A stretch of 64,000 bases of DNA from Thermoanaerobaculia bacterium (GTDB taxonomy: Bacteria > Acidobacteriota > Thermoanaerobaculia > Multivoradales > JAIOJS01): contig JAUIDB010000001.1 of NCBI GenBank assembly GCA_030429235.1, forward strand, positions 283,696 through 347,695, given 5' to 3'. Below, piece by piece: positions 1-64,000 of this stretch; position 1 is the first letter of the stretch; each line of letters opens with the position of its first letter. A model generated the notes under the pieces. It saw nothing but the letters and a program-made list of their open reading frames with translations. It did no database searches and had not been told where the DNA came from. A program made the position numbers and the translations under genes.

Positions 1-146
1 AGCGTCGTCGACTTACCGGAGCCGTTCGGGCCGACGAGGCAGACGATCTCTCCCGGGGTGACCTCCATCCGTAAGTCGCGAACGACGTCGCGGTCGGTAC
101 CGGGGTGCCGCAGGTGGAGGCCGCCGATCGACAGCGCCGCGCTCAC
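1..146 (-). CDS. ABC importer ATPase, first 48 residues only (cut by window edge)
   Basis: This is the start of the cytoplasmic ATPase subunit of an iron-chelate/heme/cobalamin-type importer; the rest lies beyond the left edge. The visible part runs from a GTG start to a Walker A motif, GPNGSGKST, at residues 39-47, spaced as in BtuD/FecE/HmuV ATPases. The GTG overlaps the stop codon of the permease gene as GTGA, so the two are translationally coupled and this is the fifth gene of the uptake operon that begins at 4792. The signature and Walker B motifs cannot be seen. The substrate is inferred from the operon only. Confidence 0.9.
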   Translation of the reverse strand, partial: MSAALSIGGLHLRHPGTDRDVVRDLRMEVTPGEIVCLVGPNGSGKSTT

Positions 147-1162
147 GGCAGCTGCTTCCAGAGGATGAAGAGGAAGTAGGGTCCCCCGATCAGGGCCATC
201 AGGGCGCCGACCGGCAGCTCGAGGGGCGCGGCGGCGGTCCGGGCCGCGAGATCGGCTACGTTGGCGAGGGCGGCCCCACCGATGACGCAGAGTGGGATCA
301 GGGTGCGGTGGTGGGGACCGGTGGCGAGGCGCAGGGCGTTGGGGACCACCAGGCCGACGAAGCCGACCAGCCCGGCCGCGCTCACCGACACCGATGCGAG
401 CAGCGCAGCGCCGGCACAGGCGAGGAGCCGGGTGCCCTGGACGTTGAGGCCGACGCTGGTGGCCGTCGCGTCGTCGAGCAACAGGAGGTCGAAGGAGCGT
501 CGGGCGGCGTAGGCGAGCACGAACCCGACCGCCACCCCCGGCGCGAGCCAGCGGATGTGGTGCCAGCCGACCCCGTTGAGAGAGCCGACGGTGAAGGCGA
601 CGAAGGCAGGGGCTCGGTCGGCGTAGATGAAGGTGACCAGGGCAATGCCGGCGAAGAGCACCGACTGGATGGCCACTCCCGACAGGATCAGCTTCAGGGG
701 ACTGAGGCGCCGGCGCGGTCCCCAGGCGGCGAGCAGGATGACCAGCACCGCGCCCAGGGCGCCGAGGAAGGAGAAGAGAGGTAGCAGACCGGCGACATCG
801 GGCCATACCACCAGCGCGCAGAGGGCCGCGAGGCCGGCGCCGGAGTTGATGCCGAGCAGGCCGGGGTCGGCCAGAGGGTTGCGGACCACCGTCTGCAGTA
901 GTAGACCCGACAGCGCCAGCCCAGCGCCGACGCACGACGCGGCCACGACCCGCGGGAGGCGGACCTCGACGATCACCGCGTGCAGCGGGTGATCGGCGTG
1001 CGCCAGCGCCGCCCAGAGTTCGCTCGAGGTCAGCGGCACGGCGCCGAAGCGGATCGCTGCCACCGCGGTGCCGAGGAGCAGAACGAGCAGCCCGGCGGCC
1101 CAGAAACCGGGCCATCGGACCAGCGCCTCCCAATGGAGGCGGGTCCGAGCACGAAGCCTCAT
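143..1162 (-). CDS. FecCD/BtuC-family ABC permease (heme or other metal-chelate import)
   Basis: Inner-membrane permease of 339 residues, the usual FecCD length, with about ten hydrophobic segments. The family landmarks are present: the RLPR motif near residue 70, then the SGLLLQTVVRNPLADPGLLG block near residues 84-103, which contacts the ATPase and lines the translocation path. Its ATG overlaps the stop of the binding-protein gene (ATGA), and its own stop overlaps the ATPase start. It would move a ligand delivered by the periplasmic protein into the cytoplasm. BtuC (cobalamin), FecD and HmuU cannot be separated by motif alone. The HutX-like gene in the operon favours heme. Confidence 0.9.
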   Translation of the reverse strand: MRLRARTRLHWEALVRWPGFWAAGLLVLLLGTAVAAIRFGAVPLTSSELWAALAHADHPLHAVIVEVRLPRVVAASCVGAGLALSGLLLQTVVRNPLADPGLLGINSGAGLAALCALVVWPDVAGLLPLFSFLGALGAVLVILLAAWGPRRRLSPLKLILSGVAIQSVLFAGIALVTFIYADRAPAFVAFTVGSLNGVGWHHIRWLAPGVAVGFVLAYAARRSFDLLLLDDATATSVGLNVQGTRLLACAGAALLASVSVSAAGLVGFVGLVVPNALRLATGPHHRTLIPLCVIGGAALANVADLAARTAAAPLELPVGALMALIGGPYFLFILWKQLP

Positions 1163-2046
1163 GGCATGGGGCGCTCAGCTTGCACGAGTTCGATCAGCTC
1201 GGCGCCGGCCACGGGAAGATCGAGGCCGGGGTTGGCCGCGAAGCGGTCGGGGTCGAGGACGATGACGTCAGCGGCGAACCGTTTCCACGGTCCACCCTGG
1301 CGTGCCTTGCGCTCGAAGTCCTCGAGTACCGCGTCGGGGCTACCGTGGGTGACGAGAACCACCGTGGCCCGCGGCAGCGTCATCAGCACCTCGTCGGAGA
1401 GCTGGACGTAACCTGGGAAGGACTCGCGGCCGCTGACCTCGGCGGCGACGTTGTCGAAACCGAGGGTCTCGATCAGGTCGCCGAGCCAGGTGCGGGGGGT
1501 GATCGCGGTGTAGCTGCCCGGGGCGCCGAACAGCGGCAGCAGCGCCGGCGAGTCGGCGAGGCGCAGGGCTTCGATCTGCTGGCGGCAGGTCTCGACCAGT
1601 TGGTCGAGGGATTGGCTGCCTCCGGCCGCGGCGCCCACTTCGCGCAACCCCGCCAACGTGGATTCGATCGACGAGCCGTCGACGAGCACGACGCGTGCTC
1701 CCGATCCCGACAGTGGCTCGGTCAACGAGCGGTGGAATCGCGCGTCGGCGACCACGATCTCGGGTCGGCTGAGGGCCAGCTGCTCGAGGTTCGGAGCGTG
1801 GGGGCTGCCGAGGTCGAGAACCCCCTCGGGGAGTGGGGCGCCGCTACGGGGTGCTACCGAGGCCACCACGACGAGCCGGGTATCAGCCCGACTCACGGCG
1901 TCTCCGACGTAGGGAAGCAGCGTCGCGACCCGCACGCTGGCGGCGGGGTCGCCGGGAGGGGGTGGCTCGCACGGTGCGGGCGAAGAACCGGCGAAGCCGA
2001 TGACGAGCAGGAGCGCGGCCGGTAGGTGGAGACGTCGGTTCGTCAT
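1159..2046 (-). CDS. Periplasmic heme/iron-chelate-binding protein (TroA/BtuF-like fold)
   Basis: Substrate-binding protein of 295 residues. It begins with a signal peptide (MTNRRLHLPAALLLVIGFAG); a cysteine at about residue 30 lacks a clear lipobox, so lipid anchoring is uncertain. The body follows the two-lobed BtuF/HmuT pattern, with the conserved phrase PEIVVAD, the segment LVDGSSIESTLAGLREVGAAAG leading into the long linker helix, and a late domain naming a time-stable ligand pocket (LGFDNVAAE). I chose the ATG at 2046 because the signal peptide follows directly and it overlaps the upstream stop by one base. An in-frame upstream extension lies inside the previous gene and is rejected. 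It hands ligand to the FecCD permease. Confidence 0.88.
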   Translation of the reverse strand: MTNRRLHLPAALLLVIGFAGSSPAPCEPPPPGDPAASVRVATLLPYVGDAVSRADTRLVVVASVAPRSGAPLPEGVLDLGSPHAPNLEQLALSRPEIVVADARFHRSLTEPLSGSGARVVLVDGSSIESTLAGLREVGAAAGGSQSLDQLVETCRQQIEALRLADSPALLPLFGAPGSYTAITPRTWLGDLIETLGFDNVAAEVSGRESFPGYVQLSDEVLMTLPRATVVLVTHGSPDAVLEDFERKARQGGPWKRFAADVIVLDPDRFAANPGLDLPVAGAELIELVQAERPMP

Positions 2047-2462
2047 CAGGGGTTGGCCTCCAGGGGAGAGCCGCCGGCGAAGTGCTCGTGGAGCCCGGCG
2101 AACAACCGCTGGCGGGCCTCCCCGAACTCCTCGCCCTTGGCGCGATGCAGGTAGAGAAGAAGGAAGGGATCGGACTCGCGAGTCTCTCGCAGCTCGAAGA
2201 AGAGGACCCTCCTCCCCGAACGCTCGTGGACCTGGTCGCGGGTCGTGACCCACCCGATCCGGGCCACCTCGAGGTGCCAGTGGAAGCGGTCGTTGATCGC
2301 GTTCAACCAGCCGTCGCGGACGCCGAAGGGACCGAGTTCCTCGATTGCTTCGAAGACGCTCGGGCCGCAGATGGAGATGATGCGTAGCGGTCCCAGGTCA
2401 CGGATCGCCCCGAAGAGGGTCTGGGCGTCGAACTGGCTCGGCGTGGGGGCCTCGGCAGTCAT
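2046..2462 (-). CDS. HutX/ChuX-like cytoplasmic heme-handling protein
   Basis: Soluble protein of 138 residues with no signal peptide. It resembles one HemS/HutX/ChuX module: an opening strand (RIISICGPSVFEAI), a central FHWHLEVARIGWV block comparable to the GHL...IAFV stretch of HutX, then a beta strand FFELRE and an exit strand FLLLYLHR. Family members bind incoming heme in the cytosol and pass it on or help break it down. The gene overlaps the receptor gene by four bases (ATGA) and lies before the ABC genes, which is the main reason to read the operon as heme uptake. The match was judged by eye and is weaker than for its neighbours; a profile search against PF06228/PF05171 would settle it. 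Confidence 0.65.
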   Translation of the reverse strand: MTAEAPTPSQFDAQTLFGAIRDLGPLRIISICGPSVFEAIEELGPFGVRDGWLNAINDRFHWHLEVARIGWVTTRDQVHERSGRRVLFFELRETRESDPFLLLYLHRAKGEEFGEARQRLFAGLHEHFAGGSPLEANP

Positions 2463-4792
2463 CGGTGAAACCTCGCCGAGACGACGACGCTGCGGCCGGG
2501 GCTGCTGTAGCGATCGAGCACCGAGGAGTCGGCGGCCACGCCCCGCACCGCTCCCCAGTTCCAGTAGGTTTCGTCGAGGGCGTTGTAGAGACCCATACGC
2601 AGTTGCAGCCGGGGTGAGAGGTCGTAGGTGCCGGTCAGGTCGATCACCGTCGAGCTCGCCGGCGCGAATTGGTCGACGGAGGATCGGTCGACGGCGCTCT
2701 CGTCCTTGTCTCCGGTGAACGTCGCGATCAGCTCACCGCTCCAGGAACGCTGTTTCGGCTGGAAGTGGAACCCGACCACCGCCTGATGTGGGGCCACGGA
2801 GTTGAGCGGCACTCCGGTTGTCTCGACCTCGCCCTCGCTCCACGAGAACGCGCCGCGCGCTTCGAGCCACGGCCGCAGGGCCGCGGTGAGGGAGAGTTCG
2901 GCGCCGTGGATCGCCACCGAGTCGAGGTTCTGTGGCTGGAACTCGAGCAGGCCGGTGGTCGGGTTGACGCCGAGGGTCGCGGTATCGATGAAGTCGTCGT
3001 AGCGGTCGTCGAAGTAGACGAGAGAGCCCGTCCAGCGCTGACCGCGGTGCCGCAGTCCGACCTCGAAGTTGTCGCTGGTCTCCGGGGCCAGGTCGCCGTT
3101 GGGAAGCGTCGTGTAGCCGAAGGCGACGTTGGTGAAACCGTTGTTGACTTCGCTGAAGGGTGGGGCCCGGAAACCTCGGGCGTATTGGGCGAAGAGGACC
3201 CAGCTCGGATCGAGGGCGAAGGTCACGCCGAGCCGGGGCGAGAACGCGTCGTTGTCCATCGAGACCGGATCCAGGATACCGGCGTTGCCTTCGAGGTAGA
3301 CGCGGTCGTCGACCGTGGGATCGAGTTGGTAGAGGTCGTAGCGAAGCCCCGGGACCAGGGTCCAACGACCGTTGGCGAGTCGGATCTCGTCCTGTACGAA
3401 AAGGCCCACTTCGGTGAGGTCGCTACGCGGAAAGTACTTCGTCGGATAGCCGCTCTCCGAGTTCGACCGCCCGCTGGGGTCGACCTCCTGCCGGTCGCGG
3501 TACATGTCGAACCGCTGGACGGTGGTGTCGAGACCCCAAGTCACGAGGTGGTCGCCGTGGTGCCTCTGCAAGCCGTGGGTGAGCACGACCTCGGCTCCCA
3601 GCGTGTCCTGGTCGAAGGTGTAGAGGCCGGCGAGTTCGCTGGGCGTGGAGTGGAGCGGTCCGAAGAAGCCGCCGCCGATGGTGGTTAGCCGGTGCTCGGT
3701 CGTGTCCTGCTCGGTCTGGTCCCGCACCGCGAAAAGCCGCCAGTCGAGGCGATCGAACCAGCCGTCGGCCCGGGTGGACTGTCGCCCCTGCGAGAAGCTG
3801 AGGCGTAGGCGCTGCTGGGAGTCCTCGGCTCGGAAGTCGTCGGTGGCGATGGTGTAGGTGACTCCGGGACCGAACATCGGGCCAAGTTCCTGCACCGTCC
3901 GGGCGCTGAAGACGTCGGTGTCGGTCGCCGTGCGATAGCCCTCGATGGTGAGTTCGCTCGATCGCTGCGGCGAGCGGCTCCAGACCAGCTTGCCCAGGAG
4001 CTGGGAACCGAAGCGGTCCTGCGGATTGGGCCGGGTGCGGGTGGTGTCGGCGCGGTCGACGGTTCCCTGGTTGGCGCGAGCGCCGCCGGTCCAGCCGGAG
4101 AGGTAGAGGGAGGCGGCGAAGCCGTCCCGACGCATGGCTCCGGCGGCGTTGAGATGCGACTCGTCGGCTCGTCCGTCGTAGCGCAGGGCACCACCGTAGT
4201 AGGGAGATCCGTCGACGAGAGCGAGGTAGTCGTCCGGCCCTCGGGTAACGAGCGAGACCACGCCCCCCAGGGCATCGCTACCGTAGAGAGCGGAGCCAGC
4301 GCTGCGCACGACCTCGACCGAGGCCAGCGAGGCGAGGTCGAGACCGTACTGGTGGATCGCCAGCGGTCCGAAATCGAACTGCTCGGCGTTGGGCACCCCG
4401 TCGACCAGGGTCAATACCCGGTTGCCACCGATCCCTCGAATCGTAAAGCCGTTGCTGCCGAGTCGCGACGTCTCCTGGTCGACGGTGACCCCGGGGAGGT
4501 AGCGCACGAGGTCGACCGGGTCGGAAGCCTGTCGCTCCACGTCCTCCGCCGTCAGGACGTCGACGCTGAACGGGGTCTCGAACAGGTCGCGGGCATTGAG
4601 AGTGGCGGTGACCGTGACCGTGTCATCGATCGTGGCCGGTTGGGTGTCCCTCGCGTCGGGATGGGCAGGCTCGGCGTCGCCGCTCGAGAGGGCCCAGAGG
4701 GCTGTGGCCGATGGGCCACCGGCGCTGAACAGGACCAAGGTCAGGGCAGTGGCAAGGCGTGCCGGTCGGGGTCGCCCGATGGTACGGCTCAT
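2459..4792 (-). CDS. TonB-dependent outer-membrane receptor (putative heme/siderophore)
   Basis: Outer-membrane receptor of 777 residues. It has a signal peptide, a TonB-box-like stretch (DDTVTVTAT) about 55 residues in, a plug domain (DLVRYLPGVTV, then the RGIGGNRVLTLVDGVP block), and a beta barrel ending in an aromatic/charged C-terminus (VVSARFHR). The start at 4792 is preceded by GGAG seven bases upstream; an in-frame start 48 bases earlier lacks this support. It captures an extracellular iron compound using energy from TonB, perhaps the protein at 23536-24276. A Fur-like palindrome lies at 4920-4940, so repression by iron is likely. It heads the coupled uptake operon running to the left window edge. 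Confidence 0.93.
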   Translation of the reverse strand: MSRTIGRPRPARLATALTLVLFSAGGPSATALWALSSGDAEPAHPDARDTQPATIDDTVTVTATLNARDLFETPFSVDVLTAEDVERQASDPVDLVRYLPGVTVDQETSRLGSNGFTIRGIGGNRVLTLVDGVPNAEQFDFGPLAIHQYGLDLASLASVEVVRSAGSALYGSDALGGVVSLVTRGPDDYLALVDGSPYYGGALRYDGRADESHLNAAGAMRRDGFAASLYLSGWTGGARANQGTVDRADTTRTRPNPQDRFGSQLLGKLVWSRSPQRSSELTIEGYRTATDTDVFSARTVQELGPMFGPGVTYTIATDDFRAEDSQQRLRLSFSQGRQSTRADGWFDRLDWRLFAVRDQTEQDTTEHRLTTIGGGFFGPLHSTPSELAGLYTFDQDTLGAEVVLTHGLQRHHGDHLVTWGLDTTVQRFDMYRDRQEVDPSGRSNSESGYPTKYFPRSDLTEVGLFVQDEIRLANGRWTLVPGLRYDLYQLDPTVDDRVYLEGNAGILDPVSMDNDAFSPRLGVTFALDPSWVLFAQYARGFRAPPFSEVNNGFTNVAFGYTTLPNGDLAPETSDNFEVGLRHRGQRWTGSLVYFDDRYDDFIDTATLGVNPTTGLLEFQPQNLDSVAIHGAELSLTAALRPWLEARGAFSWSEGEVETTGVPLNSVAPHQAVVGFHFQPKQRSWSGELIATFTGDKDESAVDRSSVDQFAPASSTVIDLTGTYDLSPRLQLRMGLYNALDETYWNWGAVRGVAADSSVLDRYSSPGRSVVVSARFHR

Positions 4793-4919
4793 GTAGAATC
4801 TCCTATAGCAGAGGCCTCTGCGACTGCTCGACAGCCGCAAGGTCGATGTCCGGCGGGAGTCCGTTTCCAGGGGGTAGAAGACCAGGATCGGGCTCTCGCC
4901 ACTCTTTGTGCTCGACTCT

Positions 4920-4940
4920 TATTGAGAATTCATCTCAATA
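4920..4940. promoter_or_regulatory. Fur-like operator: perfect 8-5-8 palindrome upstream of the receptor
   Basis: The sequence reads TATTGAGA, five bases, TCTCAATA: a perfect inverted repeat in an AT-rich pocket of otherwise GC-rich DNA. It lies about 130 bases upstream of the receptor start. The core TGAGAAT-TCATCTCA resembles the 7-1-7 form of Fur boxes in many bacteria. With an iron/heme uptake operon downstream this is the expected iron repressor site. Binding is inferred, not shown. Confidence 0.65.
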
Positions 4941-4952
4941 GAGCTATTTTAT

Positions 4953-4973
4953 TCTGGACCGTGGAGGTCCAGA
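4953..4973. promoter_or_regulatory. Second 8-5-8 palindrome (TCTGGACC-N5-GGTCCAGA), operator or RNA stem
   Basis: A second perfect inverted repeat with the same arm and spacer lengths lies with its centre 33 bases from the centre of the Fur-like site, about three helical turns. On the minus strand a TTGACA hexamer (4975-4980) directly precedes it, so it may sit inside the receptor promoter. No well-spaced -10 element is obvious: TAAAAT at 4946-4951 is 23 bases from that hexamer. It could bind a second regulator or fold as RNA. Confidence 0.45.
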
Positions 4974-4980
4974 TTGTCAA

Positions 4981-5420
4981 GCAACGTGGGTGGGCTTCGT
5001 TCTTGGGGCGAACCACTCGGGCCCAAGCGATCGGTTTTCCAACTCGAAGCAGCTCCTGGCTCTCCAGGGGCTTGGCGGGCGAGCGGCGACCGTAGGGAAA
5101 GGGAGCCGACCGTCTCCCGTGAGGCCCGAGTCCGCGACCCTGGAGTATCTCGCTGCCGAGTCGCTGGACGTTCGGGTTCTCCTCGCCGATCGGTTCGAGT
5201 CCGGACACAGAGAAGCCAGTTGGCCGGGGTTCCACGCGGAAAGGCTCGTCGTGCCTGGCCCTTCGTTTCTCCAGGCGCCATTCGTCAGCGGCTGCTATCT
5301 TGGACTGACATCGAGCCGAGCAGAGCGGCGGTCGCCCGGGCTCGAGTGCCGTGATCGGCGGATTCGCGATACGGCGTCAATCCCCAATTGCGGCGAGAGG
5401 CTCGGTACCCAGGAAGGGAA
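4981..5420. other. Stretch without a supported gene between receptor promoter and tRNA
   Basis: No open frame here shows protein-like composition. Frames that stay open also run across the tRNA in antisense and read as GC-rich shadow. I looked for a cobalamin riboswitch, which can precede such receptors, and did not find its conserved boxes. No repeat or terminator with a T run was seen. Confidence 0.5.
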
Positions 5421-5497
5421 TGGTGCGCCCGGGAAGATTCGAACTCCCAACCCCCAGATCCGTAGTCTAGTGCTCTATCCAGTTGAGCTACGGGCGC
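5421..5497 (-). tRNA. tRNA-Arg (anticodon ACG)
   Basis: The complete cloverleaf can be folded on the minus strand. The seven-base acceptor stem is GCGCCCG with CGGGCGC, the D stem is GCTC/GAGC, and the anticodon stem CTAGA/TCTGG carries the loop CTACGGA, giving anticodon ACG. The T arm is GGGAG-TTCGAAT-CTTCC. Discriminator A is followed by an encoded CCA at 5421-5423. The wobble A would be edited to inosine by TadA to read CGU, CGC and CGA. A promoter with 17-base spacing lies just upstream. Confidence 0.97.
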
Positions 5498-5516
5498 AGT
5501 CCCTTGCGGGACCGGC

Positions 5517-5545
5517 ATTCTAGGGCAAAGCGCCGGGCGGCGCAA
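5517..5545 (-). promoter_or_regulatory. Sigma-70-type promoter of tRNA-Arg
   Basis: On the minus strand TTGCGC (5540-5545) and TAGAAT (5517-5522) are separated by exactly 17 bases. The -10 box ends 19 bases before the mature tRNA 5' end, leaving a short leader. The -35 box shares bases with the hairpin following thiG, so the thiG terminator and the tRNA promoter overlap. Confidence 0.65.
5530..5543 (-). terminator. Putative terminator hairpin of thiG
   Basis: About 40 bases after the thiG stop the minus strand forms GCGCC-GCCC-GGCGC followed by TTTG. The stem is short and the T run weak, so termination may be partial. A second hairpin, GTCCC-GCAA-GGGAC at 5499-5512, follows just before the tRNA. 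Confidence 0.45.
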
Positions 5546-5581
5546 GGGGTTGGGCGCGCCCACGGTGGCGCGACGGCAGCG

Positions 5582-7316
<1,735 letters not shown>

Positions 7317-7386
7317 TGGCCGGCTACCGGGGGAGAGGGTTCGTCAGGAGCGACGGCCGCGAGGCTAACACGCCCCGGCCCTGGCG

Positions 7387-9633
7387 TCAGCGCCGGGAAT
7401 CCTGGATCATCCGGGCGATCGACGGGAAGCCATGCTCGTTGGCCACTTCGATCGCCTTGTTCCAACGCCGGTCGGCGATGCCGGGATCGACCGAGAGCAA
7501 CCAACGGATACCGTCGGCATCGCCGTCCTCGGCCAGATCGATCAGCATGTCGGTGGCCTCGCTGACGGCCCCAGAGAGCGGCACACCGATCTGGACGAGG
7601 TAGCGCGCCGCCTCCCACTCGTCGGAGTCGAGGGCGTCTTCGAGCGCCTCTTCGAGGTCCCCCGCTCGCCGCTCGCCGAGGAAACGAAGTGCCGGCAGGT
7701 CGCCGTCGGAGGCGATACCGGTGATGAAGTCGTCGTCGGGCCGAGCCCCACCGTCGTAGAGCGCCGTGGCCAGATCGAAACGGTGCCGCTCGACGGCCTC
7801 CTCCAGCATCTGGCGCCCGGGTTTTCCGGCCGGCACGATACTGGGGTCGGCGAGGACGAGAAGGACCGCCATCCGTCCGTCCCCACGGTCGACCGCCGTC
7901 TTGAGGGCCGCGGTGGAGGGCTCGATGCCGCGCGCCGTCAGGAACTCGCGGGCCTGAGACGAGGTGATCGGTTCGTTCGGCAGTGCCCGCCGGCCCTCGG
8001 GGGTGGCGCCGTTGCGCCGGGGTCCCCGCGGCACGTTGGTTCCAGGACGGTCGGCGGCCCCCGGGCGGTTGGCGGTGGCGCGCGGTGGCTGCGACGAGGG
8101 CGCGGCCTGGGCGACCTGGGCTGCCTCCTGCTCGGCCGCGTCGCGACCCTCCCAGTAGCCCTGGCGCTGCCGAGCCACCTCGCGGATCCGGTCGTCTTCC
8201 TCCGTCTCGGCGAGATCGGTCGAGAAGCTGATCAGGAACTGCCGCCACCCCGCGGCCAGGTCGCTCGCCGTCGGGTTCGAGGTCTCGAGGGCCAGCAGCT
8301 CGTCGCGGGCCAGTCGCATCTCGCTGAGCAGCGCGTCGGCATCGACCGCGGGAGCCGGCTCCACTTCCGGGACCGTGGAGGCAGGAGGATCCGTCGGCGT
8401 GGTGGCAGCCTCGGCGACGGTGGGCTCGACTGCGAGGTCGGGTCGCTGCGGACCGCGACGGCCCAGCCACCAGGCGAGCAGGGCCACGACCACCACCACC
8501 GCCACCATGCCGGCGACCAGGCCTCGGGACCGCGTCGGTGGTGCCGCCGCGGGTTGGATCGTGGTCGGCGCTTCGCGCGGATCGAACCCGCCCCCCAGGG
8601 GGCGCGTCGCCTGTTCGGCGGCCCGCGCCGTGGGCTGAGTGGTCTCGGCGGTGGGAGCGTCGGGGAACTGGCGGTCGAACCGCTCCTGGGTGCTGCCGGC
8701 CTGCGAAGCCTCCTCCTGTCGTCGCTTGGTGCGGGCCAGCAGCAGCGTCTCCTCCAGGTCGAGACCGAAGTCTTCCTGCCTCTCGGGCAGGGCCGCCAGA
8801 GCATCGCGCATGGCCAAGGCGCTCACATACCGTTTCTCTGGGTCCTTCTCGAGCGCTTTGAGGACGATGGCTCGCAGCTGCGCCGAGAGGCGACCGCCGC
8901 TGTCGGTCTGGTCGAAGGGTACCGGCGGCCGGTAGAGGTGGGAGGCGGTGATGGCGGAGAAGTCCTTGCCGAGGAAGGGGACCTGGCCGGTCAACAGCTG
9001 GTAGAGGACGATGCCGAACGAGTAGACGTCCGAGCGCGGCTCGACCTCCTCCTCTCCGGTCGCGCCGCCGAAGTGTTCGGGCGAGGCGTAGCGGAACTTG
9101 CCGAGGAACTCCCCCTTGAGGGTCACCGCCTGGCCGGAATCGAGCGATTTGGCGATGCCGAGATCGATCAGTTTGACCAGGAACTCACCGGTCGGTCCGG
9201 TGGTGACCATCAGGTTGTCGGGCGAGATGTCGCGGTGGACGAACTGCTTCTCGTGCAGAAAGTCGAGGGCGGTGAGGGCCTGAGTGGCGATGTCGAGGAC
9301 CAGGCTCACCGCCGGCAGCCGCTCCTTGCCGATCAGCTCCCGCAGGTCGACGCCGTCGATGTACTCCATGACGATGTAGGCCGAGCCGTCGCTGCCGATC
9401 GAGAAGTCGTAGATCTGAGCGATGTTGGGGTGCCGCAGGCGGCTAGCCGCCTTGGCTTCACGCTGGAAGCGTTCGACGAAGGCATCGTCGTCCGCCAGTT
9501 GGGGACGCATCACCTTGATGACCCGGATCTCGTCGAGCAACCGGTGCCGCACCTTGTAGATCGCCCCCATGCCGCCCTCGCGCAGCTTGGCCAGGATCTG
9601 GTACTTGCCGTCGAGGGAGGCGAGATCGCTCAT
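7387..9633 (-). CDS. Ser/Thr protein kinase, transmembrane, with ankyrin-like C-terminal repeats
   Basis: Membrane-anchored Hanks-type kinase of 748 residues. The kinase domain covers about residues 1-285, with the glycine loop LREGGMGAIYKV, catalytic lysine K40, HRDISPDN in the catalytic loop, DLG in place of DFG, and SPE in the activation segment. A proline-rich linker leads to one membrane helix near residues 370-388, followed by a polar region and, from about residue 560, alpha-helical repeats that read like degenerate ankyrin repeats. The kinase would face the cytoplasm and the repeats the periplasm. I chose ATG 9633 because it overlaps the stop of the PilZ gene (ATGA). The upstream in-frame extension is a shadow of that gene. 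Confidence 0.9.
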   Translation of the reverse strand: MSDLASLDGKYQILAKLREGGMGAIYKVRHRLLDEIRVIKVMRPQLADDDAFVERFQREAKAASRLRHPNIAQIYDFSIGSDGSAYIVMEYIDGVDLRELIGKERLPAVSLVLDIATQALTALDFLHEKQFVHRDISPDNLMVTTGPTGEFLVKLIDLGIAKSLDSGQAVTLKGEFLGKFRYASPEHFGGATGEEEVEPRSDVYSFGIVLYQLLTGQVPFLGKDFSAITASHLYRPPVPFDQTDSGGRLSAQLRAIVLKALEKDPEKRYVSALAMRDALAALPERQEDFGLDLEETLLLARTKRRQEEASQAGSTQERFDRQFPDAPTAETTQPTARAAEQATRPLGGGFDPREAPTTIQPAAAPPTRSRGLVAGMVAVVVVVALLAWWLGRRGPQRPDLAVEPTVAEAATTPTDPPASTVPEVEPAPAVDADALLSEMRLARDELLALETSNPTASDLAAGWRQFLISFSTDLAETEEDDRIREVARQRQGYWEGRDAAEQEAAQVAQAAPSSQPPRATANRPGAADRPGTNVPRGPRRNGATPEGRRALPNEPITSSQAREFLTARGIEPSTAALKTAVDRGDGRMAVLLVLADPSIVPAGKPGRQMLEEAVERHRFDLATALYDGGARPDDDFITGIASDGDLPALRFLGERRAGDLEEALEDALDSDEWEAARYLVQIGVPLSGAVSEATDMLIDLAEDGDADGIRWLLSVDPGIADRRWNKAIEVANEHGFPSIARMIQDSRR

Positions 9634-10004
9634 GAGGCCTCGGGAACGTCGGTGGGGCGTTGGATGGCTCGCGACACCAGGATCCAGTCCCAGATGCCGC
9701 CGGCGCCGTCGCGGTAGATGTCGACGAACTCGACGCCGGCGTGACAGAAGGTGTGCACCTGACCCCGCTCCGCCTTGCGGTGGATGACGACCCACCGCAC
9801 GACCACCTCGACGCTGACCTTGTGGCCCCGGTGCTGGAGTTCGAGGAAGTGGTTCTCTCCCACCTCGAGCTCGCTGTCGACGCGCAGGGCCATTCCGTAG
9901 AGCCCAATGTTGCGCACCTCGACGTCGTCGGGGCTCTTCAGAGTGCCCACGACACCGTCGATGTGGTGGCGGCCGTGTCGCCGCGTAGAGGGATGCGTGG
10001 CCAT
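9630..10004 (-). CDS. PilZ-domain protein, putative c-di-GMP binder
   Basis: Soluble protein of 124 residues. The N-terminus carries an RxxxR signature (RRHGR, residues 8-12), followed about 20 residues later by VRNIGLYGMAL, matching the second PilZ motif (D/N-x-S-x-x-G) except for Gly in place of Ser. These motifs bind cyclic di-GMP in characterised PilZ domains, so nucleotide binding is plausible but the Ser change may weaken it. The gene overlaps the kinase gene by four bases, implying coupled production and possibly a joint signalling role linking c-di-GMP to the kinase. Confidence 0.82.
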   Translation of the reverse strand: MATHPSTRRHGRHHIDGVVGTLKSPDDVEVRNIGLYGMALRVDSELEVGENHFLELQHRGHKVSVEVVVRWVVIHRKAERGQVHTFCHAGVEFVDIYRDGAGGIWDWILVSRAIQRPTDVPEAS

Positions 10005-10192
10005 GCAAGAGGCAGATTAGTAGCCCCGGCGAACGGAGTCAAACGAGCGTGCACAGGGGGTGGAACCCCCGAGCCGGCGACTTCCTACGCCAATCCTCCC
10101 GGCAGGTGGCCGCGTGGGGTAGGTGGCGGCTGTCCGCACCGGTGGTAACCGTCGCGCGGTTCGAGCTTCCCCTTTGCTACCATCGCCCCCCG

Positions 10193-11596
10193 ATGGGGAA
10201 GGGACCGACCATAGAACCTGCGCTGCGTGCGCGGAGTCGAGTGCTGGCGACGTGCCTCGGTGTGTTGTTCCTGTGGACAGCGACGAGTGGCTGCCAGCGA
10301 AGCGCTCGCGAGCCTGAACCGACCCCGGTCGTGCTGGTGACGATCGACACGCTGCGGGCCGATCATCTCGGGAGCTACGGTTATCCTCGCGGAGTGACGC
10401 CCTTTCTCGATCGACTGGCCACCCAGGGGCGTCGTTACGCCAACGCCATCGCTTCCGGTTCGCACACCGCGCCGTCGCACGCCTCGATCTTCACCTCGCG
10501 CCAGCCCTTTCAGCACGGCGTCGTCAAGAACGGTCAACGTCTGCCCGCGCAGGAACGGCCGGTGGCCGAACTGCTGGCAGGGTTGGGCTGGGAGACCGCC
10601 GGGTTTGCCAGCGTCGGGTTCCTCAACGAGCTCGACCAGGGGTTCGGGACCTTCGACGCCGCCTGGCGCAGTGGCGACAAGACGGTCGATCTGGCGCTCG
10701 ACTGGTGGGCCGTACGGACGGCGGGACCCGAGGCGGGGCAGCAGCCCTTCTTCCTCTGGATCCATCTCTACGATCCGCACAGCGGCAAGGGTCCGCGGCC
10801 GGCGATCGAGCCGGATCGAGCGGCTCTCGAGGCGCGTCGGGCCGACGAAGGGGAGGAGCTGGTCTCCTTGCTCGAGCAGCGGGGGCTCGACCCGGCGGTG
10901 TTCGAATCGACCGAGCGGCTGCTCGACCGCTACGACCTCTACGATGCCGGGATCCGGTTCGCCGACCGGCAGGTCGAGCGGCTCTACCAGACGATCACGG
11001 CGGCCGCGCCTCGGACGCGCTGGATCATCACCTCCGACCACGGCGAGGGGATGGGCAACCACGGCTACGTCGACCACGGCAAGTACTTGTACCGCGAGCA
11101 GCTCCACGTGCCCCTGATTCTGGCCGGTCCCGGTGTCACGCCGGGGTCTGATCCCGAGTTGGTTCGCCTGGTCGACCTCTACCCGACCATCCTCGATTGG
11201 GCCGGGGTGGCGCCAGCCGAGCGCCCGACGTCGCTGGAGGGGCGGTCGCTGGCGGCGGACGGTGGTCCCGGCGCTCTGCCGCCGCGCCTGGCCTTTGCCC
11301 AGCGCCGCCCCAAGGACGGGGCCCGCCACCGGCAGAGCTGGGTCGACGGCGAGGTCTATTCCCTCGAGACCGCGCGCTACAAGCTGATCCACGGCACCCA
11401 TGCCAGCCCCGAGTTCTACGACCGTGAGGTCGATCCCTGGGAACTCGACAACCGGGCGGGAGAGGGAGACGCGATGGAGGGCCAGCTGCGCGACTGGTTG
11501 CTCACCTACGTGGCCAGCGCCGACCCCACCACCCCGGAGGAGGCCGATGCACCGACCGAGCACGACGACGAGCTCCGTGCCCTCGGCTATCTGTAG
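10193..11596 (+). CDS. Sulfatase-fold lipoprotein, Thr-nucleophile type
   Basis: Alkaline-phosphatase/sulfatase superfamily lipoprotein of 467 residues. The start at 10193 gives a lipoprotein signal peptide ending in the lipobox-like SGC near residue 34; an earlier in-frame start would bury it. Metal-site motifs are visible: VTIDTLRADHLGSYGY, SDHGEGMGNHG, and HVPLILAGPG. At the nucleophile position the sequence is HTAPSH, with Thr where true sulfatases have Cys or Ser matured to formylglycine. This fits the phosphotransfer or phosphoglycerol-transferase-like branch better than a classical sulfatase. It ends in LRALGYL, as does the convergent gene 12 bases away. Substrate unknown. Confidence 0.85.
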   Translation: MGKGPTIEPALRARSRVLATCLGVLFLWTATSGCQRSAREPEPTPVVLVTIDTLRADHLGSYGYPRGVTPFLDRLATQGRRYANAIASGSHTAPSHASIFTSRQPFQHGVVKNGQRLPAQERPVAELLAGLGWETAGFASVGFLNELDQGFGTFDAAWRSGDKTVDLALDWWAVRTAGPEAGQQPFFLWIHLYDPHSGKGPRPAIEPDRAALEARRADEGEELVSLLEQRGLDPAVFESTERLLDRYDLYDAGIRFADRQVERLYQTITAAAPRTRWIITSDHGEGMGNHGYVDHGKYLYREQLHVPLILAGPGVTPGSDPELVRLVDLYPTILDWAGVAPAERPTSLEGRSLAADGGPGALPPRLAFAQRRPKDGARHRQSWVDGEVYSLETARYKLIHGTHASPEFYDREVDPWELDNRAGEGDAMEGQLRDWLLTYVASADPTTPEEADAPTEHDDELRALGYL

Positions 11597-11608
11597 CGCG
11601 CAGCTTCG

Positions 11609-13474
11609 CTAGAGGTAGCCCAGAGCGCGGAGCTGCTCCTCGAGCTCCGGGTCGAGGTCTTCCGGGATCGTGGCCTCGGCCTCGCCGGCTTCGGCGGTGA
11701 GGATCGAGAGCAGAGTGCGCATTCGCTCCGCCCGCTCGGGCTCGTGCCCCAGCTGGTCGTCTCGCTCGGCGGGATCGGTCTCCAGGTCGAACAGGGCCTC
11801 CCACCCTGGTCGCTCGTCGTGCTCCTTCTTGGGGGTGGCCCGCAGGTACTTGTAGCGCGCGTCGCGCAGGCTCTTGACCTCCAGCGGTCCCCAGTAGATC
11901 GACTCGGAGAGGGCGTCGGCGGGGGGCATGGTGCGACCGCCGAAGAGGGGTACGATCGAGCGGCCCTGCACCGGATGATCGAATGGCACGTCGAGCAGGT
12001 CCAGCAGGGTGGGGTAGAGATCGACCAGGCGCACGGGAGCCTCCACCACCAGCCCCGGCGCGCGCTCGAGCCCGCGCTCCCGACGGAGCGACTCCGGCAG
12101 GTGCACCAGGAGCGGGACCCGGGTCTGGTGCTCGAACATGGTGTGGCCGTGGCCCCAGTGGTCGTGATCCCAGAGTTCCTCGCCGTGGTCGCTGGTGATC
12201 ACGACCAGGGTGTTCTCCAGGCGGCCCGCCGCCTCGAGGTGCCCGAAGAGGATCTCGAGCTGCCGGTCGACGTAGCGGATGCCGGAATCGTAGAGAGCGT
12301 TGACGTACTCCCGTTCGGTGGGGGTGAGGTCCTGGCCGTACTCGCCCAGGGTGGCACGTTCGAAGGCCTCTCCCACGCGGCCGGGGTCGAGGCCCTCAGC
12401 GAACTCTCGGTGGGTGTAGGGGTCGTGGATCTCGTAGGTGTGCAGGAAGGTGAAGAGGGGGCGGCGATCCTCGCGGTCGAGGGCGGCGACGACGCGATCG
12501 ACGTCGTGGATCCAGCGTTCGATCCGGTGGGCTTCGAAGCCACGCGAGAAGCCGAAACGGTAGGCCAGCTGGGCGCCGCCGGTCGACGCCTGGGTGCGGT
12601 AGCCGGCCCGCCACAGGACCTCGGCTAGTGGCGGCGAGGTGAGCCCCTGGCGGCTGATCGGGTAGAGGCCGGAGAAGAGCGAGCGGTGGGAGGGGCGGGT
12701 CCAGGAGGACTGGCTGACCGCGGTGGCGAAGCGGGTACCGGCGGAGCTCCAGCGGTCGAGGAAGGGGCTGGTGGGGTGTTTGGTATAACCGTAGCTGCCC
12801 AGCCGATCCGCGCGCAGGGTGTCGAGTACGACCAGCAGCAGGTCGTACCGCTCGGGCGGGGTCCGGACGGTGATCTCGGGCACCGCCCACGCCGGCCAGA
12901 GGTTGGCGTCGTGCGGACCCTCCACCAGGAGTTCCAGGGAGACGGCATGACCGGCCCAGGGGGCGAGGGGCACGGCCTGGTCCGACCAGGAAGCGCCGGC
13001 GGCAGTGGTCAGCGTGCGGTCGAGCAGTTCGTGGAAGGTGCCGTCCTCCTCGGTCAGGGTGACCCGGAAGCGCAGGTCGGTGCCCTCGGTCAGTGGTTCG
13101 AGGGCGTGACCCAGGCCGAGTTCGAGCTGCGGCTCGCCGGCGGGAAGCTGGACCTCGAACCGATAGCGGCTGCCGGTGGGCGCGAGCAGGGCGAGCCGTC
13201 CGTCCCGCTCGTCGGGACCGCGGTGCAGGACGATCCGCGCCAACCGGCCCGGCGCGGCGACGCCACCGACGTGGGCGGGTAGGAACTTGGCCGGTACGGC
13301 CCGCTCCGGATTGGGCCAGTGCACCTCGGTGGCCGCGCCGTCGAGGAGCCGCACGGGTTCGGGCGGGACCGGCGCCGCGGTCTCGCGACAGGCCAGCGTG
13401 AGCAGCGACCCGGCCAGCACCAGAAGCGACCCGGCCCGCGTCCGCCGAGAGGAGCTGGAACCGTAGCGCTTCAC
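11609..13474 (-). CDS. Sulfatase-fold lipoprotein with N-terminal beta domain
   Basis: Predicted lipoprotein of 621 residues. A lipobox-like LTLAC ends the signal peptide. Residues of about 40-200 form a beta-rich domain, followed by a sulfatase-fold catalytic domain with VVLDTLRADRLGSYGYTKH, SSWTRPSHRSLFSG, ITSDHGEELWDHDHWGHG and the C-terminal LRALGYL. As in the neighbouring gene, the nucleophile position is Thr (TRPSH). I chose GTG 13474 because it overlaps the upstream glycosyltransferase stop as GTGA; a GTG 15 bases earlier is possible. Coupling to a GT-C glycosyltransferase suggests work on a lipid-linked or surface glycan. The substrate is not predictable. Confidence 0.86.
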   Translation of the reverse strand: MKRYGSSSSRRTRAGSLLVLAGSLLTLACRETAAPVPPEPVRLLDGAATEVHWPNPERAVPAKFLPAHVGGVAAPGRLARIVLHRGPDERDGRLALLAPTGSRYRFEVQLPAGEPQLELGLGHALEPLTEGTDLRFRVTLTEEDGTFHELLDRTLTTAAGASWSDQAVPLAPWAGHAVSLELLVEGPHDANLWPAWAVPEITVRTPPERYDLLLVVLDTLRADRLGSYGYTKHPTSPFLDRWSSAGTRFATAVSQSSWTRPSHRSLFSGLYPISRQGLTSPPLAEVLWRAGYRTQASTGGAQLAYRFGFSRGFEAHRIERWIHDVDRVVAALDREDRRPLFTFLHTYEIHDPYTHREFAEGLDPGRVGEAFERATLGEYGQDLTPTEREYVNALYDSGIRYVDRQLEILFGHLEAAGRLENTLVVITSDHGEELWDHDHWGHGHTMFEHQTRVPLLVHLPESLRRERGLERAPGLVVEAPVRLVDLYPTLLDLLDVPFDHPVQGRSIVPLFGGRTMPPADALSESIYWGPLEVKSLRDARYKYLRATPKKEHDERPGWEALFDLETDPAERDDQLGHEPERAERMRTLLSILTAEAGEAEATIPEDLDPELEEQLRALGYL

Positions 13475-15366
13475 CGTCCGCCGGCCCACACGAAAAGTTC
13501 GGCCTTGGCTTCGGCCTGCAGTTCCTTGCCGTCGAGTCGCACGGCGAGGTCCCCGGCCCGGCCCGAGAAGCGCGGGCTGGTGAGGAAGATGTCACCCCCC
13601 GACGCCGGGCCGAGGTAGAGCGGCAGGCTCTCCCCCGGCAGTTCGAGGCGCAACTCGGGGGCCCAGCGGTCACCGACCGCCAACCGCACCCGCAGCGACA
13701 GCTCGCGGTCGACCAGTTCCGTCGGCAGTGGCGCCGTCAGCCGCCCGTCGTCGCCTCGATGGAGTCGAATGCGCCCGGCCTGCGGATGCTCCAACCGGCG
13801 GTGGGGTTGCAGGAACACCACCAGCGAGCTGTCTCGCGCCTGCAGGAGTCGACCGGGAAAGTCCTGTCGCGGGACCTGGTCGAGCCAGTCGGGGGCCGTA
13901 CCGCTCTGCTGCCAGCGGGTGAGCTGCCGGCGCGGCAGGATCAGGGCATCGAGATCGGCCAGACTCTCGGCCGGGGGCCGGTCGTCGAGTCGCTGGTAGA
14001 CAGGGGAGCGGGGGAACCGTCCACGGCGATCGCGGCCGATGGTGCCGACGCGGAACGCCCGTGAGGGTTCCGGCAGCTGCCTCTCGACCCAGTCCTGGGC
14101 CAGATCCCAGGTCGAGGGCACCGCCTGGCTGTGGATCCAGGAGACCGTACCGTGGAGCGGCGGCAGCACCAGCAACACCAGGAAGAGGGCGATCAAAAGC
14201 GAGCGCAGGGGCCGCCGGGCGCGGGCGGCGACGTGGTGCAGCGTGAGTAGGGCCACCGCCGCGCCGAGGGCCACGAAGGGGACGACCTGGAGGAAGTGGT
14301 TGGCCTTGGCCCGGGGACTGGCCAGGGCGTAGAGCAGATAGTAGGCCGGCGGATAGCTCAGCAGCACGGCCCAGCGCAGGCGCAAGCTCTGGCCCTCGGT
14401 CGCGCTGCGCCGACGCCACAACCAGCGCGCGACGAGGAGGAGCCCGAGGCCGCCGAGGCTCGCGATCCAGGGCCGGTGGAAGTTCTCGGTGAAGGGGTAG
14501 CCGAGGGTCTCGATCAGGACCTCGAGCGGCCCTCCCGAGTCGGTGGTGCGCTGGTAGTGGGCCTGGTTCTTCTCCAGCGAACGCAGCACTCGGGGCAGGT
14601 CCGGGTTGAAGGCCCAGAAGGTAAGGAAACTCGCCCCGCCCGCCAGCGCCAGCGCGCTCAGGCGGCGCCAGGCCTCGCCCGAGCGCAGGGCCCAGAGCGT
14701 GGCCAGGGTGAGAGGAATGGCCACCGCCACGCCGTTGAGTTTGGCGCCCACCGCCAGTCCGACGGCGGCTCCGGCCAGGAGGTAGCGGCCGTAGTGTGGC
14801 CGACCCTCCAGTGCGCGCCAGGAGCAGAGCAGGGCGAGCAGAGTCGCCGCTACCAGCTCGATGTCGGGTTTGAAGATGGCGCTCGAGTGGTAGAGCCGCG
14901 GTGTGATCGCGGCCAGGCCGACGGCGAGCAGGGCTCCTTCGGGTCGCAGGAGGCGGCGGCCGAGGAGGAAGAGCAGGAGGAGCGTAGCGCTACCCCACAG
15001 CGCCTGGGTGCTGCGCAGGAGGTGGTAGGCGGTTGGCGTCAAGTGGCCCGCCCGATTGACCATGGCCGGGGTCTCGAAGCGCTGGTGCAGCTCCTGGCCG
15101 ATCGCCAGCAGCCCGGCCTGGGGCAGGTAGGAGACACCGCCGTAGTAGCCGTTGGCGAGTTCGAAGCCACCCGGCTTCAAGATCGCCTCGAGGTTGAATA
15201 CGTTGAACCGTTCGTCCCACCAGCGAGTAGGGCCCGGCTCGGGCCAGCCGAGCCAGAGCGAAAGCACGAGATGGAGGGTCAGGATCGCGCCCAGACCCCA
15301 GCGCACAGCCCGCGGCGACGGGCCAGGGGTGAGGCTCTCGGCGAGAGCTGAGTCGATCGCGGTCAC
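13471..15366 (-). CDS. GT-C (PMT/ArnT-like) membrane glycosyltransferase
   Basis: Polytopic inner-membrane protein of 631 residues with about ten hydrophobic helices and a C-terminal periplasmic beta-rich domain of roughly 200 residues. The first periplasmic loop holds the acidic motif WWDERFN near residue 50, comparable to the catalytic D/E motif of PMT/ArnT enzymes, which use polyprenyl-phosphate sugars. Another family-like phrase is ITPRLYHSSAIFKPDIE in the next loop. It starts at GTG 15366 and is coupled to the sulfatase-fold gene downstream. Acceptor and sugar are unknown. Confidence 0.82.
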   Translation of the reverse strand: MTAIDSALAESLTPGPSPRAVRWGLGAILTLHLVLSLWLGWPEPGPTRWWDERFNVFNLEAILKPGGFELANGYYGGVSYLPQAGLLAIGQELHQRFETPAMVNRAGHLTPTAYHLLRSTQALWGSATLLLLFLLGRRLLRPEGALLAVGLAAITPRLYHSSAIFKPDIELVAATLLALLCSWRALEGRPHYGRYLLAGAAVGLAVGAKLNGVAVAIPLTLATLWALRSGEAWRRLSALALAGGASFLTFWAFNPDLPRVLRSLEKNQAHYQRTTDSGGPLEVLIETLGYPFTENFHRPWIASLGGLGLLLVARWLWRRRSATEGQSLRLRWAVLLSYPPAYYLLYALASPRAKANHFLQVVPFVALGAAVALLTLHHVAARARRPLRSLLIALFLVLLVLPPLHGTVSWIHSQAVPSTWDLAQDWVERQLPEPSRAFRVGTIGRDRRGRFPRSPVYQRLDDRPPAESLADLDALILPRRQLTRWQQSGTAPDWLDQVPRQDFPGRLLQARDSSLVVFLQPHRRLEHPQAGRIRLHRGDDGRLTAPLPTELVDRELSLRVRLAVGDRWAPELRLELPGESLPLYLGPASGGDIFLTSPRFSGRAGDLAVRLDGKELQAEAKAELFVWAGGR

Positions 15367-15470
15367 GGTCTGCGAGCAGTGCGAGGGCGGGACGAAACGG
15401 TCCCTCAGGAGAGCGAGTCGGCGGACTCGCGGCTCAGCAGACTAGCATAGGCCAGTGTCGACGGCAGGGC

Positions 15471-16565
15471 TCAGTCGAGGGTCTCGCCGCTGGCCTCGGC
15501 GTAGGCCCGCTCGAGGGTCTGCGGTACGAAGGCGGCCCAGTTGCGCTCGGCGGTTTCGTCGTCGACCAGCTGGCTCTTCACCTCACTCAGGTCGAGGCTC
15601 TCCTGGGCCTCGGCGAGGGTCTGGCCCTGGGCGACGGCGGCCTGGGCGTGGGCCACGATGTCGCCGAGGTAGCGGCGGATGAGCTCGAGCTGGTCACGCC
15701 CTTCGAACGCTGGCCCGTGGCCCGGCAGGATCCACTCGAAGTCGAGTTCGGCCAGCGCATCGAGCGTGGTCAACCAGCTCGACGGATAGCCGTGGCCGCC
15801 GAACGGCAGGGCGTCGAGCAGGTCGCCCGTGATCAACACCTTCTGCTCGGGCAGGTAGACCACGGTATCGCCGCCGGTGTGGGCTCGATGGTAGAAGAGC
15901 TCGATCGGCCCCAGTCCGTGGTCGAGGGTGATCCGCTCGGTGTAGCCGAGGGTCGGTGCGAGGATCGTGGTCACCTTCCGCTCTTCGACCATCGTCTTGG
16001 TCTCGGCGATGTCGGTAGCGAGTTTGGCCAGGCCGGCTTCGTCGAGCGGCTCGCCCTGGCGGTCGACTCCCTGCTCGAGGCGCGATTCGGCGGCGACGAT
16101 GGCGTCGACCCACCGTTCTGTGGTGGCTTCGAACTGCGGCTGCGCGCGCTCCGCCACGTCGCGACGGAGCGACTGGTGGCCGATGATCTCGAAGGTCTCG
16201 CCGAATCGCTGACGGTAGACGCGATTGCCGAGGGTGTGGTCCTCGTGCCAGTGCGTGTTGATGACCACGCGCAGCGGAGCGTAGGTGCGGGACTGCAGCG
16301 CGTCGAGGGCGCGGGTCAGGAAGTCCTCGCTCGCCGGCGCGTCGATCGCCACGATACCGGTGGTATCGACGAGGAACACGGCGTTGGCATCGTTGAACCG
16401 TCGAGCGGGCTCCTGGGGTGCAAACAGCACCCCGGGGGCGATCTCGACCAGCGGGGATCCGGGTTCGGGAGAACTCGTCTCCTCCTGGGGCTCGCCGAAG
16501 GCCACAGATCCGATGGCGAGACCCAGGAGGGTGAGAACGGAGCGGAGCGGTCGAACACGTGACAT
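15471..16565 (-). CDS. Exported metallo-beta-lactamase-fold hydrolase
   Basis: Protein of 364 residues with a signal peptide (MSRVRPLRSVLTLLGLAIGS) and a metallo-beta-lactamase fold. The zinc motif THWHEDHTLGN lies near residue 105, the second ligand region HRAHTGGDTVVYLP near 230, then GDLLDALPFGGHGYP and PGHGPAF. The distribution of ligands resembles the periplasmic MBL-fold proteins related to SoxH/quinoprotein relay hydrolases more than true beta-lactamases. The long helical insertion between the first two motifs is not typical of antibiotic-degrading enzymes. Probably a single-gene unit. Substrate unknown. Confidence 0.85.
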   Translation of the reverse strand: MSRVRPLRSVLTLLGLAIGSVAFGEPQEETSSPEPGSPLVEIAPGVLFAPQEPARRFNDANAVFLVDTTGIVAIDAPASEDFLTRALDALQSRTYAPLRVVINTHWHEDHTLGNRVYRQRFGETFEIIGHQSLRRDVAERAQPQFEATTERWVDAIVAAESRLEQGVDRQGEPLDEAGLAKLATDIAETKTMVEERKVTTILAPTLGYTERITLDHGLGPIELFYHRAHTGGDTVVYLPEQKVLITGDLLDALPFGGHGYPSSWLTTLDALAELDFEWILPGHGPAFEGRDQLELIRRYLGDIVAHAQAAVAQGQTLAEAQESLDLSEVKSQLVDDETAERNWAAFVPQTLERAYAEASGETLD

Positions 16566-16665
16566 CGAGGGAGCCTCCCAGTTGGTTGCAGAGGCGGCCT
16601 CTCGCCCCTCTTTCCAGAGTACGGAGAAAGGGCCCTCGAGGTTCTCGGCATTCGCCGCGCTCGAC

Positions 16666-19521
<2,856 letters not shown>

Positions 19522-19687
19522 GGTGAGCTCCTTGGGAAGATGGGACTGGGTAGCCCGCGCCCGGGCGCGGTGGCGGGCTCGTCCGGAGATCGCGGGGCGT
19601 GCGATCGTGGGTACCGCGCGATTATAGGGAAGAGGCTCGGTCGGGCAACCTGAGGCCCGCGCCAGCGGTGCGCTACAGTCTTCCGGG

Positions 19688-20338
19688 ATGAACGAGGTGC
19701 CACCACCGACCGATCGTCAGCGGCTGCGGCGCGTGTTCTCCGAGATCCACGCTAGCCGCAGCTGGGGTGGTGAGGAAGAGTCGGTCTCCGGCCCCGGATC
19801 GAGCCGGCAGCGCGCCGCCGCGTTCCTGCCGGATCTCCTCGACTTGGTAGCCCGACTGGAGGTGGGGACGCTGCTCGACGCGCCCTGCGGAGACTTCAAC
19901 TGGGCCGCACCGCTGGCCGACCGCGTCGCCCGCTACATCGGGGTCGACCTCGTGCCGGAGCTGATCGAGCGTTGCCGCCGCGAGCACGCTGCCGCCCACC
20001 GCTCCTTCCACTGCCTCGACATGGTGCACGACACGCTGCCGGCGGCCGATCTCGTGCTCTGTCGCGACGGTTGGGTCCACCTCGGCGAGCCGGACCTCTG
20101 GCAGTCGCTGGCGCGGTTTCGAGCCAGCGGGGCGGAGTACCTCCTGACCACGACCTTCGTCGGCGACCGAGCCAATGAGCCGATCGAAAGCGGCGGTTGG
20201 CGCCCGCTGAACCTGGAACGGCCGCCGTTCGACTTTCCGCCGCCCCTCGCCGTCGTCGACGAGCGCTGCCTTCACAGCGACGGGATCTACGCCGACAAGC
20301 GCCTCGGCCTCTGGCGGCTCTCAGATCTCCCCGGGTAG
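19688..20338 (+). CDS. Class I SAM-dependent methyltransferase
   Basis: Cytoplasmic protein of 216 residues with a Rossmann-type methyltransferase fold. Motif I is TLLDAPCGDFNW near residue 60, the acidic end of strand 2 is IGVDLVPELIE, and a later strand reads DLVLCRDGWVHL. The PCGDFNW form of motif I occurs in a group of small uncharacterised methyltransferases. Substrate unknown. The stop codon lies in the loop of a short inverted repeat (CCGGG-TAG-CCCGG, 20331-20343), which could help end transcription between this gene and the convergent ATPase gene. Confidence 0.83.
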   Translation: MNEVPPPTDRQRLRRVFSEIHASRSWGGEEESVSGPGSSRQRAAAFLPDLLDLVARLEVGTLLDAPCGDFNWAAPLADRVARYIGVDLVPELIERCRREHAAAHRSFHCLDMVHDTLPAADLVLCRDGWVHLGEPDLWQSLARFRASGAEYLLTTTFVGDRANEPIESGGWRPLNLERPPFDFPPPLAVVDERCLHSDGIYADKRLGLWRLSDLPG

Positions 20339-20384
20339 CCCGGATTCCGTCGCGACGCCCCGGTTTGGTCGCTGGAACCCGCCG

Positions 20385-21551
20385 CTATCGCTTCGGCCAG
20401 GTCCAGGGCGGACGTTCGAAGAGATCGAGGCCGTGCACGAAGGTCTCGCTCAGATCCTTGTCGAGCTCGATGCGGTGGGTGAGAGGGTCCTCCAGAAGTC
20501 CGTCGATCAGGGGCCTGGCGTGGGACACCACCCACAGCTGGCTGGCCTCGGCGGCGCGCCGGATCAGGCGTCCTAGGGGAGCGAGCAGATCGGGGTGCAG
20601 ACTGGTCTCCGGCTCGTTGAGGACCATCAGCCCGGGAGGTCGCGGGGTCAGCAAGGCCGCGATCCAGAGCAGGTAGCGCAGTGTTCCGTCGGACAGCTCC
20701 GACTGGGCCAGGGGGCGCAACAGGCCCGGTTGCGAGAAGGTGAGGCCAAAGCGTCCGTCGACGACCTGCACGGAGACCTCGGCGCCGGCGAAGGCGTCTT
20801 CGACCGCGGCGCGCAACCCCTCCTCGTCGCCGATCTCGCGGATCGTCTGCCAGGCGGCGGCGAGGTCGCCTCCATCGTCGGCCAACACCGGGGTTCGGGT
20901 GCCGATGTGGGGGCGTCGAGCCGGGGCACCGCGGTCAGAGCGGAAGTGGTCGTAGAAACGCCAGGATCGGATCTGTCGCCGCAACTCCAGCACCTCGGGG
21001 GCGCGTTCGGGGTCGGCGAGCTGCGGCAGCATGGAGTCGAAACCAGCCAGATTCTGCTCGATCACCTGCCAGCGACCGTCGGCGTCGCGAGCGCGGACCA
21101 GGTTGCCGCGCCGATCGACCAGGGTCGAGCGGGGATGCCACCGTTCGCCGTGCCAGATCGCTTCCCGTTTGATCTCGGGATCGTGGCCGAACAGCGTTCG
21201 CGGCACCGGGGTCGGGAGCCCGAATTCGATGGCGTAAGAGAAGGGGTCACCGGCGAAACCGAGGCGCAGGTGGACCGGCTCCCGCCTCGGGCCACCCTGC
21301 ACCGGATGGTCGCCCGCCTTGACCGCCCGGGCGAAGGACTCCGGCCCGGCCCAGAGTACCGATTCGAAACCTCCCTCGGCGGCCAGAGAGCTGGTGGCGG
21401 AGCCGTGCGCGGTAGCCGCCAGCAGTCGAAGACTGCGGTAGAGGCTGGATTTGCCGGAGCCGTTGGCGCCGGTGACCAGGTTGAGCCGACCCAGAGGGAG
21501 CGTGAGGTCCCGCAGCGAGCGGTAGTTCGCTACGGCCAGGGTGTGGAGCAC
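20385..21551 (-). CDS. AAA-21/RecF-like ATPase
   Basis: Soluble ATPase of 388 residues with an ABC/SMC-type head. Walker A is VTGANGSGKSSL at about residues 26-37, the signature region is QSELSDGTLRYLL, Walker B is GLMVLNEPETSLHPDLL, and the switch histidine is in WVVSHARPLID. Such stand-alone ATPases are common. Some act with a nuclease partner in phage defence, but no such partner is next to this gene. It starts with GTG three bases after the stop of the SDR gene, suggesting a two-gene unit. Function not assigned. Confidence 0.85.
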   Translation of the reverse strand: MLHTLAVANYRSLRDLTLPLGRLNLVTGANGSGKSSLYRSLRLLAATAHGSATSSLAAEGGFESVLWAGPESFARAVKAGDHPVQGGPRREPVHLRLGFAGDPFSYAIEFGLPTPVPRTLFGHDPEIKREAIWHGERWHPRSTLVDRRGNLVRARDADGRWQVIEQNLAGFDSMLPQLADPERAPEVLELRRQIRSWRFYDHFRSDRGAPARRPHIGTRTPVLADDGGDLAAAWQTIREIGDEEGLRAAVEDAFAGAEVSVQVVDGRFGLTFSQPGLLRPLAQSELSDGTLRYLLWIAALLTPRPPGLMVLNEPETSLHPDLLAPLGRLIRRAAEASQLWVVSHARPLIDGLLEDPLTHRIELDKDLSETFVHGLDLFERPPWTWPKR

Positions 21552-21554
21552 GCC

Positions 21555-22358
21555 TCAGCCCGTCTTGCGGTGGAGCCAGTCGGCGAACCCCGGGGTGAGG
21601 CGCCGGCTCCAGGCGAAGAGTCCCATCATCGGGGGCATCACGACCTCGGCCCGATTGCGCTCGATGGCGCGCACGGTGGCCCGGGCCACCTCGTCGGGCG
21701 TGAGGGTGCGGACCAGCAGTCGGGCCAGCCGCGGCAGGTCGGCCTCGGGATCGAGCTCCGCCTTGCCCACGAAGGGGGTGTCGACGATGCCGGGACAGAT
21801 CCAACTGACCCCGACCCCCCGATCGAGGACTTCGAGGCGCAGCGCGGCGAGGTAGGCGTTGGACGCTGCCTTCGAGGCACAGTAGGCCGAGGCCAGGCGG
21901 TGAGGGATCAGGCCGGCGGACGACGTGACGCCGACGACGTGTCCGCCGGAACCCTGGCCCGCGGCCTCCAGCAGGTGGGGCAGGGCCGCGCGCACCGTGC
22001 GGGTCATCCCCACGTAGTTGATCCCGATGGTGGTCTCCACGTGCTCGGCGGGCTGCTCTTCGACCAGGCCGTAGCGACCCAGACCGGCGTTGGCTACGAC
22101 GACCTGGAGCCCGCCGAAGGTCTCGACGGTGCGCTCGACAGCAGTCTGCACGGCGGTCTCGTCGCGGACATCGGCCGCCACCACCAGGGCCTCGCTGCCG
22201 GTGGCGGCGATCTCCTCCGCCAGGTCGGTGAGAGCTGATTCGGTCCGAGCGAGCAGCGCCACCCGGGCCTGGCGGGCGGCGAGTTCGAGGGCGATCGAGC
22301 GGCCGATGCCCGAGGAGGCGCCGGTGACGAGACAGGGAGTTCCGGGCTGGATCTTCAT
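21555..22358 (-). CDS. Short-chain dehydrogenase/reductase
   Basis: NAD(P)-dependent oxidoreductase of 267 residues. The cofactor motif TGASSGIG lies at residues 13-20, the structural NAG motif in VVANAGLG near 90, and the catalytic serine, tyrosine and lysine in VTSSAG and YCASK near 150-165. The long, hydrophobic-ended C-terminus (GLFAWSRRLTPGFADWL) resembles SDRs acting on lipids or membrane substrates. The substrate cannot be predicted. The ATPase gene follows after three bases. Confidence 0.9.
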   Translation of the reverse strand: MKIQPGTPCLVTGASSGIGRSIALELAARQARVALLARTESALTDLAEEIAATGSEALVVAADVRDETAVQTAVERTVETFGGLQVVVANAGLGRYGLVEEQPAEHVETTIGINYVGMTRTVRAALPHLLEAAGQGSGGHVVGVTSSAGLIPHRLASAYCASKAASNAYLAALRLEVLDRGVGVSWICPGIVDTPFVGKAELDPEADLPRLARLLVRTLTPDEVARATVRAIERNRAEVVMPPMMGLFAWSRRLTPGFADWLHRKTG

Positions 22359-22389
22359 GTCGGGAAGCTACCCGTGCCTGCGGGCGCCG

Positions 22390-23523
22390 TCAACCCGAAC
22401 CCGGTCCGGTCCAGGTCGGGCCGCGCCGTCGGTGGATGGTCCAGCTGTCGACGATCCGATCGCCCCGGACCACCAGAAACTCGTCCCAGCAGGCCACCGT
22501 CAGACAGCTGTGGTTGGGCAGGATGCGCAGCGGGGTGCCCACCGGGCAGGGCCGGGACAGGAACCCGTGTTCCTGCGACAGGGCCGTGAGCCGGAGGTCG
22601 GGATCGAGTCTGGCCGCATCGTAGTCGGCGAAGACCTCGCCGAAGGCAGGCCCCGCACGCCAGCCCGGTCCCGGATCCTTGGACAGGGCGAGGGCACCGG
22701 CATCGCAGACGGCGTGCGCCGAGCTCGACGAGATCACGCTGCTGACCACCGTCACCGCGCACTCCGCCGTGGTGCAACTGCCGAGCGCGACCTGGGTGAA
22801 GTCGTAGAGCGCGTAGTTTCCCGGTCGGGCCTCGTCGATGCCGTCGAGATCCTCGACCACGCTCATCCCCGGGGTCGATCCGAGGGACAGGGCCGGCACC
22901 TCGAGACCTTGCTGTCGCAGACGGCGGGCGGCGTCGAGGAGTTGGTCGCGTCCCTGGTTGGCGGCGGCCAGGATCTGCTCGCGTCCCGGCGTGTGGTAGG
23001 TCTGTCCTTCGTGGGTCAACAGCCCCTCGAAGCGCAGGGTGGCGTGCGAGGAGAGACGCCGTGCCAACTCGACGAGCAAGGGATCGGTCGCCTCGAGCCC
23101 CGAACGGTGGTAGCCCGGGTCGACCTCGAGCCAGACCCGGAACGGGACACCCCGCGCCGCCAGCGCCTCGAGCCCCGCCGTCGAATCGACCACCAACTGC
23201 AGGGAGCCCCGACCAGCCAGGGTTTCGATCTCGTCCATCCGGGGTGGGATCACCGGGAAGGCCCAGGTGAGGTCGTCGATCCCGGCCTCCTGCAGGACGG
23301 CGGCCTCCTCCAGGGTAGCCACCGTCAGGCCCTCGGCGCCGGCCGCCAACTGCAGTCGCGCGATCTCGACGCACTTGTGGGTCTTGAAGTGGGGTCGCAG
23401 CCGCACGCCGAGCTTCCGGCAGCGGGCCGCCATCCGCTCCAGGTTGCGCTCGAGCCGGTCGAGGTCAAGGACCAGACAGGGGGTCGGGAGGTCGGCCAGG
23501 CGTTCGGGGAGCATCCTCCCCAT
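22390..23523 (-). CDS. D-serine dehydratase / D-threonine aldolase-like PLP enzyme
   Basis: Fold-type III (alanine-racemase-like) PLP enzyme of 377 residues. The PLP lysine lies in RPHFKTHK (residues 43-50), and the C-terminal metal site reads PNHSC. In characterised relatives an H-x-C pair is typical of zinc-dependent D-serine dehydratase, whereas H-x-D is typical of D-threonine aldolase, so D-serine dehydratase activity is favoured. The start is uncertain: ATG 23523 is used, but ATG 23514 is possible. Probably degrades a D-amino acid in the cytoplasm. Downstream of the tonB gene on the same strand. Confidence 0.83.
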   Translation of the reverse strand: MGRMLPERLADLPTPCLVLDLDRLERNLERMAARCRKLGVRLRPHFKTHKCVEIARLQLAAGAEGLTVATLEEAAVLQEAGIDDLTWAFPVIPPRMDEIETLAGRGSLQLVVDSTAGLEALAARGVPFRVWLEVDPGYHRSGLEATDPLLVELARRLSSHATLRFEGLLTHEGQTYHTPGREQILAAANQGRDQLLDAARRLRQQGLEVPALSLGSTPGMSVVEDLDGIDEARPGNYALYDFTQVALGSCTTAECAVTVVSSVISSSSAHAVCDAGALALSKDPGPGWRAGPAFGEVFADYDAARLDPDLRLTALSQEHGFLSRPCPVGTPLRILPNHSCLTVACWDEFLVVRGDRIVDSWTIHRRRGPTWTGPGSG

Positions 23524-23535
23524 CGTACGTCGTCG

Positions 23536-24276
23536 CTACTGAATCGAGAACGACACCGTCAGCATGTAGTAGACCGGCACCGGCTCGCCGGCCTGGCGGG
23601 CCGGTTCGAACTTCCACTGCGCCACCGTGGAGACTGCCGATTCGGTGAGGCCATGGGGCAGCCCTTTGAGCACCTTGACGTCGGCGACGTCGCCCTCTTC
23701 GTTGACGATGGTCTGCAGAATGACCACCCCTTCGACCCGCGCGATGCGGGCGTCCTCCGAGTAGAGGGGCTGGGGAGCGTGGATCTTGATCGGCGCGCTG
23801 ACGTCGCCCCCGACCTGCAGGGGGTCTCCATGGCCGAGTCCGGCGGGAGCCTCTGGCACGCTGAACACCAGGTCGCTGACGGGCAGGTCGAGGTCCGGAG
23901 CCTCGATCAAGGTCTCACGCTCGATCGGTTCGGGCTCGTCGGGGGTGGGGTCGGGGACCGGGATCTTCTTCTTTTTCTTCTCCGGAATCTCCTGCACCTG
24001 CTGCTGCTTGGGAGGCGGCGGCTTGAAACGGACCTGCTGGACCACGAAGACCTTCTGGTCGCCGGTGGCGACGTGCTGCGGGGCTCTGGACTTGGGCAAG
24101 GTCACCACCAGCAGGATCAGGTGGGCCACCACGGCCACGATCACCGCTCGCTTGAAGGTGCGATCGTCGTTGGCGTGTAGGCGCTCCAGCTCCTGGTAGG
24201 CCGGATCCAGCGGGTTGAAACCGCCAAAGCGTTGCGCACGCGTTCCGAGTTCGACTCTGGGTTGTTGGTTGTCCAT
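23536..24276 (-). CDS. tonB: Energy transducer TonB
   Basis: Inner-membrane-anchored periplasmic protein of 246 residues that transmits proton-motive energy to TonB-dependent receptors. One membrane helix (AVIVAVVAHLILLVVTLP) lies near residues 44-61 after an unusually long cytoplasmic leader. A proline/lysine-rich linker follows, and the C-terminal TonB domain carries YSEDARIARVEGVVILQTIV and ends with QWKFEPARQAGEPVPVYYML. No exbB or exbD gene is adjacent. A plausible client is the receptor at 2459-4792. A GC hairpin just upstream of the start may influence translation. Confidence 0.92.
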   Translation of the reverse strand: MDNQQPRVELGTRAQRFGGFNPLDPAYQELERLHANDDRTFKRAVIVAVVAHLILLVVTLPKSRAPQHVATGDQKVFVVQQVRFKPPPPKQQQVQEIPEKKKKKIPVPDPTPDEPEPIERETLIEAPDLDLPVSDLVFSVPEAPAGLGHGDPLQVGGDVSAPIKIHAPQPLYSEDARIARVEGVVILQTIVNEEGDVADVKVLKGLPHGLTESAVSTVAQWKFEPARQAGEPVPVYYMLTVSFSIQ

Positions 24277-24289
24277 TGGATTCTGTCTT

Positions 24290-24303
24290 CCCCCGTCAGG
24301 GGG
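24290..24303 (-). promoter_or_regulatory. CCCCC-N4-GGGGG hairpin in the tonB leader
   Basis: On the minus strand CCCCC-TGAC-GGGGG lies 14-27 bases before the tonB ATG. The right arm (GGGGGAAG) is also the nearest purine-rich candidate for ribosome binding, so the stem could hide it. No other regulatory signal was seen in the 230-base gap between tonB and the divergent gene. Confidence 0.35.
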
Positions 24304-24508
24304 GTGTACGCACCGGCGCAGGGCCGAGTTTCCTCATCCCTCTCAACAAGGTGGACCCGCTCTGGTATTTCAGCTCGTCGCTCCCTCCCCGGGGCGAGTC
24401 CGGCCTGGCGTCGAGGATCCTGGCTCGCCGGTGCTTCGGTGGCGGCTGCGGCAGGAGGCGGAGATCTTGTCGCCGCAAGCGCTAGACTATCACCGAAATG
24501 GAGCTTCG

Positions 24509-25384
24509 ATGACCGTCACTCTGACCACGCTGCTCGGCCTCGGCGCCCTTCTCGGCACCCCGTCCGGACCGGCGGTGAGCTCGCCGCCCTGGAAGGCGGT
24601 CGAGCTCGAGGCCTCGAAGCTCGGAATGAAGGCGCGGTCGTCGATCCAGGTCGAACCGTTGTCGGCCGCGGCGCGGAGCGAACTGATCGAGGTCGAGAGC
24701 CATCGCGAAACCCCGGCGGGCCCCTCCGGGCTGCTGTTGACCGAAGAGACTCGATTTGCCGGACGGGATTCCCAGACCCGCATCTGGTTCGATGGTCGCG
24801 ACGGCACCAGCCAGCAGCGCGAGGTCCTGGAGACGGGCAAGCGGGAACGGCGCAAGGTCAATCGATTCACCGACACCGGGGTGTTCACCCTGCGGGTGTA
24901 TCCCACCCGCGAACAGAGTGGCCAGGCCCCCAGCTCGTGGACCGACCGCAGTGAAACCTTCTACCCCTTCGCTGAGCTGGGTCGTCCAGACGCCACCCGG
25001 CCGGTGATCGAGCCCGGAGCCTTGATCTATCTGGTCGCGGCCGGAACCCTGCGCCGGGTAGGGGAGAGCGAGGTGTTCTACGCCTTCTCGGACAAGCGCA
25101 TCCTGCCGGTCGAGGCGCGGGTGGTGCGCAACACCTGGGTGGGAGCGGAGTACGACCTGGTCACGCACGGCAAGAGCCGTCGCATCGAGAACCCGCAGCA
25201 TCCGGCCCTCGAAATCAGACTCTCGCCGAGCGGGGTCGATGACGACGATATGAAGATTCTCGGACTCCAGGGTGAGGTGACTCTGCTGGTCGACCCGGAG
25301 TTGCGCATCCCCCTCGAGGTCTCGGGTCGCGTCAAGTTCCTCGGCCGGGTGACCATCCGCCTGCAGAAGGCCGTCGTCGACTAG
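24509..25384 (+). CDS. Exported protein of unknown function
   Basis: Protein of 291 residues. The ATG at 24509 gives a hydrophobic N-terminus (MTVTLTTLLGLGALLGTP) consistent with a signal peptide. The remainder is predicted mainly beta: alternating polar and hydrophobic strands such as SQTRIWFDG, GVFTLRVYPT, IYLVAAGTL, EVFYAFSDKRILPVEARVV and RIPLEVSGRVKFLGRVTIRL. No catalytic motif or known family was recognised. It precedes panBCD but a promoter-like TACAAT and a structured leader separate them, so they need not be co-transcribed. Confidence 0.7.
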   Translation: MTVTLTTLLGLGALLGTPSGPAVSSPPWKAVELEASKLGMKARSSIQVEPLSAAARSELIEVESHRETPAGPSGLLLTEETRFAGRDSQTRIWFDGRDGTSQQREVLETGKRERRKVNRFTDTGVFTLRVYPTREQSGQAPSSWTDRSETFYPFAELGRPDATRPVIEPGALIYLVAAGTLRRVGESEVFYAFSDKRILPVEARVVRNTWVGAEYDLVTHGKSRRIENPQHPALEIRLSPSGVDDDDMKILGLQGEVTLLVDPELRIPLEVSGRVKFLGRVTIRLQKAVVD

Positions 25385-25408
25385 GCCGGACGCCACCCAC
25401 CCATCTGG

Positions 25409-25650
25409 TACAATGGGCGCGCCCTCGTTGTCGAGGGTCCCGCTTGGATCCCACCAGAGGTGATCGTCACTGCGACGCCTCGGGACCGAGACGAACAATT
25501 CTAAGCGAAGCGACGGTTCCCGTCGTGGGTCGGAAACCGCCCGGTGCGGCGCGAGGTGCCTCGCGCGAGCTGGGTCCGGACGATCCCCGCCGCTCGTCTC
25601 ACTCTCCTTGCGGTCGAGTCCGAAACCAGGATGCCCGAAAGGAGACGAGC
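25409..25650 (+). promoter_or_regulatory. panBCD promoter element and structured leader of unknown class
   Basis: A TACAAT hexamer (25409-25414) resembles a -10 box, without a clear -35. The following 230 bases before panB lack a supported gene and hold consecutive perfect stems: CCCTCG/CGAGGG (25422-25437), GGTCCCG/CGGGACC (25436-25442 with 25481-25487, exclusive with the first by two bases), CGACGG-TTC-CCGTCG (25511-25525), a GGG(T)CGG/CCGCCC stem (25527-25542) and GCGCGAGG/CCTCGCGC (25549-25566). The mutually exclusive first stems could allow switching. I could not match it to 6S RNA, SRP RNA, RNase P or a named riboswitch. Confidence 0.45.
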
Positions 25651-26514
25651 ATGAGCGAACGACAATCCCCGAGACGCCCTCGCAAGATCACGGTCCCCTG
25701 GGTGGCGGAGGCTCCGGCACGGAGCGACAAGCTGGTCATGGCCACTGCCTACGACTTCTCGCAGGCACGCCAGGTCGAGGCGGCTGGCGTCGACCTGGTG
25801 CTGGTGGGGGACTCTCTGGCCATGGTGGTCCTCGGCCACGACGACACCCTGTCGGTCACGGTCGACGAGATGCTGCACCATGTCAAGGCGGTGCGGCGGG
25901 GGCTCGATCACGCGTTGCTGGTGGCCGACATGCCCTTCGGGTCGTTCCACGGCCGTCCCCACACGGCGGTGGCGGAGGCGATCCGCTTCGTCAAGGAGGG
26001 CGGCGCCCAGGCGGTCAAGATCGAGGGGCGGCGACCGGAGCTGATCCAGGCGATCGGCGCGGCCGAGATTCCGGTGATGGCGCACCTCGGTTTGACGCCG
26101 CAGTCGATCCATCGGTTCGGCGGCTTCAAGGTGCAGGGGCGCGGCGACGAGGCCGCCCGAGCTCTGGTCGAGGCCGCGCGCGAGGTCGAAGCGGCGGGAG
26201 CCTTCGCCCTGGTCCTCGAGTGCGTGCCCAGCCAGTTGGCGGCGGAAGTGACCGCGGCAGTGTCGATCCCCACCATCGGCATCGGGGCCGGTCCAGAGTG
26301 CGACGGGCAGGTGCTGGTCTACCACGACCTGCTGGGACTCGAAGAACGGATCGCGCCGCGCTTCGTGCGGCGGTACGCCGAGCTGGGCCTGGCGGGTCGC
26401 GAGGCGATCGCCGCCTGGGCCGAAGATGTCCGCCGGGGCCGGTTCCCCACGGCGGAGGAGTCGTACGCCGATCCCAGCCGGTCCGAGGAGAGCGTGGGTC
26501 GGCTGTATGGTTGA
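25651..26514 (+). CDS. panB: Ketopantoate hydroxymethyltransferase PanB
   Basis: First step of pantoate synthesis: transfers a hydroxymethyl group from methylene-tetrahydrofolate to alpha-ketoisovalerate in the cytoplasm. It has 287 residues, with family landmarks MATAYDFSQARQVEAAGVD, LVGDSLAMVVLGHDDTLSVT, ADMPFGSFH, KIEGG-like KIEGRR, and AHLGLTPQSIHRFGGFKVQG; the substrate/metal residues in VGDS and the glutamate of LVLECVP are present. The ATG at 25651 follows AAAGGAG. Upstream in-frame starts lie in the structured leader and are rejected. panC overlaps its end by eight bases. Confidence 0.96.
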   Translation: MSERQSPRRPRKITVPWVAEAPARSDKLVMATAYDFSQARQVEAAGVDLVLVGDSLAMVVLGHDDTLSVTVDEMLHHVKAVRRGLDHALLVADMPFGSFHGRPHTAVAEAIRFVKEGGAQAVKIEGRRPELIQAIGAAEIPVMAHLGLTPQSIHRFGGFKVQGRGDEAARALVEAAREVEAAGAFALVLECVPSQLAAEVTAAVSIPTIGIGAGPECDGQVLVYHDLLGLEERIAPRFVRRYAELGLAGREAIAAWAEDVRRGRFPTAEESYADPSRSEESVGRLYG

Positions 26515-27469
26515 GTTCGAGGTCGAGTCGGACGCTCCGACGGCGAGCCTGCCGACGGTGGTCGACGCGGCGGCGCTGCGTCAGGCCGTGGCGGAGTTGC
26601 GACGGGGAGGCCAGCGCATCGGCTTCGTGCCGACGATGGGCGCGCTGCACGCGGGGCACCTTTCGCTCGTCGAACTGGCTCGCCAGCACGCCGACCGGGT
26701 GGTGGTGTCGATCTTCGTCAATCCGACCCAGTTCGGCCCCGATGAGGACCTCGATCGGTACCCCCGGACGCCAGAAGCCGACGCGGCCTTGCTCGCCGGC
26801 GCCGGCTGCGATCTGCTCTTTCTCCCCGCTCCCGAGGTCCTCTATCCCAACCCGGAAGTCGCCGACCGCGCGGCGGTCGAACCGGGTAGCGCTGCCCGAG
26901 GGCTCGAAGGCGCTCGCCGACCCGGACACTTTCGGGGGGTAGCGACCGTGGTCTGCCAGCTCTTCCACCTGGTGACCCCCGAGGTCGCAGTCTTCGGCCG
27001 CAAGGACGCTCAACAGCTGGCGGTGATCGAGCAGTTGGTGCGCGACCTGCACCTGCCGGTCGAGATCGTGGCGGGCGAGACGGTCCGTGAAGCCGACGGG
27101 CTGGCCCTCTCCTCGCGCAACCGTTACCTGGCTCCGAGCGAGCGCCAGGCCGCCACCGTCCTGTCCCGCGCCCTGGTCGCGGCGCGACGCGCCATCCGCG
27201 ACGGCGAGACCTCGGCGGCCCGGGTGCGCCGGCTGCTCGAAAGGACGATCGCCGCCGAACCGCGGGTTCGTCTCGACTACGCCGAGGTGGTGGATGCCGA
27301 CAGCTTTTCCCCGGTCGACGAGATCCACGATCGCGTCGTCCTTCCGCTCGCCGCCTTTCTCGGCGAGACCCGCTTGATCGACAACTTCGCTCTCGATCCC
27401 CAGGCCCTGCGGGCCGAGGCCTCGGGAGCTCTTTCGCCGACCGAAAAGGAGATCCCATGCAGCGCATGA
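26507..27469 (+). CDS. panC: Pantothenate synthetase PanC
   Basis: Condenses pantoate and beta-alanine with ATP, through a pantoyl-adenylate, to pantothenate. The protein has 320 residues, slightly longer than usual owing to a charged N-terminal leader. The nucleotidyl-transferase HIGH-like motif is in PTMGALHAGHLSL, followed by VSIFVNPTQFGPDEDLDRYPR, the glycine loop near PGHFRGV, VFGRKDAQQ and the KMSKS-like LALSSRNRYL. Its ATG lies inside the end of panB (ATGGTTGA), and panD begins within its last 13 bases, so all three enzymes are coupled. Confidence 0.95.
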   Translation: MVEFEVESDAPTASLPTVVDAAALRQAVAELRRGGQRIGFVPTMGALHAGHLSLVELARQHADRVVVSIFVNPTQFGPDEDLDRYPRTPEADAALLAGAGCDLLFLPAPEVLYPNPEVADRAAVEPGSAARGLEGARRPGHFRGVATVVCQLFHLVTPEVAVFGRKDAQQLAVIEQLVRDLHLPVEIVAGETVREADGLALSSRNRYLAPSERQAATVLSRALVAARRAIRDGETSAARVRRLLERTIAAEPRVRLDYAEVVDADSFSPVDEIHDRVVLPLAAFLGETRLIDNFALDPQALRAEASGALSPTEKEIPCSA

Positions 27470-27831
27470 TGATGAAGTCCAAGCTCCACCGTGCCACCGT
27501 GACCGGAGCCGACCTCGAGTACGAGGGTTCTGTGACCCTCGACCCGCACCTGATGGAGGCTGCCGAGATCCTGCACAACGAGCGCGTCGAGATCTACGAC
27601 GTGACCAACGGCAATCGGTTCGCCACCTACGCCATCCCCGGCCGCCCCGGCGCCGGCGAGGTCGTACTGAACGGCGCCGCCGCCCATCAGGTCACACCCG
27701 GCGACCTGGTGATCCTCTGTACCTACGGGTACTACGACGACGTGGCGGCCCGCAACCACACCCCGACCGTGGTGTTCGTGGACGAGCACAACCGACCGGC
27801 CGAGCGCCGCGGCGAGAAGCTCCCCGCCTGA
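27457..27831 (+). CDS. panD: Aspartate 1-decarboxylase PanD
   Basis: Supplies beta-alanine for PanC by decarboxylating aspartate. The proenzyme of 124 residues cleaves itself at Gly24-Ser25, visible here in LEYEGSVTLD, to generate the pyruvoyl group. Other expected residues include Lys9, Tyr in IYDVTNGNRF, and the NGAAA turn. It overlaps panC by 13 bases, with AAGGAGA inside panC as its ribosome-binding site. It completes the panBCD operon. No panM-like maturation gene is visible nearby, as usual outside enterics. Confidence 0.96.
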   Translation: MQRMMMKSKLHRATVTGADLEYEGSVTLDPHLMEAAEILHNERVEIYDVTNGNRFATYAIPGRPGAGEVVLNGAAAHQVTPGDLVILCTYGYYDDVAARNHTPTVVFVDEHNRPAERRGEKLPA

Positions 27832-27843
27832 CTTCCCTCCAAG

Positions 27844-27865
27844 CGCCCCCGCGGCAGCGGGGGCG
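27844..27865 (+). terminator. GC-rich hairpin after panD
   Basis: Thirteen bases after the panD stop a perfect nine-base stem forms: CGCCCCCGC, loop GGCA, GCGGGGGCG. It lacks a T run, so it may act as an RNA-stability or Rho-assisted end rather than a simple intrinsic terminator. The larger inverted repeat at 27874 follows within nine bases. Confidence 0.55.
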
Positions 27866-27873
27866 TGCTAACT

Positions 27874-27935
27874 GAAGGTGGAGATCTCTCTGCTCGGTGA
27901 GGTCTGGCTCACCAAGCAGAGAGGTCTCCACTTTC
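27874..27935. repeat. 28-bp inverted repeat at the convergent panD / FG-GAP gene ends
   Basis: Arms at 27874-27901 and 27908-27935 match at 25 of 28 positions around a six-base loop, and all three differences permit G-U pairing in RNA. The right arm contains the last codons of the minus-strand FG-GAP gene, coding for ESGDLSAW and its stop. The left arm is a near copy of that coding end in opposite orientation. It would form a strong bidirectional terminator, and may have arisen by copying the gene end. Confidence 0.75.
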
Positions 27936-29243
27936 AAATCCGTCCAAGAAGATCGCCGAGGTATAGAAGTACACCGCCCCTGGACCCGGGATCGTGCCCT
28001 CCTCGGGGGAGCCCACCACCAGGGTGCTGTGCCGATAGGCCACCGCGGCGCCGAACTGCTTCTCGTTGGCGACATCCGACGCCTGAAGAGTGCCGCCGGC
28101 ACTCCATACCCCGAGCTCATCGCGATCGAACAGGTACACCGTGCCCGAGTCCTGGCCGCCGGTGTCGTCCTTCGGGGCGCCCACCGCCACCTGCAGACCG
28201 TCGATCGCCACCGCCTTGCCGAAGTCGTCGGCACCTGCGACCGGTAGGGGGTGCAGCCCGCTCACGTCCTGGATGAGGATGCGGCCGTCGCCATTGGCGC
28301 TGGCGTGGGGCGCCCCGTACACCTCGATGTACTCGTTGAAGTACTTGGTGACCGCCACGGAATCTCCGAAGACCTCACCGCCGACGGGCGGGCTGGCGTC
28401 GCGGCTGGCCGGTACCCAGCTGGTGACGATCTGTCCGCGGCCGAAGTGGCACGCCGAGCCGGCGTTGTTCGCGGTCTGGTCGTCCTGGGGCGCTCCGGCG
28501 AGCAGGCTGTCACCACGGACCGCGATCGCGTTCCCCAGGTTGCCGCCCTGGTTGTCGCACTCATCCGGATCCGGCGCGGCTTCAGGCTCGAACAGGAGCG
28601 GGACGTCCCAGACCAGGTCCGACACCCGCCGCAGTAGGTACACCGTGCCGCGGGCACTGGCCCCGAAGGGGGCACCGACCCCCAGTACGGTCTGCTCGGG
28701 GTTCATCCCCTCGTCGGGGATCGAGATCCCCAGGTCGACGGCGGTGCCAAATGCATCGGCTGCCACCGAGACGGCGGTCGGAAGGAACTTCTGGGTCTCT
28801 TCCCACTGGCTGGTCGTGCCATTCCACTCGAAGAGGTAGACGGCGCCGGCGTCGTTGCCGACATCGTCGTCCCAACGGGCGCCGACGGCGATCAGATCAC
28901 GCTCCACCGAGACGTCGAAACCAAACTCGTCGAAGTCGTCGGGCAGGCTCGCGGTGAGCTTCTGGGTCTCGCTCCAGCTGCCGTTGGCGTAGCGAAAGAC
29001 GTAGGCGGCACCAGCGTTGGTGCCCTCCTCGTCGTCGCCGGGAGCGCCGATCACCGCCCATGGGCCCCAGACGTCGACGGCCGCTCCGAAACGATCGAAG
29101 TTGTCGGGGTCCGAAGCCGCGACCCGTTGCTCGGGACCGGGTGGTTGGGAAAGGACCGCTGTAGCGAGTAGGAGGCTGGCCAGCGTCCATTGGACGCAGC
29201 ACCGCCACCGGTACCCAGGGAGCCTGCCGGAACGTCTGATCAT
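27909..29243 (-). CDS. Secreted FG-GAP/integrin-like beta-propeller protein with DGFESGD tail
   Basis: Exported protein of 444 residues. The ATG at 29243 follows AGGAGG seven bases upstream and precedes a signal peptide (QWTLASLLLATAVLSQ). The body consists of repeated blades of the type FGAAVDVWGPWAVIGAPGDD ... GAAYVFRY, found about seven times, each with acidic Asp-rich turns that resemble calcium-binding FG-GAP loops. It ends in IFLDGFESGDLSAW, a C-terminal signature I have seen on many secreted proteins of Acidobacteriota-like bacteria; its role is unproven. The last codons fall in a large inverted repeat. Surface display or matrix role is inferred. Confidence 0.85.
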   Translation of the reverse strand: MIRRSGRLPGYRWRCCVQWTLASLLLATAVLSQPPGPEQRVAASDPDNFDRFGAAVDVWGPWAVIGAPGDDEEGTNAGAAYVFRYANGSWSETQKLTASLPDDFDEFGFDVSVERDLIAVGARWDDDVGNDAGAVYLFEWNGTTSQWEETQKFLPTAVSVAADAFGTAVDLGISIPDEGMNPEQTVLGVGAPFGASARGTVYLLRRVSDLVWDVPLLFEPEAAPDPDECDNQGGNLGNAIAVRGDSLLAGAPQDDQTANNAGSACHFGRGQIVTSWVPASRDASPPVGGEVFGDSVAVTKYFNEYIEVYGAPHASANGDGRILIQDVSGLHPLPVAGADDFGKAVAIDGLQVAVGAPKDDTGGQDSGTVYLFDRDELGVWSAGGTLQASDVANEKQFGAAVAYRHSTLVVGSPEEGTIPGPGAVYFYTSAIFLDGFESGDLSAW

Positions 29244-29369
29244 CGGATCCTCCTCTCGGGCAGCGTCGGTGCCGGGCCGGCGGTGCCACGCGTCGTGGGA
29301 TCGGTCGAGGTGCGAGGAACCATCCTGCCATAGGCGCGAGAGATTGTCGATTGACGATAGGATCCGGGC

Positions 29370-30041
29370 ATGAAGTCCTCTGCTTGCCTCCTCCGGCGAA
29401 CCCTCTGGTGGGGACTCGCCGCCCTGGGGCTGGTCCTCCTGCTCTCGGCGCCCGTCCACTCTCAGGAAGCGAGCGTCCTCTTCGTGCTCGACCTCTCCGG
29501 CAGCATGTGGGGGCAGGTCGAGGGTGAACCGAAGATCGAGATCGCTCGCCAGGCCCTGCGCGAGGTCGTGCACGACCTACCGGGGTACGTTGACCTCGGG
29601 GTCGCGGCCTACGGTCACCGTAGCAAGGAGGACTGCGACGACATCGAGGTCGTGGTGCCGCTCGGTAGCCAGACCGCAGAGGAGCTGGTGTCCACGGTCC
29701 ACCGGCTCGAGCCCCGTGGCCAGACTCCCCTGTCGCGGGCGCTGCTGCTGGCGTTCGACGAGGTGGCGATGCGCCGGGGGTCGGTGCACGTCGTCCTCAT
29801 CAGCGACGGCGAGGAGACCTGTGGCGGCGACCCCTGTCAATTGATGGGCGAGCTGCGTGCCGCCGGCAACCGGGTGCAGTACCACGTCATCGGATTCGAC
29901 GTCACCGACGACCAGGGTGAGCAGTTGCGGTGCGTCGCCCGCGCCGGGCGCGGTGAGTACTACGCCGTGAGCGATCTCGACTCGCTGTCGCGAGCGCTCT
30001 CGACCGTTCGCCGCAAGGTCCTGGAAGCGCTGCCCGAGTAG
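29370..30041 (+). CDS. Exported von Willebrand factor A domain protein
   Basis: Protein of 223 residues with a signal peptide ending in APVHSQ. A VWA domain fills the rest. The metal-ion-dependent adhesion site appears as VLDLSGSMWG (DxSxS) at about residues 40-49, a downstream Thr in GQTPLSRAL, and an Asp in VLISDGEETC. Paired cysteines in DGEETCGGDPC and later QLRCVAR suggest disulfide bonds in the periplasm. It would bind a protein ligand through a divalent metal. It is divergent from the FG-GAP gene; the 126-base gap may hold promoters for both. Confidence 0.88.
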   Translation: MKSSACLLRRTLWWGLAALGLVLLLSAPVHSQEASVLFVLDLSGSMWGQVEGEPKIEIARQALREVVHDLPGYVDLGVAAYGHRSKEDCDDIEVVVPLGSQTAEELVSTVHRLEPRGQTPLSRALLLAFDEVAMRRGSVHVVLISDGEETCGGDPCQLMGELRAAGNRVQYHVIGFDVTDDQGEQLRCVARAGRGEYYAVSDLDSLSRALSTVRRKVLEALPE

Positions 30042-30049
30042 CCTGCCGG

Positions 30050-30571
30050 TCAGGGCACCGCACTGCCTTCGAAACGGAGGCGCGCATCCTCGAGCTCCAG
30101 CAGGTCGCCGAGTTCGAAGAGGTTGCGGTAGCCGTAGGCCCACAGGGTAGCGAAGGTGGGCAGGTTGAGCGCCGCCGGAGGCAGCTTGGTGGGGAAGGGC
30201 TGCTCGTCGTTGGTGAAGTTGTTGTTGCAGTAGATGTAGATCGGTCGATCGGGGTCGCCGATCACCCGCTGCAGGCTCTCACTGGTGAGGTCAGAAAAGT
30301 TGAGGTGCACGGCGCCGGCCAGGTGCATCTGCTCGAAGGCGGCGGCGCTTCGGGTGTCGAGCAGGACCGCTTCGGGTCGCTTCGAGAGGACGAGGAAGTC
30401 CTCGATCGAGAGCAGTCTGCCCTCTCGCTCGGTCATCGCCTCGCCGGCCACTTCGAGGAACGCGGCGGCGTCGATGCTCGCTTGCGTAGGCGCCTGCGGC
30501 TGGGCGAACCCGTAGGAGGCTACCAGCAGCAGCGTCAGGGAGAGGGTGGTGGTCAGGGTGCGAGTGGACAT
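30050..30571 (-). CDS. Exported rhodanese-like protein
   Basis: Periplasmic protein of 173 residues with a signal peptide (ending near YGFAQPQ). The rhodanese fold is seen in AVLLDTRSAAAFEQMHLAGAVHLNFSDL, and the active-site loop reads YIYCNNNFTNDEQPF, with the cysteine expected to carry persulfide sulfur. The active loop is longer than in small rhodaneses and the region after it (LPPAALNLPTFATLWAYGYRNLFELGDLL) keeps the C-terminal strand/helix pattern. Substrate unknown. Converges with the VWA gene nine bases away. Confidence 0.85.
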   Translation of the reverse strand: MSTRTLTTTLSLTLLLVASYGFAQPQAPTQASIDAAAFLEVAGEAMTEREGRLLSIEDFLVLSKRPEAVLLDTRSAAAFEQMHLAGAVHLNFSDLTSESLQRVIGDPDRPIYIYCNNNFTNDEQPFPTKLPPAALNLPTFATLWAYGYRNLFELGDLLELEDARLRFEGSAVP

Positions 30572-30622
30572 GGCGGCCTCCTTTGCAGGCTTTCATGAGC
30601 ACAGCGCGTGCCAAGTGGAGAA

Positions 30623-31273
30623 TCAGTCGCTGACCGGGGTGTAGAACTCGGTACCGTGGATCGGCCGGGAGATCTTGGCGATCAGATCCTCGAGGTCTTC
30701 GCTCTTGTGCACGAAGTCGATATGGCGCGTGTCGACCACCAGCAGGGGAGAGCGATCGTAGTAGTGGTAGAAGTGGTGGTAGGCGTCGATCAACTCGGCC
30801 AGGTACTTCTCGGAGATGTTCTTCTCCATCGGCCGCTGGCGGCGCCCGATCCGTTCCATGCAGGTCTTGACGTCGGCCACCAGGTAGACCACCAGGTCGG
30901 GGGTTCGGACCTGTGGCTCCAGCAGCTCGTAGAGCTTGTTGTAGAGTGCCAGTTCGTCGTCGGTCAGGTTGAGGTAGGCGAACACCCGGTCCTTCTGGAA
31001 GGCATAGTCCGAGATCACCAGACGATCGAACAGACCCCGCTGCAGGAGATCTTGCTGCTGCTTGAACCGTGACAGCAGGAAGTACAGCTGGGTCTGGAAG
31101 GCGGTGCCGGGGCGATCGCGGTAGAAATCCGCCAAGAAGGGGTTGTTGACGTCCTCGAGCAGTTTGACGCCCTCGAACCGCTCGCTGAGCATCTCGACCA
31201 ACGACGTCTTCCCTACCCCGATCGGCCCTTCGATGGTCAGGTAGGAGAAGGGGAGAGCCGGTTTGTCGCTCAC
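30623..31273 (-). CDS. Deoxynucleoside kinase (dAdo/dGuo/dCyd kinase family)
   Basis: Cytoplasmic salvage kinase of 216 residues. The P-loop is EGPIGVGKTSL near the N-terminus, the substrate-binding region includes QTQLYFLLSRFKQQ, the DRS-like motif is DRLVISDYAFQKDR, and the LID has the arginine cluster CMERIGRRQRPMEKNI. It phosphorylates deoxynucleosides using ATP, but purine or pyrimidine preference cannot be read from these motifs. The GTG at 31273 has GGAG upstream and lies 22 bases after mqnE, so it is probably co-transcribed. The longer frame upstream is a shadow of mqnE. Confidence 0.9.
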   Translation of the reverse strand: MSDKPALPFSYLTIEGPIGVGKTSLVEMLSERFEGVKLLEDVNNPFLADFYRDRPGTAFQTQLYFLLSRFKQQQDLLQRGLFDRLVISDYAFQKDRVFAYLNLTDDELALYNKLYELLEPQVRTPDLVVYLVADVKTCMERIGRRQRPMEKNISEKYLAELIDAYHHFYHYYDRSPLLVVDTRHIDFVHKSEDLEDLIAKISRPIHGTEFYTPVSD

Positions 31274-31295
31274 GATGCTCCGTTCCCGGTCGCCG

Positions 31296-32423
31296 TCAAG
31301 CCGAGGCGGCGACTGGCCGCTCCACCCGGTTGTAGAGAGTGTCGCGCTCGACCGGCTCGAACCCGGCCTCGCGTACGATGCGCTCGAGTTCGGACCGCGA
31401 CATCTTCTGCTCGGTCGAGGCACCGGCCATGTGGTAGATCGTCTCCTCGACCACGGTTCCGTCGATGTCGTTGGCTCCAAAGGAGAGCGACACCTGGGCG
31501 AGCTTCGGGGTGATCATGATCCAGTAGGCCTTGATGTGCGGGAAGTTGTCGAGTACCAGGCGAGCCGTGGCCAGATGGCGGAGGTCCTCGGTCCCGGTGG
31601 TGTGGTACTTCAGCCCCATGTAGTTGTTCTCGGGGTGGTAGGCGAGTGGGATGAAGGTGTTGAACCCGCCGGTGTCGTCCTGCAGCGTACGCAACCGCAT
31701 CAGGTGGTCGACCTTGTGTTCGATCCCTTCGACGTGCCCGTACAGCATCGTGGCGTTGCTCTTCAGGCCGAGTTGGTGGGCCTGTCGGTGGACCTCGATC
31801 CACTCGTTGGCGTCGAGCTTGCCGTCACAGATGATCTGGCGGACCTCCTCGTGGAAGATCTCCGCCCCGCCCCCCGGCAACGAACCGAGCCCGGCCTCGC
31901 GGAGTCGCACCAGGACCTCCTCGATCGACAGTTTGTGCAGCTTGGCGAAGAACCCGATCTCGATCGCGGTGAAGGCCTTCAGGTGGACGTCGGGGAACCG
32001 TTGCTTCAGACCGCGCAGCATCTCCTCGTACCAGGGGAGGTCGAGTTCGGCGTGCAGACCGGACACGATGTGGAACTCGGTCACGGCATTGCCACCCTGT
32101 TGCGCCGCGTGCTCGTAGACCTCCTCGTGCGACATCTTCCAGGCGTGGGCCTCGCCGGGCAGGGCGGCGAAACTGCAGAACTTGCAGTTGTAGGTGTAGA
32201 CGCAGAGGTTGGTGGGATTGATGTGGCGGTTCAGATTGAAGTAGGCGATGTTGCCGTGCCGCTCGCGACGGACCACGTTGGCCAGTTGGCCCAGGTGGAG
32301 CAGGTCGGGAGTCTCGAAGCAGAGGGTCGCGTCGGCCGCGTCGAGACGCACGCCGTCGCGGACCTTGGCGGCCAGGTCCCGCAGCGGAGAGGGAAAGTGA
32401 GAGGGGTCGAGTGCGCTTCGCAT
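31296..32423 (-). CDS. mqnE: Aminofutalosine synthase MqnE (radical SAM)
   Basis: First radical-SAM step of the futalosine route to menaquinone: joins S-adenosylmethionine's adenosyl radical to carboxyvinyloxy-benzoate. The protein has 375 residues. MqnE landmarks are LLHLGQLANVVRRERHGNIAYFN, NRHINPTN, TEFHIVSGLH, and LKSNATMLYGHVE. The cluster cysteines appear as CVYTYNCKFC, that is C-x5-C-x2-C; radical SAM enzymes usually have C-x3-C-x2-C, so two residues seem inserted. The ATG at 32423 is used; a longer frame upstream has no support. The presence of mqnE implies respiration through menaquinone. Other mqn genes are not in this window. Confidence 0.93.
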   Translation of the reverse strand: MRSALDPSHFPSPLRDLAAKVRDGVRLDAADATLCFETPDLLHLGQLANVVRRERHGNIAYFNLNRHINPTNLCVYTYNCKFCSFAALPGEAHAWKMSHEEVYEHAAQQGGNAVTEFHIVSGLHAELDLPWYEEMLRGLKQRFPDVHLKAFTAIEIGFFAKLHKLSIEEVLVRLREAGLGSLPGGGAEIFHEEVRQIICDGKLDANEWIEVHRQAHQLGLKSNATMLYGHVEGIEHKVDHLMRLRTLQDDTGGFNTFIPLAYHPENNYMGLKYHTTGTEDLRHLATARLVLDNFPHIKAYWIMITPKLAQVSLSFGANDIDGTVVEETIYHMAGASTEQKMSRSELERIVREAGFEPVERDTLYNRVERPVAASA

Positions 32424-32479
32424 AGAGACGGGATTATAGCCGCTCACCGAGTCGTAGCAGGCCGAGTCTGGTCCGGCGG

Positions 32480-32854
32480 TCAGGCTTCGAGCAGAAGGTC
32501 GCGGTAGCGCCACTCCAGGCCCGCCAGCCCGCCGACGAAAAGGGCTTCGCCCGCCGTGTGAGCCAGGCCCCAGAAGCTAGCCTGGTCGAAGTAGAGGATG
32601 GTCCAGCGGATGCAGAGGACTGCCCAGGCGGCGTTGGCGACGATCAGCAGCAGGATCAGGGCGCGGGGCCTTCGGACCCGGCGCGCCAGGGAGAGGGAGT
32701 AGAGGCCGTAGCCGAGGTTGCAGACCCCCATCAGCAGCACGAGTTGCCGCGGCAGCTGGTACCACGGGGTCAACCAGGGGCCTCCGATCAGCAGGATCAG
32801 GCCCACCAGGGCCCCGGCCGAGCCGTCCGTCCAGAGAAGTCGCTTCTGCCACAT
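32480..32854 (-). CDS. Four-helix membrane protein, function unknown
   Basis: Protein of 124 residues with four hydrophobic segments: ALVGLILLIGGPWLTPWY, LVLLMGVCNLGYGLYSLSL, ALILLLIVANAAWAVLCI, and a last one around FWGLAHTAGEALFVGGLAGLEW. Short charged loops separate them. No catalytic motif was seen. Similar small four-helix proteins are common and uncharacterised. ATG 32854 has a GAGAG stretch upstream. Confidence 0.72.
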   Translation of the reverse strand: MWQKRLLWTDGSAGALVGLILLIGGPWLTPWYQLPRQLVLLMGVCNLGYGLYSLSLARRVRRPRALILLLIVANAAWAVLCIRWTILYFDQASFWGLAHTAGEALFVGGLAGLEWRYRDLLLEA

Positions 32855-32922
32855 GGTGATCTCTCGATTCGTCCTCGGGGAGCCGCTCCCTGCGACCTGA
32901 CGAGCGGGAAGCCTACCTCAGT

Positions 32923-33462
32923 CTAGCGAGGAGCGAAGCCCCACGGTACGGCGGAGAAACCGTGGCGCTGGCGCCAGGCGCTCAACTGTCCCCCGTGGTG
33001 GCCCTCGTGGAACACCAGACTCTGCAGGTGGTGGCCGAGGGTCGGCTGGCTGGTGGCGAGCAGGGGGTCGGCGAGCGGTCGAGCCAGGCCGTCGGTCGGC
33101 AGATTCGCCAGGGCTCCATCGCGCTCGGAGCCGGTCGCTCGCAGACGGTCGCGCACGGTGGTGGGAGCGAGATCGTAGGCCGCGGCCGAGGCCCGGGGGC
33201 GGGCACCGGGGCCGAAGTCGGCGAGTAGTACGGCGAAGTCTTCGGGCAGAGCGTCGGCCTGCAGGAGATGGAGGAGGTAGTGGTCGGCGAGAAGGAGGTG
33301 GCCCAGGATCCACGCCGGGTGGGTCTCGCCCTCGTGGTCCTGTCGGCACCAGTCGATCTTCTCGAGGTCGTCGGTCATCGACAGGGTTTGGCGGCGCACC
33401 AGGTGCAGGGCCCAGGCGAGGGGTCGGGACGACGAGAGGGATTCGGTCGGCGTTGCGCTCAT
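32923..33462 (-). CDS. DinB/YfiT-fold putative metalloenzyme
   Basis: Four-helix-bundle protein of 179 residues. Three histidines in the expected places could bind a metal: HPAWILGHLLLADHY in helix 2 and FHEGHHGGQLSAWRQ in the last helix. DinB-fold proteins include thiol S-transferases using bacillithiol, mycothiol or glutathione, but most are unassigned. The start at 33462 is chosen because the helix-1 sequence begins just after it; upstream sequence belongs to the next gene. One of three DinB-fold genes in this window (others at 35376 and 39959). Confidence 0.88.
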   Translation of the reverse strand: MSATPTESLSSSRPLAWALHLVRRQTLSMTDDLEKIDWCRQDHEGETHPAWILGHLLLADHYLLHLLQADALPEDFAVLLADFGPGARPRASAAAYDLAPTTVRDRLRATGSERDGALANLPTDGLARPLADPLLATSQPTLGHHLQSLVFHEGHHGGQLSAWRQRHGFSAVPWGFAPR

Positions 33463-33472
33463 GGGGGCGATT

Positions 33473-34840
33473 CTACGGGCGCGATATCGGCGTCGCCTCC
33501 AAGGGGTGCTGCGGGTCGACCAGGGCATCGAACTCGGAAGGTGGGTCGAGGTCGAGCCGGGTGAATTCGCTCCAGGCCACGTAGGTGGGTTCGCTGCTGC
33601 CACCGAAGACCAGCAGGCCGCCGTTGCGCTCTCCCAGGTCACCCCGAGCTTCCAGGGCGAGGGACTCTCCGCCGTGGAGGTGGAGCCGGAACCCGTCGGC
33701 GTCGGCCCGTCGTTCGAGCGACGCGATCTGGCCGAAGGGGATCGAGTAGTGGATCCCGGCGGCGGGAGCATCGAGGGTCTCGGTGGTCTCGCTCTCGTCG
33801 AGGTCGTAGACCAGCTGTCCCCGGAGGACGGTGCCGTCGCCGAGAGTGATGCTGCCGGTCACCAGGCTGCCGGGGAGATAGGTCTCGTAGGAGGCGAGTT
33901 CCCCTTCGTCCTCCAGATCGACCCGCTGGATGGAAGACCAGGAGACCAGGACCCGACCGTACCGTGGGTCGTCGACGTAGACGCCGCGATGGTCGACTCC
34001 GGTTTCGCGGGTTCCGCTCAACCCCATCTCTCGTCCGTCGCGCAGCACCACCTGTACGCCGTCTGCACCGTGGCGTGCGATCGAGCGGATCGTGTCGTAG
34101 GGCAGGCTGACGGGGCCCTCCGCGGTAGCCCCGTCGAGTTGGTCCGTCACCAGGCTGTCCTGCCGGTTCCACTGCAGGGGTCCCGCGAACACCGCCTGTC
34201 GAGTGTAGACGCGACCGAACAGGGGAGCGGGGGCGCTTCCTGCCTCCGGGGGAGCGAAGAACTCGATCGAACGGATCTGGCGGCTGCCGAGGTCGGTGAC
34301 ACCCCGGTCCTCGTCCCAGATGCGCAGACCGTCGTCGAAGTCGCTGGCCTCCAGTCGGTCGAGCTGGAAGACCGTGCCGCTCTTGGTCGTGACCCGCACC
34401 TCCACCGCATTGGCCTCGATGCGACGGAGATCTCCGAAGCGCGCCATGAAGAAGCGACCGAGGTCCCGCTGCCGCTCCCGCGAAGCGAGCTCGAGCCCGA
34501 GGAACCGGATCGGCCGGCGTTCGGTGGTCGCGGACTCCGGGGCGTGGGAGGCCCAGACGTTGAGGCTCTTGCGGCCGTTGAACGTATGGTGCCAGAGCGC
34601 CTCTTCGTCACCGCCGAAGCGCAGCCGGCCCTCGAACTCGACGCCGTCGAGCCGGGTGACCCGGCCGTAGAGGAAGCCGCTGAGCGACACGGTGGAGTCC
34701 GTCGTCAGGGCCGTGGTCTCCGGGGGGAGCGGTGCCGGGCTCGGGGGTGAGACAACCTCCTCCGACCTCCCGGCGAGGAACAGGACGAGGGCCGCCCCGA
34801 GGACGACGCAGAAAGCACACAGCAGCAAGAGTCTGTTCAT
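33473..34840 (-). CDS. Exported three-module beta-repeat protein, unknown function
   Basis: Protein of 455 residues with an N-terminal signal anchor (LLLLCAFCVVLGAALVLFLAG). The remainder is three similar beta-rich modules starting near residues 59 (GRVTRLDGVEFEGRLRF), 209 (GRVYTRQAVFAGPLQW) and 329 (GSITLGDGTVLRGQLVY). Each module contains a later strand pair of the form xIxSIxR..GVxVxLRDG and ends in a phrase like VSWSSIQRVDL, VAWSEFTRLDL or LGSRQIRSIEF. No enzyme motif is visible. A periplasmic binding or scaffold role is a guess. It is 10 bases from the DinB gene on the same strand. Confidence 0.75.
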   Translation of the reverse strand: MNRLLLLCAFCVVLGAALVLFLAGRSEEVVSPPSPAPLPPETTALTTDSTVSLSGFLYGRVTRLDGVEFEGRLRFGGDEEALWHHTFNGRKSLNVWASHAPESATTERRPIRFLGLELASRERQRDLGRFFMARFGDLRRIEANAVEVRVTTKSGTVFQLDRLEASDFDDGLRIWDEDRGVTDLGSRQIRSIEFFAPPEAGSAPAPLFGRVYTRQAVFAGPLQWNRQDSLVTDQLDGATAEGPVSLPYDTIRSIARHGADGVQVVLRDGREMGLSGTRETGVDHRGVYVDDPRYGRVLVSWSSIQRVDLEDEGELASYETYLPGSLVTGSITLGDGTVLRGQLVYDLDESETTETLDAPAAGIHYSIPFGQIASLERRADADGFRLHLHGGESLALEARGDLGERNGGLLVFGGSSEPTYVAWSEFTRLDLDPPSEFDALVDPQHPLEATPISRP

Positions 34841-35030
34841 GGTTCGAACTCCCTGGGGTCGCCGCGCACCATCGACCGACCCGGTCGACGGTGGTCTCCC
34901 CGGCTCGGTCGGCGCTGGGTCGCGCCGTGCCCGTGCGGCGATGGCGGCCAGTCTGCGGACCGATCGTGACCAGAAGATGGCTCGGCCGAGGCACGGGAGT
35001 GCCCGGGTTCGCCGGGTGTTCGCGGGGCTC

Positions 35031-35324
35031 CTAGCCCTCGAGGTGGGTCATCTCGTACAGGGAGAACTGCTCGACCAGGCCTTCGGTCGCAGCCTTGTAG
35101 GCCAGCAGGTGGTCGTTCGCCATGTGGGCCTGCCACTGTTCTCGCGACTCCCAGTTCTCGTAGAACATGAAGTGGGCTGGGTTCTCGTGGTCCTGATGCA
35201 GATCGTACTGCAGGCACCCGGACTCGGCGAGCGTTGGCGCCACCAGCTTCTCGAGCTCGGCTTGGACGCGGTCGACAGCGTGGGCCTTGGCGGTGATGTG
35301 GGCGACGATGGTGAGCTTGGGCAT
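35031..35324 (-). CDS. Antibiotic-biosynthesis-monooxygenase (ABM) domain protein
   Basis: Small ferredoxin-like protein of 97 residues. The ABM pattern is clear: LTIVAHITAKAHAVDRVQAEL, TLAESGCLQYDLHQD, FMFYENWESREQWQAHM, and a final strand. Such proteins dimerise and often act on quinones or other small aromatics; YgiN is one relative. The internal ATG at 35324 is chosen because the first strand begins there. Specific substrate unknown. Confidence 0.88.
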   Translation of the reverse strand: MPKLTIVAHITAKAHAVDRVQAELEKLVAPTLAESGCLQYDLHQDHENPAHFMFYENWESREQWQAHMANDHLLAYKAATEGLVEQFSLYEMTHLEG

Positions 35325-35375
35325 GGTGAGATTCTCGGTTCGTTCGGTTCGATGGGTGGACGGAGGCAACGGCCT

Positions 35376-35942
35376 CTAGGAAGACGACACGAGGGCCGCC
35401 TCGACGCGGTCGATCTGCGCCAGATGCTCGAGCGAATGGACCTTGACCCCGATGGCGAAGGCCCGCCAGTGCAGTCGCTCGATCCACTCGAGGACCTCGG
35501 GCTTGCCATCGTCGGCCGCGACCTTGAGGACCATCACGATCGGGATCTCTCGGGGCGTTGCCGCGTCGTCGCCGCGCGCCAACTCGTGCAGGAAGTCGCG
35601 GTGCACGGTACGGAGTTCAGTTACCCGTTCGGCCCAGCCGCGAGCCTGCGGGTCGGGCGAGAGGATGCCGGCGGGAATGGCCTCGCCCGGATCCTGGCCG
35701 GAGAGTGCCGCCCGCAGCTGACCGACGGCTGGGCGGTGGCTTTCGATCAAGTGGTCGACGATCTCGTGCAGGCTCCACTGGTCCGGCGTGGGGCGTGCAC
35801 CGGCCGTGCCGGGATCGATGGTGTCCAGTCTCCGTTCCAGTTGCTCGAAGGTGCGGGCCACGGCCCGGTAGACGGCCGCCGAATCGGCTGACGTTCCCTT
35901 GCGGTCGAGGTAGGCCAGGGCGCGTTCCTGTTCGGGTCTCAT
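35376..35942 (-). CDS. DinB-fold protein
   Basis: Protein of 188 residues with the DinB_2 helical pattern. The metal-ligand histidines would be in WSLHEIVDHLIESHRP and in KVHSLEHLAQIDRVE near the C-terminus. The ATG at 35942 overlaps the stop of the SRPBCC gene (ATGA), so the two are translationally coupled. A possible thiol-dependent detoxification role follows only from the family. Confidence 0.87.
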   Translation of the reverse strand: MRPEQERALAYLDRKGTSADSAAVYRAVARTFEQLERRLDTIDPGTAGARPTPDQWSLHEIVDHLIESHRPAVGQLRAALSGQDPGEAIPAGILSPDPQARGWAERVTELRTVHRDFLHELARGDDAATPREIPIVMVLKVAADDGKPEVLEWIERLHWRAFAIGVKVHSLEHLAQIDRVEAALVSSS

Positions 35943-36436
35943 ACGTCCTCCAAGGTGGGGTCGGCTCGGGCCGCGTCCCGATCGGTACCGAAGTGGTCGG
36001 CGAGATGGCGCAGCCGGCGCCGGGTCTCGGCTCGGAAACGACGGGCGAACCAGGGCTCCAGGAGTCCGGCGGCCCAACGCGGCCAGACCTCGAAGCGAAA
36101 CTTGTAGCTGACGCGGGTCGAGGCGTCAGCGGCGGGCCGTTGGGTGATGGAGGCGACGAACCGGTCGAGGCACCAGGGACCCTGGGTCATCTCGACCGCC
36201 GCCACCGTGGGACGCTGGAAGCTGATGTAGACGGTTCGCATCCCGAAACCTCCGTTCCGCCAGTGGGCGGCGCAGTAGGTCGAGACCCCGACCGCCGCTC
36301 GGTCGGCGCCGGACTCGATCTCGGCGCGGCGCAAGAAGGGGTCCCACTCGAGTCGCCGATCGTAGTCGTGCACCAGATCGAACACCTCCTCGGGCGGGGC
36401 GGCGACGAGCACGCTCTCCTCGATGCGACGACTCAT
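35939..36436 (-). CDS. SRPBCC/START-like ligand-binding protein
   Basis: Protein of 165 residues with the helix-grip fold shared by polyketide cyclases and AHSA1-like proteins. It opens with RIEESVLVAAPPEEVFDLVHDYDRRLEWDPFL, the usual first strand and helices, and ends in a long basic helix (RRFRAETRRRLRHLADHF). It could bind a hydrophobic small molecule. The ATG at 36436 has GAGG upstream; a GTG 18 bases earlier is also in frame. It is coupled to the DinB gene downstream. Confidence 0.85.
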   Translation of the reverse strand: MSRRIEESVLVAAPPEEVFDLVHDYDRRLEWDPFLRRAEIESGADRAAVGVSTYCAAHWRNGGFGMRTVYISFQRPTVAAVEMTQGPWCLDRFVASITQRPAADASTRVSYKFRFEVWPRWAAGLLEPWFARRFRAETRRRLRHLADHFGTDRDAARADPTLEDV

Positions 36437-36550
36437 GCGGCCTCGGGGCACCAATCGGCCGCGCGGGGGAAGGGTCGTTGGGTAGGGAGGATCGAGGTCA
36501 TGACCGCAGCTTACCGGAGTGCCGCGTTTCTGCGAGCCGAGGACGTGACC

Positions 36551-36862
36551 TCAATCGCCCTCTTTTCGATGGTAGATGCCGCGCCCGGGCAGCGCCCGGA
36601 AGGGTTCGAATCCCTGCCCTACGGTCACCACCGAACGACAGTCGACGGGTCGTGCCTGAAGGGCCTGGAACTCGAAGAGGGCGTCGTCGATCTCCGCACG
36701 GTCGTCGGCACTCTCCTCGGCGAGCATAAAGTGGAACGTAGCGGCGTCGGGAGTGGCTTGGTCGAGGGTCACGGCCCGCAGGTTGGGCGAGATCCCGCCG
36801 TAGAGGGCTTGCACCATACAGAGGACGTACCAGTTCTCGAGTTCGGATCGGGGAGAGTCCAC
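36551..36862 (-). CDS. Short immunity-like protein (SPNLRAV...YHRKE type), start uncertain
   Basis: About 103 residues when begun at GTG 36862; TTG and ATG alternatives exist because the frame has no well-supported start. The sequence pattern, WYVLCMVQALYGGISPNLRAV ..., an acidic middle (EESADDRAEIDDALFEF) and the end GRGIYHRKEGD, resembles a family of small acidic proteins often placed near polymorphic toxins as presumed immunity factors. No toxin gene is visible here. The family is recalled from pattern only, and the role is uncertain. Divergent from the zinc-ribbon gene at 36957. Confidence 0.6.
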   Translation of the reverse strand: MDSPRSELENWYVLCMVQALYGGISPNLRAVTLDQATPDAATFHFMLAEESADDRAEIDDALFEFQALQARPVDCRSVVTVGQGFEPFRALPGRGIYHRKEGD

Positions 36863-36956
36863 CGGCTCAGTATCTGCGATCTTCGGGTCCAGAGCCAGGA
36901 AATAGCCCGCGAGCCGGAGCCGTAGGTTCTGATGACCCAAGTAAAGGAGCCCATCC

Positions 36957-37136
36957 GTGATCCGACTCGAAGAGCGCAACGACGTCACCCCCATCTGCCC
37001 CCACTGCGAACGCCCCCAGCGCGAGCTCTCGTACCGCTCCGCCACTTCGACCTTCGGCAAGCGCTACATCTACTTCTGCCAGCACTGCAAGAAGGTCCTC
37101 GGGGTGTCTCACCGCAAGGGCTTCTGGATGGGCTGA
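36957..37136 (+). CDS. Small zinc-ribbon protein, 59 residues
   Basis: A short gene starting with GTG at 36957, seven bases after a strong AAAGGAG site. It has two CxxC knuckles, ICPHCERP near residue 14 and FCQHCKKV near residue 41, so it should bind one zinc ion. It ends in GVSHRKGFWMG, which recurs in a family of small bacterial zinc ribbons of unknown function. Codon use matches neighbours. A nucleic-acid or protein-interaction adaptor role is possible but unproven. Confidence 0.85.
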   Translation: MIRLEERNDVTPICPHCERPQRELSYRSATSTFGKRYIYFCQHCKKVLGVSHRKGFWMG

Positions 37137-37193
37137 GACTCCGACTCGGCGGAGAGCCGGCCGGCGCTGCGGCACTGAGGGTTCGTCGGAGGC

Positions 37194-38474
37194 TCACTCG
37201 CCCTCGGCGCCGAGGCGCCGGTCGAGCAGCTGCCGCACCGCCTGATTGGGAGCCCGGCTCCGGGCTGCCGCGCGGTGGCGCTCGGCCTGCTCCGAATCAC
37301 CGAGCCGCCGGTACAGGTCGGCGCGAACCGCGGACCAGAGGTAGCTGTCGGCGAGCCACTTCGGCGGCTCGAACTCGTCGAGCACGGCCAACCCCGCCGC
37401 CGCGCCTTGCCATTCGGCGGTGGCCACGGCGCGGTTGAGCCGATGAACGGGCGAAGCCTGCATCCGTTCGAGCCGGGCGTAGTAGCGTGCGATCTCCGAC
37501 CACCGGGTGTCGGCCAACGTCGGAGCCAGGCAGTGCTCCGCCGCGATGGCGGCCTCCGCGTGGTAGGGCGAGAAGTGGTCACCCTGCGCGGACTCCGCCA
37601 GGTACTCCAGGCCCAACTCGATCTCCGCTGGATCCCACTGCCGACGATCCTGCTGTTCGAGGAGCAGGAGGGCACCCCTGGCGTCGTGTCGCGACGCCAG
37701 GCGAGCCGCGTGGAGGTGCATCAGAGCCAGCAGGGCCAGCGTGGCGGGCGTTCGTCCACTCGGGTGGTGGATCAACACCGTGGTCAGGCGAATGGCCTCG
37801 CGGCAGAGGTCGTGACGGATCGCTGCCTCGGGCTGGCAGGAGAGGTGCCCCTCGGTGAAGAGCAGGTAGAGGACCCGATGCACCGCCGCGAGACGGGTAA
37901 CGTACTGCTCGCTGTCCAGGACGAGGACGCCGGGCCCGACATCGCGCAGTCGCGACCGAGCGCGCTGCAGTCGTTTGTAGACGTTGGCCTCGGAGGTGAA
38001 CAGTCGCAACGCGATCTCGCGCACGTCGAAGCCGCACGACGTCTTGAGGGCGAGGACGATCTGGGAGGTGGGCGGGAGCGAGTCGTCGCAGCAGACGAAG
38101 AGCATGCGCAAGAGATCGTCCTGCATCTCACCCGCCAGAGCGGCCTCCGCCTCGGGGTCCGACGCACGCGACGTCTCCGCGGCGACCCGTCCGAGGATCC
38201 GGTGCCGGCGAGTTCCTCCCCGCAACTCGTCCAGGAGCCGATTCTGGGCCACGCGGTAGAGCCAGGCTGAGGGGTGGGTAGGTACCCCCGCCACGGTCCA
38301 ACGCTGCAGCGCCGTCAACAGAGCGGACTGAGCAGCGTCCTCGACCCGCTCGAGGTGACGCACCCCGACGCGGCGCGTCAGGGTGGCCACCAAACGGCCG
38401 TACTCATGGCGAAAGAAGCCCTCGACCAGGGGACGGGTCGGAGTCGCCTCGGATGAGTGCGAGGGGGCGCTCAA
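37194..38474 (-). CDS. ECF42-type RNA polymerase sigma factor with TPR-like C-terminal extension
   Basis: Protein of 426 residues. Residues of about 15-175 hold sigma-70 regions 2 and 4: EDAAQSALLTALQRW, PSAWLYRVAQNRLLDELR, then LALKTSCGFDVREIALRLFTSEANVYKRLQRARSRLR. The remaining 240 residues form an alpha-helical TPR-like extension ending AVRQLLDRRLG. This architecture, together with a DGPF-domain gene immediately upstream (38486), matches the ECF42 group of sigma factors, which lack a classical anti-sigma and are thought to be controlled by the C-terminal extension. It probably transcribes the DGPF gene and itself. Confidence 0.93.
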   Translation of the reverse strand: MSAPSHSSEATPTRPLVEGFFRHEYGRLVATLTRRVGVRHLERVEDAAQSALLTALQRWTVAGVPTHPSAWLYRVAQNRLLDELRGGTRRHRILGRVAAETSRASDPEAEAALAGEMQDDLLRMLFVCCDDSLPPTSQIVLALKTSCGFDVREIALRLFTSEANVYKRLQRARSRLRDVGPGVLVLDSEQYVTRLAAVHRVLYLLFTEGHLSCQPEAAIRHDLCREAIRLTTVLIHHPSGRTPATLALLALMHLHAARLASRHDARGALLLLEQQDRRQWDPAEIELGLEYLAESAQGDHFSPYHAEAAIAAEHCLAPTLADTRWSEIARYYARLERMQASPVHRLNRAVATAEWQGAAAGLAVLDEFEPPKWLADSYLWSAVRADLYRRLGDSEQAERHRAAARSRAPNQAVRQLLDRRLGAEGE

Positions 38475-38485
38475 GGTGCCGGTGC

Positions 38486-38821
38486 TTACTCGGCGAGGAT
38501 CTGGATGACCTCGACCCCGGACCCGGGACGCACCAGACCGGGGCAGGCGCTGGCGACCTCGATCGCCTGATCCAGGCTGGTGGCTTCGACGATCATGTAG
38601 CCTCCCACGAGTTCCTTGACCTCGACGAACGGTCCGTCGCCGGCCGACGATGAGGTCACCAGTTTGCCCTCACCCAGTCGGCCGCCGAGGTCCACGAGCT
38701 GGTCCTCGAACTGCTTCTGCCAAGCCTCGAAACGGGCGTACATCTCCTGCATCTGGGCCGGTGAGGGTTTCTGCTCGTCGGCAGCGGGCAGACTGCGTTG
38801 AACGCAAAGGTACTTCGGCAT
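38486..38821 (-). CDS. YCII/DGPF-domain protein, ECF42 partner
   Basis: Protein of 111 residues with a dimeric ferredoxin-like fold of the YCII family. The diagnostic DGPF is in AGDGPFVEVKELVGGYMIVEA at about residues 61-81. DGPF genes are the standard neighbours and targets of ECF42 sigma factors; the sigma gene starts 11 bases downstream of this stop. Molecular activity is unknown. ATG 38821 has GGAGAGA upstream. Confidence 0.92.
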   Translation of the reverse strand: MPKYLCVQRSLPAADEQKPSPAQMQEMYARFEAWQKQFEDQLVDLGGRLGEGKLVTSSSAGDGPFVEVKELVGGYMIVEATSLDQAIEVASACPGLVRPGSGVEVIQILAE

Positions 38822-38961
38822 CGGTCTCTCCTTCTTCTGTGCCGTCGATCGACATGAGCGACACTCCTAGGACGATCGACGGGGCGCGCTTTGGACACCC
38901 CTCGTCGCACGGCCGCGACCAGGGCGGGATGGTCCAGCCGAGACGTTGGGTCTTTCCGTAT

Positions 38962-39441
38962 TCAACGACCTTCGTGGGACTCGCCCGGGGCCGCGCGCTC
39001 CAGCTCGTAGATGTCGGCGATCCAATCCCATTCCCTGGTGGCCGGTTCGGTGGGTGCTTCGTCGAAGTCCTCGACGACCCCGAGGGTGAGCGTGTCCTCG
39101 CCGACCTGGTAGAGCGCCACCACCACACGTCCCTCGTCGTGTTCGGCCGAGCTCTTCACGATGGTGGCATAAAACTGCGGCTGCTCCGCCTCGGGGATGG
39201 TGATGGTCGTCTCGTACCAGAAGTCCTCGCGCGCCGAGAACTTCAGGGCGTGGCCCGTGACCGTGACCGAGCAAGGCCCACCCGGCCCGGTGCCGATCCA
39301 TTCGCCCTGCAGGCGTTGCAGTTCGAGAGCCTCGACCGACAACACGCTGCCGTCGGCGGTCGGTCCCATCACCGTCAGCATGGCGCCGAGGAGCAGGGCA
39401 GAGCGGAGCACGGAACGGAGCGAGAGTGGTTCATTCGCCAT
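38962..39441 (-). CDS. Exported lipocalin-like small protein
   Basis: Protein of 159 residues with a signal peptide (RSVLRSALLLGAMLTVMG). The body is beta-rich, beginning LQGEWIGTGPGGPCSVTVTG, typical of small secreted lipocalin-like folds. No cofactor site was identified. It begins within the last codons of the GNAT gene (11-base overlap); GTG 39447 is an alternative start. The two genes are probably co-expressed. Function unknown. Confidence 0.7.
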   Translation of the reverse strand: MANEPLSLRSVLRSALLLGAMLTVMGPTADGSVLSVEALELQRLQGEWIGTGPGGPCSVTVTGHALKFSAREDFWYETTITIPEAEQPQFYATIVKSSAEHDEGRVVVALYQVGEDTLTLGVVEDFDEAPTEPATREWDWIADIYELERAAPGESHEGR

Positions 39442-39952
39442 CGTCACCTACTCTACGCCACATGTAGACCTTCGACACGAACCCGGTCCCGACCCGATTG
39501 GCGAGTGGTTCGACGCCGTAGGGCACGAAACCACAGGACTCGTAGAGCGCCCTGGCCCCCCGATTCGACTCGGTGACCGACAGCTCCACCACCAGGGTGC
39601 CGGGCCGTTCGCGAGCCAGGGCCAACACTCCGTCTACCAGCGCCCGGCCGATGCCGCGGCGGAGGTAGCTCGGATGGACGTACGTCCCGAACAGTCGCGC
39701 CCGGTGTTGGCGACGGGTTCGCGAGGCCCAGCGCAGGCCCGCCACCCCCACCAGCTGTCCTTCGACGAAACAGCCGAGCACCAGTTGTTGGCTGTTCGGC
39801 CGGTCCGACACCCGCTGCTCCCACCAATCGAGGGCCAGCGGCTCGCGCTCGGCCACGGTGGCGGTGAAGGCCACCGGTTCGGTCTCGTAGCCGTGGAGCA
39901 TCAGGGCGCGGTACTGCGCGGCGTGCCGCGGACGGAGGCGGACCAGTTCCAT
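39431..39952 (-). CDS. GNAT-family N-acetyltransferase
   Basis: Acetyl-CoA-dependent acetyltransferase of 173 residues. Motif A, which grips the pyrophosphate, is VHPSYLRRGIGRALVDGVL, preceded by the central strand VGVAGLRWAS and followed by ELSVTESNRGARALYESCGFVPYGV (motif B). Substrate unknown. It starts six bases after the DinB gene at 39959 and overlaps the following exported protein gene. Confidence 0.9.
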   Translation of the reverse strand: MELVRLRPRHAAQYRALMLHGYETEPVAFTATVAEREPLALDWWEQRVSDRPNSQQLVLGCFVEGQLVGVAGLRWASRTRRQHRARLFGTYVHPSYLRRGIGRALVDGVLALARERPGTLVVELSVTESNRGARALYESCGFVPYGVEPLANRVGTGFVSKVYMWRRVGDDGE

Positions 39953-39958
39953 CGCGGC

Positions 39959-40519
39959 TCAGTCGGGAGCGGACAACGTCCGCAGTCGCGGCAGGTACCG
40001 ATCGTGCAGCACGCGGTGGTGGTGGAGTTCGTGTCCTGCGATGTGGAAGGCGAGGCCGCGAGGCGTCGCGGCGTAGCCGCTGACCGTGCCGCGTCGGGTC
40101 CAGGCGGCGGCGGGGAAACCCCGCAGCAGACTGAGGGTGGCTTGGCGCACGGCCACGTAGTCGGCGAGAAGCTGGTCGAGGGAGAGCCGGTCGAATTCGG
40201 CCCCGGTGGCGTAGAGGTTCTCGTCGAAGCCGGGCAGTGGTCGCGGGTCGCCGCGCCCGATGTTTAGCGCCCGGTAGGCGAAGATCCGTTCGTCGTCGGC
40301 CAGGTGGCCGAGGATCTGCTTGATCGTCCACTTGCCAGGGGCGTAGGTGACCTCACCGCTCGGAGCGTCGAGCCCTCCGAACAGATCCTCGGTCTCTCGC
40401 TGCAACTGCACCAGCGCGGCTATGGCGTCGTCACCAGGCACCAGGGCGATGTCGTCCGCCGCGTAGTCCGCGTACTCACCTGGCTGCGGCCGGCCCGTAG
40501 GGTTTCGCTTCCTGGTCAT
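39959..40519 (-). CDS. DinB-fold protein (YfiT-like)
   Basis: Protein of 186 residues. Helix 2 reads KWTIKQILGHLADDERIFAYRAL and the last helix HIAGHELHHHRVLHDRYLP, giving the three-histidine arrangement of metal-binding DinB/YfiT proteins. The ATG at 40519 is chosen over an in-frame start 21 bases upstream because MTRKR is a typical cytosolic start. Followed closely by the GNAT gene. Third DinB-type protein in the window. Confidence 0.87.
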   Translation of the reverse strand: MTRKRNPTGRPQPGEYADYAADDIALVPGDDAIAALVQLQRETEDLFGGLDAPSGEVTYAPGKWTIKQILGHLADDERIFAYRALNIGRGDPRPLPGFDENLYATGAEFDRLSLDQLLADYVAVRQATLSLLRGFPAAAWTRRGTVSGYAATPRGLAFHIAGHELHHHRVLHDRYLPRLRTLSAPD

Positions 40520-40610
40520 GGCCACCAAACCTACCACCACTGCGAGCCTGACTGCCTCCTGGGTTCCGCAGGCTGGCCGCCGAGGTTTCGATCACGATCT
40601 GCGGCCAGCC

Positions 40611-41165
40611 TCAGCCGACTGGACCCACCTTCCAGCACGCGAGGGCGAGTCCACCGAACAGGCAGAACTCGGCGACTCGCTGGACCAGCCCCCGCCCGGA
40701 GGTGGAGGAGAGGAACGACAGGGCAAAGGCGGTTCCCAACACGACGAAACCGGCCGCCCGGAAGGGCTGACCCAACCGCTCGGCCAACAGCATAAGGGCG
40801 AACCCGCCGCCGATGTATTCGACGACTCCCGCTAGGTTGTGGAGACCCTGGCGGGCCGAGCCGGAGACCGGCGAACCCGGATCGCAAGGGAAAAGCGCCG
40901 CCCCGAGGTAACCGATGGCCACGCAGAGCGCGAGCAGTGCGGCGGGGTCCGAAGCGGGCCGGACCAGTCCGGCGACGACCAGCAGGAGGACTGCCACGGG
41001 CAGGAACAGACCGAGGGCCACGAACCGCTGGTGCGGCGCGCCGACCTCACCGATCTCGCTGATGGTGTGGTGTCGGTGTCGGTACCCGGCCTTGCGGGGG
41101 CCGAGCACCAGCAGGGCGCCGAACAGATAGAGGAAAGCCAGGGTCGTCAGGAGGGTCGGTAGCAT
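40611..41165 (-). CDS. DUF998 membrane protein
   Basis: Inner-membrane protein of 184 residues with about five to six helices. DUF998 landmarks are HTISEIGEVGAPHQRFVALG after the first helix, and LFPCDPG followed by GLHNLAGVVEYIGGG. The family has conserved histidines and acidic residues in the membrane but no assigned function. No operon partner is evident. Confidence 0.85.
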   Translation of the reverse strand: MLPTLLTTLAFLYLFGALLVLGPRKAGYRHRHHTISEIGEVGAPHQRFVALGLFLPVAVLLLVVAGLVRPASDPAALLALCVAIGYLGAALFPCDPGSPVSGSARQGLHNLAGVVEYIGGGFALMLLAERLGQPFRAAGFVVLGTAFALSFLSSTSGRGLVQRVAEFCLFGGLALACWKVGPVG

Positions 41166-41447
41166 GGGAGTTCGGGTCCGTACGGTGGTGAGCGGAGACT
41201 AGCGCGGTGCGCGTGCACCGTCGCGAAGGGTAACGGTCCTGTGGGGCGCGAGCCACTCGGCACTACGGGGTGCCGCGTCGTGAGGTTCCCGCCGCTCGAG
41301 CAGCGCAACCACTGGCTCGTGGTCGGCCTCGATTCGAGTGCCTCACAGCGGCTGTGGAGGCGTACGATAGACCCCAATCTCCGCGCAAGTCGAGGCCTTC
41401 AACCCAGCGCAGGTCTCGGCTTCGCTCGCACCATGGGAGGACGTTGC

Positions 41448-42125
41448 ATGGCTGGAAGTTCCGTCGAGTTCGATGCGCAGGTCCGGGGGTTTGTCTACCA
41501 GTGGTTCGTCGACACGGGAGCGGCGCCCCTTCGGGAGGAGGTCGCCCACGGTCTGGGAGTCGACGTCGGACGGGTCGCGGCGGCGTTCGATCGACTCGCC
41601 GCCGGCCGCGCCCTGGTGCTGCAGCCGGAGAGTGGCGAGGTCCTGATGGCCGAACCCTTCTCGGCCGTCCCCACCGCCTTCGAGGTGGCGTGCGGCGAGC
41701 GCAGGTACTGGGGCAACTGTATCTGGGACGCTCTGGGGATCCCGGCTCTGCTCGGGCTCGATGCCGAAGTCCGAACCAGTTGCCCCGACTGTGGAGAGAC
41801 GCTGACGCTCACGGTGGCCGACGGCGAGCTGATGCCGGCGTCCGGGGTCGTGCACTTCGCCTTGCCGGTGCGGCGTTGGTGGCACGACATCGTCTTCACG
41901 TGACGCACCATGCTCCTCTTCCGGTCGGAAGAACACGTCGAGCGCTGGTGTCAGACCTGGAGACTGCCTCGGGGTGAGGTGTTCTCCCTGGAGCAGCAGT
42001 GGGGCCTGGCCCAGGCCTGGTACCACGATCGCCTGGAGCCGGATTGGCGTCGCAAGACTCCGGACGAGGTCAGGACGGTGTTCGCCGGTCTCGGTCTGAC
42101 CTCTGGGTTCTGGGACCTCGATTGA
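41448..42125 (+). CDS. MerB-like protein with in-frame TGA at catalytic-Cys position: candidate selenoprotein
   Basis: Read through one TGA (41901-41903, codon 152) this gene encodes 225 residues, close to MerB length. Before the TGA the pattern NCIWDALGIPALLG aligns with the MerB stretch around Cys96 and Asp99 (here Cys91, Asp94). The TGA lies in IVFT-x-RTMLLFRSEEHV, where MerB has its second catalytic cysteine (Cys159). After it the frame continues with family-like sequence to 42125. A six-base stem with a GGTC loop starts 14 bases after the TGA, with its loop 19 bases away, within the range for bacterial SECIS elements. ATG 41448 follows GGAGG. Alternatives are a nonsense mutation or a base error (TGC to TGA). 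Function may be cleavage of a carbon-metal bond, but this is unproven. Confidence 0.75.
41904..41932 (+). promoter_or_regulatory. SECIS-like hairpin after the TGA
   Basis: TCTTCC (41917-41922), loop GGTC, GGAAGA (41927-41932) form a perfect six-base-pair stem. The loop begins 19 bases after the TGA. In the E. coli fdhF element a GGUCU loop begins 18 bases after its UGA, and guanines at the start of the loop are contacted by SelB. The same bases also encode LFRSEE, conserved in this protein family, so the fold could be incidental. Confidence 0.5.
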
Positions 42126-42170
42126 CGGCCTGAAGGCGCCGGTGCGGTCCCCCTGGTGCTCGAAACGGGC

Positions 42171-42938
42171 TCAGCCCGGGTCGTGCTCGTCCAGGAGGTT
42201 GGCCACGTTGAAGCACACCTCGCAGTCGCAGAATCCGCCGTGGCCGTTGAGGAACTGGTAGAGGGCGATGACGTCCACGCCCTGAGCCTCGGCCCACTGT
42301 CGGGAGAAGCGCAGGGTGTGTTCGCAGCCCGGCATTTCGCCCTCGGCGTCCGGGGTGTGGGCCGTGGTGTCGATGAACTCCAGCAGATCCGCCAGTTGGT
42401 TTCGATCGATCGATGCGGGGACCTCCTCCGTGGGCGGCGTGTAGGGTCGATCGGTCAGGGCACAGTAGTGCTCGAGGTTGTCCCAGCCGTGCGGCGCCAG
42501 CTCGTAGGCCAGCAGGTATTCGGCCGCCGCGGCGTTCCGCTCCCCGCGGGCGGCCAGCGCCTGGGCGATGACTTCGTGGCAGGGGGGCCAGGTGTAACCG
42601 CGCGCCAGGGCCTCGCGAGCCAGCGGTTCGGCCTCCTCGAGGCGGTCCTGTTGCGCCAGGACGGTGGACAGACCGGCGGTGGCTCCCGCCTCCTCCGGGT
42701 ACTCGTCCCGCAAGCGGCGGTAGTGGGCCTCAGCGGCCGCAATCTCCCCCTGGTCGGCTAACGCCACTGCGAGATTGAGCTGGGCGGGGAGAAAGTTGGG
42801 GTGGCTGGCTGTGACTTCGCGCAGCACCTCGAGCTGCTCTTCGGCCGAGACCCCCGGCAGCCAGAGTTCGGCCAGCGCGTCCTGGGTTTCGACGGGCAGC
42901 TCTTCGAAGCTCAGGGTTCGGTTGTCGTCGGCATCCAT
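42171..42938 (-). CDS. TPR protein with C-terminal DUF2695-like domain
   Basis: Cytoplasmic protein of 255 residues. Residues of about 30-160 are tetratricopeptide-like helices (LPAQLNLAVALADQGEIAAAEAHYRRL and following). The C-terminal 70 residues read CEHTLRFSRQWAEAQGVDVIALYQFL and GGFCDCEVCFNVAN, matching the DUF2695 pattern with its CDC motif. The extra cysteines (CDCEVC) could bind metal. A fusion of the two modules in one protein is less common. Function unknown. Confidence 0.8.
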   Translation of the reverse strand: MDADDNRTLSFEELPVETQDALAELWLPGVSAEEQLEVLREVTASHPNFLPAQLNLAVALADQGEIAAAEAHYRRLRDEYPEEAGATAGLSTVLAQQDRLEEAEPLAREALARGYTWPPCHEVIAQALAARGERNAAAAEYLLAYELAPHGWDNLEHYCALTDRPYTPPTEEVPASIDRNQLADLLEFIDTTAHTPDAEGEMPGCEHTLRFSRQWAEAQGVDVIALYQFLNGHGGFCDCEVCFNVANLLDEHDPG

Positions 42939-42952
42939 GTTGGTGCTCCAGG

Positions 42953-44071
42953 TCAGGTGCGAGTCGACGCGATCGCCGCCTCGAGGTCGGACCAGAGGTC
43001 GTCCACGTGTTCGATGCCCACGCTGAGGCGCAGGAGGGAGGGTGGCAGGTGCTCCTGTCCGGCGTGTGCGGCGCGACGTTCCATCGTCGACTCGACGGCT
43101 CCGAGGCTGGTGGCGTGGCGAATGAGGCGGACCTGCCGACAGACGGCATCGGCGACCTCGGCTCCTCCCGCGAGGTCGAAGGAGATCATGGAGCCGAATC
43201 CCGAGAGCACGCGCCGCGCCACCTCGTGGGTCGGGTGCGAGGGCAGCCCCGGGTACCGAACCCGTGCCACATCCGGGTGGCCCTCGAGGCGCTCCGCCAG
43301 GATGGCGGCGTTCTGTTGAGCACGGTCGAAGCGGAGGGCCAGGGTGCGGGTTCCGCGCACCGCGAGAAACGCTTCGAGGGCGCCCGGGGTCGCGCCGTGG
43401 AGCGTTCGCGCCTCCTTCAGCTTCTCGTAGAAAGCCGCATCTCGGGTCGTGGCCACCCCGGCCAGCAGGTCCGAGTGCCCACCGATGAACTTGGTGGCCG
43501 ACTGCACCGAGACGGTGGCGCCGAACTCGAGAGGCTTCTGGTTCAGCGGGGTGGCGAAGGTGTTGTCGACGGCGACGATGCAGCCGGGTTTCCGCGGGGC
43601 GGCGCAGATCGCTTCGAGGTCAGCGACCGCGAGCAGTGGATTCGACGGCGACTCGAGCCAGACCAGATCGGCGTCGCGGCAGACTCGGATCCAACCGGCG
43701 GTGTCCTCGACCGCCAGGCGTTCGACCGCCCAGCCCGACTGGCTCGCGCCCGTTGCGGCCAGACCGACGACGCCCTGGTAGCAATCCTCCGGCAGGGCCA
43801 GTACCGCATCGGAACCGAGCTGCTGGAAGATCGCGGCCACCGCCGCCATGCCGGAGGCAAAGGCCACCGAGCGACCATCCTCCAGCCCTCCCAACACCTC
43901 CTCCAGGGCCTCCCAGGTCGGGGTTCCGCCGTCGCGAGCGTAGTCGCGTGGATCGCCGTGGAGGAAGTTCGAGGCCGGGGTCGGCGGGACGTTGAGGGGA
44001 GCCCCGGCGGCGCTGGGACGCCCCGCGGCCACGAGCCAGGATTCGGGTCGCAGAGTCGGAGGTTTGGCCAT
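42953..44071 (-). CDS. Cys/Met-metabolism PLP enzyme (cystathionine synthase/lyase family)
   Basis: Fold-type I PLP enzyme of 372 residues. The PLP lysine is in VQSATKFIGGHSDLLAG near residue 190, the aspartate is in VAVDNTFATP, and the N-terminal ring-stacking region is ASGMAAVAAIFQQL. Family members perform gamma-replacement or beta/gamma-elimination on cystathionine, homocysteine precursors or methionine. Residues that separate synthase, gamma-lyase and beta-lyase could not be decided by eye. ATG 44071 gives the standard start; the upstream extension is unsupported. It is 14 bases from the TPR gene. Confidence 0.88.
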   Translation of the reverse strand: MAKPPTLRPESWLVAAGRPSAAGAPLNVPPTPASNFLHGDPRDYARDGGTPTWEALEEVLGGLEDGRSVAFASGMAAVAAIFQQLGSDAVLALPEDCYQGVVGLAATGASQSGWAVERLAVEDTAGWIRVCRDADLVWLESPSNPLLAVADLEAICAAPRKPGCIVAVDNTFATPLNQKPLEFGATVSVQSATKFIGGHSDLLAGVATTRDAAFYEKLKEARTLHGATPGALEAFLAVRGTRTLALRFDRAQQNAAILAERLEGHPDVARVRYPGLPSHPTHEVARRVLSGFGSMISFDLAGGAEVADAVCRQVRLIRHATSLGAVESTMERRAAHAGQEHLPPSLLRLSVGIEHVDDLWSDLEAAIASTRT

Positions 44072-44164
44072 GCACCGAGTATTCCACGGCCGGTCCTCGG
44101 GGAGCACGCCATCGCTTCTCTCGAGTGCACGGTGCCCCACGCGAACCGGGTGGCGAACCGAGAC

Positions 44165-45253
44165 TCAGGGCTCAGTCGGTGACTCGGTCTCTGATGGCTT
44201 GGCCTCTGGTGGCTTGGCCTCTGGTGGCTCGGCCAGCCGCTCGAGGCCCTCGCGGCAGCGCTCGGCCACGCTGGCGCTGGCCACGGCCTCGGCCAGGCGC
44301 AGGGCTCCCCGGTAGGCGAGCTGCGCCGCCACGCGGTCTCCTTGCCGTTCGTACAGGGTGGCAGCCACCAGCGTGGCCCGCATCCGTCCCACCGGCGAGT
44401 CCAGCCCTTCGGCCAGGGAGAGAGCGAGGAGCAGGGGACCCTTCGCCTCCTCCAGGCGGCCGAGCTCCGTCAGGGTCGAGGCCAGAGTGGTGGCCGCAAA
44501 CAGTGCCGGATCGTGGGCTTCAGCGGCCCGACGGAAAGCGAGCGACCGCTCGAAGTAGGGGAGGGCCCGCTCCAAGTCGTCTTGAACCAGATATACGAAG
44601 CCGACGTGGCGTTCGTAGTCGGCGCGCAGCAGCGGCCGCTCGCCCCCCTCTCGATCGAGTTCCAGCGAGCGTTCGAACAGCTCTTCGGCCTGCTCCAGCT
44701 GGCGGCGCTGAAAGAAAACGAGCCCAAGGGCATGAGTGGCGTCGGCGGTACCGACGACATCGCCCGCCTGGCGGTACAGATCGAGCGCTCGCCGGAGTTC
44801 GGCCTCGGCCACCACGAACTGTCGCTCTGCCATCTCCGCGCGGTAGTAGTACTTGCCGCGCGCGTAGGCGACCTGGGCGAGCTCGGCCGTTCCCAGATTC
44901 CGAGCCAGGGAAGTCGCCACCTCGATCTGCTCCAGCGCGGCCACCACCGGCCGCGTGTTCTGGTGCAGGCCGATCCGGTCGTGGATGGTGGCGAGTTCGA
45001 GACGGAGATCCAACGCGTCCCGTGGAGCGAGGGTGCCGGTCGCCAGTCGGCTCTCGACGGCGCGCCGGGCTTCGTCGAGCCGGCCCGCCCAGCGTTGGCG
45101 CTGGATCTCGGACAGAGAATGGGCTTGGGTCCGGTCCTCGGCCAACGGGGCGACCTCGGGCTGGGTGAAGGCTGGTCCTGCCGCCCCGAGAAGGGCCAGA
45201 ACCCCCAACCGTCGGAGGAGCGAACTCGGTCGGGCCGAGAGACTGGTACGCAT
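44165..45253 (-). CDS. Exported TPR protein with proline/glutamate tail
   Basis: Protein of 362 residues with a signal peptide (LGVLALLGAAGPAFTQ). From about residue 60 to 330 it is built of tetratricopeptide repeats, for example ATHALGLVFFQRRQLEQAEELFERSLEL and RHVGFVYLVQDDLERALPYFERSLAF. The tail has a short repeat (EPPEAKPPEAKPSETESPTEP). A periplasmic assembly or regulatory scaffold is likely; partners unknown. Confidence 0.83.
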   Translation of the reverse strand: MRTSLSARPSSLLRRLGVLALLGAAGPAFTQPEVAPLAEDRTQAHSLSEIQRQRWAGRLDEARRAVESRLATGTLAPRDALDLRLELATIHDRIGLHQNTRPVVAALEQIEVATSLARNLGTAELAQVAYARGKYYYRAEMAERQFVVAEAELRRALDLYRQAGDVVGTADATHALGLVFFQRRQLEQAEELFERSLELDREGGERPLLRADYERHVGFVYLVQDDLERALPYFERSLAFRRAAEAHDPALFAATTLASTLTELGRLEEAKGPLLLALSLAEGLDSPVGRMRATLVAATLYERQGDRVAAQLAYRGALRLAEAVASASVAERCREGLERLAEPPEAKPPEAKPSETESPTEP

Positions 45254-45294
45254 GGGGGTTCTACGAAAGGAGCGGGCCGTGGGTTGACCTCGGT

Positions 45295-45828
45295 CTAGTC
45301 GTAGATCAGGTCGTAGTGGGCGAGGACTACTCCGTTGTCGTAGGGTTCGAGGCTCGTCGCCTGCAGGCGGGCTCGCACCGCAGACGAGAAGAGCGGCCGA
45401 CCCTCTCCGATCAAGATGGGGTTGACCTTGAGGATCAGACGATCGATGAGTTGCTCCCTCAGCAGGAATCCGGCGAGCTGACCCCCGCCGCAGAGGTAGA
45501 TCGCCGACCCCGTCTGGTGCTTCAGATCGCGAACGAGGTCCGCGGCTCCATCGGGTACGAGGTTCAGCTCGTGCTCGTGCTCGAACTCGAGAGACGACGA
45601 CACGACGTAGTGCTCCATGTGGGGGTACGCCCGGCGGCCGGGTTCCAGCCCGTACTGATAGCCGAACTCGTAGGTCTTCCTCCCCATCACCACGGTGTCG
45701 TAGGTCGCGAGGCGCGCCTGGTAGTCGGCCACGTGCGGCCCGTCCATCGCGAAATCGTCGATAGCTCCATCGGCTCGACAGATGAAGCCGTCGATGCTCA
45801 CGGCGACGTCGTAGATCAGTTCCCGCAT
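45295..45828 (-). CDS. Dihydrofolate-reductase/RibD-C-like reductase
   Basis: Protein of 177 residues with the RibD C-terminal fold: it opens with LIYDVAVSIDGFICRADGAIDDF, has the NADPH-site strand YDTVVMGRKTYEFG, then IYLCGGGQLAGFLL and IDRLILKVNPILIGEG. Such stand-alone proteins are probable NADPH-dependent reductases, often called YyaP/YwjB-like. Substrate unknown. It follows the membrane protein gene at 45839 by ten bases, so the pair may be co-transcribed. Confidence 0.88.
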   Translation of the reverse strand: MRELIYDVAVSIDGFICRADGAIDDFAMDGPHVADYQARLATYDTVVMGRKTYEFGYQYGLEPGRRAYPHMEHYVVSSSLEFEHEHELNLVPDGAADLVRDLKHQTGSAIYLCGGGQLAGFLLREQLIDRLILKVNPILIGEGRPLFSSAVRARLQATSLEPYDNGVVLAHYDLIYD

Positions 45829-45838
45829 CGGCCGCCGC

Positions 45839-46489
45839 CTAGTTCAACTTCCCGAGTTCGCCCAGCACCAGCCCCATGATCACATTCTGGAACACGATGT
45901 AGAGCCCCCAGAGCACCGCGTGGACCACGATCACGGGGTGGACCGAACTCCGCTTCTTGACGCTGGAGGTCATCAGGAAGAGGTAGAAGAGCAGGCTGAC
46001 CAGGATCGAGGCGTTGAACAGATCGTGGAACTGGCTGCCGTGCTCCGCCACCAGCTCGTGGATCCGCGGGTGCTTCAAACGGCCCCAGTCTCCGGCCGAA
46101 TTGGAGACCAGGAGGTAGCTCAGATTGACGATGTTGGGCAGACTCGCCAGCAAGGCAAGCTGTCGGTCGATCGGGCCGGAGCTCCGTGCCTTGCCCAGGA
46201 GGTAGGGGGCCAACAGCGCCAGCAAGATGAGCCAGAAGAGCATGATCTCCAGGGATCCCTGACGCCGGCCGGCTTCGATCCTGCGGTCTCGGCTCGCCTC
46301 CGTCTGCCGGGAGAAGGCGCTTCCGAGGTCGTCCAGGATCAGGCCCGCGGTCGGATAGACCCAGACCGCCGGAGATGGGCCGTACACGGCGAGGCCCCGG
46401 TGGGTCGTCAGGGTCCCGGCGGCGGCGCCGGTTACGCTGCCGAGTCCGATCGAAACGAGCAGCAGTACGAAGAGTAGGAACTTTCGAAT
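45839..46489 (-). CDS. Membrane protein with apparent ATT start, function unknown
   Basis: Protein of 216 residues with about four to five hydrophobic segments, the first beginning within three residues of the proposed start (KFLLFVLLLVSIGLGSVTGAAAG, probably a signal sequence). No ATG, GTG or TTG lies in frame before this segment, but ATT at 46489 is placed seven bases after a near-perfect AAAGGAG. ATT initiation is rare (known in infC) but best fits the sequence. A later segment reads NASILVSLLFYLFLM, and the end holds VLWGLYIVFQNVIMG. No family recognised. Confidence 0.7.
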   Translation of the reverse strand: MRKFLLFVLLLVSIGLGSVTGAAAGTLTTHRGLAVYGPSPAVWVYPTAGLILDDLGSAFSRQTEASRDRRIEAGRRQGSLEIMLFWLILLALLAPYLLGKARSSGPIDRQLALLASLPNIVNLSYLLVSNSAGDWGRLKHPRIHELVAEHGSQFHDLFNASILVSLLFYLFLMTSSVKKRSSVHPVIVVHAVLWGLYIVFQNVIMGLVLGELGKLN

Positions 46490-46607
46490 GTCGAGACTCC
46501 TTTGCGAGAGCCCCGGCAGACTAGCAGAATCGGTCGGTTCTTGACTGTGGCCAGGATCACGCTCGCGACGGCTGGCCCCCGCTGGCGGGACTTGCCGGCT
46601 AGCGAGG

Positions 46608-46757
46608 TCAGTTCGAGCTACCATCCTCGAGATCGCTGGCTTCCCGAGGCTCCAACGTCTCTTCGTCTCGCGCCTCGAGCTTGCGCAGCTCCTCCTCCAG
46701 GTCGAGCAGTTCTTTCTGTAGTTCATGAGTACCGACCGCACTCGAGCTGATGCCCGC
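46608..46757 (-). other. Coding-like coiled-coil tail in frame after the cupin stop
   Basis: Directly after the TGA of the cupin gene the same frame stays open for 49 codons. It has GC-rich coding-type codons and a strong heptad pattern (HELQKELLDLEEELRKLEAR, then an acidic tail). It has no ATG, GTG or TTG. It may be a small gene with an unusual start, a remnant separated by mutation, or rare readthrough. The segment is not conserved-looking enough to name. Confidence 0.35.
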
Positions 46758-47255
46758 TCAATCGGTGACGAGGCCCCGTTCCAGGGGCACCGCCTTCCAG
46801 GGACCAAGGCCAGAGATCTGCAGCACGGTGGGACCTTCGATCCACACCCAGTGCATCTGTTGGCGAGCGTTGACGTAGTAGTCACCGGCTCCGAACTCGC
46901 GCGCCTCGGCTCGCGTGGCGTCGGCGCCGAAGGCGACCGCGACCTTACCGCTCAAGACGGTGACCCGCTCGTCCCTCGGATGCCAGTGGGCCGGCAACAC
47001 GAAGGGCTGCTCTCCGGCCACCCGGAAGCGGGCCGTGAAGTAGCCGTCGGAGGTCAGGTCGCCCTCGAGCAGAGCCACCTCACATCCGGCCGGCAGGCTG
47101 TCGGGGCAGGGTCCCCAGGGGATCTCGTCGGAGCGGACGACGTGCTGCACGCTTCCCTCGGGGAACTCCAGCGCCAGGTCCTGGCTCCACCCCGGCCGCG
47201 CCACCAGAACGAGCAGCAGGGGGAGGAGAAGCCTACGCACCGGGAGGTTTCGCAT
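46758..47255 (-). CDS. Exported cupin-fold protein
   Basis: Protein of 165 residues with a signal peptide (RRLLLPLLLVLVARPGWSQ). The cupin motif 1 is visible as LPAHWHPRDERVTVLSGKVAVAFG, with the histidines and glutamate as metal ligands, and motif 2 as GDYYVNARQQMHWVWIEG. Closest in feel to small periplasmic cupins that are probably metal-binding enzymes or sensors. The internal start at 47255 is chosen because the signal peptide begins there. A coiled-coil-like frame follows its stop. Confidence 0.85.
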   Translation of the reverse strand: MRNLPVRRLLLPLLLVLVARPGWSQDLALEFPEGSVQHVVRSDEIPWGPCPDSLPAGCEVALLEGDLTSDGYFTARFRVAGEQPFVLPAHWHPRDERVTVLSGKVAVAFGADATRAEAREFGAGDYYVNARQQMHWVWIEGPTVLQISGLGPWKAVPLERGLVTD

Positions 47256-47275
47256 CAGAGACCCAATATACCGTA

Positions 47276-47677
47276 CTACCGCCGCCCCCGATGGGGTCGG
47301 ATCCAGAGTCGCCGTCGCTGCCGGAATGCCACGCCGGGCGCCGCGGGCCGGTGAAGACCGGCGACTGGGGGTCGGCGCCTGCCGCCGTACCGGTGGACTG
47401 CGCCGGGATGGCGCCGCACGGTGCGCTGTGGCGCCGGGACGAGGCCAGGCCCGGGGTCGAGCAGGTAGGCGCGACCGAGGATCGTCTTCCACGGTTCGCG
47501 GGTGGTCGCCACGAACCACCCGAGGGGAACCAACGAGGCCAGCAGGAGCTCTGTCCCTGGCTCCGCCCCTCGATCCAGTCCCGACACCAGCGCGCCCAGG
47601 CCAGCGGTCAGGAAGAACCCAACCAACAGGCAGCGCTGCAGCCTGGCGACTCCACGGGTGTTTTCGGCTTGATGCAT
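47276..47677 (-). CDS. Possible two-helix membrane protein, weakly supported
   Basis: A frame of 133 residues starting at ATG 47677. The first 95 residues look protein-like, with two hydrophobic segments (CLLVGFFLTAGLGALVSGL and LLLASLVPLGWFVATT) and the phrase REPWKTILGRAYLLDPGPGLVP. The remaining 40 residues are arginine/proline-rich and look like unselected GC-rich translation, so the 3' part may be frameshifted or the gene may be decaying. No family recognised. Confidence 0.4.
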   Translation of the reverse strand: MHQAENTRGVARLQRCLLVGFFLTAGLGALVSGLDRGAEPGTELLLASLVPLGWFVATTREPWKTILGRAYLLDPGPGLVPAPQRTVRRHPGAVHRYGGRRRPPVAGLHRPAAPGVAFRQRRRLWIRPHRGRR

Positions 47678-47793
47678 CGTGCCACGGCCTCCTCTGGGGA
47701 TTCCTACGTACGAGAGGCTGCGGTTATTCGCGAGCGACTCGAGGTCCAGGAAGCGCCGCGACCGACGGAGCCGGCCCGCGACTCCTGATCTCC

Positions 47794-48330
47794 TCAGCTC
47801 GGCTGAACGACGAGTTCGCTGCCGCCGAGCGCCTCGGCGATCGCGTGCAGCACCCGCTCGTCGAAACAAGCCAGGAGCACCAGTTCGAGAGGACCCGAAC
47901 TCTGCGATACCCCCGCCACGATCTCGGCGCAGGCGATGCGGGCCGCCTCGTCGACGGGAAAGCGGTAGGCGCCGCAGCTGATGGCGGGAAAGGCGATCGA
48001 TCGGAGTTCGTACTGCTCGGCGAGGTGCAGACAGGAGCGGTAGCAGGACGCCAGGACCTCCCGTTCTCCGCGTTGGCCTCCGTACCAGACCGGTCCCACC
48101 GCGTGGATCACGTAGCGAGCCGGCAAGTCGTAGCCAGCGGTGATTTTGGACTGGCCAGGCCTACAGCCCCCGAGGTCGAGGCACTCGGCTAGCAGTCGGG
48201 GGCCGGCCGCGCGATGGATCGCTCCATCGACTCCGCCGCCGCCGGAGAGGGACGCGTTGGCGGCATTGACGATCGCGTCCACCTCCAGGGTGGTGATGTC
48301 AGCGCGAAGAGCTCGGATGCGTGTGGTCAT
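47794..48330 (-). CDS. Macro-domain ADP-ribose hydrolase (O-acetyl-ADP-ribose deacetylase type)
   Basis: Macro-domain protein of 178 residues. The ADP-ribose site motifs are DAIVNAANASLSGGGGVDGAIHRAAG near residues 19-45 and the phosphate loop SIAFPAISCGAYRFP near 110. The ACRIGQ-like acidic/aspartate pocket and the GVDGAIH sequence place it with MacroD/YmdB-type hydrolases that remove O-acetyl groups or mono-ADP-ribose from protein Glu/Asp. It is solitary; no DarT-like transferase is adjacent. Confidence 0.92.
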   Translation of the reverse strand: MTTRIRALRADITTLEVDAIVNAANASLSGGGGVDGAIHRAAGPRLLAECLDLGGCRPGQSKITAGYDLPARYVIHAVGPVWYGGQRGEREVLASCYRSCLHLAEQYELRSIAFPAISCGAYRFPVDEAARIACAEIVAGVSQSSGPLELVLLACFDERVLHAIAEALGGSELVVQPS

Positions 48331-48400
48331 GGCGAACTGGGGGGACACCTCGCGGTCGCCTCGTCGTAGAGATTCGCCGGGCTCGGTGGCGAGTGCGCCG

Positions 48401-48916
48401 TCATCGATCGATGGCGATAGCGTACAGCGCGGCGTCGACGGCCTGCCCGTGCAGGTAGAGACGATTGGCCAGGGTCCCTTCGAACCGCGCGCCGACCTTC
48501 TCGGCGACCCGCCGACTGGCTCGGTTGCCGAGCGCGGCGACGATCTCGAGGCGCACCAGCCCCGTCTCCTCCTCGGCGTGCCGGATCAGTTGGCGCACCG
48601 CGGTGGTGGCCACTCCTTGCCCCGTCGCCGCGGTCCGCACCCAGTAGCCGAGGTTGGCGAAGCGGTGTTGGGAGTCCACTCGGTTGATGCCGCAGCCGCC
48701 GAGGAGCCGACCGGTCTCGTCCCGAATACCAAACTCGAAGGCCGATCCTCCGTCCCAGGCCTCGACCTGCGCCGTCAGCCACTCCGTCGCGTCGGACTCC
48801 GAGAAGCCAGGATGGCACCACGCAAGCCAGGGCCGCACCTCGGCCACCGACTCGCGGGCCGCACCGACCAGAGCCGGGGCGTCGGCCGGCGAGTAGCGTT
48901 CGATACGGATGGACAT
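48401..48916 (-). CDS. GNAT acetyltransferase, RimJ/RimL type
   Basis: Protein of 171 residues. It has the RimJ/RimL features: an N-terminal substrate region PWLAWCHPGFSESDATEWL, the core strand LLGGCGINRVD, motif A LGYWVRTAATGQGVATTAVRQLIRHA, and ASRRVAEKVGARFEGTLANRLYLHG near the end. It likely acetylates an N-terminal or small-molecule amine. Substrate unknown. Confidence 0.9.
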   Translation of the reverse strand: MSIRIERYSPADAPALVGAARESVAEVRPWLAWCHPGFSESDATEWLTAQVEAWDGGSAFEFGIRDETGRLLGGCGINRVDSQHRFANLGYWVRTAATGQGVATTAVRQLIRHAEEETGLVRLEIVAALGNRASRRVAEKVGARFEGTLANRLYLHGQAVDAALYAIAIDR

Positions 48917-48967
48917 CTGCGTGGACTCTGGAAGCTCGATTTGGAGGGAGCGGTGGCGCGCGCTGCC

Positions 48968-49726
48968 TCAGCCGCTGGTTGGGTTGTCCCCCACCAGCAA
49001 TGGTTGAAAGAACTGACCATCGAGACGTTCGACCTTCACGAAACCGGCCTCCTCTAGGAGCTGCGCCAGGCGGTCGAGGCCCACGGCGTAGTAGCGAGAG
49101 CGAAAGACCTGCACTTGCGGGCCCTCCGCTCGCTCCCAGACGAAGAACAGGCTGAGGTCGTAGAGGTCTCGGGGTAGGAAGTCCCAGATCTGGAAGATGT
49201 GGACGCGCCCTTCGGCCGAGACTCGGCTGCCGTAGGGCACCATGCGGCTCGCGCCCCGGTCGACTTCGGCGTAGTTGCGGACCGAGATCACGCAACCGCC
49301 GCCGGGTCGCAACACGGCTCGCATCTGTCGAAACGCTTGCACGATCTCCTCGTCTGACAACAGATGAGGCACGGCGTTGTCGCAGGCCAGAACCACGTCG
49401 AAGTCGGACGGCTGCCGCGTCGAGAGTTCGCGGAGATCGGCCACGGCGAAGTGGATCCCCTCGAGCCCTCGGTCCGACGCTTCGCGGCGAGCGCGCTCCA
49501 CCGCTCGCGGCGACAGGTCGGACGCTACGACCTCGTAGCCGGTCGCTGCGAGGCCGAGGGCCTGGGTGCCGATGCCACAGGCCGCATCGAGCAGGCGATG
49601 GCAACCAGGCCAGCGGCTGCGAAGTACCCCGTCCAGAACCTCGGCCTGCCGCGCGATGCTGGCCTCCCAGTCGGCGTAGATCAGGTGGTAGACGTCGGTC
49701 AGGTCGTCGTAGAACTGGGATTCCAT
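48968..49726 (-). CDS. Class I SAM methyltransferase, glycine/sarcosine N-methyltransferase-like
   Basis: Protein of 252 residues. Motif I is LLDAACGIGTQALGLA near residue 46, the acidic motif II VVASDLSPRAVERAR, and motif post-I DVVLACDNAVPHL. The start MESQFYDDLTDVYHLIYADW resembles small-molecule N-methyltransferases of the glycine/sarcosine type, whose N-terminal helix covers the substrate. Actual substrate unknown. The start at 49726 is chosen over an unsupported upstream one. Confidence 0.87.
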   Translation of the reverse strand: MESQFYDDLTDVYHLIYADWEASIARQAEVLDGVLRSRWPGCHRLLDAACGIGTQALGLAATGYEVVASDLSPRAVERARREASDRGLEGIHFAVADLRELSTRQPSDFDVVLACDNAVPHLLSDEEIVQAFRQMRAVLRPGGGCVISVRNYAEVDRGASRMVPYGSRVSAEGRVHIFQIWDFLPRDLYDLSLFFVWERAEGPQVQVFRSRYYAVGLDRLAQLLEEAGFVKVERLDGQFFQPLLVGDNPTSG

Positions 49727-49814
49727 CGTGGGCGTCGCTGGATCTAGCTGGGGCTCGGCCCAAGCAACGGTACCCAGTTGTCTCCGGCGGAGCAAGCGCC
49801 GCCGCCCCGGCCCG

Positions 49815-49964
49815 CTATCGAACTCCCAGGCGGTTCAGAAGGAAGGCGAGTTGCTCGGCCCGTTCGAGGTAGGCATCGCCGCGCCCGCAGGCTCCCTCGT
49901 GCCCCGCCCCCCAGGTGCATCTGCAACAGCGTGAGACGGTTCCGATTGGTGGCGCCGTCTCCGA
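49815..49964 (-). pseudogene. C-terminal remnant of a prolyl oligopeptidase (S9A)
   Basis: The minus strand here encodes, in two frames joined across a G-rich run near 49895-49912, the phrases RLTLLQMHLGGG and GAGHEGACGRGDAYLERAEQ followed by LAFLLNRLGVR and a stop. This matches the C-terminal end of prolyl oligopeptidase/oligopeptidase B, including the catalytic-histidine context AGHxGxxGR. The bulk of the enzyme, including its serine, is absent, so this is a decayed fragment left after deletion. Confidence 0.65.
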
Positions 49965-50213
49965 TCACCGGCACCAGAGCACGCTGTCGTCGCGGGGCTC
50001 CAGCAGACGAACGATCTCGTTGGTGCCGAACGCGATACCAGGGCTCTCCTCGTCGAGAAACGTCGTCACGGAGTCGTACTCCTCACCGCGGTCCCGAACC
50101 CAGGAGATCTGGACCACTCGAATCCTGTCGCCGTTGCGAAGTTCGACATCGGTGGGAAGGCCCGCCCGTTTCTGGAGCACCCGCAGGGCGGTTTCCGCCT
50201 TCCGGGGGTTCAC
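49965..50213 (-). CDS. Small conserved-looking protein, function unknown
   Basis: A gene of 82 residues that starts at GTG 50213, which overlaps the stop of the zinc-ribbon protein gene as GTGA. The sequence VNPRKAETALRVLQKRAG, then DVELRNGDRIRVVQISWVRD and SVTTFLDEESPGIAFGTNEI suggests a small beta-rich domain after an N-terminal helix. No family recognised. Coupling with the upstream genes at 50210 and 50680 indicates a three-gene unit. Confidence 0.75.
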   Translation of the reverse strand: MNPRKAETALRVLQKRAGLPTDVELRNGDRIRVVQISWVRDRGEEYDSVTTFLDEESPGIAFGTNEIVRLLEPRDDSVLWCR

Positions 50214-50683
50214 GAGCGGCTCGCCTGCTCGGCCAGGCTGCGCAGGGCCGCCAGGGCTCGGAGCACCTCGGGTCGGTTCTTGGCCGACTTCACCCACTTC
50301 GGGAGCCGACTGGCCAGGCTCGAGTTCGCCCAACCCCGTTCCGGGTGTCTCTGGCGCTCCCGGAGTCTGGCTCCGACCAGGGCCTCGAGTTCCGCGACAT
50401 GGGCCGGGTTGTAGCCCCACAGGACCGAACCGCAGCACGGGACCTGCAGCCACAGCTCGAGTTCGAATCCCGCCAGGCGTGGACCCGGCCCCGGCATCAG
50501 GAAGCCGCCATTCTCCTGGCGTTTCCAGTCCCGAGTATGACCACAGTGCGCACAGGCCAGGCGGTACCTGGGTTCCTCCTGGTAGGTGAGCCGCGCGGCT
50601 CGGGCGCAGCGCGGACAACGAACCAGCAGCTGGTCGACGAAGTCGCGGGACCAGGTGGCGTCGTGGTGTCGGGAGGTCGTCAT
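50210..50683 (-). CDS. TFIIB-type zinc-ribbon protein
   Basis: Protein of 157 residues. An N-terminal zinc ribbon has LVRCPRCARAARL and LACAHCGHTRDWKRQ (two CxxC pairs). A following beta-rich region (FELELWLQVPCCGSVLWGYN) and a helical C-terminus (ASRLPKWVKSAKNRPEVLRALAALR) complete it. The same arrangement recurs in small bacterial proteins of unknown role. The ATG at 50683 overlaps the stop of the membrane protein gene (ATGA), and its own stop overlaps the next GTG, so translation is coupled both ways. Confidence 0.82.
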   Translation of the reverse strand: MTTSRHHDATWSRDFVDQLLVRCPRCARAARLTYQEEPRYRLACAHCGHTRDWKRQENGGFLMPGPGPRLAGFELELWLQVPCCGSVLWGYNPAHVAELEALVGARLRERQRHPERGWANSSLASRLPKWVKSAKNRPEVLRALAALRSLAEQASRS

Positions 50684-51126
50684 GGGTCTCGGGAGGGAGC
50701 GAGGGCTCGCTCGGGCGGTGTCGCTGCGAGTTGGGTCTCCCACTGTAGACGATAGGACGCGGGCGGAGGGTCGGAAGCGTGACGGGTCGTGACCGCCCGA
50801 CCGGCGAGAGCCAGGCAGGCGAGCAGGAGGAGAAGCAGGGGCAGGTTCCCGAACAGCAGCCACCAGCGGGTCAGGCGTGCGTGGTTCGACAGCGCGATCG
50901 CCGAGGCGGAGAGCGCGGCCAACAGGGCGAGGGGGAAGAGGACGGCGACGGTACCGCCGCGCTGCATCAGCGCCTCGCCGGTCGTCTCACCCAGGCCGCG
51001 GGGGATGAAGGGAACGTAGAGCGCCAGCGCGACCAGAGCCAGGGCGGCCAGGGTCACCGCCGTGAGTCCCGCACGGACGAGAAAGCCAGGAGGGATCTCA
51101 CGCTGTAGAAGTTCTCGCGGTTGCAT
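50680..51126 (-). CDS. Three-helix membrane protein, function unknown
   Basis: Protein of 148 residues with three hydrophobic segments: AGLTAVTLAALALVALALYVPFI, VAVLFPLALLAALSASAIALS, and LLFGNLPLLLLLLACLALAG. The N-terminus (MQPRELLQREIPPGF) is cytoplasmic by charge. No motif. First gene of the coupled trio with the zinc-ribbon and small protein genes. Confidence 0.7.
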   Translation of the reverse strand: MQPRELLQREIPPGFLVRAGLTAVTLAALALVALALYVPFIPRGLGETTGEALMQRGGTVAVLFPLALLAALSASAIALSNHARLTRWWLLFGNLPLLLLLLACLALAGRAVTTRHASDPPPASYRLQWETQLAATPPERALAPSRDP

Positions 51127-51199
51127 GCGGGCTGAACGAATCGGCGGTCGGTGGTGACGCCCGGGTCCAGAGGCCCTGGTCCCGGTGTGGACCCTGGAG

Positions 51200-51856
51200 C
51201 TACGCCCCTCGGGCCTCGTGGTGTTGGTCGACCCAGTAACCCCAGGCCACCAGCAGCCACTGTGCCTGCGAGGTCCAGGCGACGGCCAATGCACTCGGCG
51301 GTACCGGGCCGAAGAGATTGCCGAGCTGGACGACGATCAGAAACGCCATTAGGGACCAGAACAGCGGTCTCCCAGCCTTGGACGTGGCTGCGGTCGATCT
51401 GAGATAGAGAAACACGCCGCCGAAGAAGAGGCCGGCCTCGACCGCGATCGCTGCCGGCGGGTGATTCCACAACCCGAGCCCGATCTTGGTCGAGCCGCCC
51501 GGGAACAAGAGCAAGTCGGGCTTGTGGGTCAGCGCGTCGAGGAACCAATGGCTCGCCACCAGGGCAGCACAGAGCAACGCTGGCTTGGCGGCTCGGCGCA
51601 GCCCGTAGTAGACCGCCGCGAACCCGAGCGACCAGCCGAGCACCGCGAGTAGGCTGTGGGAGATCGGATAGTGGGTGAACTCGAGGGGAGTGAGCTTCGT
51701 GGAACCCGGTGCGACCACCACGGACTCGAGCCCGAGGAGGAGCAGCGTCGGCCACAGCAGATCGATGAACTGCGCGGCCAGAAAAAGAGTCCCCAGGGAG
51801 ACCTCCTTCGACGCCGACTTCGCGGCCATGCCGACTCCGAAATGACCTAGGAACAT
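51200..51856 (-). CDS. Membrane-bound metal-dependent hydrolase-like protein (YdjM/DUF457-like)
   Basis: Polytopic protein of 218 residues. Conserved polar residues in membrane-facing positions are typical of YdjM/DUF457-like proteins: MFLGHFGVGMAAKSAS at the start, QFIDLLWPTL, THYPISHSLLAVLGWS, and VASHWFLDALTHKPDL. The His/Asp set could coordinate a metal. LexA-regulated YdjM is a distant relative. Enzymatic activity is not established. Confidence 0.82.
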   Translation of the reverse strand: MFLGHFGVGMAAKSASKEVSLGTLFLAAQFIDLLWPTLLLLGLESVVVAPGSTKLTPLEFTHYPISHSLLAVLGWSLGFAAVYYGLRRAAKPALLCAALVASHWFLDALTHKPDLLLFPGGSTKIGLGLWNHPPAAIAVEAGLFFGGVFLYLRSTAATSKAGRPLFWSLMAFLIVVQLGNLFGPVPPSALAVAWTSQAQWLLVAWGYWVDQHHEARGA

Positions 51857-52019
51857 GGTGACCTCGTTTCAGTAGTGTCGCGCGGGAAACTCGGCCGGAT
51901 CTGGCTGCCTTCGAGCGCCCCGAGGGAGCACCACCAGCCCGCCGTCGGCGGCCGGAGCGTCGAGTTCTTGCGGGAGCAGAGAGGACGACTCCTCGGTTTG
52001 CCGCCCTCGGTGCCAAGCC

Positions 52020-52973
52020 TCATGCCTCGCCACCGACCCGGTGACTTCGGCTCCCGACGATCGCCAGCGCGATCCCGACCAGGTAGATGGCCAGCCCAGC
52101 AAAGGCGGGTGCAAGATGGACGAAGTCGGTGTAACCGATCACGAAGTGAACCCCGATCGCTCCTCCGAACCCAAAACCGCTGGAGAGCAGGAGCGCTTGC
52201 CACAGGCTCTTGGCTGGCCTGCCGTACCAGACGCAGCTCATGACCAGGATGCCGCAGGTAGCGATCGCGCCACCGAAGCCAGCCCGGTCGTGGGCAATCA
52301 GGGGGATCAACCTCGGATTGTGAGCGGTGAGCAGTTCGGGGGTGACGCCCATGTAGTCGAGATCCTGGGGCACGAACACCGAGGTCATGCCGAGAACCAT
52401 GATCGTGCCTCCGGCCAGGACCATGCCGAGGCCGGTGAAGACCAGCAGCGCGCGACCCAGCTGCGCGGCTTCTCCCCACGAAGCCAGAGTGGGCCGCGGC
52501 GGCTGTGTTTCCGAGATCAGGCCCCGCGCGCGCACCAGGCCGGTGATGTAGAGCGGCATCAGGGCGGTCGTTGCCACCCCGTGCCACGAGTCGAGATAGC
52601 CGTAGCCGAGATAGGTGAGGAAGCTGCCGAAACCGAGCACTCCACTCGCGACCAAGGCCCACCACGCCCACCGCTCACCCCCGGCCAGTGGAAACTGGAT
52701 CAACCAAAGGTAGAGGACGCCGACCGCCACCAGCGCTCCGCCAAAAGCGACGCGGTCGTGGAACATGAAGTAGGCGACCCGCCCGTCGGCCAGTCCGCCC
52801 AGCTCTTCGGCCGAAGCGCCGAGAAACTCGATGTCGTGGGGCAGAAAGTGCCCGACCGCACTGAGAAAGATCGCGAAGCCGCCAGCCACGATCAGAGCCA
52901 GGGCCGTAGTGGCGAGGAGCGGACGACCGTCGTCGGCCAGCGACTCCAGCAAACCGATCTCAGGGTCGTACAT
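52020..52973 (-). CDS. Eight-helix membrane protein with internal duplication
   Basis: Membrane protein of 317 residues with about eight helices. Two halves share a motif: FLPHDIEFLGASAEEL, then FMFHDRVAFGGALVAVGVLYLW near residues 43-90, and FVPQDLDYMGVTPELL, then LIAHDRAGFGGAIATCGILVM near residues 195-250. The repeated HDRxxFGGA phrase suggests a functional site in each half. No known family recognised. ATG 52973 is used; ATG 53006 in frame is an alternative. It may associate with the adjacent GNAT gene only by chance. Confidence 0.75.
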   Translation of the reverse strand: MYDPEIGLLESLADDGRPLLATTALALIVAGGFAIFLSAVGHFLPHDIEFLGASAEELGGLADGRVAYFMFHDRVAFGGALVAVGVLYLWLIQFPLAGGERWAWWALVASGVLGFGSFLTYLGYGYLDSWHGVATTALMPLYITGLVRARGLISETQPPRPTLASWGEAAQLGRALLVFTGLGMVLAGGTIMVLGMTSVFVPQDLDYMGVTPELLTAHNPRLIPLIAHDRAGFGGAIATCGILVMSCVWYGRPAKSLWQALLLSSGFGFGGAIGVHFVIGYTDFVHLAPAFAGLAIYLVGIALAIVGSRSHRVGGEA

Positions 52974-53017
52974 GGTCCCCGGGGATCCTGGCGGAACGGA
53001 GGCCATGCGGGTGGACG

Positions 53018-53515
53018 TCACGCATCGAGATCTTCGAGGGAACGGTACATGACGAAGACGTCGACGTATCCCAGTTGCGAGTGGAGAAAGGCGCGGGGAA
53101 GGGTACCGACGATCGAGAAACCGAGGGACTTCCAGAGTCCGACCGCGGCCTCGTTGCTGCTGACCACGAAGTTGAACTGCATGTACGAGAACCCGAGACG
53201 CCGTGCTTCCTTCAGGCTGTGTCGCCCGAGCTGCTTGCCGATGCCGCGCCCGGCCGCGTTCGGGTCGACCATGAACGAGGCATTGGCGACGTGGGAACCG
53301 AGATCGGGCTGATTGGCCACGATCTTGTACATGCCGAGAATCGTCTCGCCGTCGCACGCCACATAGGAACTGACGCCCGGGGCGAACCAGTACTCGTCGG
53401 CTCGGTCGCGCGGAGTCTCGGGAGCGAAAACGTAGGTGTCGCCGCCCGCGACGACCGAACGGAAGATCTCCCACATTGGATCGGCATCCGAGATCACCGC
53501 CGGTCGGATCTGCAT
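53018..53515 (-). CDS. GNAT-family N-acetyltransferase
   Basis: Protein of 165 residues. It opens with IRPAVISDADPMWEIFRSVV, has the central strand ILGMYKIVAN, motif A ASFMVDPNAAGRGIGKQLGRHSLKEA and motif B NFVVSSNEAAVGLWKSLGFSIVG. Sequence ends in the signature FVMYRSLEDL, found in the PA4794/YhhY-like subgroup. Substrate unknown. Starts at 53515; the earlier in-frame start lies in a non-coding stretch. Confidence 0.9.
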   Translation of the reverse strand: MQIRPAVISDADPMWEIFRSVVAGGDTYVFAPETPRDRADEYWFAPGVSSYVACDGETILGMYKIVANQPDLGSHVANASFMVDPNAAGRGIGKQLGRHSLKEARRLGFSYMQFNFVVSSNEAAVGLWKSLGFSIVGTLPRAFLHSQLGYVDVFVMYRSLEDLDA

Positions 53516-53526
53516 CGGTCTAGGCC

Positions 53527-53598
53527 TTCTCTGCGGTTGGCTGGCGAGGTCCACTGAACCCGCGAGGGACGTGGTTGGGTCCGGGTGGCTGGTTCTGC
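53527..53598 (-). repeat. Degenerate attC-like site (possible left outlier of the cassette array)
   Basis: The gap between the GNAT gene and the next gene contains CTGGCGAGGTCCAC and GTTGGGTCCGGGTGGCTGG, which match the left and right inner parts of the palindromes farther right (11 bases of GTTGGGTCCGG are identical). The outer boxes are degraded. If related, the array once reached here. The match may be coincidental. Confidence 0.3.
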
Positions 53599-53611
53599 GA
53601 GTGGCGAGCGG

Positions 53612-54055
53612 TCATTCGGCGAGAACGTAGATGTTGGCGATGGTGGCGACGGCGTCTCCATTGTAGAGCGGCACCAGGATCCGTTGGTACTCGCCACCCT
53701 CGAACCGGTCGAGCTGATCCCATTGGCGCGGCAACTCGGCCGATATCAGCAACTCGACCGGCAAGTTGGGCCCCTCGAGAGACCACCGCAGAGCGGGGAA
53801 CCCCTGGTCTGCCCCCCAGCCGGCGGTGATCAGGTCGCCTCGGGTAGCAAGACCCGAGACCCACTGCCCGCCCAAGGGGGCCAGGACATGGTCGTTCGGT
53901 CGTCCGGGAGCCAGAGTTCCGTACACGGCCAGGCGGGACGAGCTGCCGAACTTCCGGTCGAAGTAGGCCTCGAGACGGTTCCGTTCGGGAGTCGTATAGA
54001 CCGCTCGCAGTCGATTGAGTTCGAGGAGATCCTCGAGTTCTCTGGGCTGGATCAT
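53612..54055 (-). CDS. Gamma-glutamylcyclotransferase-like (GGCT/AIG2) protein
   Basis: Protein of 147 residues. The GGCT fold is marked by RLAVYGTLAPGRPNDHVLA near residue 40, matching the YGTL motif, and DQLDRFEGGEYQRILVPL near residue 115, matching the late E and Y residues. In GGCT enzymes an active-site glutamate closes pyroglutamate; here the acidic residue is in the expected DRFEG context. The protein starts at 54055 with an extra 35-residue helical N-terminus. Confidence 0.83.
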   Translation of the reverse strand: MIQPRELEDLLELNRLRAVYTTPERNRLEAYFDRKFGSSSRLAVYGTLAPGRPNDHVLAPLGGQWVSGLATRGDLITAGWGADQGFPALRWSLEGPNLPVELLISAELPRQWDQLDRFEGGEYQRILVPLYNGDAVATIANIYVLAE

Positions 54056-54203
54056 CGTCGCTGGGTGTCCTCCCGGGGGGTGCGGTTGGGAATTGGACCT
54101 CGCCCGCGTCGAAGACCTAGACCAAGGCGGGTTGCGAGCGAGTCGACGCTGCGGCCGGAATCCACCCGGTCCGCACTCGGAGTGCCTGGTCGGCGAGCTC
54201 GGT

Positions 54204-54689
54204 TCACCGGCTCGTCGTGGCTTCGCGTGCCGCGACGGGATCGCCACTTCTGACCTCTCCGCCCTCGACCACACGCGCCCGCAAACCAGCGCGATGGACC
54301 ATACCCTCGACGATCTCAGCCCCCAGGAGCGAGCCCAGATAGGCGCAGGGTTCGCACAGCCGGACGCCCTCGAGCGTCGCCGTACCCACCGTGAACCGGG
54401 TTCCGACCAGCTCGTTGAGTCGAACTCCTCGAGTGACGATGTTGCGGCGAAAGTCGCCCGCGCTCCACTGTGTGCCGTGGGTCGCGTTGTAGCGGTCGAT
54501 CTCCTCCACCTCGATGAGCGTGACCTCCCAACCCGGGCTTCCTGCGAGCTTGGCCGAGAAGGTGCCGCGACCCTCGAAGTAGCGGTCGCCGGAAACTCCC
54601 TGGTCAGCCACCAGCTGCGCAGCCTCGACCGTCTCCGCCGCCGCACCAGCTTCGGGGGCTACGTGAATCGAAACGACCTCTCCGGTCAT
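54204..54689 (-). CDS. MOSC-domain protein
   Basis: Protein of 161 residues. MOSC features are VVSIHVAPEAGA, a DRYFEGRGTFSAKLAG turn, ITLIEVEEIDRYN and GVRLCEPCAYLGSLLG, which contains the cysteine that binds sulfur-carrying molybdenum cofactor in relatives. MOSC proteins move sulfur to molybdopterin or reduce hydroxylamines. The start at 54689 follows AGGAGG; an earlier ATG is not supported. Confidence 0.88.
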   Translation of the reverse strand: MTGEVVSIHVAPEAGAAAETVEAAQLVADQGVSGDRYFEGRGTFSAKLAGSPGWEVTLIEVEEIDRYNATHGTQWSAGDFRRNIVTRGVRLNELVGTRFTVGTATLEGVRLCEPCAYLGSLLGAEIVEGMVHRAGLRARVVEGGEVRSGDPVAAREATTSR

Positions 54690-54734
54690 AGTGTGTCCTC
54701 CTGAGGGTACCGACGAGTCACTCGATGCCATCCG

Positions 54735-55337
54735 TCAGACCCGCTTTCTGGCGATGTACTGAACGACCGAAGCCAGCCCCGTATGCCCTTCACCCTCATG
54801 GACCTCACGCTCGATCTCTCGCGCGAGCAGCGGCTCGAGATTGGGGAACTCACTCCGGAGCTTCTCGACGCTCATGAGCATATCCAGGTCCTTGGGACCC
54901 CCCGTGTCCTTGGTCAGCTGAGCCTCGGAGTACGCCTCGAGAAGGACGACTCCGTGGGGCACGAGGCACCTCTCGATCAGCGGATACAACCTCTCGCGAA
55001 TCCGCCCGGGCAGATGGGCCGAGATCGACACCACCGAGCCGTAGTGATCCTCCCGGGGTCGGTAGTCTGCGAGATTGGCGACCTCGGTTTCGATCACCAC
55101 TCCGTGCAACTCTGCCAGGGCTCGAGCCTTCTCGAGACCGACAGAAGAGCAGTCGACGCCGAGAACCTGGAGTCCGCGCGACGCCATGAACACGGCGTTC
55201 CTACCTTCACCTTCGGAGAGCGAGAGGACCGGCCCCTGAAGAAGGTGCACGTTCTCCACCAGGAAGGCGTTTGCCTCGGTGCCGTAGAGATAGTCGGTCG
55301 ATGCGTAGCGACCGTTCCAGAACTGTTGGTTGTACAT
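54735..55337 (-). CDS. SAM-dependent methyltransferase (TehB/TPMT-like)
   Basis: Protein of 200 residues. It begins FWNGRYASTDYLYGTEANAFL, then the cofactor motif VLSLSEGEGRNAVFMASRG (acidic GEGRN variant of motif I) and GVDCSSVGLEKARALAE. This is the form seen in tellurite-resistance TehB-like and thiopurine-methyltransferase-like proteins. Substrate unknown. Last gene before the region with attC-like spacers. Confidence 0.85.
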   Translation of the reverse strand: MYNQQFWNGRYASTDYLYGTEANAFLVENVHLLQGPVLSLSEGEGRNAVFMASRGLQVLGVDCSSVGLEKARALAELHGVVIETEVANLADYRPREDHYGSVVSISAHLPGRIRERLYPLIERCLVPHGVVLLEAYSEAQLTKDTGGPKDLDMLMSVEKLRSEFPNLEPLLAREIEREVHEGEGHTGLASVVQYIARKRV

Positions 55338-55552
55338 TGGGGTGTTCCTCGAGGTCTTGGTGGGATGGAGCCGTCCGCCGATGGGCCGAGGAGGGCCTGC
55401 TAGACGGAAGCCGAGGCGTCGCCCTCAACTGCACCGGATCGTCCGCGCGGCGTACCTAGAGGGCCCACACGTACTCTTTTGCTTCGATCGAGGCCCAGGA
55501 TCGAGTTCGCTCCGCTGCACCACGGTTCTCGCCATTCGCGACAGTCTGAGCG

Positions 55553-55626
55553 GTTGGGCGCAGCGTTGGATTGTGAGTCTGCGGCAAGCACAATCGGGTC
55601 CGAGGCCAGCGGGTCGTCAGCCGGCC
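55553..55626 (-). repeat. attC-like site, left member of the array (right half clear)
   Basis: GTGAGTCTGCGGCAAGCACAAT (55573 onward) followed by CGGGTCCGAGG matches the shared right-half consensus of the array. GTTGGGC and GTTGGAT boxes lie just left. The left half is not clearly recognisable. Immediately after it on the left the DNA changes to ordinary single genes, so this may be the array boundary. Confidence 0.5.
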
Positions 55627-56009
55627 CGCCGGATATGGTCGAGCAACTCTTCGTGGCGATTGTCGAAGAACCGATGGATCAACTGCTCGGCTGACGAGAG
55701 ACGGTCGTTCCAGGTCCGACTCGCCGCCCGCCGCTTCGGCCACAGCCCCAAGAGGCGGTATCGCTCGACGTAGTTGTAGTGGCACAGCGCACCGCCGTCG
55801 GTCTCCGGACAGAGGTGGAGAATACGGCCGTCCCCTGGCACCAGGCCGAACCCTGGAGGACACCACTCCCGGCCCTCGGACTCGAGCACCGACTGGTACG
55901 ACAGCTCGCTCGCCCAGTCGTGCTGCTGAAAGGCGGCGCAGAGTTCGGCCGCGGTAGAGGCCGACCGGTCCTCGGCTTCGAAGTCGGCACGTTGGATCCA
56001 GTAGTTCAC
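55617..56009 (-). CDS. Cassette protein, function unknown (130 residues)
   Basis: Protein of 130 residues starting with GTG 56009 and ending within the attC-like palindrome downstream. Sequence features are a neutral, aromatic-rich composition with WCPPGFGLVPGDGRILHLCPETDGG and CHYNYVERYRLLGLW, containing several cysteines and histidines that may bind metal. No family recognised. It lacks a signal peptide. Codon choice is less biased than in the flanking chromosome. Confidence 0.7.
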   Translation of the reverse strand: MNYWIQRADFEAEDRSASTAAELCAAFQQHDWASELSYQSVLESEGREWCPPGFGLVPGDGRILHLCPETDGGALCHYNYVERYRLLGLWPKRRAASRTWNDRLSSAEQLIHRFFDNRHEELLDHIRRAG

Positions 56010-56020
56010 GGTGACGGGAC

Positions 56021-56145
56021 TGCCGATCGGATGGAACTAGGCAGTCGACCTGGCGGCACGGCTTGCCCGGCGGAAGCGCGATCGGCTCGGGAACGGGGTG
56101 AGGTCATGGAAGGCAGCTTCGTGATCGAGGTCAGCGGGTGGAGGG
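56021..56145 (-). repeat. Degenerate attC-like site
   Basis: CGGATGGAACTAGGCAGTCG and CTGGCGGCACGG match the left part of the intact palindrome at 63063 (GGATGGAAGCTAACCGG). The right part, GTGAGGTCATGGAAGGCAGC through GGTCAGCGGGTGG, resembles the shared right half and overlaps the 3' end of the next cassette gene. Both outer boxes are imperfect. Confidence 0.45.
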
Positions 56146-56580
56146 GGTCGAGCCGGGTTCCTGAGGAACGAGGTTGTTGCGAGGGCAGGATTCCAGGAAA
56201 TGGGCGAGATCTGCGATCGTCTCGATCGGCGAGTACGGTGGTGGGCGAAGGTAGCGATCGAGACGATCGAGCAGTTCTTCCACCGTGTCCTCGAGATCGC
56301 CATCGACTATGCCATAGATCGAGGCGATGTCGTCTGAGGCCAAGACGGGAAAGTCGAGCTCTGCCCCCATGGTCTCCTGGAAGTAGAGGAAGACCTCGAC
56401 GAGCACGCTTGGATCCACGCGCCCTTCGAACCCAGCGATGAACGCATCGCGATCAGCGGGAGCCCTGGACGCTACGAGTCGACGAGTTCTCACGGTCGAG
56501 TAGAGAGCCAGGAGAACCATGAAGAGGCCCATTACGCTCACGACGAGAGAAGAACGGTCACGAGGTCGACTCTCTAGCAC
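56131..56580 (-). CDS. Cassette protein with one membrane helix
   Basis: Protein of 149 residues starting with GTG 56580. A hydrophobic segment (LVVSVMGLFMVLLALYSTV) near residues 12-30 anchors it. The remainder is acidic and helical (DAFIAGFEGRVDPSVLVEVFLYFQE, VDGDLEDTVEELLDRLDRYL) with cysteine near the end. No family recognised. Its stop lies in the attC-like palindrome. Confidence 0.65.
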   Translation of the reverse strand: MLESRPRDRSSLVVSVMGLFMVLLALYSTVRTRRLVASRAPADRDAFIAGFEGRVDPSVLVEVFLYFQETMGAELDFPVLASDDIASIYGIVDGDLEDTVEELLDRLDRYLRPPPYSPIETIADLAHFLESCPRNNLVPQEPGSTPSTR

Positions 56581-56667
56581 CGTCGAGACTCAGGCGTTGC
56601 CAGCAAGGTTCCCAGGGGCTTCCTGCTGCTGACCCACCGGCCCTGAAGTGGTGATCGGTTCTTTCGT

Positions 56668-57066
56668 TCAAACCGCGCTGTTGTCGAGAAAGATCCTCAG
56701 CATCGTCACCAGCCAGAGGAGAACTCCGGCCAGGACGAGGTAACCAACGACCTTGCGAAAGACAGTGACCCAGGGTTTCTCTCGCGTGATGTGAAGGAAT
56801 GGACTCGCTTTGCTCTCGAACCCGAGACTCGAGAGTACGGATTCGGCGGCATCGGCGTGCGAGGCTCGCACGGACACCGTGAAGTCGTAGTCGCCCTGAA
56901 CCGTGCCGTCGGGGTTCTCGACCATCATGGCGTCCGGCACCAGCTCCGAGTCGAGTTGGGCGACGAACCCTCGATTGGTCAGCGCTTCGAGAACCACTCT
57001 CGCCTCCCGCGCCGATGATGATCGGAACACACAGGCCTCGGTGTCCGCGGGGGAAGACTCGGTCAT
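56668..57066 (-). CDS. Cassette protein, DUF2007-like domain plus membrane helix
   Basis: Protein of 132 residues. The first 90 residues read like the DUF2007/putative-signal-transducing domain (REARVVLEALTNRGFVAQLDS, then DYDFTVSVRASHADAAESVLSS), which has a ferredoxin-like fold. A membrane helix (VVGYLVLAGVLLWLVTMLRIF) follows. ATG 57066 has GAGGAG upstream. The 87 bases after its stop, before the next gene, hold only weak palindrome remnants. Confidence 0.65.
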   Translation of the reverse strand: MTESSPADTEACVFRSSSAREARVVLEALTNRGFVAQLDSELVPDAMMVENPDGTVQGDYDFTVSVRASHADAAESVLSSLGFESKASPFLHITREKPWVTVFRKVVGYLVLAGVLLWLVTMLRIFLDNSAV

Positions 57067-57211
57067 CGGTCAAGGCTCCTCGGACGGTCCAGCAAGCGTA
57101 GAGACCAGAACAACACTCTGAGCCTGCTCGGGAGCCGACGCGCACTCTGACCATGGGCCAATCCTAGCGACTTCGCAAACCTCGAGGGTCTGTCGAGGAT
57201 CGTCGACGGGC

Positions 57212-57314
57212 TGCCTCCAACTCGTACACCCGTCGCGGGACGAGTCCGCGTCGCGGCCCAGCCGCCGGTGGTAGAACGCCGAGAGGTCCGAGGGGAGCTC
57301 AGGGCTGGTTAGGC
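57212..57314 (-). repeat. attC-like site overlapping the lipoprotein stop codon
   Basis: The box GCCTAAC (minus strand, 57308-57314), the most common R-type box sequence of attC sites, supplies the TAA stop of the lipoprotein gene. A possible partner box GTTGGAG lies at 57212-57218. The interior is more divergent than in the rightmost sites. Confidence 0.4.
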
Positions 57315-57647
57315 CTGCCAGGTAACGTGTGCCCCCGGCTTCCCATCCGGGAGCGGAGCGCCCGTCACGTGCCCTCCACAGAGGTGAACTGCACTCTCCG
57401 GGAGTTCTAGGTTCGCATCGGAAGAGGCGATCGGGGCACTGTGGGGTGGTCCATCCGACACCGGCCTACTGGACTCTGGACCCACTCCTCCGCAACTGAG
57501 AATCAGCATCAGGGCTAGGGCCAAGATCCATACCGAGCGCAGTTGGGTCCTTCTGGTGGTTCGCCACCGCCTGGTGGACCGGGAACTGACCGGTGAGCAG
57601 GCGAGTGCTCGGTTTGGCAAGTCACAGGACGGCACATCTACGACCAC
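57309..57647 (-). CDS. Cassette lipoprotein with truncated C-terminus, start unresolved
   Basis: The recognisable part is a lipoprotein signal (VWILALALMLILSCGG) with the lipidated cysteine, followed by about 60 residues with a cysteine in VHLCGGHVTGAPLPDGKPGA. The frame opens upstream with GTG 57647 but this leader is basic and not signal-like; CTG or TTG nearer the signal are alternatives. It ends HVTWQA with the stop formed by the attC box GCCTAAC, so the original protein may have been longer and was cut by cassette formation. Function unknown. Confidence 0.55.
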   Translation of the reverse strand: MVVDVPSCDLPNRALACSPVSSRSTRRWRTTRRTQLRSVWILALALMLILSCGGVGPESSRPVSDGPPHSAPIASSDANLELPESAVHLCGGHVTGAPLPDGKPGAHVTWQA

Positions 57648-58318
57648 CAGAGCAGACCCCCCGGCAGTTGGGAGGCCGAGAACTCGTAGTGGAGGACCCG
57701 ACGGCGTGCCGGCGTCTCGGAGCGCGACGAAGCGTGCAGAAGCAGGGGGCTCATCAGCATCGCGTCGCCCGCACGGAGTTCGCAGACCAGCGGCTCGGCC
57801 GCTGCTAGACCTTCGACCTGATCGTCGGTGAGCCGACCGAAACGATGGGAGCCCGGGACAACCCGGAGTGCACCATTGGTCGACGGAGTATCGTCGAGGT
57901 GGACGCGGATTGCCACGATCGACGCGAGGACCTCAGAGGGTGGCTGGACGTGGTGCTGTCCACCCTTCACGGACCAGGGGCCGAAGCCAGGTACCTCTCG
58001 CCTGTCTCGTACCGTGATGGTGAGATCCTGATGCCACGGTACGAACCAGTTCGCACGAGCAGTTTTGTCGAAGACTGTCAGCTTGACAGGTCGGGAACCC
58101 AGGCCGAGGACCCCTTCGGCGGGACTGGCGAGAGTCTTTTCAGCGGCCAGGGATCTCAGCCACGGCGACTGCTGAAGGGCATTGCGACTGCCGCCTCGAG
58201 TGTTTGCACCATCGAGCAACCGGTCGCACTCCTCGCGAGCTCGCTCGAGCGTCGCTTCCGACAAGACCCCAGGCAGGAGGGCGACGCCCATCTCGTCAAA
58301 AGAGTCGAGGCTCAACAT
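57638..58318 (-). CDS. Cassette phytanoyl-CoA-dioxygenase-like (PhyH) protein
   Basis: Fe(II)/2-oxoglutarate oxygenase of 226 residues. The iron ligands are His/Asp in VPWHQDLTITV near residue 97 and a later His in SPLLLHASSRSETPARRRV, where the Arg binds 2-oxoglutarate. The motif HVQPPSEVLASIVAIRVHLDDTPSTNGALRVVPGSHRFG is typical of the PhyH family. Substrate unknown. It is bordered by attC-like palindromes on both sides, so it travels as a cassette. Confidence 0.83.
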   Translation of the reverse strand: MLSLDSFDEMGVALLPGVLSEATLERAREECDRLLDGANTRGGSRNALQQSPWLRSLAAEKTLASPAEGVLGLGSRPVKLTVFDKTARANWFVPWHQDLTITVRDRREVPGFGPWSVKGGQHHVQPPSEVLASIVAIRVHLDDTPSTNGALRVVPGSHRFGRLTDDQVEGLAAAEPLVCELRAGDAMLMSPLLLHASSRSETPARRRVLHYEFSASQLPGGLLWWS

Positions 58319-58378
58319 GCCAAGGAGTACGGAGACGCCGACCGGGCCGTCCAGTAGACAGGGTCGACCCGTTCAGAT

Positions 58379-58506
58379 GCAGGACACGCTGGAGCGACCC
58401 GGCAACCCTGGCGACGATCGGCGGCGTTGATGGTGACGTCGAGCCCAGGGGGCGACAGTGAGTGTGCGGCAAGCTCCTGTGCGGTCCGGTTCATCGGTTC
58501 GTCAGC
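58379..58506 (-). repeat. attC-like site
   Basis: Left half: GAGCGACCCGGCAACCCTGG then CGACGATCGGCGG; right half: GTGAGTGTGCGGCAAGCTCC then GGTCCGGTTCATCGG (58458 onward). Both match the shared consensus; the outer boxes are weak. It separates the PhyH and DMP19-like cassettes. Confidence 0.55.
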
Positions 58507-58535
58507 TGATTCGCTGGGCTGTCCAGAGGGGACAC

Positions 58536-58940
58536 CTAGAGTCGAGAATAGTCGGCTGGTGAACTCTCGTAGTGGCGCTCGAACGCCTCGACGAGGACGG
58601 CATCTGATGGGACGAGGCGAGAGTAGCCCTCGTCGAGGCGGTTCTCGAGCTCGTCCGGGATGTCGGAATCTGCGAGCGCGGCCAGTTCCACCTGCGCACC
58701 TTCGACCAGGGAAGCGACCGCGGTCAGGTCGTAGAACCGGTAGCCGCTGCAAGCCTGCGCGACCTCCCTCGGGCTGAGTGCCTCGAGGGCGTGGAGGACC
58801 CCACCGTTCATGATGAGGCCGTGGGCGAGGAGAAGACCGGCCAAAGCGTGATCGCCCGGACCAGGGTTGGGTCCACCGTGGTCGAGGGCAGCGCGGTTCC
58901 AGATGCGATCGGCTACAGAGAGGCTCGGCATGTCAGTCAT
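58536..58940 (-). CDS. Cassette protein, DMP19/DUF4375-like
   Basis: Protein of 134 residues. The stretch LLAHGLIMNGGVLHALEAL, then EVAQACSGYRFYDLTAVASLVEGA fits the DMP19-like (DUF4375) fold, which has a gently acidic helical repeat pattern with NGG near the start. ATG 58940 is used, ATG 58931 is possible; both follow the GTTAGGC box of the attC-like site by about 20-30 bases. Function unknown. Confidence 0.72.
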   Translation of the reverse strand: MTDMPSLSVADRIWNRAALDHGGPNPGPGDHALAGLLLAHGLIMNGGVLHALEALSPREVAQACSGYRFYDLTAVASLVEGAQVELAALADSDIPDELENRLDEGYSRLVPSDAVLVEAFERHYESSPADYSRL

Positions 58941-58958
58941 GAGTTCGTTGGATCTGCA

Positions 58959-59083
58959 GCCTAACGGATCGAACCCGCCGGACCAACTGGCGAGGCAACA
59001 TCGGCGGTCGGACCTGCGATCAGCAGGGCACAACGGAGTGAGTCTAGGGCGGGCTCACTCCGGGTCTCGTCGAGTCGTTGGCT
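58959..59083 (-). repeat. attC-like site with canonical GTTAGGC end
   Basis: The GTTAGGC box (minus strand, 58959-58965) is a perfect R' box. The left half GGATCGAACCCGCCGG, then CCAACTGGCGAGGCAAC, matches the array consensus closely. The right half is diverged (GTGAGTCTAGGGC...). A box at 59077-59083 (GTTGGCT on the plus strand) is the other end, only partly canonical. Confidence 0.7.
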
Positions 59084-59102
59084 GCGCGGCGGCAAAACGG
59101 CG

Positions 59103-59582
59103 CTACAGCTCGCTCGGCGATTCGAGAGGAGCAGCGGACCAGGTAGCGAGGATGTCCGTGGTGACCGGTTGCCCCCAGCCTTCTCGACCTGGATCGTGAC
59201 CACCCAAAGCCTGGAGATTGACGTCTCGAGCCAAGTCGAGACCCGAGAGGCGAATCGCTTCGCCAAGAAACCTCTCGACTTGGGCAGGCCGCCAAGCAGC
59301 GTACATCTGGCTGGCCGCAATCTCGTGGACCGATTGCACGAGAGCTTGGAGGCCAGTGATTGCCTCGAGATCGCTGGGGAGTGGGTCGCCGAGACCACTC
59401 ACTTCGAGCTTGGCGCCCCGCCTTTCCCACGCCGGAAGGTCTTCTGTGGTCGCAACCTCTTCGATGGAGTCGCAGAACTCGAAGATCCGCGGATCGCTGA
59501 CCAGGTGCTCTCGGCAGAACTTCCTCAGGCACTGTGCGCCGATCCACGAAGCCGCTCGAATCGATAGTTGGCCTGGTTTCAC
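59103..59582 (-). CDS. Cassette protein, function unknown (159 residues)
   Basis: Soluble, helical protein of 159 residues starting with GTG 59582. Sequence such as AQCLRKFCREHLVSDPRIFEFCDSIEEVATTEDLPAWERRG followed by AASQMYAAWRPAQVERFLGEAIRLSGLD resembles a family of small uncharacterised bacterial proteins often seen singly. No catalytic residues stand out. The stop precedes the attC-like box at 59083 by 20 bases. Confidence 0.7.
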   Translation of the reverse strand: MKPGQLSIRAASWIGAQCLRKFCREHLVSDPRIFEFCDSIEEVATTEDLPAWERRGAKLEVSGLGDPLPSDLEAITGLQALVQSVHEIAASQMYAAWRPAQVERFLGEAIRLSGLDLARDVNLQALGGHDPGREGWGQPVTTDILATWSAAPLESPSEL

Positions 59583-59601
59583 AACACTCCCTCACGGACC
59601 C

Positions 59602-59716
59602 ACCCGACGGCGCCAACTGGTCTCACTGGCGAGGTAGTTTCGACGGGGGCGTTGCCCCAGTAGTGGATAGTGAGATTGCGGCAAGCACCTGTGGGGTCCA
59701 GTTCAGCGGTTGTTTC
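59602..59716 (-). repeat. attC-like site
   Basis: Left end ACCCGAC (59602-59608), inner CCAACTGG and CACTGGCGAGGTAG; right half GTGAGATTGCGGCAAGCACC then GGGGTCCAGTTCAGCGG from 59670, closely matching the consensus. About 95 bases of unassigned DNA follow to the end of the next cassette gene. Confidence 0.65.
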
Positions 59717-59812
59717 GGCGGCCAGCACGGGGCCCTCGTGATTGGGTCCTGTCCATCCGTTGGATGTGCAGGCTGTGGCCCCGCCAGCGCGCGGCGACGT
59801 CCTTCAGCACGT

Positions 59813-61528
59813 CTACGGTTCCAGATCGCGCAGTGGTTCCACTAGCTCGACAAAGATAACGATGTCGGTGTCTATTTCGCGAGATCGGCCCACGGTGCCC
59901 GTCCTCTCTTGGCGAGACGGCTCGTCTCCAGGAAGGAGAGAGACCAGGTAGCTTCCTCCTTGGGAGCGCCTGAAAGAGCCACCGGCTAGGTTACGAGGGT
60001 CCTCGGGATCGATCTTGAACTCCTGGAGGGGTGGGTTCGGCGCCAACGAGGCAACATCGCCAAAGTAGCGGTAGCTGCCGGCGCCAGCGAGCATCGACAC
60101 TGCCCGATACTCTTCAGCCAGGGCTTCGGCAAGGAAACTTCCCATACGCCCAGGTCGACGCTCGATGTGACTAGTATGGCCAAGGGCGAGGACCCGACGA
60201 CCAGAGAAAGCAACGTCAGCCAACCACCGGAGATTCTCCGCGAGGTGTACATCTCGGTTGGTCTCCAGCAGTGTTCTCCAGTGAACCGCCTGTGCCGCCA
60301 GTCGAACTGTCTGGCGAGCCCACTCCACCTCGGTTCCAACGAGTTCTCCAGCCTGGAGTTCCAGCACCTCGCCCATGAGCCTTTCGGCTTCGGACATCGC
60401 ACTGAGGCTTTGGTCCAGCGTCGAGTCGGCGACGACTCGAAGGACTTCACGACCTAGATCCTTCTCGAAGTAGGAATCGTGTCGGTAGTCCATCCGCTGA
60501 AGCTTCGGCATCATCAGCGGCCGCACCTTGATCTCATCTAGGGGAAGTCGTTCTGAAGTGCCACTCTCACCCAAGACGAGCACAGGCCTGTCGAACCAAA
60601 CGCTGCCGTTGCCACGGTGATAGAGAGCAACCTCGAGAGTGCCGCCGCCGGACAGGGCATCGATCTCCAACTGGTGTGCGGCCCAACCGGAGCCCACGTC
60701 ACGGCTCTCGAGATTGAGAACCTGCTGGCGCTTGCCGTTCCATGACACCACCACTCCCGCCGAGCCGTACTCGAGACCCTCAGCTCGGACACGCACCTCC
60801 AGCAGGATATCGCGTGGCTCCGATGGCTCGGGAATAGGTGTCGAAATCGCTCCCGTCCACCCCCAGACGTTCGGGAAGAGCCCAAACGCCCCTGGCCTCA
60901 GTGCTTCGTTGGCTAGGATCGAGAGTTCCTTGCCCGTGCTAGCCGACACTCGACTAGCAAACCGAATCGCGGCCTCGAGCGCGAGTTCCGGCTGCTTGGA
61001 GTCGAAACCTGCGATGTGGATCGGATCTTCCGCGGTCTGGTTGTAGTTTCGCATCCACTCGAGAAGCGTGACCAGAGCCTGATCGTAATACGACTTCGAA
61101 CCGTACCAGCCCTCAGTGAGCAGGGACCCCAGATCACTTCGTCCTCCTTGCACGTACTCATCGAGCTTCGCGGCGTAGACCTGGTCGATCTCCAGCGCTA
61201 AGACTCCAAAACCCAGCTTCGTCACGAAGTACTGGAAGATCCGGTGAGTCAGCGCATGCAGAGTGTGCGTACCGTGCACGCTCTCGCCAAGAGCAACCAC
61301 TCTGGCATCGCCGATCCAGCTGGCAAGCGCCGCGAGGTCCGTCGACTCTCCGGCCGGAGCCTCCGGACTTGGCTCAGTTGCCAGAAGTCGGACCTGCTCT
61401 CCCGCCCCATCTGCATCAACGACGGTCGCCCCTTCGAGACCAGAGGCGTACGTGAGTGCAGACTGAGCGAGGGCGCTCACCACGAGGACAGTCACTAGCT
61501 GGATCTTCGACACTCGGCACCTCTCCAT
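59813..61528 (-). CDS. Cassette erythromycin-esterase-like hydrolase, exported
   Basis: Protein of 571 residues with a signal peptide (QLVTVLVVSALAQSALTYA). The catalytic EreA/EreB-like motifs are VVALGESVHGTHTLHALTHRIF (Glu/His) near residue 77, LALEIDQVYAAKLDEYVQGG near 110 and GHTSHIERRPGRMGSFLAEAL near 465. Between them, about residues 240-325 form a beta-sandwich insertion (LLEVRVRAEGLEYGSAGVVVSW and following) not present in EreA. Macrolide hydrolysis is not proven; most homologues have unknown substrates. ATG 61528 is used; GTG 61513, after GAGAGG, is an alternative. A large cassette for this array. Confidence 0.85.
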   Translation of the reverse strand: MERCRVSKIQLVTVLVVSALAQSALTYASGLEGATVVDADGAGEQVRLLATEPSPEAPAGESTDLAALASWIGDARVVALGESVHGTHTLHALTHRIFQYFVTKLGFGVLALEIDQVYAAKLDEYVQGGRSDLGSLLTEGWYGSKSYYDQALVTLLEWMRNYNQTAEDPIHIAGFDSKQPELALEAAIRFASRVSASTGKELSILANEALRPGAFGLFPNVWGWTGAISTPIPEPSEPRDILLEVRVRAEGLEYGSAGVVVSWNGKRQQVLNLESRDVGSGWAAHQLEIDALSGGGTLEVALYHRGNGSVWFDRPVLVLGESGTSERLPLDEIKVRPLMMPKLQRMDYRHDSYFEKDLGREVLRVVADSTLDQSLSAMSEAERLMGEVLELQAGELVGTEVEWARQTVRLAAQAVHWRTLLETNRDVHLAENLRWLADVAFSGRRVLALGHTSHIERRPGRMGSFLAEALAEEYRAVSMLAGAGSYRYFGDVASLAPNPPLQEFKIDPEDPRNLAGGSFRRSQGGSYLVSLLPGDEPSRQERTGTVGRSREIDTDIVIFVELVEPLRDLEP

Positions 61529-61696
61529 GAGTCAGCAATGGCCAATACACGTTCCACTACACAGTACGCTCCCGCCCCTGTTGGACTGGCACGCCAGGCA
61601 CCTACCCATGGAGTTTGGTCGTACTCGTCGTGGTTGCCGATCAGAACCAGATGAGATCGTCACCCTTGAACCGCCCGATGAATCTATCGGGACGAT

Positions 61697-61801
61697 GTGA
61701 GTTTGTGGGAGCACTTGTTGGGTCCGGTTCAGCGCCTGGTCAAGGTGGCCGCTCTATACCAGTCGAAGCATATTTGTACCGGTTCAGCGGTTGGTTGGGT
61801 G
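61697..61801 (-). repeat. attC-like site, right end duplicated
   Basis: GTGAGTTTGTGGGAGCACTT then GTTGGGTCCGGTTCAGCG from 61697 fits the right-half consensus. After a 42-base insertion CCGGTTCAGCGGTTGGTTGGGT recurs at 61781-61802, so the site's end was duplicated or disrupted. The left half, expected between 61529 and 61690, is not recognisable; that 160-base stretch has no gene. Confidence 0.6.
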
Positions 61802-61829
61802 GCGTGGCAAGACCGACCCAAGGACCGCT

Positions 61830-62057
61830 CTAGCCGACACCGAGGAGCACTTGTTCCGCCGCCTTGGGAAGGGTGACTGGAACGAAGTACGACGCCGGGA
61901 AGAGATAGTCATCGCCAGACTCATCGACAACCCGCAGCAACCCTTGCTGGCTCGCCTCTACATCGTCTACGGCCTGATAGACCTTTCGCGGCTCGAGTGA
62001 CGCTGAATAGCCAGTGTTCTCAACACAGAGCACAAACGTGGCGGCTGATTCACTCAT
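61830..62057 (-). CDS. Small cassette protein, widespread LCVENxGY type
   Basis: Protein of 75 residues with the pattern FVLCVENTGYSASLEPRKVYQAVDD, RVVDESGDDYLFP, FVPVTLPKAAEQVL. Similar 70-80 residue proteins occur in many bacteria without assigned function. The start at 62057 overlaps the end of the upstream cassette gene by four bases (ATGA), so it is the second gene of a two-gene cassette. An alternative upstream start is not supported. Confidence 0.72.
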   Translation of the reverse strand: MSESAATFVLCVENTGYSASLEPRKVYQAVDDVEASQQGLLRVVDESGDDYLFPASYFVPVTLPKAAEQVLLGVG

Positions 62058-62293
62058 GGTAGACCCAGTATACGCTTGATCTTGGCCTCCTTGGGACCCA
62101 GGCCATGGGCTTCGTACCAGTGAATCTCTGCGAGAACCACAGTGCCGTTGGGTAGCCGAACGGAACCCAACCCCTTCAGCTTGCGCCATCGCCCGTCACC
62201 ATATGCCTTCACGAGGCGCCGAAGCTCTCGGATCGAGCGGCCCGTGGCGATAACTTCTACGTGCTCGATCTCACCGACGATCTCCAAGGGCAT
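62054..62293 (-). CDS. Small cassette protein (EIVGEIxxVEVIA type)
   Basis: Protein of 79 residues. It contains VGEIEHVEVIATGRSIRELRRLVKAYGDGRWRKLKGLG and a C-terminal HWYEAHGLGPKEAKIKRIL. The basic RWRKLKG segment suggests nucleic-acid or membrane contact. Similar proteins are common, usually uncharacterised, and sometimes paired with small partners in toxin-antitoxin-like order; that role here is untested. ATG 62293 follows the attC-like GTTGGGT box by 31 bases. Confidence 0.75.
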   Translation of the reverse strand: MPLEIVGEIEHVEVIATGRSIRELRRLVKAYGDGRWRKLKGLGSVRLPNGTVVLAEIHWYEAHGLGPKEAKIKRILGLP

Positions 62294-62323
62294 TGTTGAC
62301 AAGCCTATGCCGACGGATCAGCC

Positions 62324-62452
62324 ACCCAACGGACGGAGCTAACCGGCCCAACTGGCGAAGCAACTTCGGCAGACGGTAGGTCGATGGGCCAGGCGGGATG
62401 AGGTGAGTTTGTGGCAGGCACCTGTTGGGTCCGGTTCAGCGATTGGTTGGGC
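62324..62452 (-). repeat. Best attC-like site of the array (129 bp)
   Basis: Outer boxes: on the minus strand GCCCAAC (62446-62452) and GTTGGGT (62324-62330), both fitting RYYYAAC/GTTRRRY. Inner arms: CTAACCGGCCCAAC (62339 onward) pairs with GTTGGGTCCGGTTCAG, leaving two extra bases on one side, as the extrahelical bases of attC sites. Length is within the usual 57-150 bases. It lies between the unknown membrane cassette and the two-gene cassette. Confidence 0.85.
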
Positions 62453-62474
62453 GTTTCGTCGGGATAGCTTGGAG

Positions 62475-63020
62475 CTACTCGACACCAGATGCTACCAAGT
62501 AGCAGGTTCCACCTTCCTTTGGGCAGGCCAGCGTCGCACGGCCTCCCCCGTATGAAGTCTCGTAGAAGGGCTCTTTGGACCAGGTTGAGATGTTGCCAGC
62601 TGGATTCCACCACGCCAGATCACGATCACATTCGGGCCAGACTGGGGTTGCGTCTGAAACGAAGCCCGCAGACTCGATCGCCGAACGGAGAGTTTCCTGG
62701 TCGGCGGTAAAGGTCAGACACAAGAGGAACCAATCGGTCGAACTAGCGCTGAAGCTTCGGACCTCCGTTACGGTCTCCGGTGCTTCAAAACCAAACACTG
62801 ACTCGAACACTCGCCGGTTCGTGGACTCGGAGCCGTTCATCGCTAGAACCCACATGGCGATCCATGCGACGCTCGCCAGTGCAGCCAAACACCCGCAACC
62901 CGCGGTCACGCCGGCACGGGCCTTCTTGCCCTTGCGCCAATAGGCGATACCTGTCACCACCGCGATCGCGCCCAGCAGGGCAACCAACCCGCAACAACCG
63001 AATTGAAAGCTGACACCCAC
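62475..63020 (-). CDS. Cassette membrane protein with two helices, function unknown
   Basis: Protein of 181 residues starting with GTG 63020. Two hydrophobic segments (LVALLGAIAVVTGIAYW and LAALASVAWIAMWVLAM) are followed by an extracytoplasmic domain with cysteines and a WFLLCLTFTADQETLRSAIE segment. No family recognised. It lies between two attC-like sites. The stop precedes the GCCCAAC box by 23 bases, which is normal cassette spacing. Confidence 0.68.
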   Translation of the reverse strand: MGVSFQFGCCGLVALLGAIAVVTGIAYWRKGKKARAGVTAGCGCLAALASVAWIAMWVLAMNGSESTNRRVFESVFGFEAPETVTEVRSFSASSTDWFLLCLTFTADQETLRSAIESAGFVSDATPVWPECDRDLAWWNPAGNISTWSKEPFYETSYGGGRATLACPKEGGTCYLVASGVE

Positions 63021-63062
63021 CGTACTTCAACGCTTCCAAAGTGGGGCTGCGGCTACCGAGAC

Positions 63063-63184
63063 GCCCAACGGATGGAAGCTAACCGGCCCGATCGGCCACA
63101 CCGATCGCCGAAGCCCGAAACGTTGAGCCAAAGGGCGGAATCGTGAGTTGGTGCCAGCATCCTATCGGGTCCGGTTCAGTGATG
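63063..63184 (-). repeat. attC-like site interrupted by the IS110 element
   Basis: Left end GCCCAAC (63063-63069, GTTGGGC on the minus strand), then GGATGGAAGCTAACCGGCCC; right half GTGAGTTGGTGCCAGCATCC then CGGGTCCGGTTCAGTGAT from 63143. After GTGAT the expected TGGTTGGGC is replaced by GAGATGGACTCCCCCC, the presumed left end of the insertion sequence. Confidence 0.7.
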
Positions 63185-64000
63185 AGATGGACTCCCCCCG
63201 GCGCTTCTCGCGGAAGCATCGGCATCTGAAGTGCCACAAACGCTAAGCATCGTTTAAGACCAGGAGGAGTCATGAGCAAGCCTACCAGCATCGCCGTGGA
63301 TCTCGCCAAGAACGTGTTCGAGATCGCCGCCACCGACGACGGGGATCGAGTTCTCTTCCGGCGCCGATACTCTCGCTCCCGATTCCGCGAGTTCCTCGCG
63401 AAGCAGCCGCCGGCGGACGTCGTGATGGAGGCCTGCGGTTCCTCGCACTACTGGGCCCGTACCGCGGCCCGCTTCGGTCATCGACCGGTGCTGCTGCCTC
63501 CCGCCTACGTCAAACCGTTCGTATTGAGGAACAAGACCGACCGGACCGATGCGACCGGCCTTCTCCCGGCGCGCCGGCATCCCGACATCAAGCGGGTCCC
63601 GACCAAGACCGAGCATCAGCAGACCCTGACCTCGATCCACAAGCTACGGACCGCCTGGAGGGCGGCCCGCACCAGCCGCATCAACACCGTGCGGGGCCTT
63701 CTCCGCGAGTTTGGGGTCTTCATCCCGCAGGGTGCGAAGCACGTCAAGCCGACGATCGGGTCTCTTCTGCAATCTGGTGACGAAGTCCCGGATGCTCTTC
63801 TGCCTCTCCTGGCGGAGGCACGGAGCGAGATCGAGGCCCTCGAGGAGAGGATCAAGAGCGCCGAGCGACAGCTTCGGGCGATCGCCCGAGAAGACGACAC
63901 GGTCAAGCGCCTCATGACCATCCCCGGGGTCGGGCTACTCACCGCCACCGCGACCGTGGCCTTCGTCGGAGACCTTTCCCGCTTCTCCTCGGGCCGGCAC
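63184..64000 (+). mobile_element. IS110-family element, left part (attC-targeting type suspected)
   Basis: The element starts about where the attC-like palindrome stops and continues past the window edge. The non-coding leader before the transposase is only about 88 bases, too short for the 5' RNA region of the IS110 subgroup, so an IS1111-type layout (guide RNA region after the transposase) is suggested. Members of the IS1111-attC group insert into integron attC sites. The exact terminal and subterminal repeats could not be confirmed because the right end is outside the window. Confidence 0.75.
63272..64000 (+). CDS. IS110-family (DEDD) transposase, N-terminal 243 residues
   Basis: Transposase/recombinase cut by the right edge. 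The RuvC-like DEDD residues are Asp10 (SIAVDLAKNVFE), Glu53 (VVMEACGSSHYW), Asp90 and Asp93 (RNKTDRTDATG). A coiled-coil linker (LAEARSEIEALEERIKSAERQL) leads to the start of the Tnp_20 domain (MTIPGVGLLTATATVAF). The C-terminal serine is outside the window. ATG 63272 follows AGGAGG. It runs opposite to the cassette genes. The element may be recent: the frame is intact and codon use is ordinary. Confidence 0.93.
   Translation, partial: MSKPTSIAVDLAKNVFEIAATDDGDRVLFRRRYSRSRFREFLAKQPPADVVMEACGSSHYWARTAARFGHRPVLLPPAYVKPFVLRNKTDRTDATGLLPARRHPDIKRVPTKTEHQQTLTSIHKLRTAWRAARTSRINTVRGLLREFGVFIPQGAKHVKPTIGSLLQSGDEVPDALLPLLAEARSEIEALEERIKSAERQLRAIAREDDTVKRLMTIPGVGLLTATATVAFVGDLSRFSSGRH

Follow-up and report, generated by a model that had tools for sequence, protein, structure and literature searches.

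The alkylmercury lyase MerB (PF03243; PDB 3f0o, 3f2f and 5c17) binds mercury through Cys96, Asp99 and Cys159, with Asp99 also responsible for proton handling (PMC4525700). Compared with thiolates, selenolates are tighter mercury ligands. One MerB-like selenoprotein, now named SaoL, is listed in reviews from 2022 and 2026; it carries the motif CU and belongs to the SAO operon. SaoL (NF040728) is a MerB-like organometallic lyase of the selenocysteine (Sec)-assisted organometallic (SAO) system (Haft and Gwadz 2023, as cited in PMC13188914). Reviews cite a 2008 GOS paper and a 2016 paper for a MerB-like selenoprotein, though MerB is not mentioned in the main text of either. A 2021 survey of mer genes listed no MerB in Acidobacteria (PMC8261052), as would be expected if an in-frame TGA shortens such genes in annotation.

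We analyzed a gene in a 64,000-nucleotide stretch of DNA, hereafter the window. The features of the gene are summarized in Table 1. Its reading frame is interrupted only by a single TGA and ends at another. Cys91 and Asp94 lie within NCIWDALG, upstream of the in-frame TGA (residue 152), and the residues around this codon read FTURTMLLFRSEEHV when TGA is translated as Sec (U). The first-pass annotation, made from sequence alone, had described this frame, with Cys91 and Asp94 before the TGA and LLFRSEEHV after it, and a perfect six-pair stem with a GGTC loop 14 bases after the TGA. Both descriptions held, the stem starting at the 14th base, and the proposal of a candidate selenoprotein is strongly supported by comparison. 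By comparison, it is all but certain that the gene encodes a MerB (alkylmercury lyase) superfamily member containing Sec; the full reading, a selenoprotein with MerB-like metal chemistry, is very likely (probability about 0.93). This reading rests on comparative evidence, without peptide or selenium data.

Table 1 Positions of the Sec-containing gene and its parts in the window.
Feature	Positions	Strand	Evidence
Putative ribosome-binding site GGGAGGA	41435..41441	+	Seen in the sequence, 6 bases upstream of ATG
Sec-containing MerB-family gene, 225 residues including Sec152	41448..42125	+	Pfam, homologues, predicted fold
N-terminal winged-helix-like domain, about residues 1-69	41448..41654	+	Predicted helices H5-23, H29-36 and H40-52; LexA/DtxR winged-helix matches over residues 3-70
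Cys91 codon, aligned to MerB Cys96	41718..41720	+	Invariant, 80/80
Asp94 codon, aligned to MerB Asp99	41727..41729	+	Invariant, 80/80
In-frame TGA, selenocysteine 152, MerB Cys159 column	41901..41903	+	TGA in all 80 best homologues, Cys in canonical MerB
SECIS hairpin, stem 41917-41922/41927-41932, loop GGUC 41923-41926	41917..41932	+	Pairing and covariation, 90 sequences
Terminal TGA stop	42123..42125	+	Homologue ends coincide

The protein matched Pfam MerB over residues 71-192, a span that includes the TGA (1.3e-31; 109.6 bits against a gathering score of 27). A family profile searched against the PDB picked up MerB2 (5c17; 1.6e-22) and, more weakly, MerB (1e-11 to 1e-12). In the profile alignment, Cys91 and Asp94 fell on Cys96 and Asp99, and the TGA column fell under the second catalytic Cys of MerB, as the first-pass annotation had claimed. 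Sec thus sits at a metal-binding residue; the position assigned to it there is supported, and the chemistry itself is inferred. An AlphaFold2 model built from an 80-row alignment had a pLDDT of 96.9 and a pTM of 0.92. Comparison by VIA-align gave Z 18.6 over 190 residues with Hg-bound MerB2 and 14.8-15.4 with MerB crystal structures, whereas the next unrelated fold reached Z 5.6 in the winged helix only; Foldseek was concordant. Eight residues (L50, P70, C91, W93, D94, Sec152, F158 and R159) were invariant in all 80 homologue rows. Alignment and predicted fold show that the protein adopts the MerB fold and that Cys91, Asp94 and Sec152 occupy the positions of Cys96, Asp99 and Cys159.

The window protein resembles canonical MerB in fold, N-terminal domain and the positions of these three residues, but has Sec for Cys159 and is encoded outside a mer operon. 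It shares only about 20-27% of its residues with MerB proteins that have been studied biochemically. It missed the NCBIfam MerB equivalog cut-offs (52.7 vs 193 bits and 40.7 vs 200 bits), and the Cys96/Asp99/Cys159 signature, as used in PMC8261052, was unmet, as Cys91 and Asp94 are present and the third position is Sec.

Matches were obtained in 29 of 197 searched relatives, and nearly all full-length homologues had exactly one in-frame TGA. After translation, the TGA fell in a single column, which held Cys in L024, L037, L040 and L042. We also scanned 84,980 species genomes and obtained 360 stretches encoding relatives, of which only the best 80 were kept and examined. All 80 had TGA at the Sec152 column. 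They came from about a dozen phyla, including Acidobacteriota, Chloroflexota, Gemmatimonadota, Actinomycetota, Calditrichota, Planctomycetota, Thermomicrobiota, Fidelibacterota, Verrucomicrobiota and Myxococcota; single assignments may be wrong because most homologue genomes are metagenome-assembled. The TGA column, both halves of the protein and the hairpin were conserved across about 100 homologues, so the arrangement did not arise by chance. The residue preceding Sec is Thr in the window protein, and T, N or A in nearly all homologues.

More distant homologues and plasmid MerB have Cys at the Sec column, as do the four named above and L157. The Cys homologues share the superfamily and domain layout of the window gene but differ in this residue, and the hairpin-forming FRSEE codons are mostly changed in them. 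In a tree of 122 rows, the Sec rows enclosed one Cys row, L024, which retains the CxxD motif and whose genome has selB. L024 could have reverted from Sec to Cys and lost the FRSEE codons of the hairpin. The other Cys homologues (L037, L040, L042 and L157) formed a separate CxxC clade with support of 100/99. In this clade, which also has Cys for Asp94, CxxC replaces CxxD and Cys stands at the 159 column, giving three cysteines and no Asp99. L157 is from a Paraburkholderia megaplasmid.

The window genome (4.85 Mb, estimated to be 100% complete) contained selA (439 bits), full-length selB (339 bits), selD (315 bits) and a tRNA-Sec that passed the Rfam cut-off with 72.9 bits and that ARAGORN identified as tRNA-SeC with the anticodon tca (UCA). 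Of 53 tested genomes with a homologue, 48 had a SelB match above the curated cut-off. The five TGA-carrying genomes without such a match were all draft assemblies, and draft incompleteness likely explains the missing SelB, although this is not proven. The tested genomes with Cys homologues also had selB; therefore, the Cys forms are not due to loss of the machinery. Neither of two refuting outcomes named in the first-pass annotation, a genome lacking Sec machinery and homologues with neither Cys nor Sec at the TGA column, was seen.

The UGA and the GGUC loop of the hairpin are separated by 19 bases. The folding energy of the window hairpin alone was uninformative (z = -0.34 for a 45-base stretch), and covariation was therefore used as the test. 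The stem (columns 17-22 and 27-32) was paired in 97.2% of cells across 90 distinct sequences, beating every slid control. Both sides were changed in 13 stem cells, and 0 of 500 shuffles reached as high a value. The column pair 18-31 was C-G in 78 cases, G-C in 7, A-U in 2 and U-A in 2, and the pair 21-28 showed a change from C-G to U-A. The GGUC loop, with G at its first two positions, was nearly invariant.

Codon usage was also restricted in the hairpin. Arg was encoded by CGG in 90 of 91 cases, compared with 27% elsewhere in the same genes, Ser by TCG in 87 of 87 (33% elsewhere), and Glu by GAA in 76 of 90 (36% elsewhere). These near-frozen synonymous codons indicate that the conservation constraint acts on RNA; kinship inflates the counts, yet the pattern crosses phyla. 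Most Cys homologues lack the FRSEE codons and have FRDDA, FHRAA, FEDER or FREER, as expected if those codons are kept for the hairpin. The SECIS-like hairpin proposed initially thus behaves as a SECIS across homologues. Comparative evidence shows that it is a bacterial SECIS; this has not been shown biochemically.

The gene is flanked in the window by genes for a DUF998 protein (divergent), a TPR-DUF2695 protein (convergent) and a Cys/Met-metabolism PLP enzyme, and further neighbours encode DinB, GNAT, ECF sigma factor with DUF6596, and YCII proteins. The TPR protein (42171-42938, - strand) has a C-terminal DUF2695 and a cysteine-rich GGFCDCEVCF motif. No mer genes were found among the window neighbours by Pfam, and all-against-all blastp and Pfam analyses of the 80 homologue loci revealed no neighbour common beyond close relatives. 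PHROGs returned no match. Of 25 genomes, a single one had a MerA match above the curated cut-off. The gene therefore has no fixed companions, and its fold and active site are the only support for a mercury role. Outside the window, the same genome encodes two MerA-like flavoproteins (G000:C76:47921-49273 and G000:C86:70292-71653), which scored 396 and 346 bits, short of the curated 454 required for MerA. It is possible that they are partners of the Sec-MerB protein.

A query with two TGAs was searched against 394 relatives and matched 27 genomes, some of which had the single-Sec gene only. About 14 near full-length proteins had one TGA at the Cys96 column ([GA]AU..D) and another at the Cys159 column (U..SVFFWSE). 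These double-Sec loci (L137-L152, e.g. L138:1873-1875 and 2098-2100, L145, L150 and L151; L153-L156 are partial) form one clade with support of 100/99, and the family matched Pfam MerB at 2.9e-13. The hairpin of the first TGA, CCCUU-CGUGC-AAGGG, starts about 21 bases after the TGA and is 100% paired, with one compensatory change (L150). That of the second, UUCUUCU-GGUC-AGAAGAA, has the same register as the window hairpin. Its closing pair changes from C-G (CGG TCG) in the single-Sec family to U-A (TGG TCA) in the double-Sec family, and the third base of the Ser codon switches in step with the Arg-to-Trp change on the opposite side of the stem.

The double-Sec family shares PF03243, Sec at the Cys159 column, the hairpin position and genomes of the same phylum with the window gene, but differs in the additional Sec at the Cys96 column, the second hairpin and the separate clade. 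Because of long branches, the roots and deep joins of the tree are unsure, and so is where canonical MerB and the double-Sec clade attach with respect to the single-Sec family. From the TGA columns and hairpins, we regard the double-Sec relatives as candidate Sec-Asp-Sec enzymes with both catalytic cysteines replaced. To our knowledge, no other protein of the MerB fold has Sec as both metal ligands, and these relatives would be the first.

Comparative evidence, though not biochemistry, shows that the ribosome reads the UGA as Sec with the aid of tRNA-Sec and SelB, which the hairpin directs. Most likely, Sec152 and Cys91 would bind a soft metal carrying an organic group, and Asp94 would serve as the proton relay in breaking the bond between metal and carbon, by analogy with MerB. 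The selenolate would be ionized at neutral pH, and tighter binding of Hg(II) or a comparable soft metal would be expected from it. As no mer genes are nearby, the enzyme may act alone and hand the metal over to thiols of the cell or to some other carrier, not to a mer-operon MerA. MerB-type metal-carbon chemistry is likely, with the activity being inferred. Whether organomercury is the natural substrate is evenly balanced on present evidence, as this is inferred from the fold and active site without an enzyme assay.

The best surviving alternative keeps the selenoprotein but not its role as an organomercurial lyase: the protein would act on another organyl compound of a soft metal or metalloid, by cleavage or by trapping, or would use the MerB fold, with a winged-helix N-terminal domain, for redox or metal sensing. 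It is supported by the absence of a mer operon nearby and by MerA below the cut-off in 24 of 25 genomes. In addition, MerB variants with altered metal preference have been described (PMC8261052), and the name of the system to which SaoL belongs refers to organometallic chemistry and does not single out mercury. However, the three positions of the MerB catalytic triad do not vary, and this points to MerB-like chemistry on any metal; the N-terminal domain is also present in canonical MerB. We take this alternative seriously but lean slightly against it.

It is very unlikely that the window protein is SaoL of the SAO system. Both are MerB-related and Sec-containing with presumed organometal chemistry, and the protein gave a weak match to the NCBIfam SaoL model, but its score was 35.4 bits against a cut-off of 140. 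Thr, Asn or Ala precedes Sec in the window family (TU, NU or AU), in contrast to CU in SaoL, although this contrast is one of motifs and not of a residue-level alignment of the Sec position. The window family consists of a single gene with unrelated neighbours in soil and sediment Acidobacteriota, Chloroflexota, Gemmatimonadota and others. We recognized no SAO-type operon or parts of a Sec-containing ABC transporter beside the window gene by Pfam, although the SAO models were not each searched. In 8 further genomes, no SaoL match exceeded the cut-off. The statement in the first-pass annotation that MerB-like selenoproteins had been proposed was right for SaoL, but the window protein is not SaoL. 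No NCBIfam model (June 2026) claims the window family or the double-Sec family, and neither was described in the literature searched, mostly without subscription papers; priority is not settled. The window gene thus belongs to a stand-alone Sec159-MerB family that is apparently undescribed, whereas MerB-like selenoproteins as such are already known.

Reading of the TGA as Trp by an altered code or a suppressor tRNA, which would open the frame, is all but excluded, as homologues have Cys and never Trp at this column, the gene itself terminates on TGA, tRNA-Sec (UCA), selA, selB and selD are present, and the SECIS is conserved. The single TGA alone makes the frame look interrupted, but a pseudogene with a nonsense mutation, or an error in sequencing, with the protein ending at residue 151, can also be practically ruled out, since the TGA recurs in about 100 homologues of about a dozen phyla, the downstream half is kept as protein and the hairpin as RNA, and an error is implausible given the same TGA in independent genomes.

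On balance, we favour a bolder reading of the selenoprotein family, though without great confidence: soil and sediment bacteria of many phyla would hold a selenium-based MerB branch outside the mer operon, comprising a single-Sec (Cys-Asp-Sec) and a deeper double-Sec (Sec-Asp-Sec) family with a SECIS for each UGA, and acting on organometals in genomes mostly without MerA. Both Sec families would have been missed by standard annotation because the genes look truncated. Placement of Sec exactly at a metal-binding residue of a mercury-cleaving fold offers a direct and testable instance in which selenium would serve metal chemistry, not redox. The family is widespread and may alter estimates of which microbes are able to break down methylmercury or other organometals.
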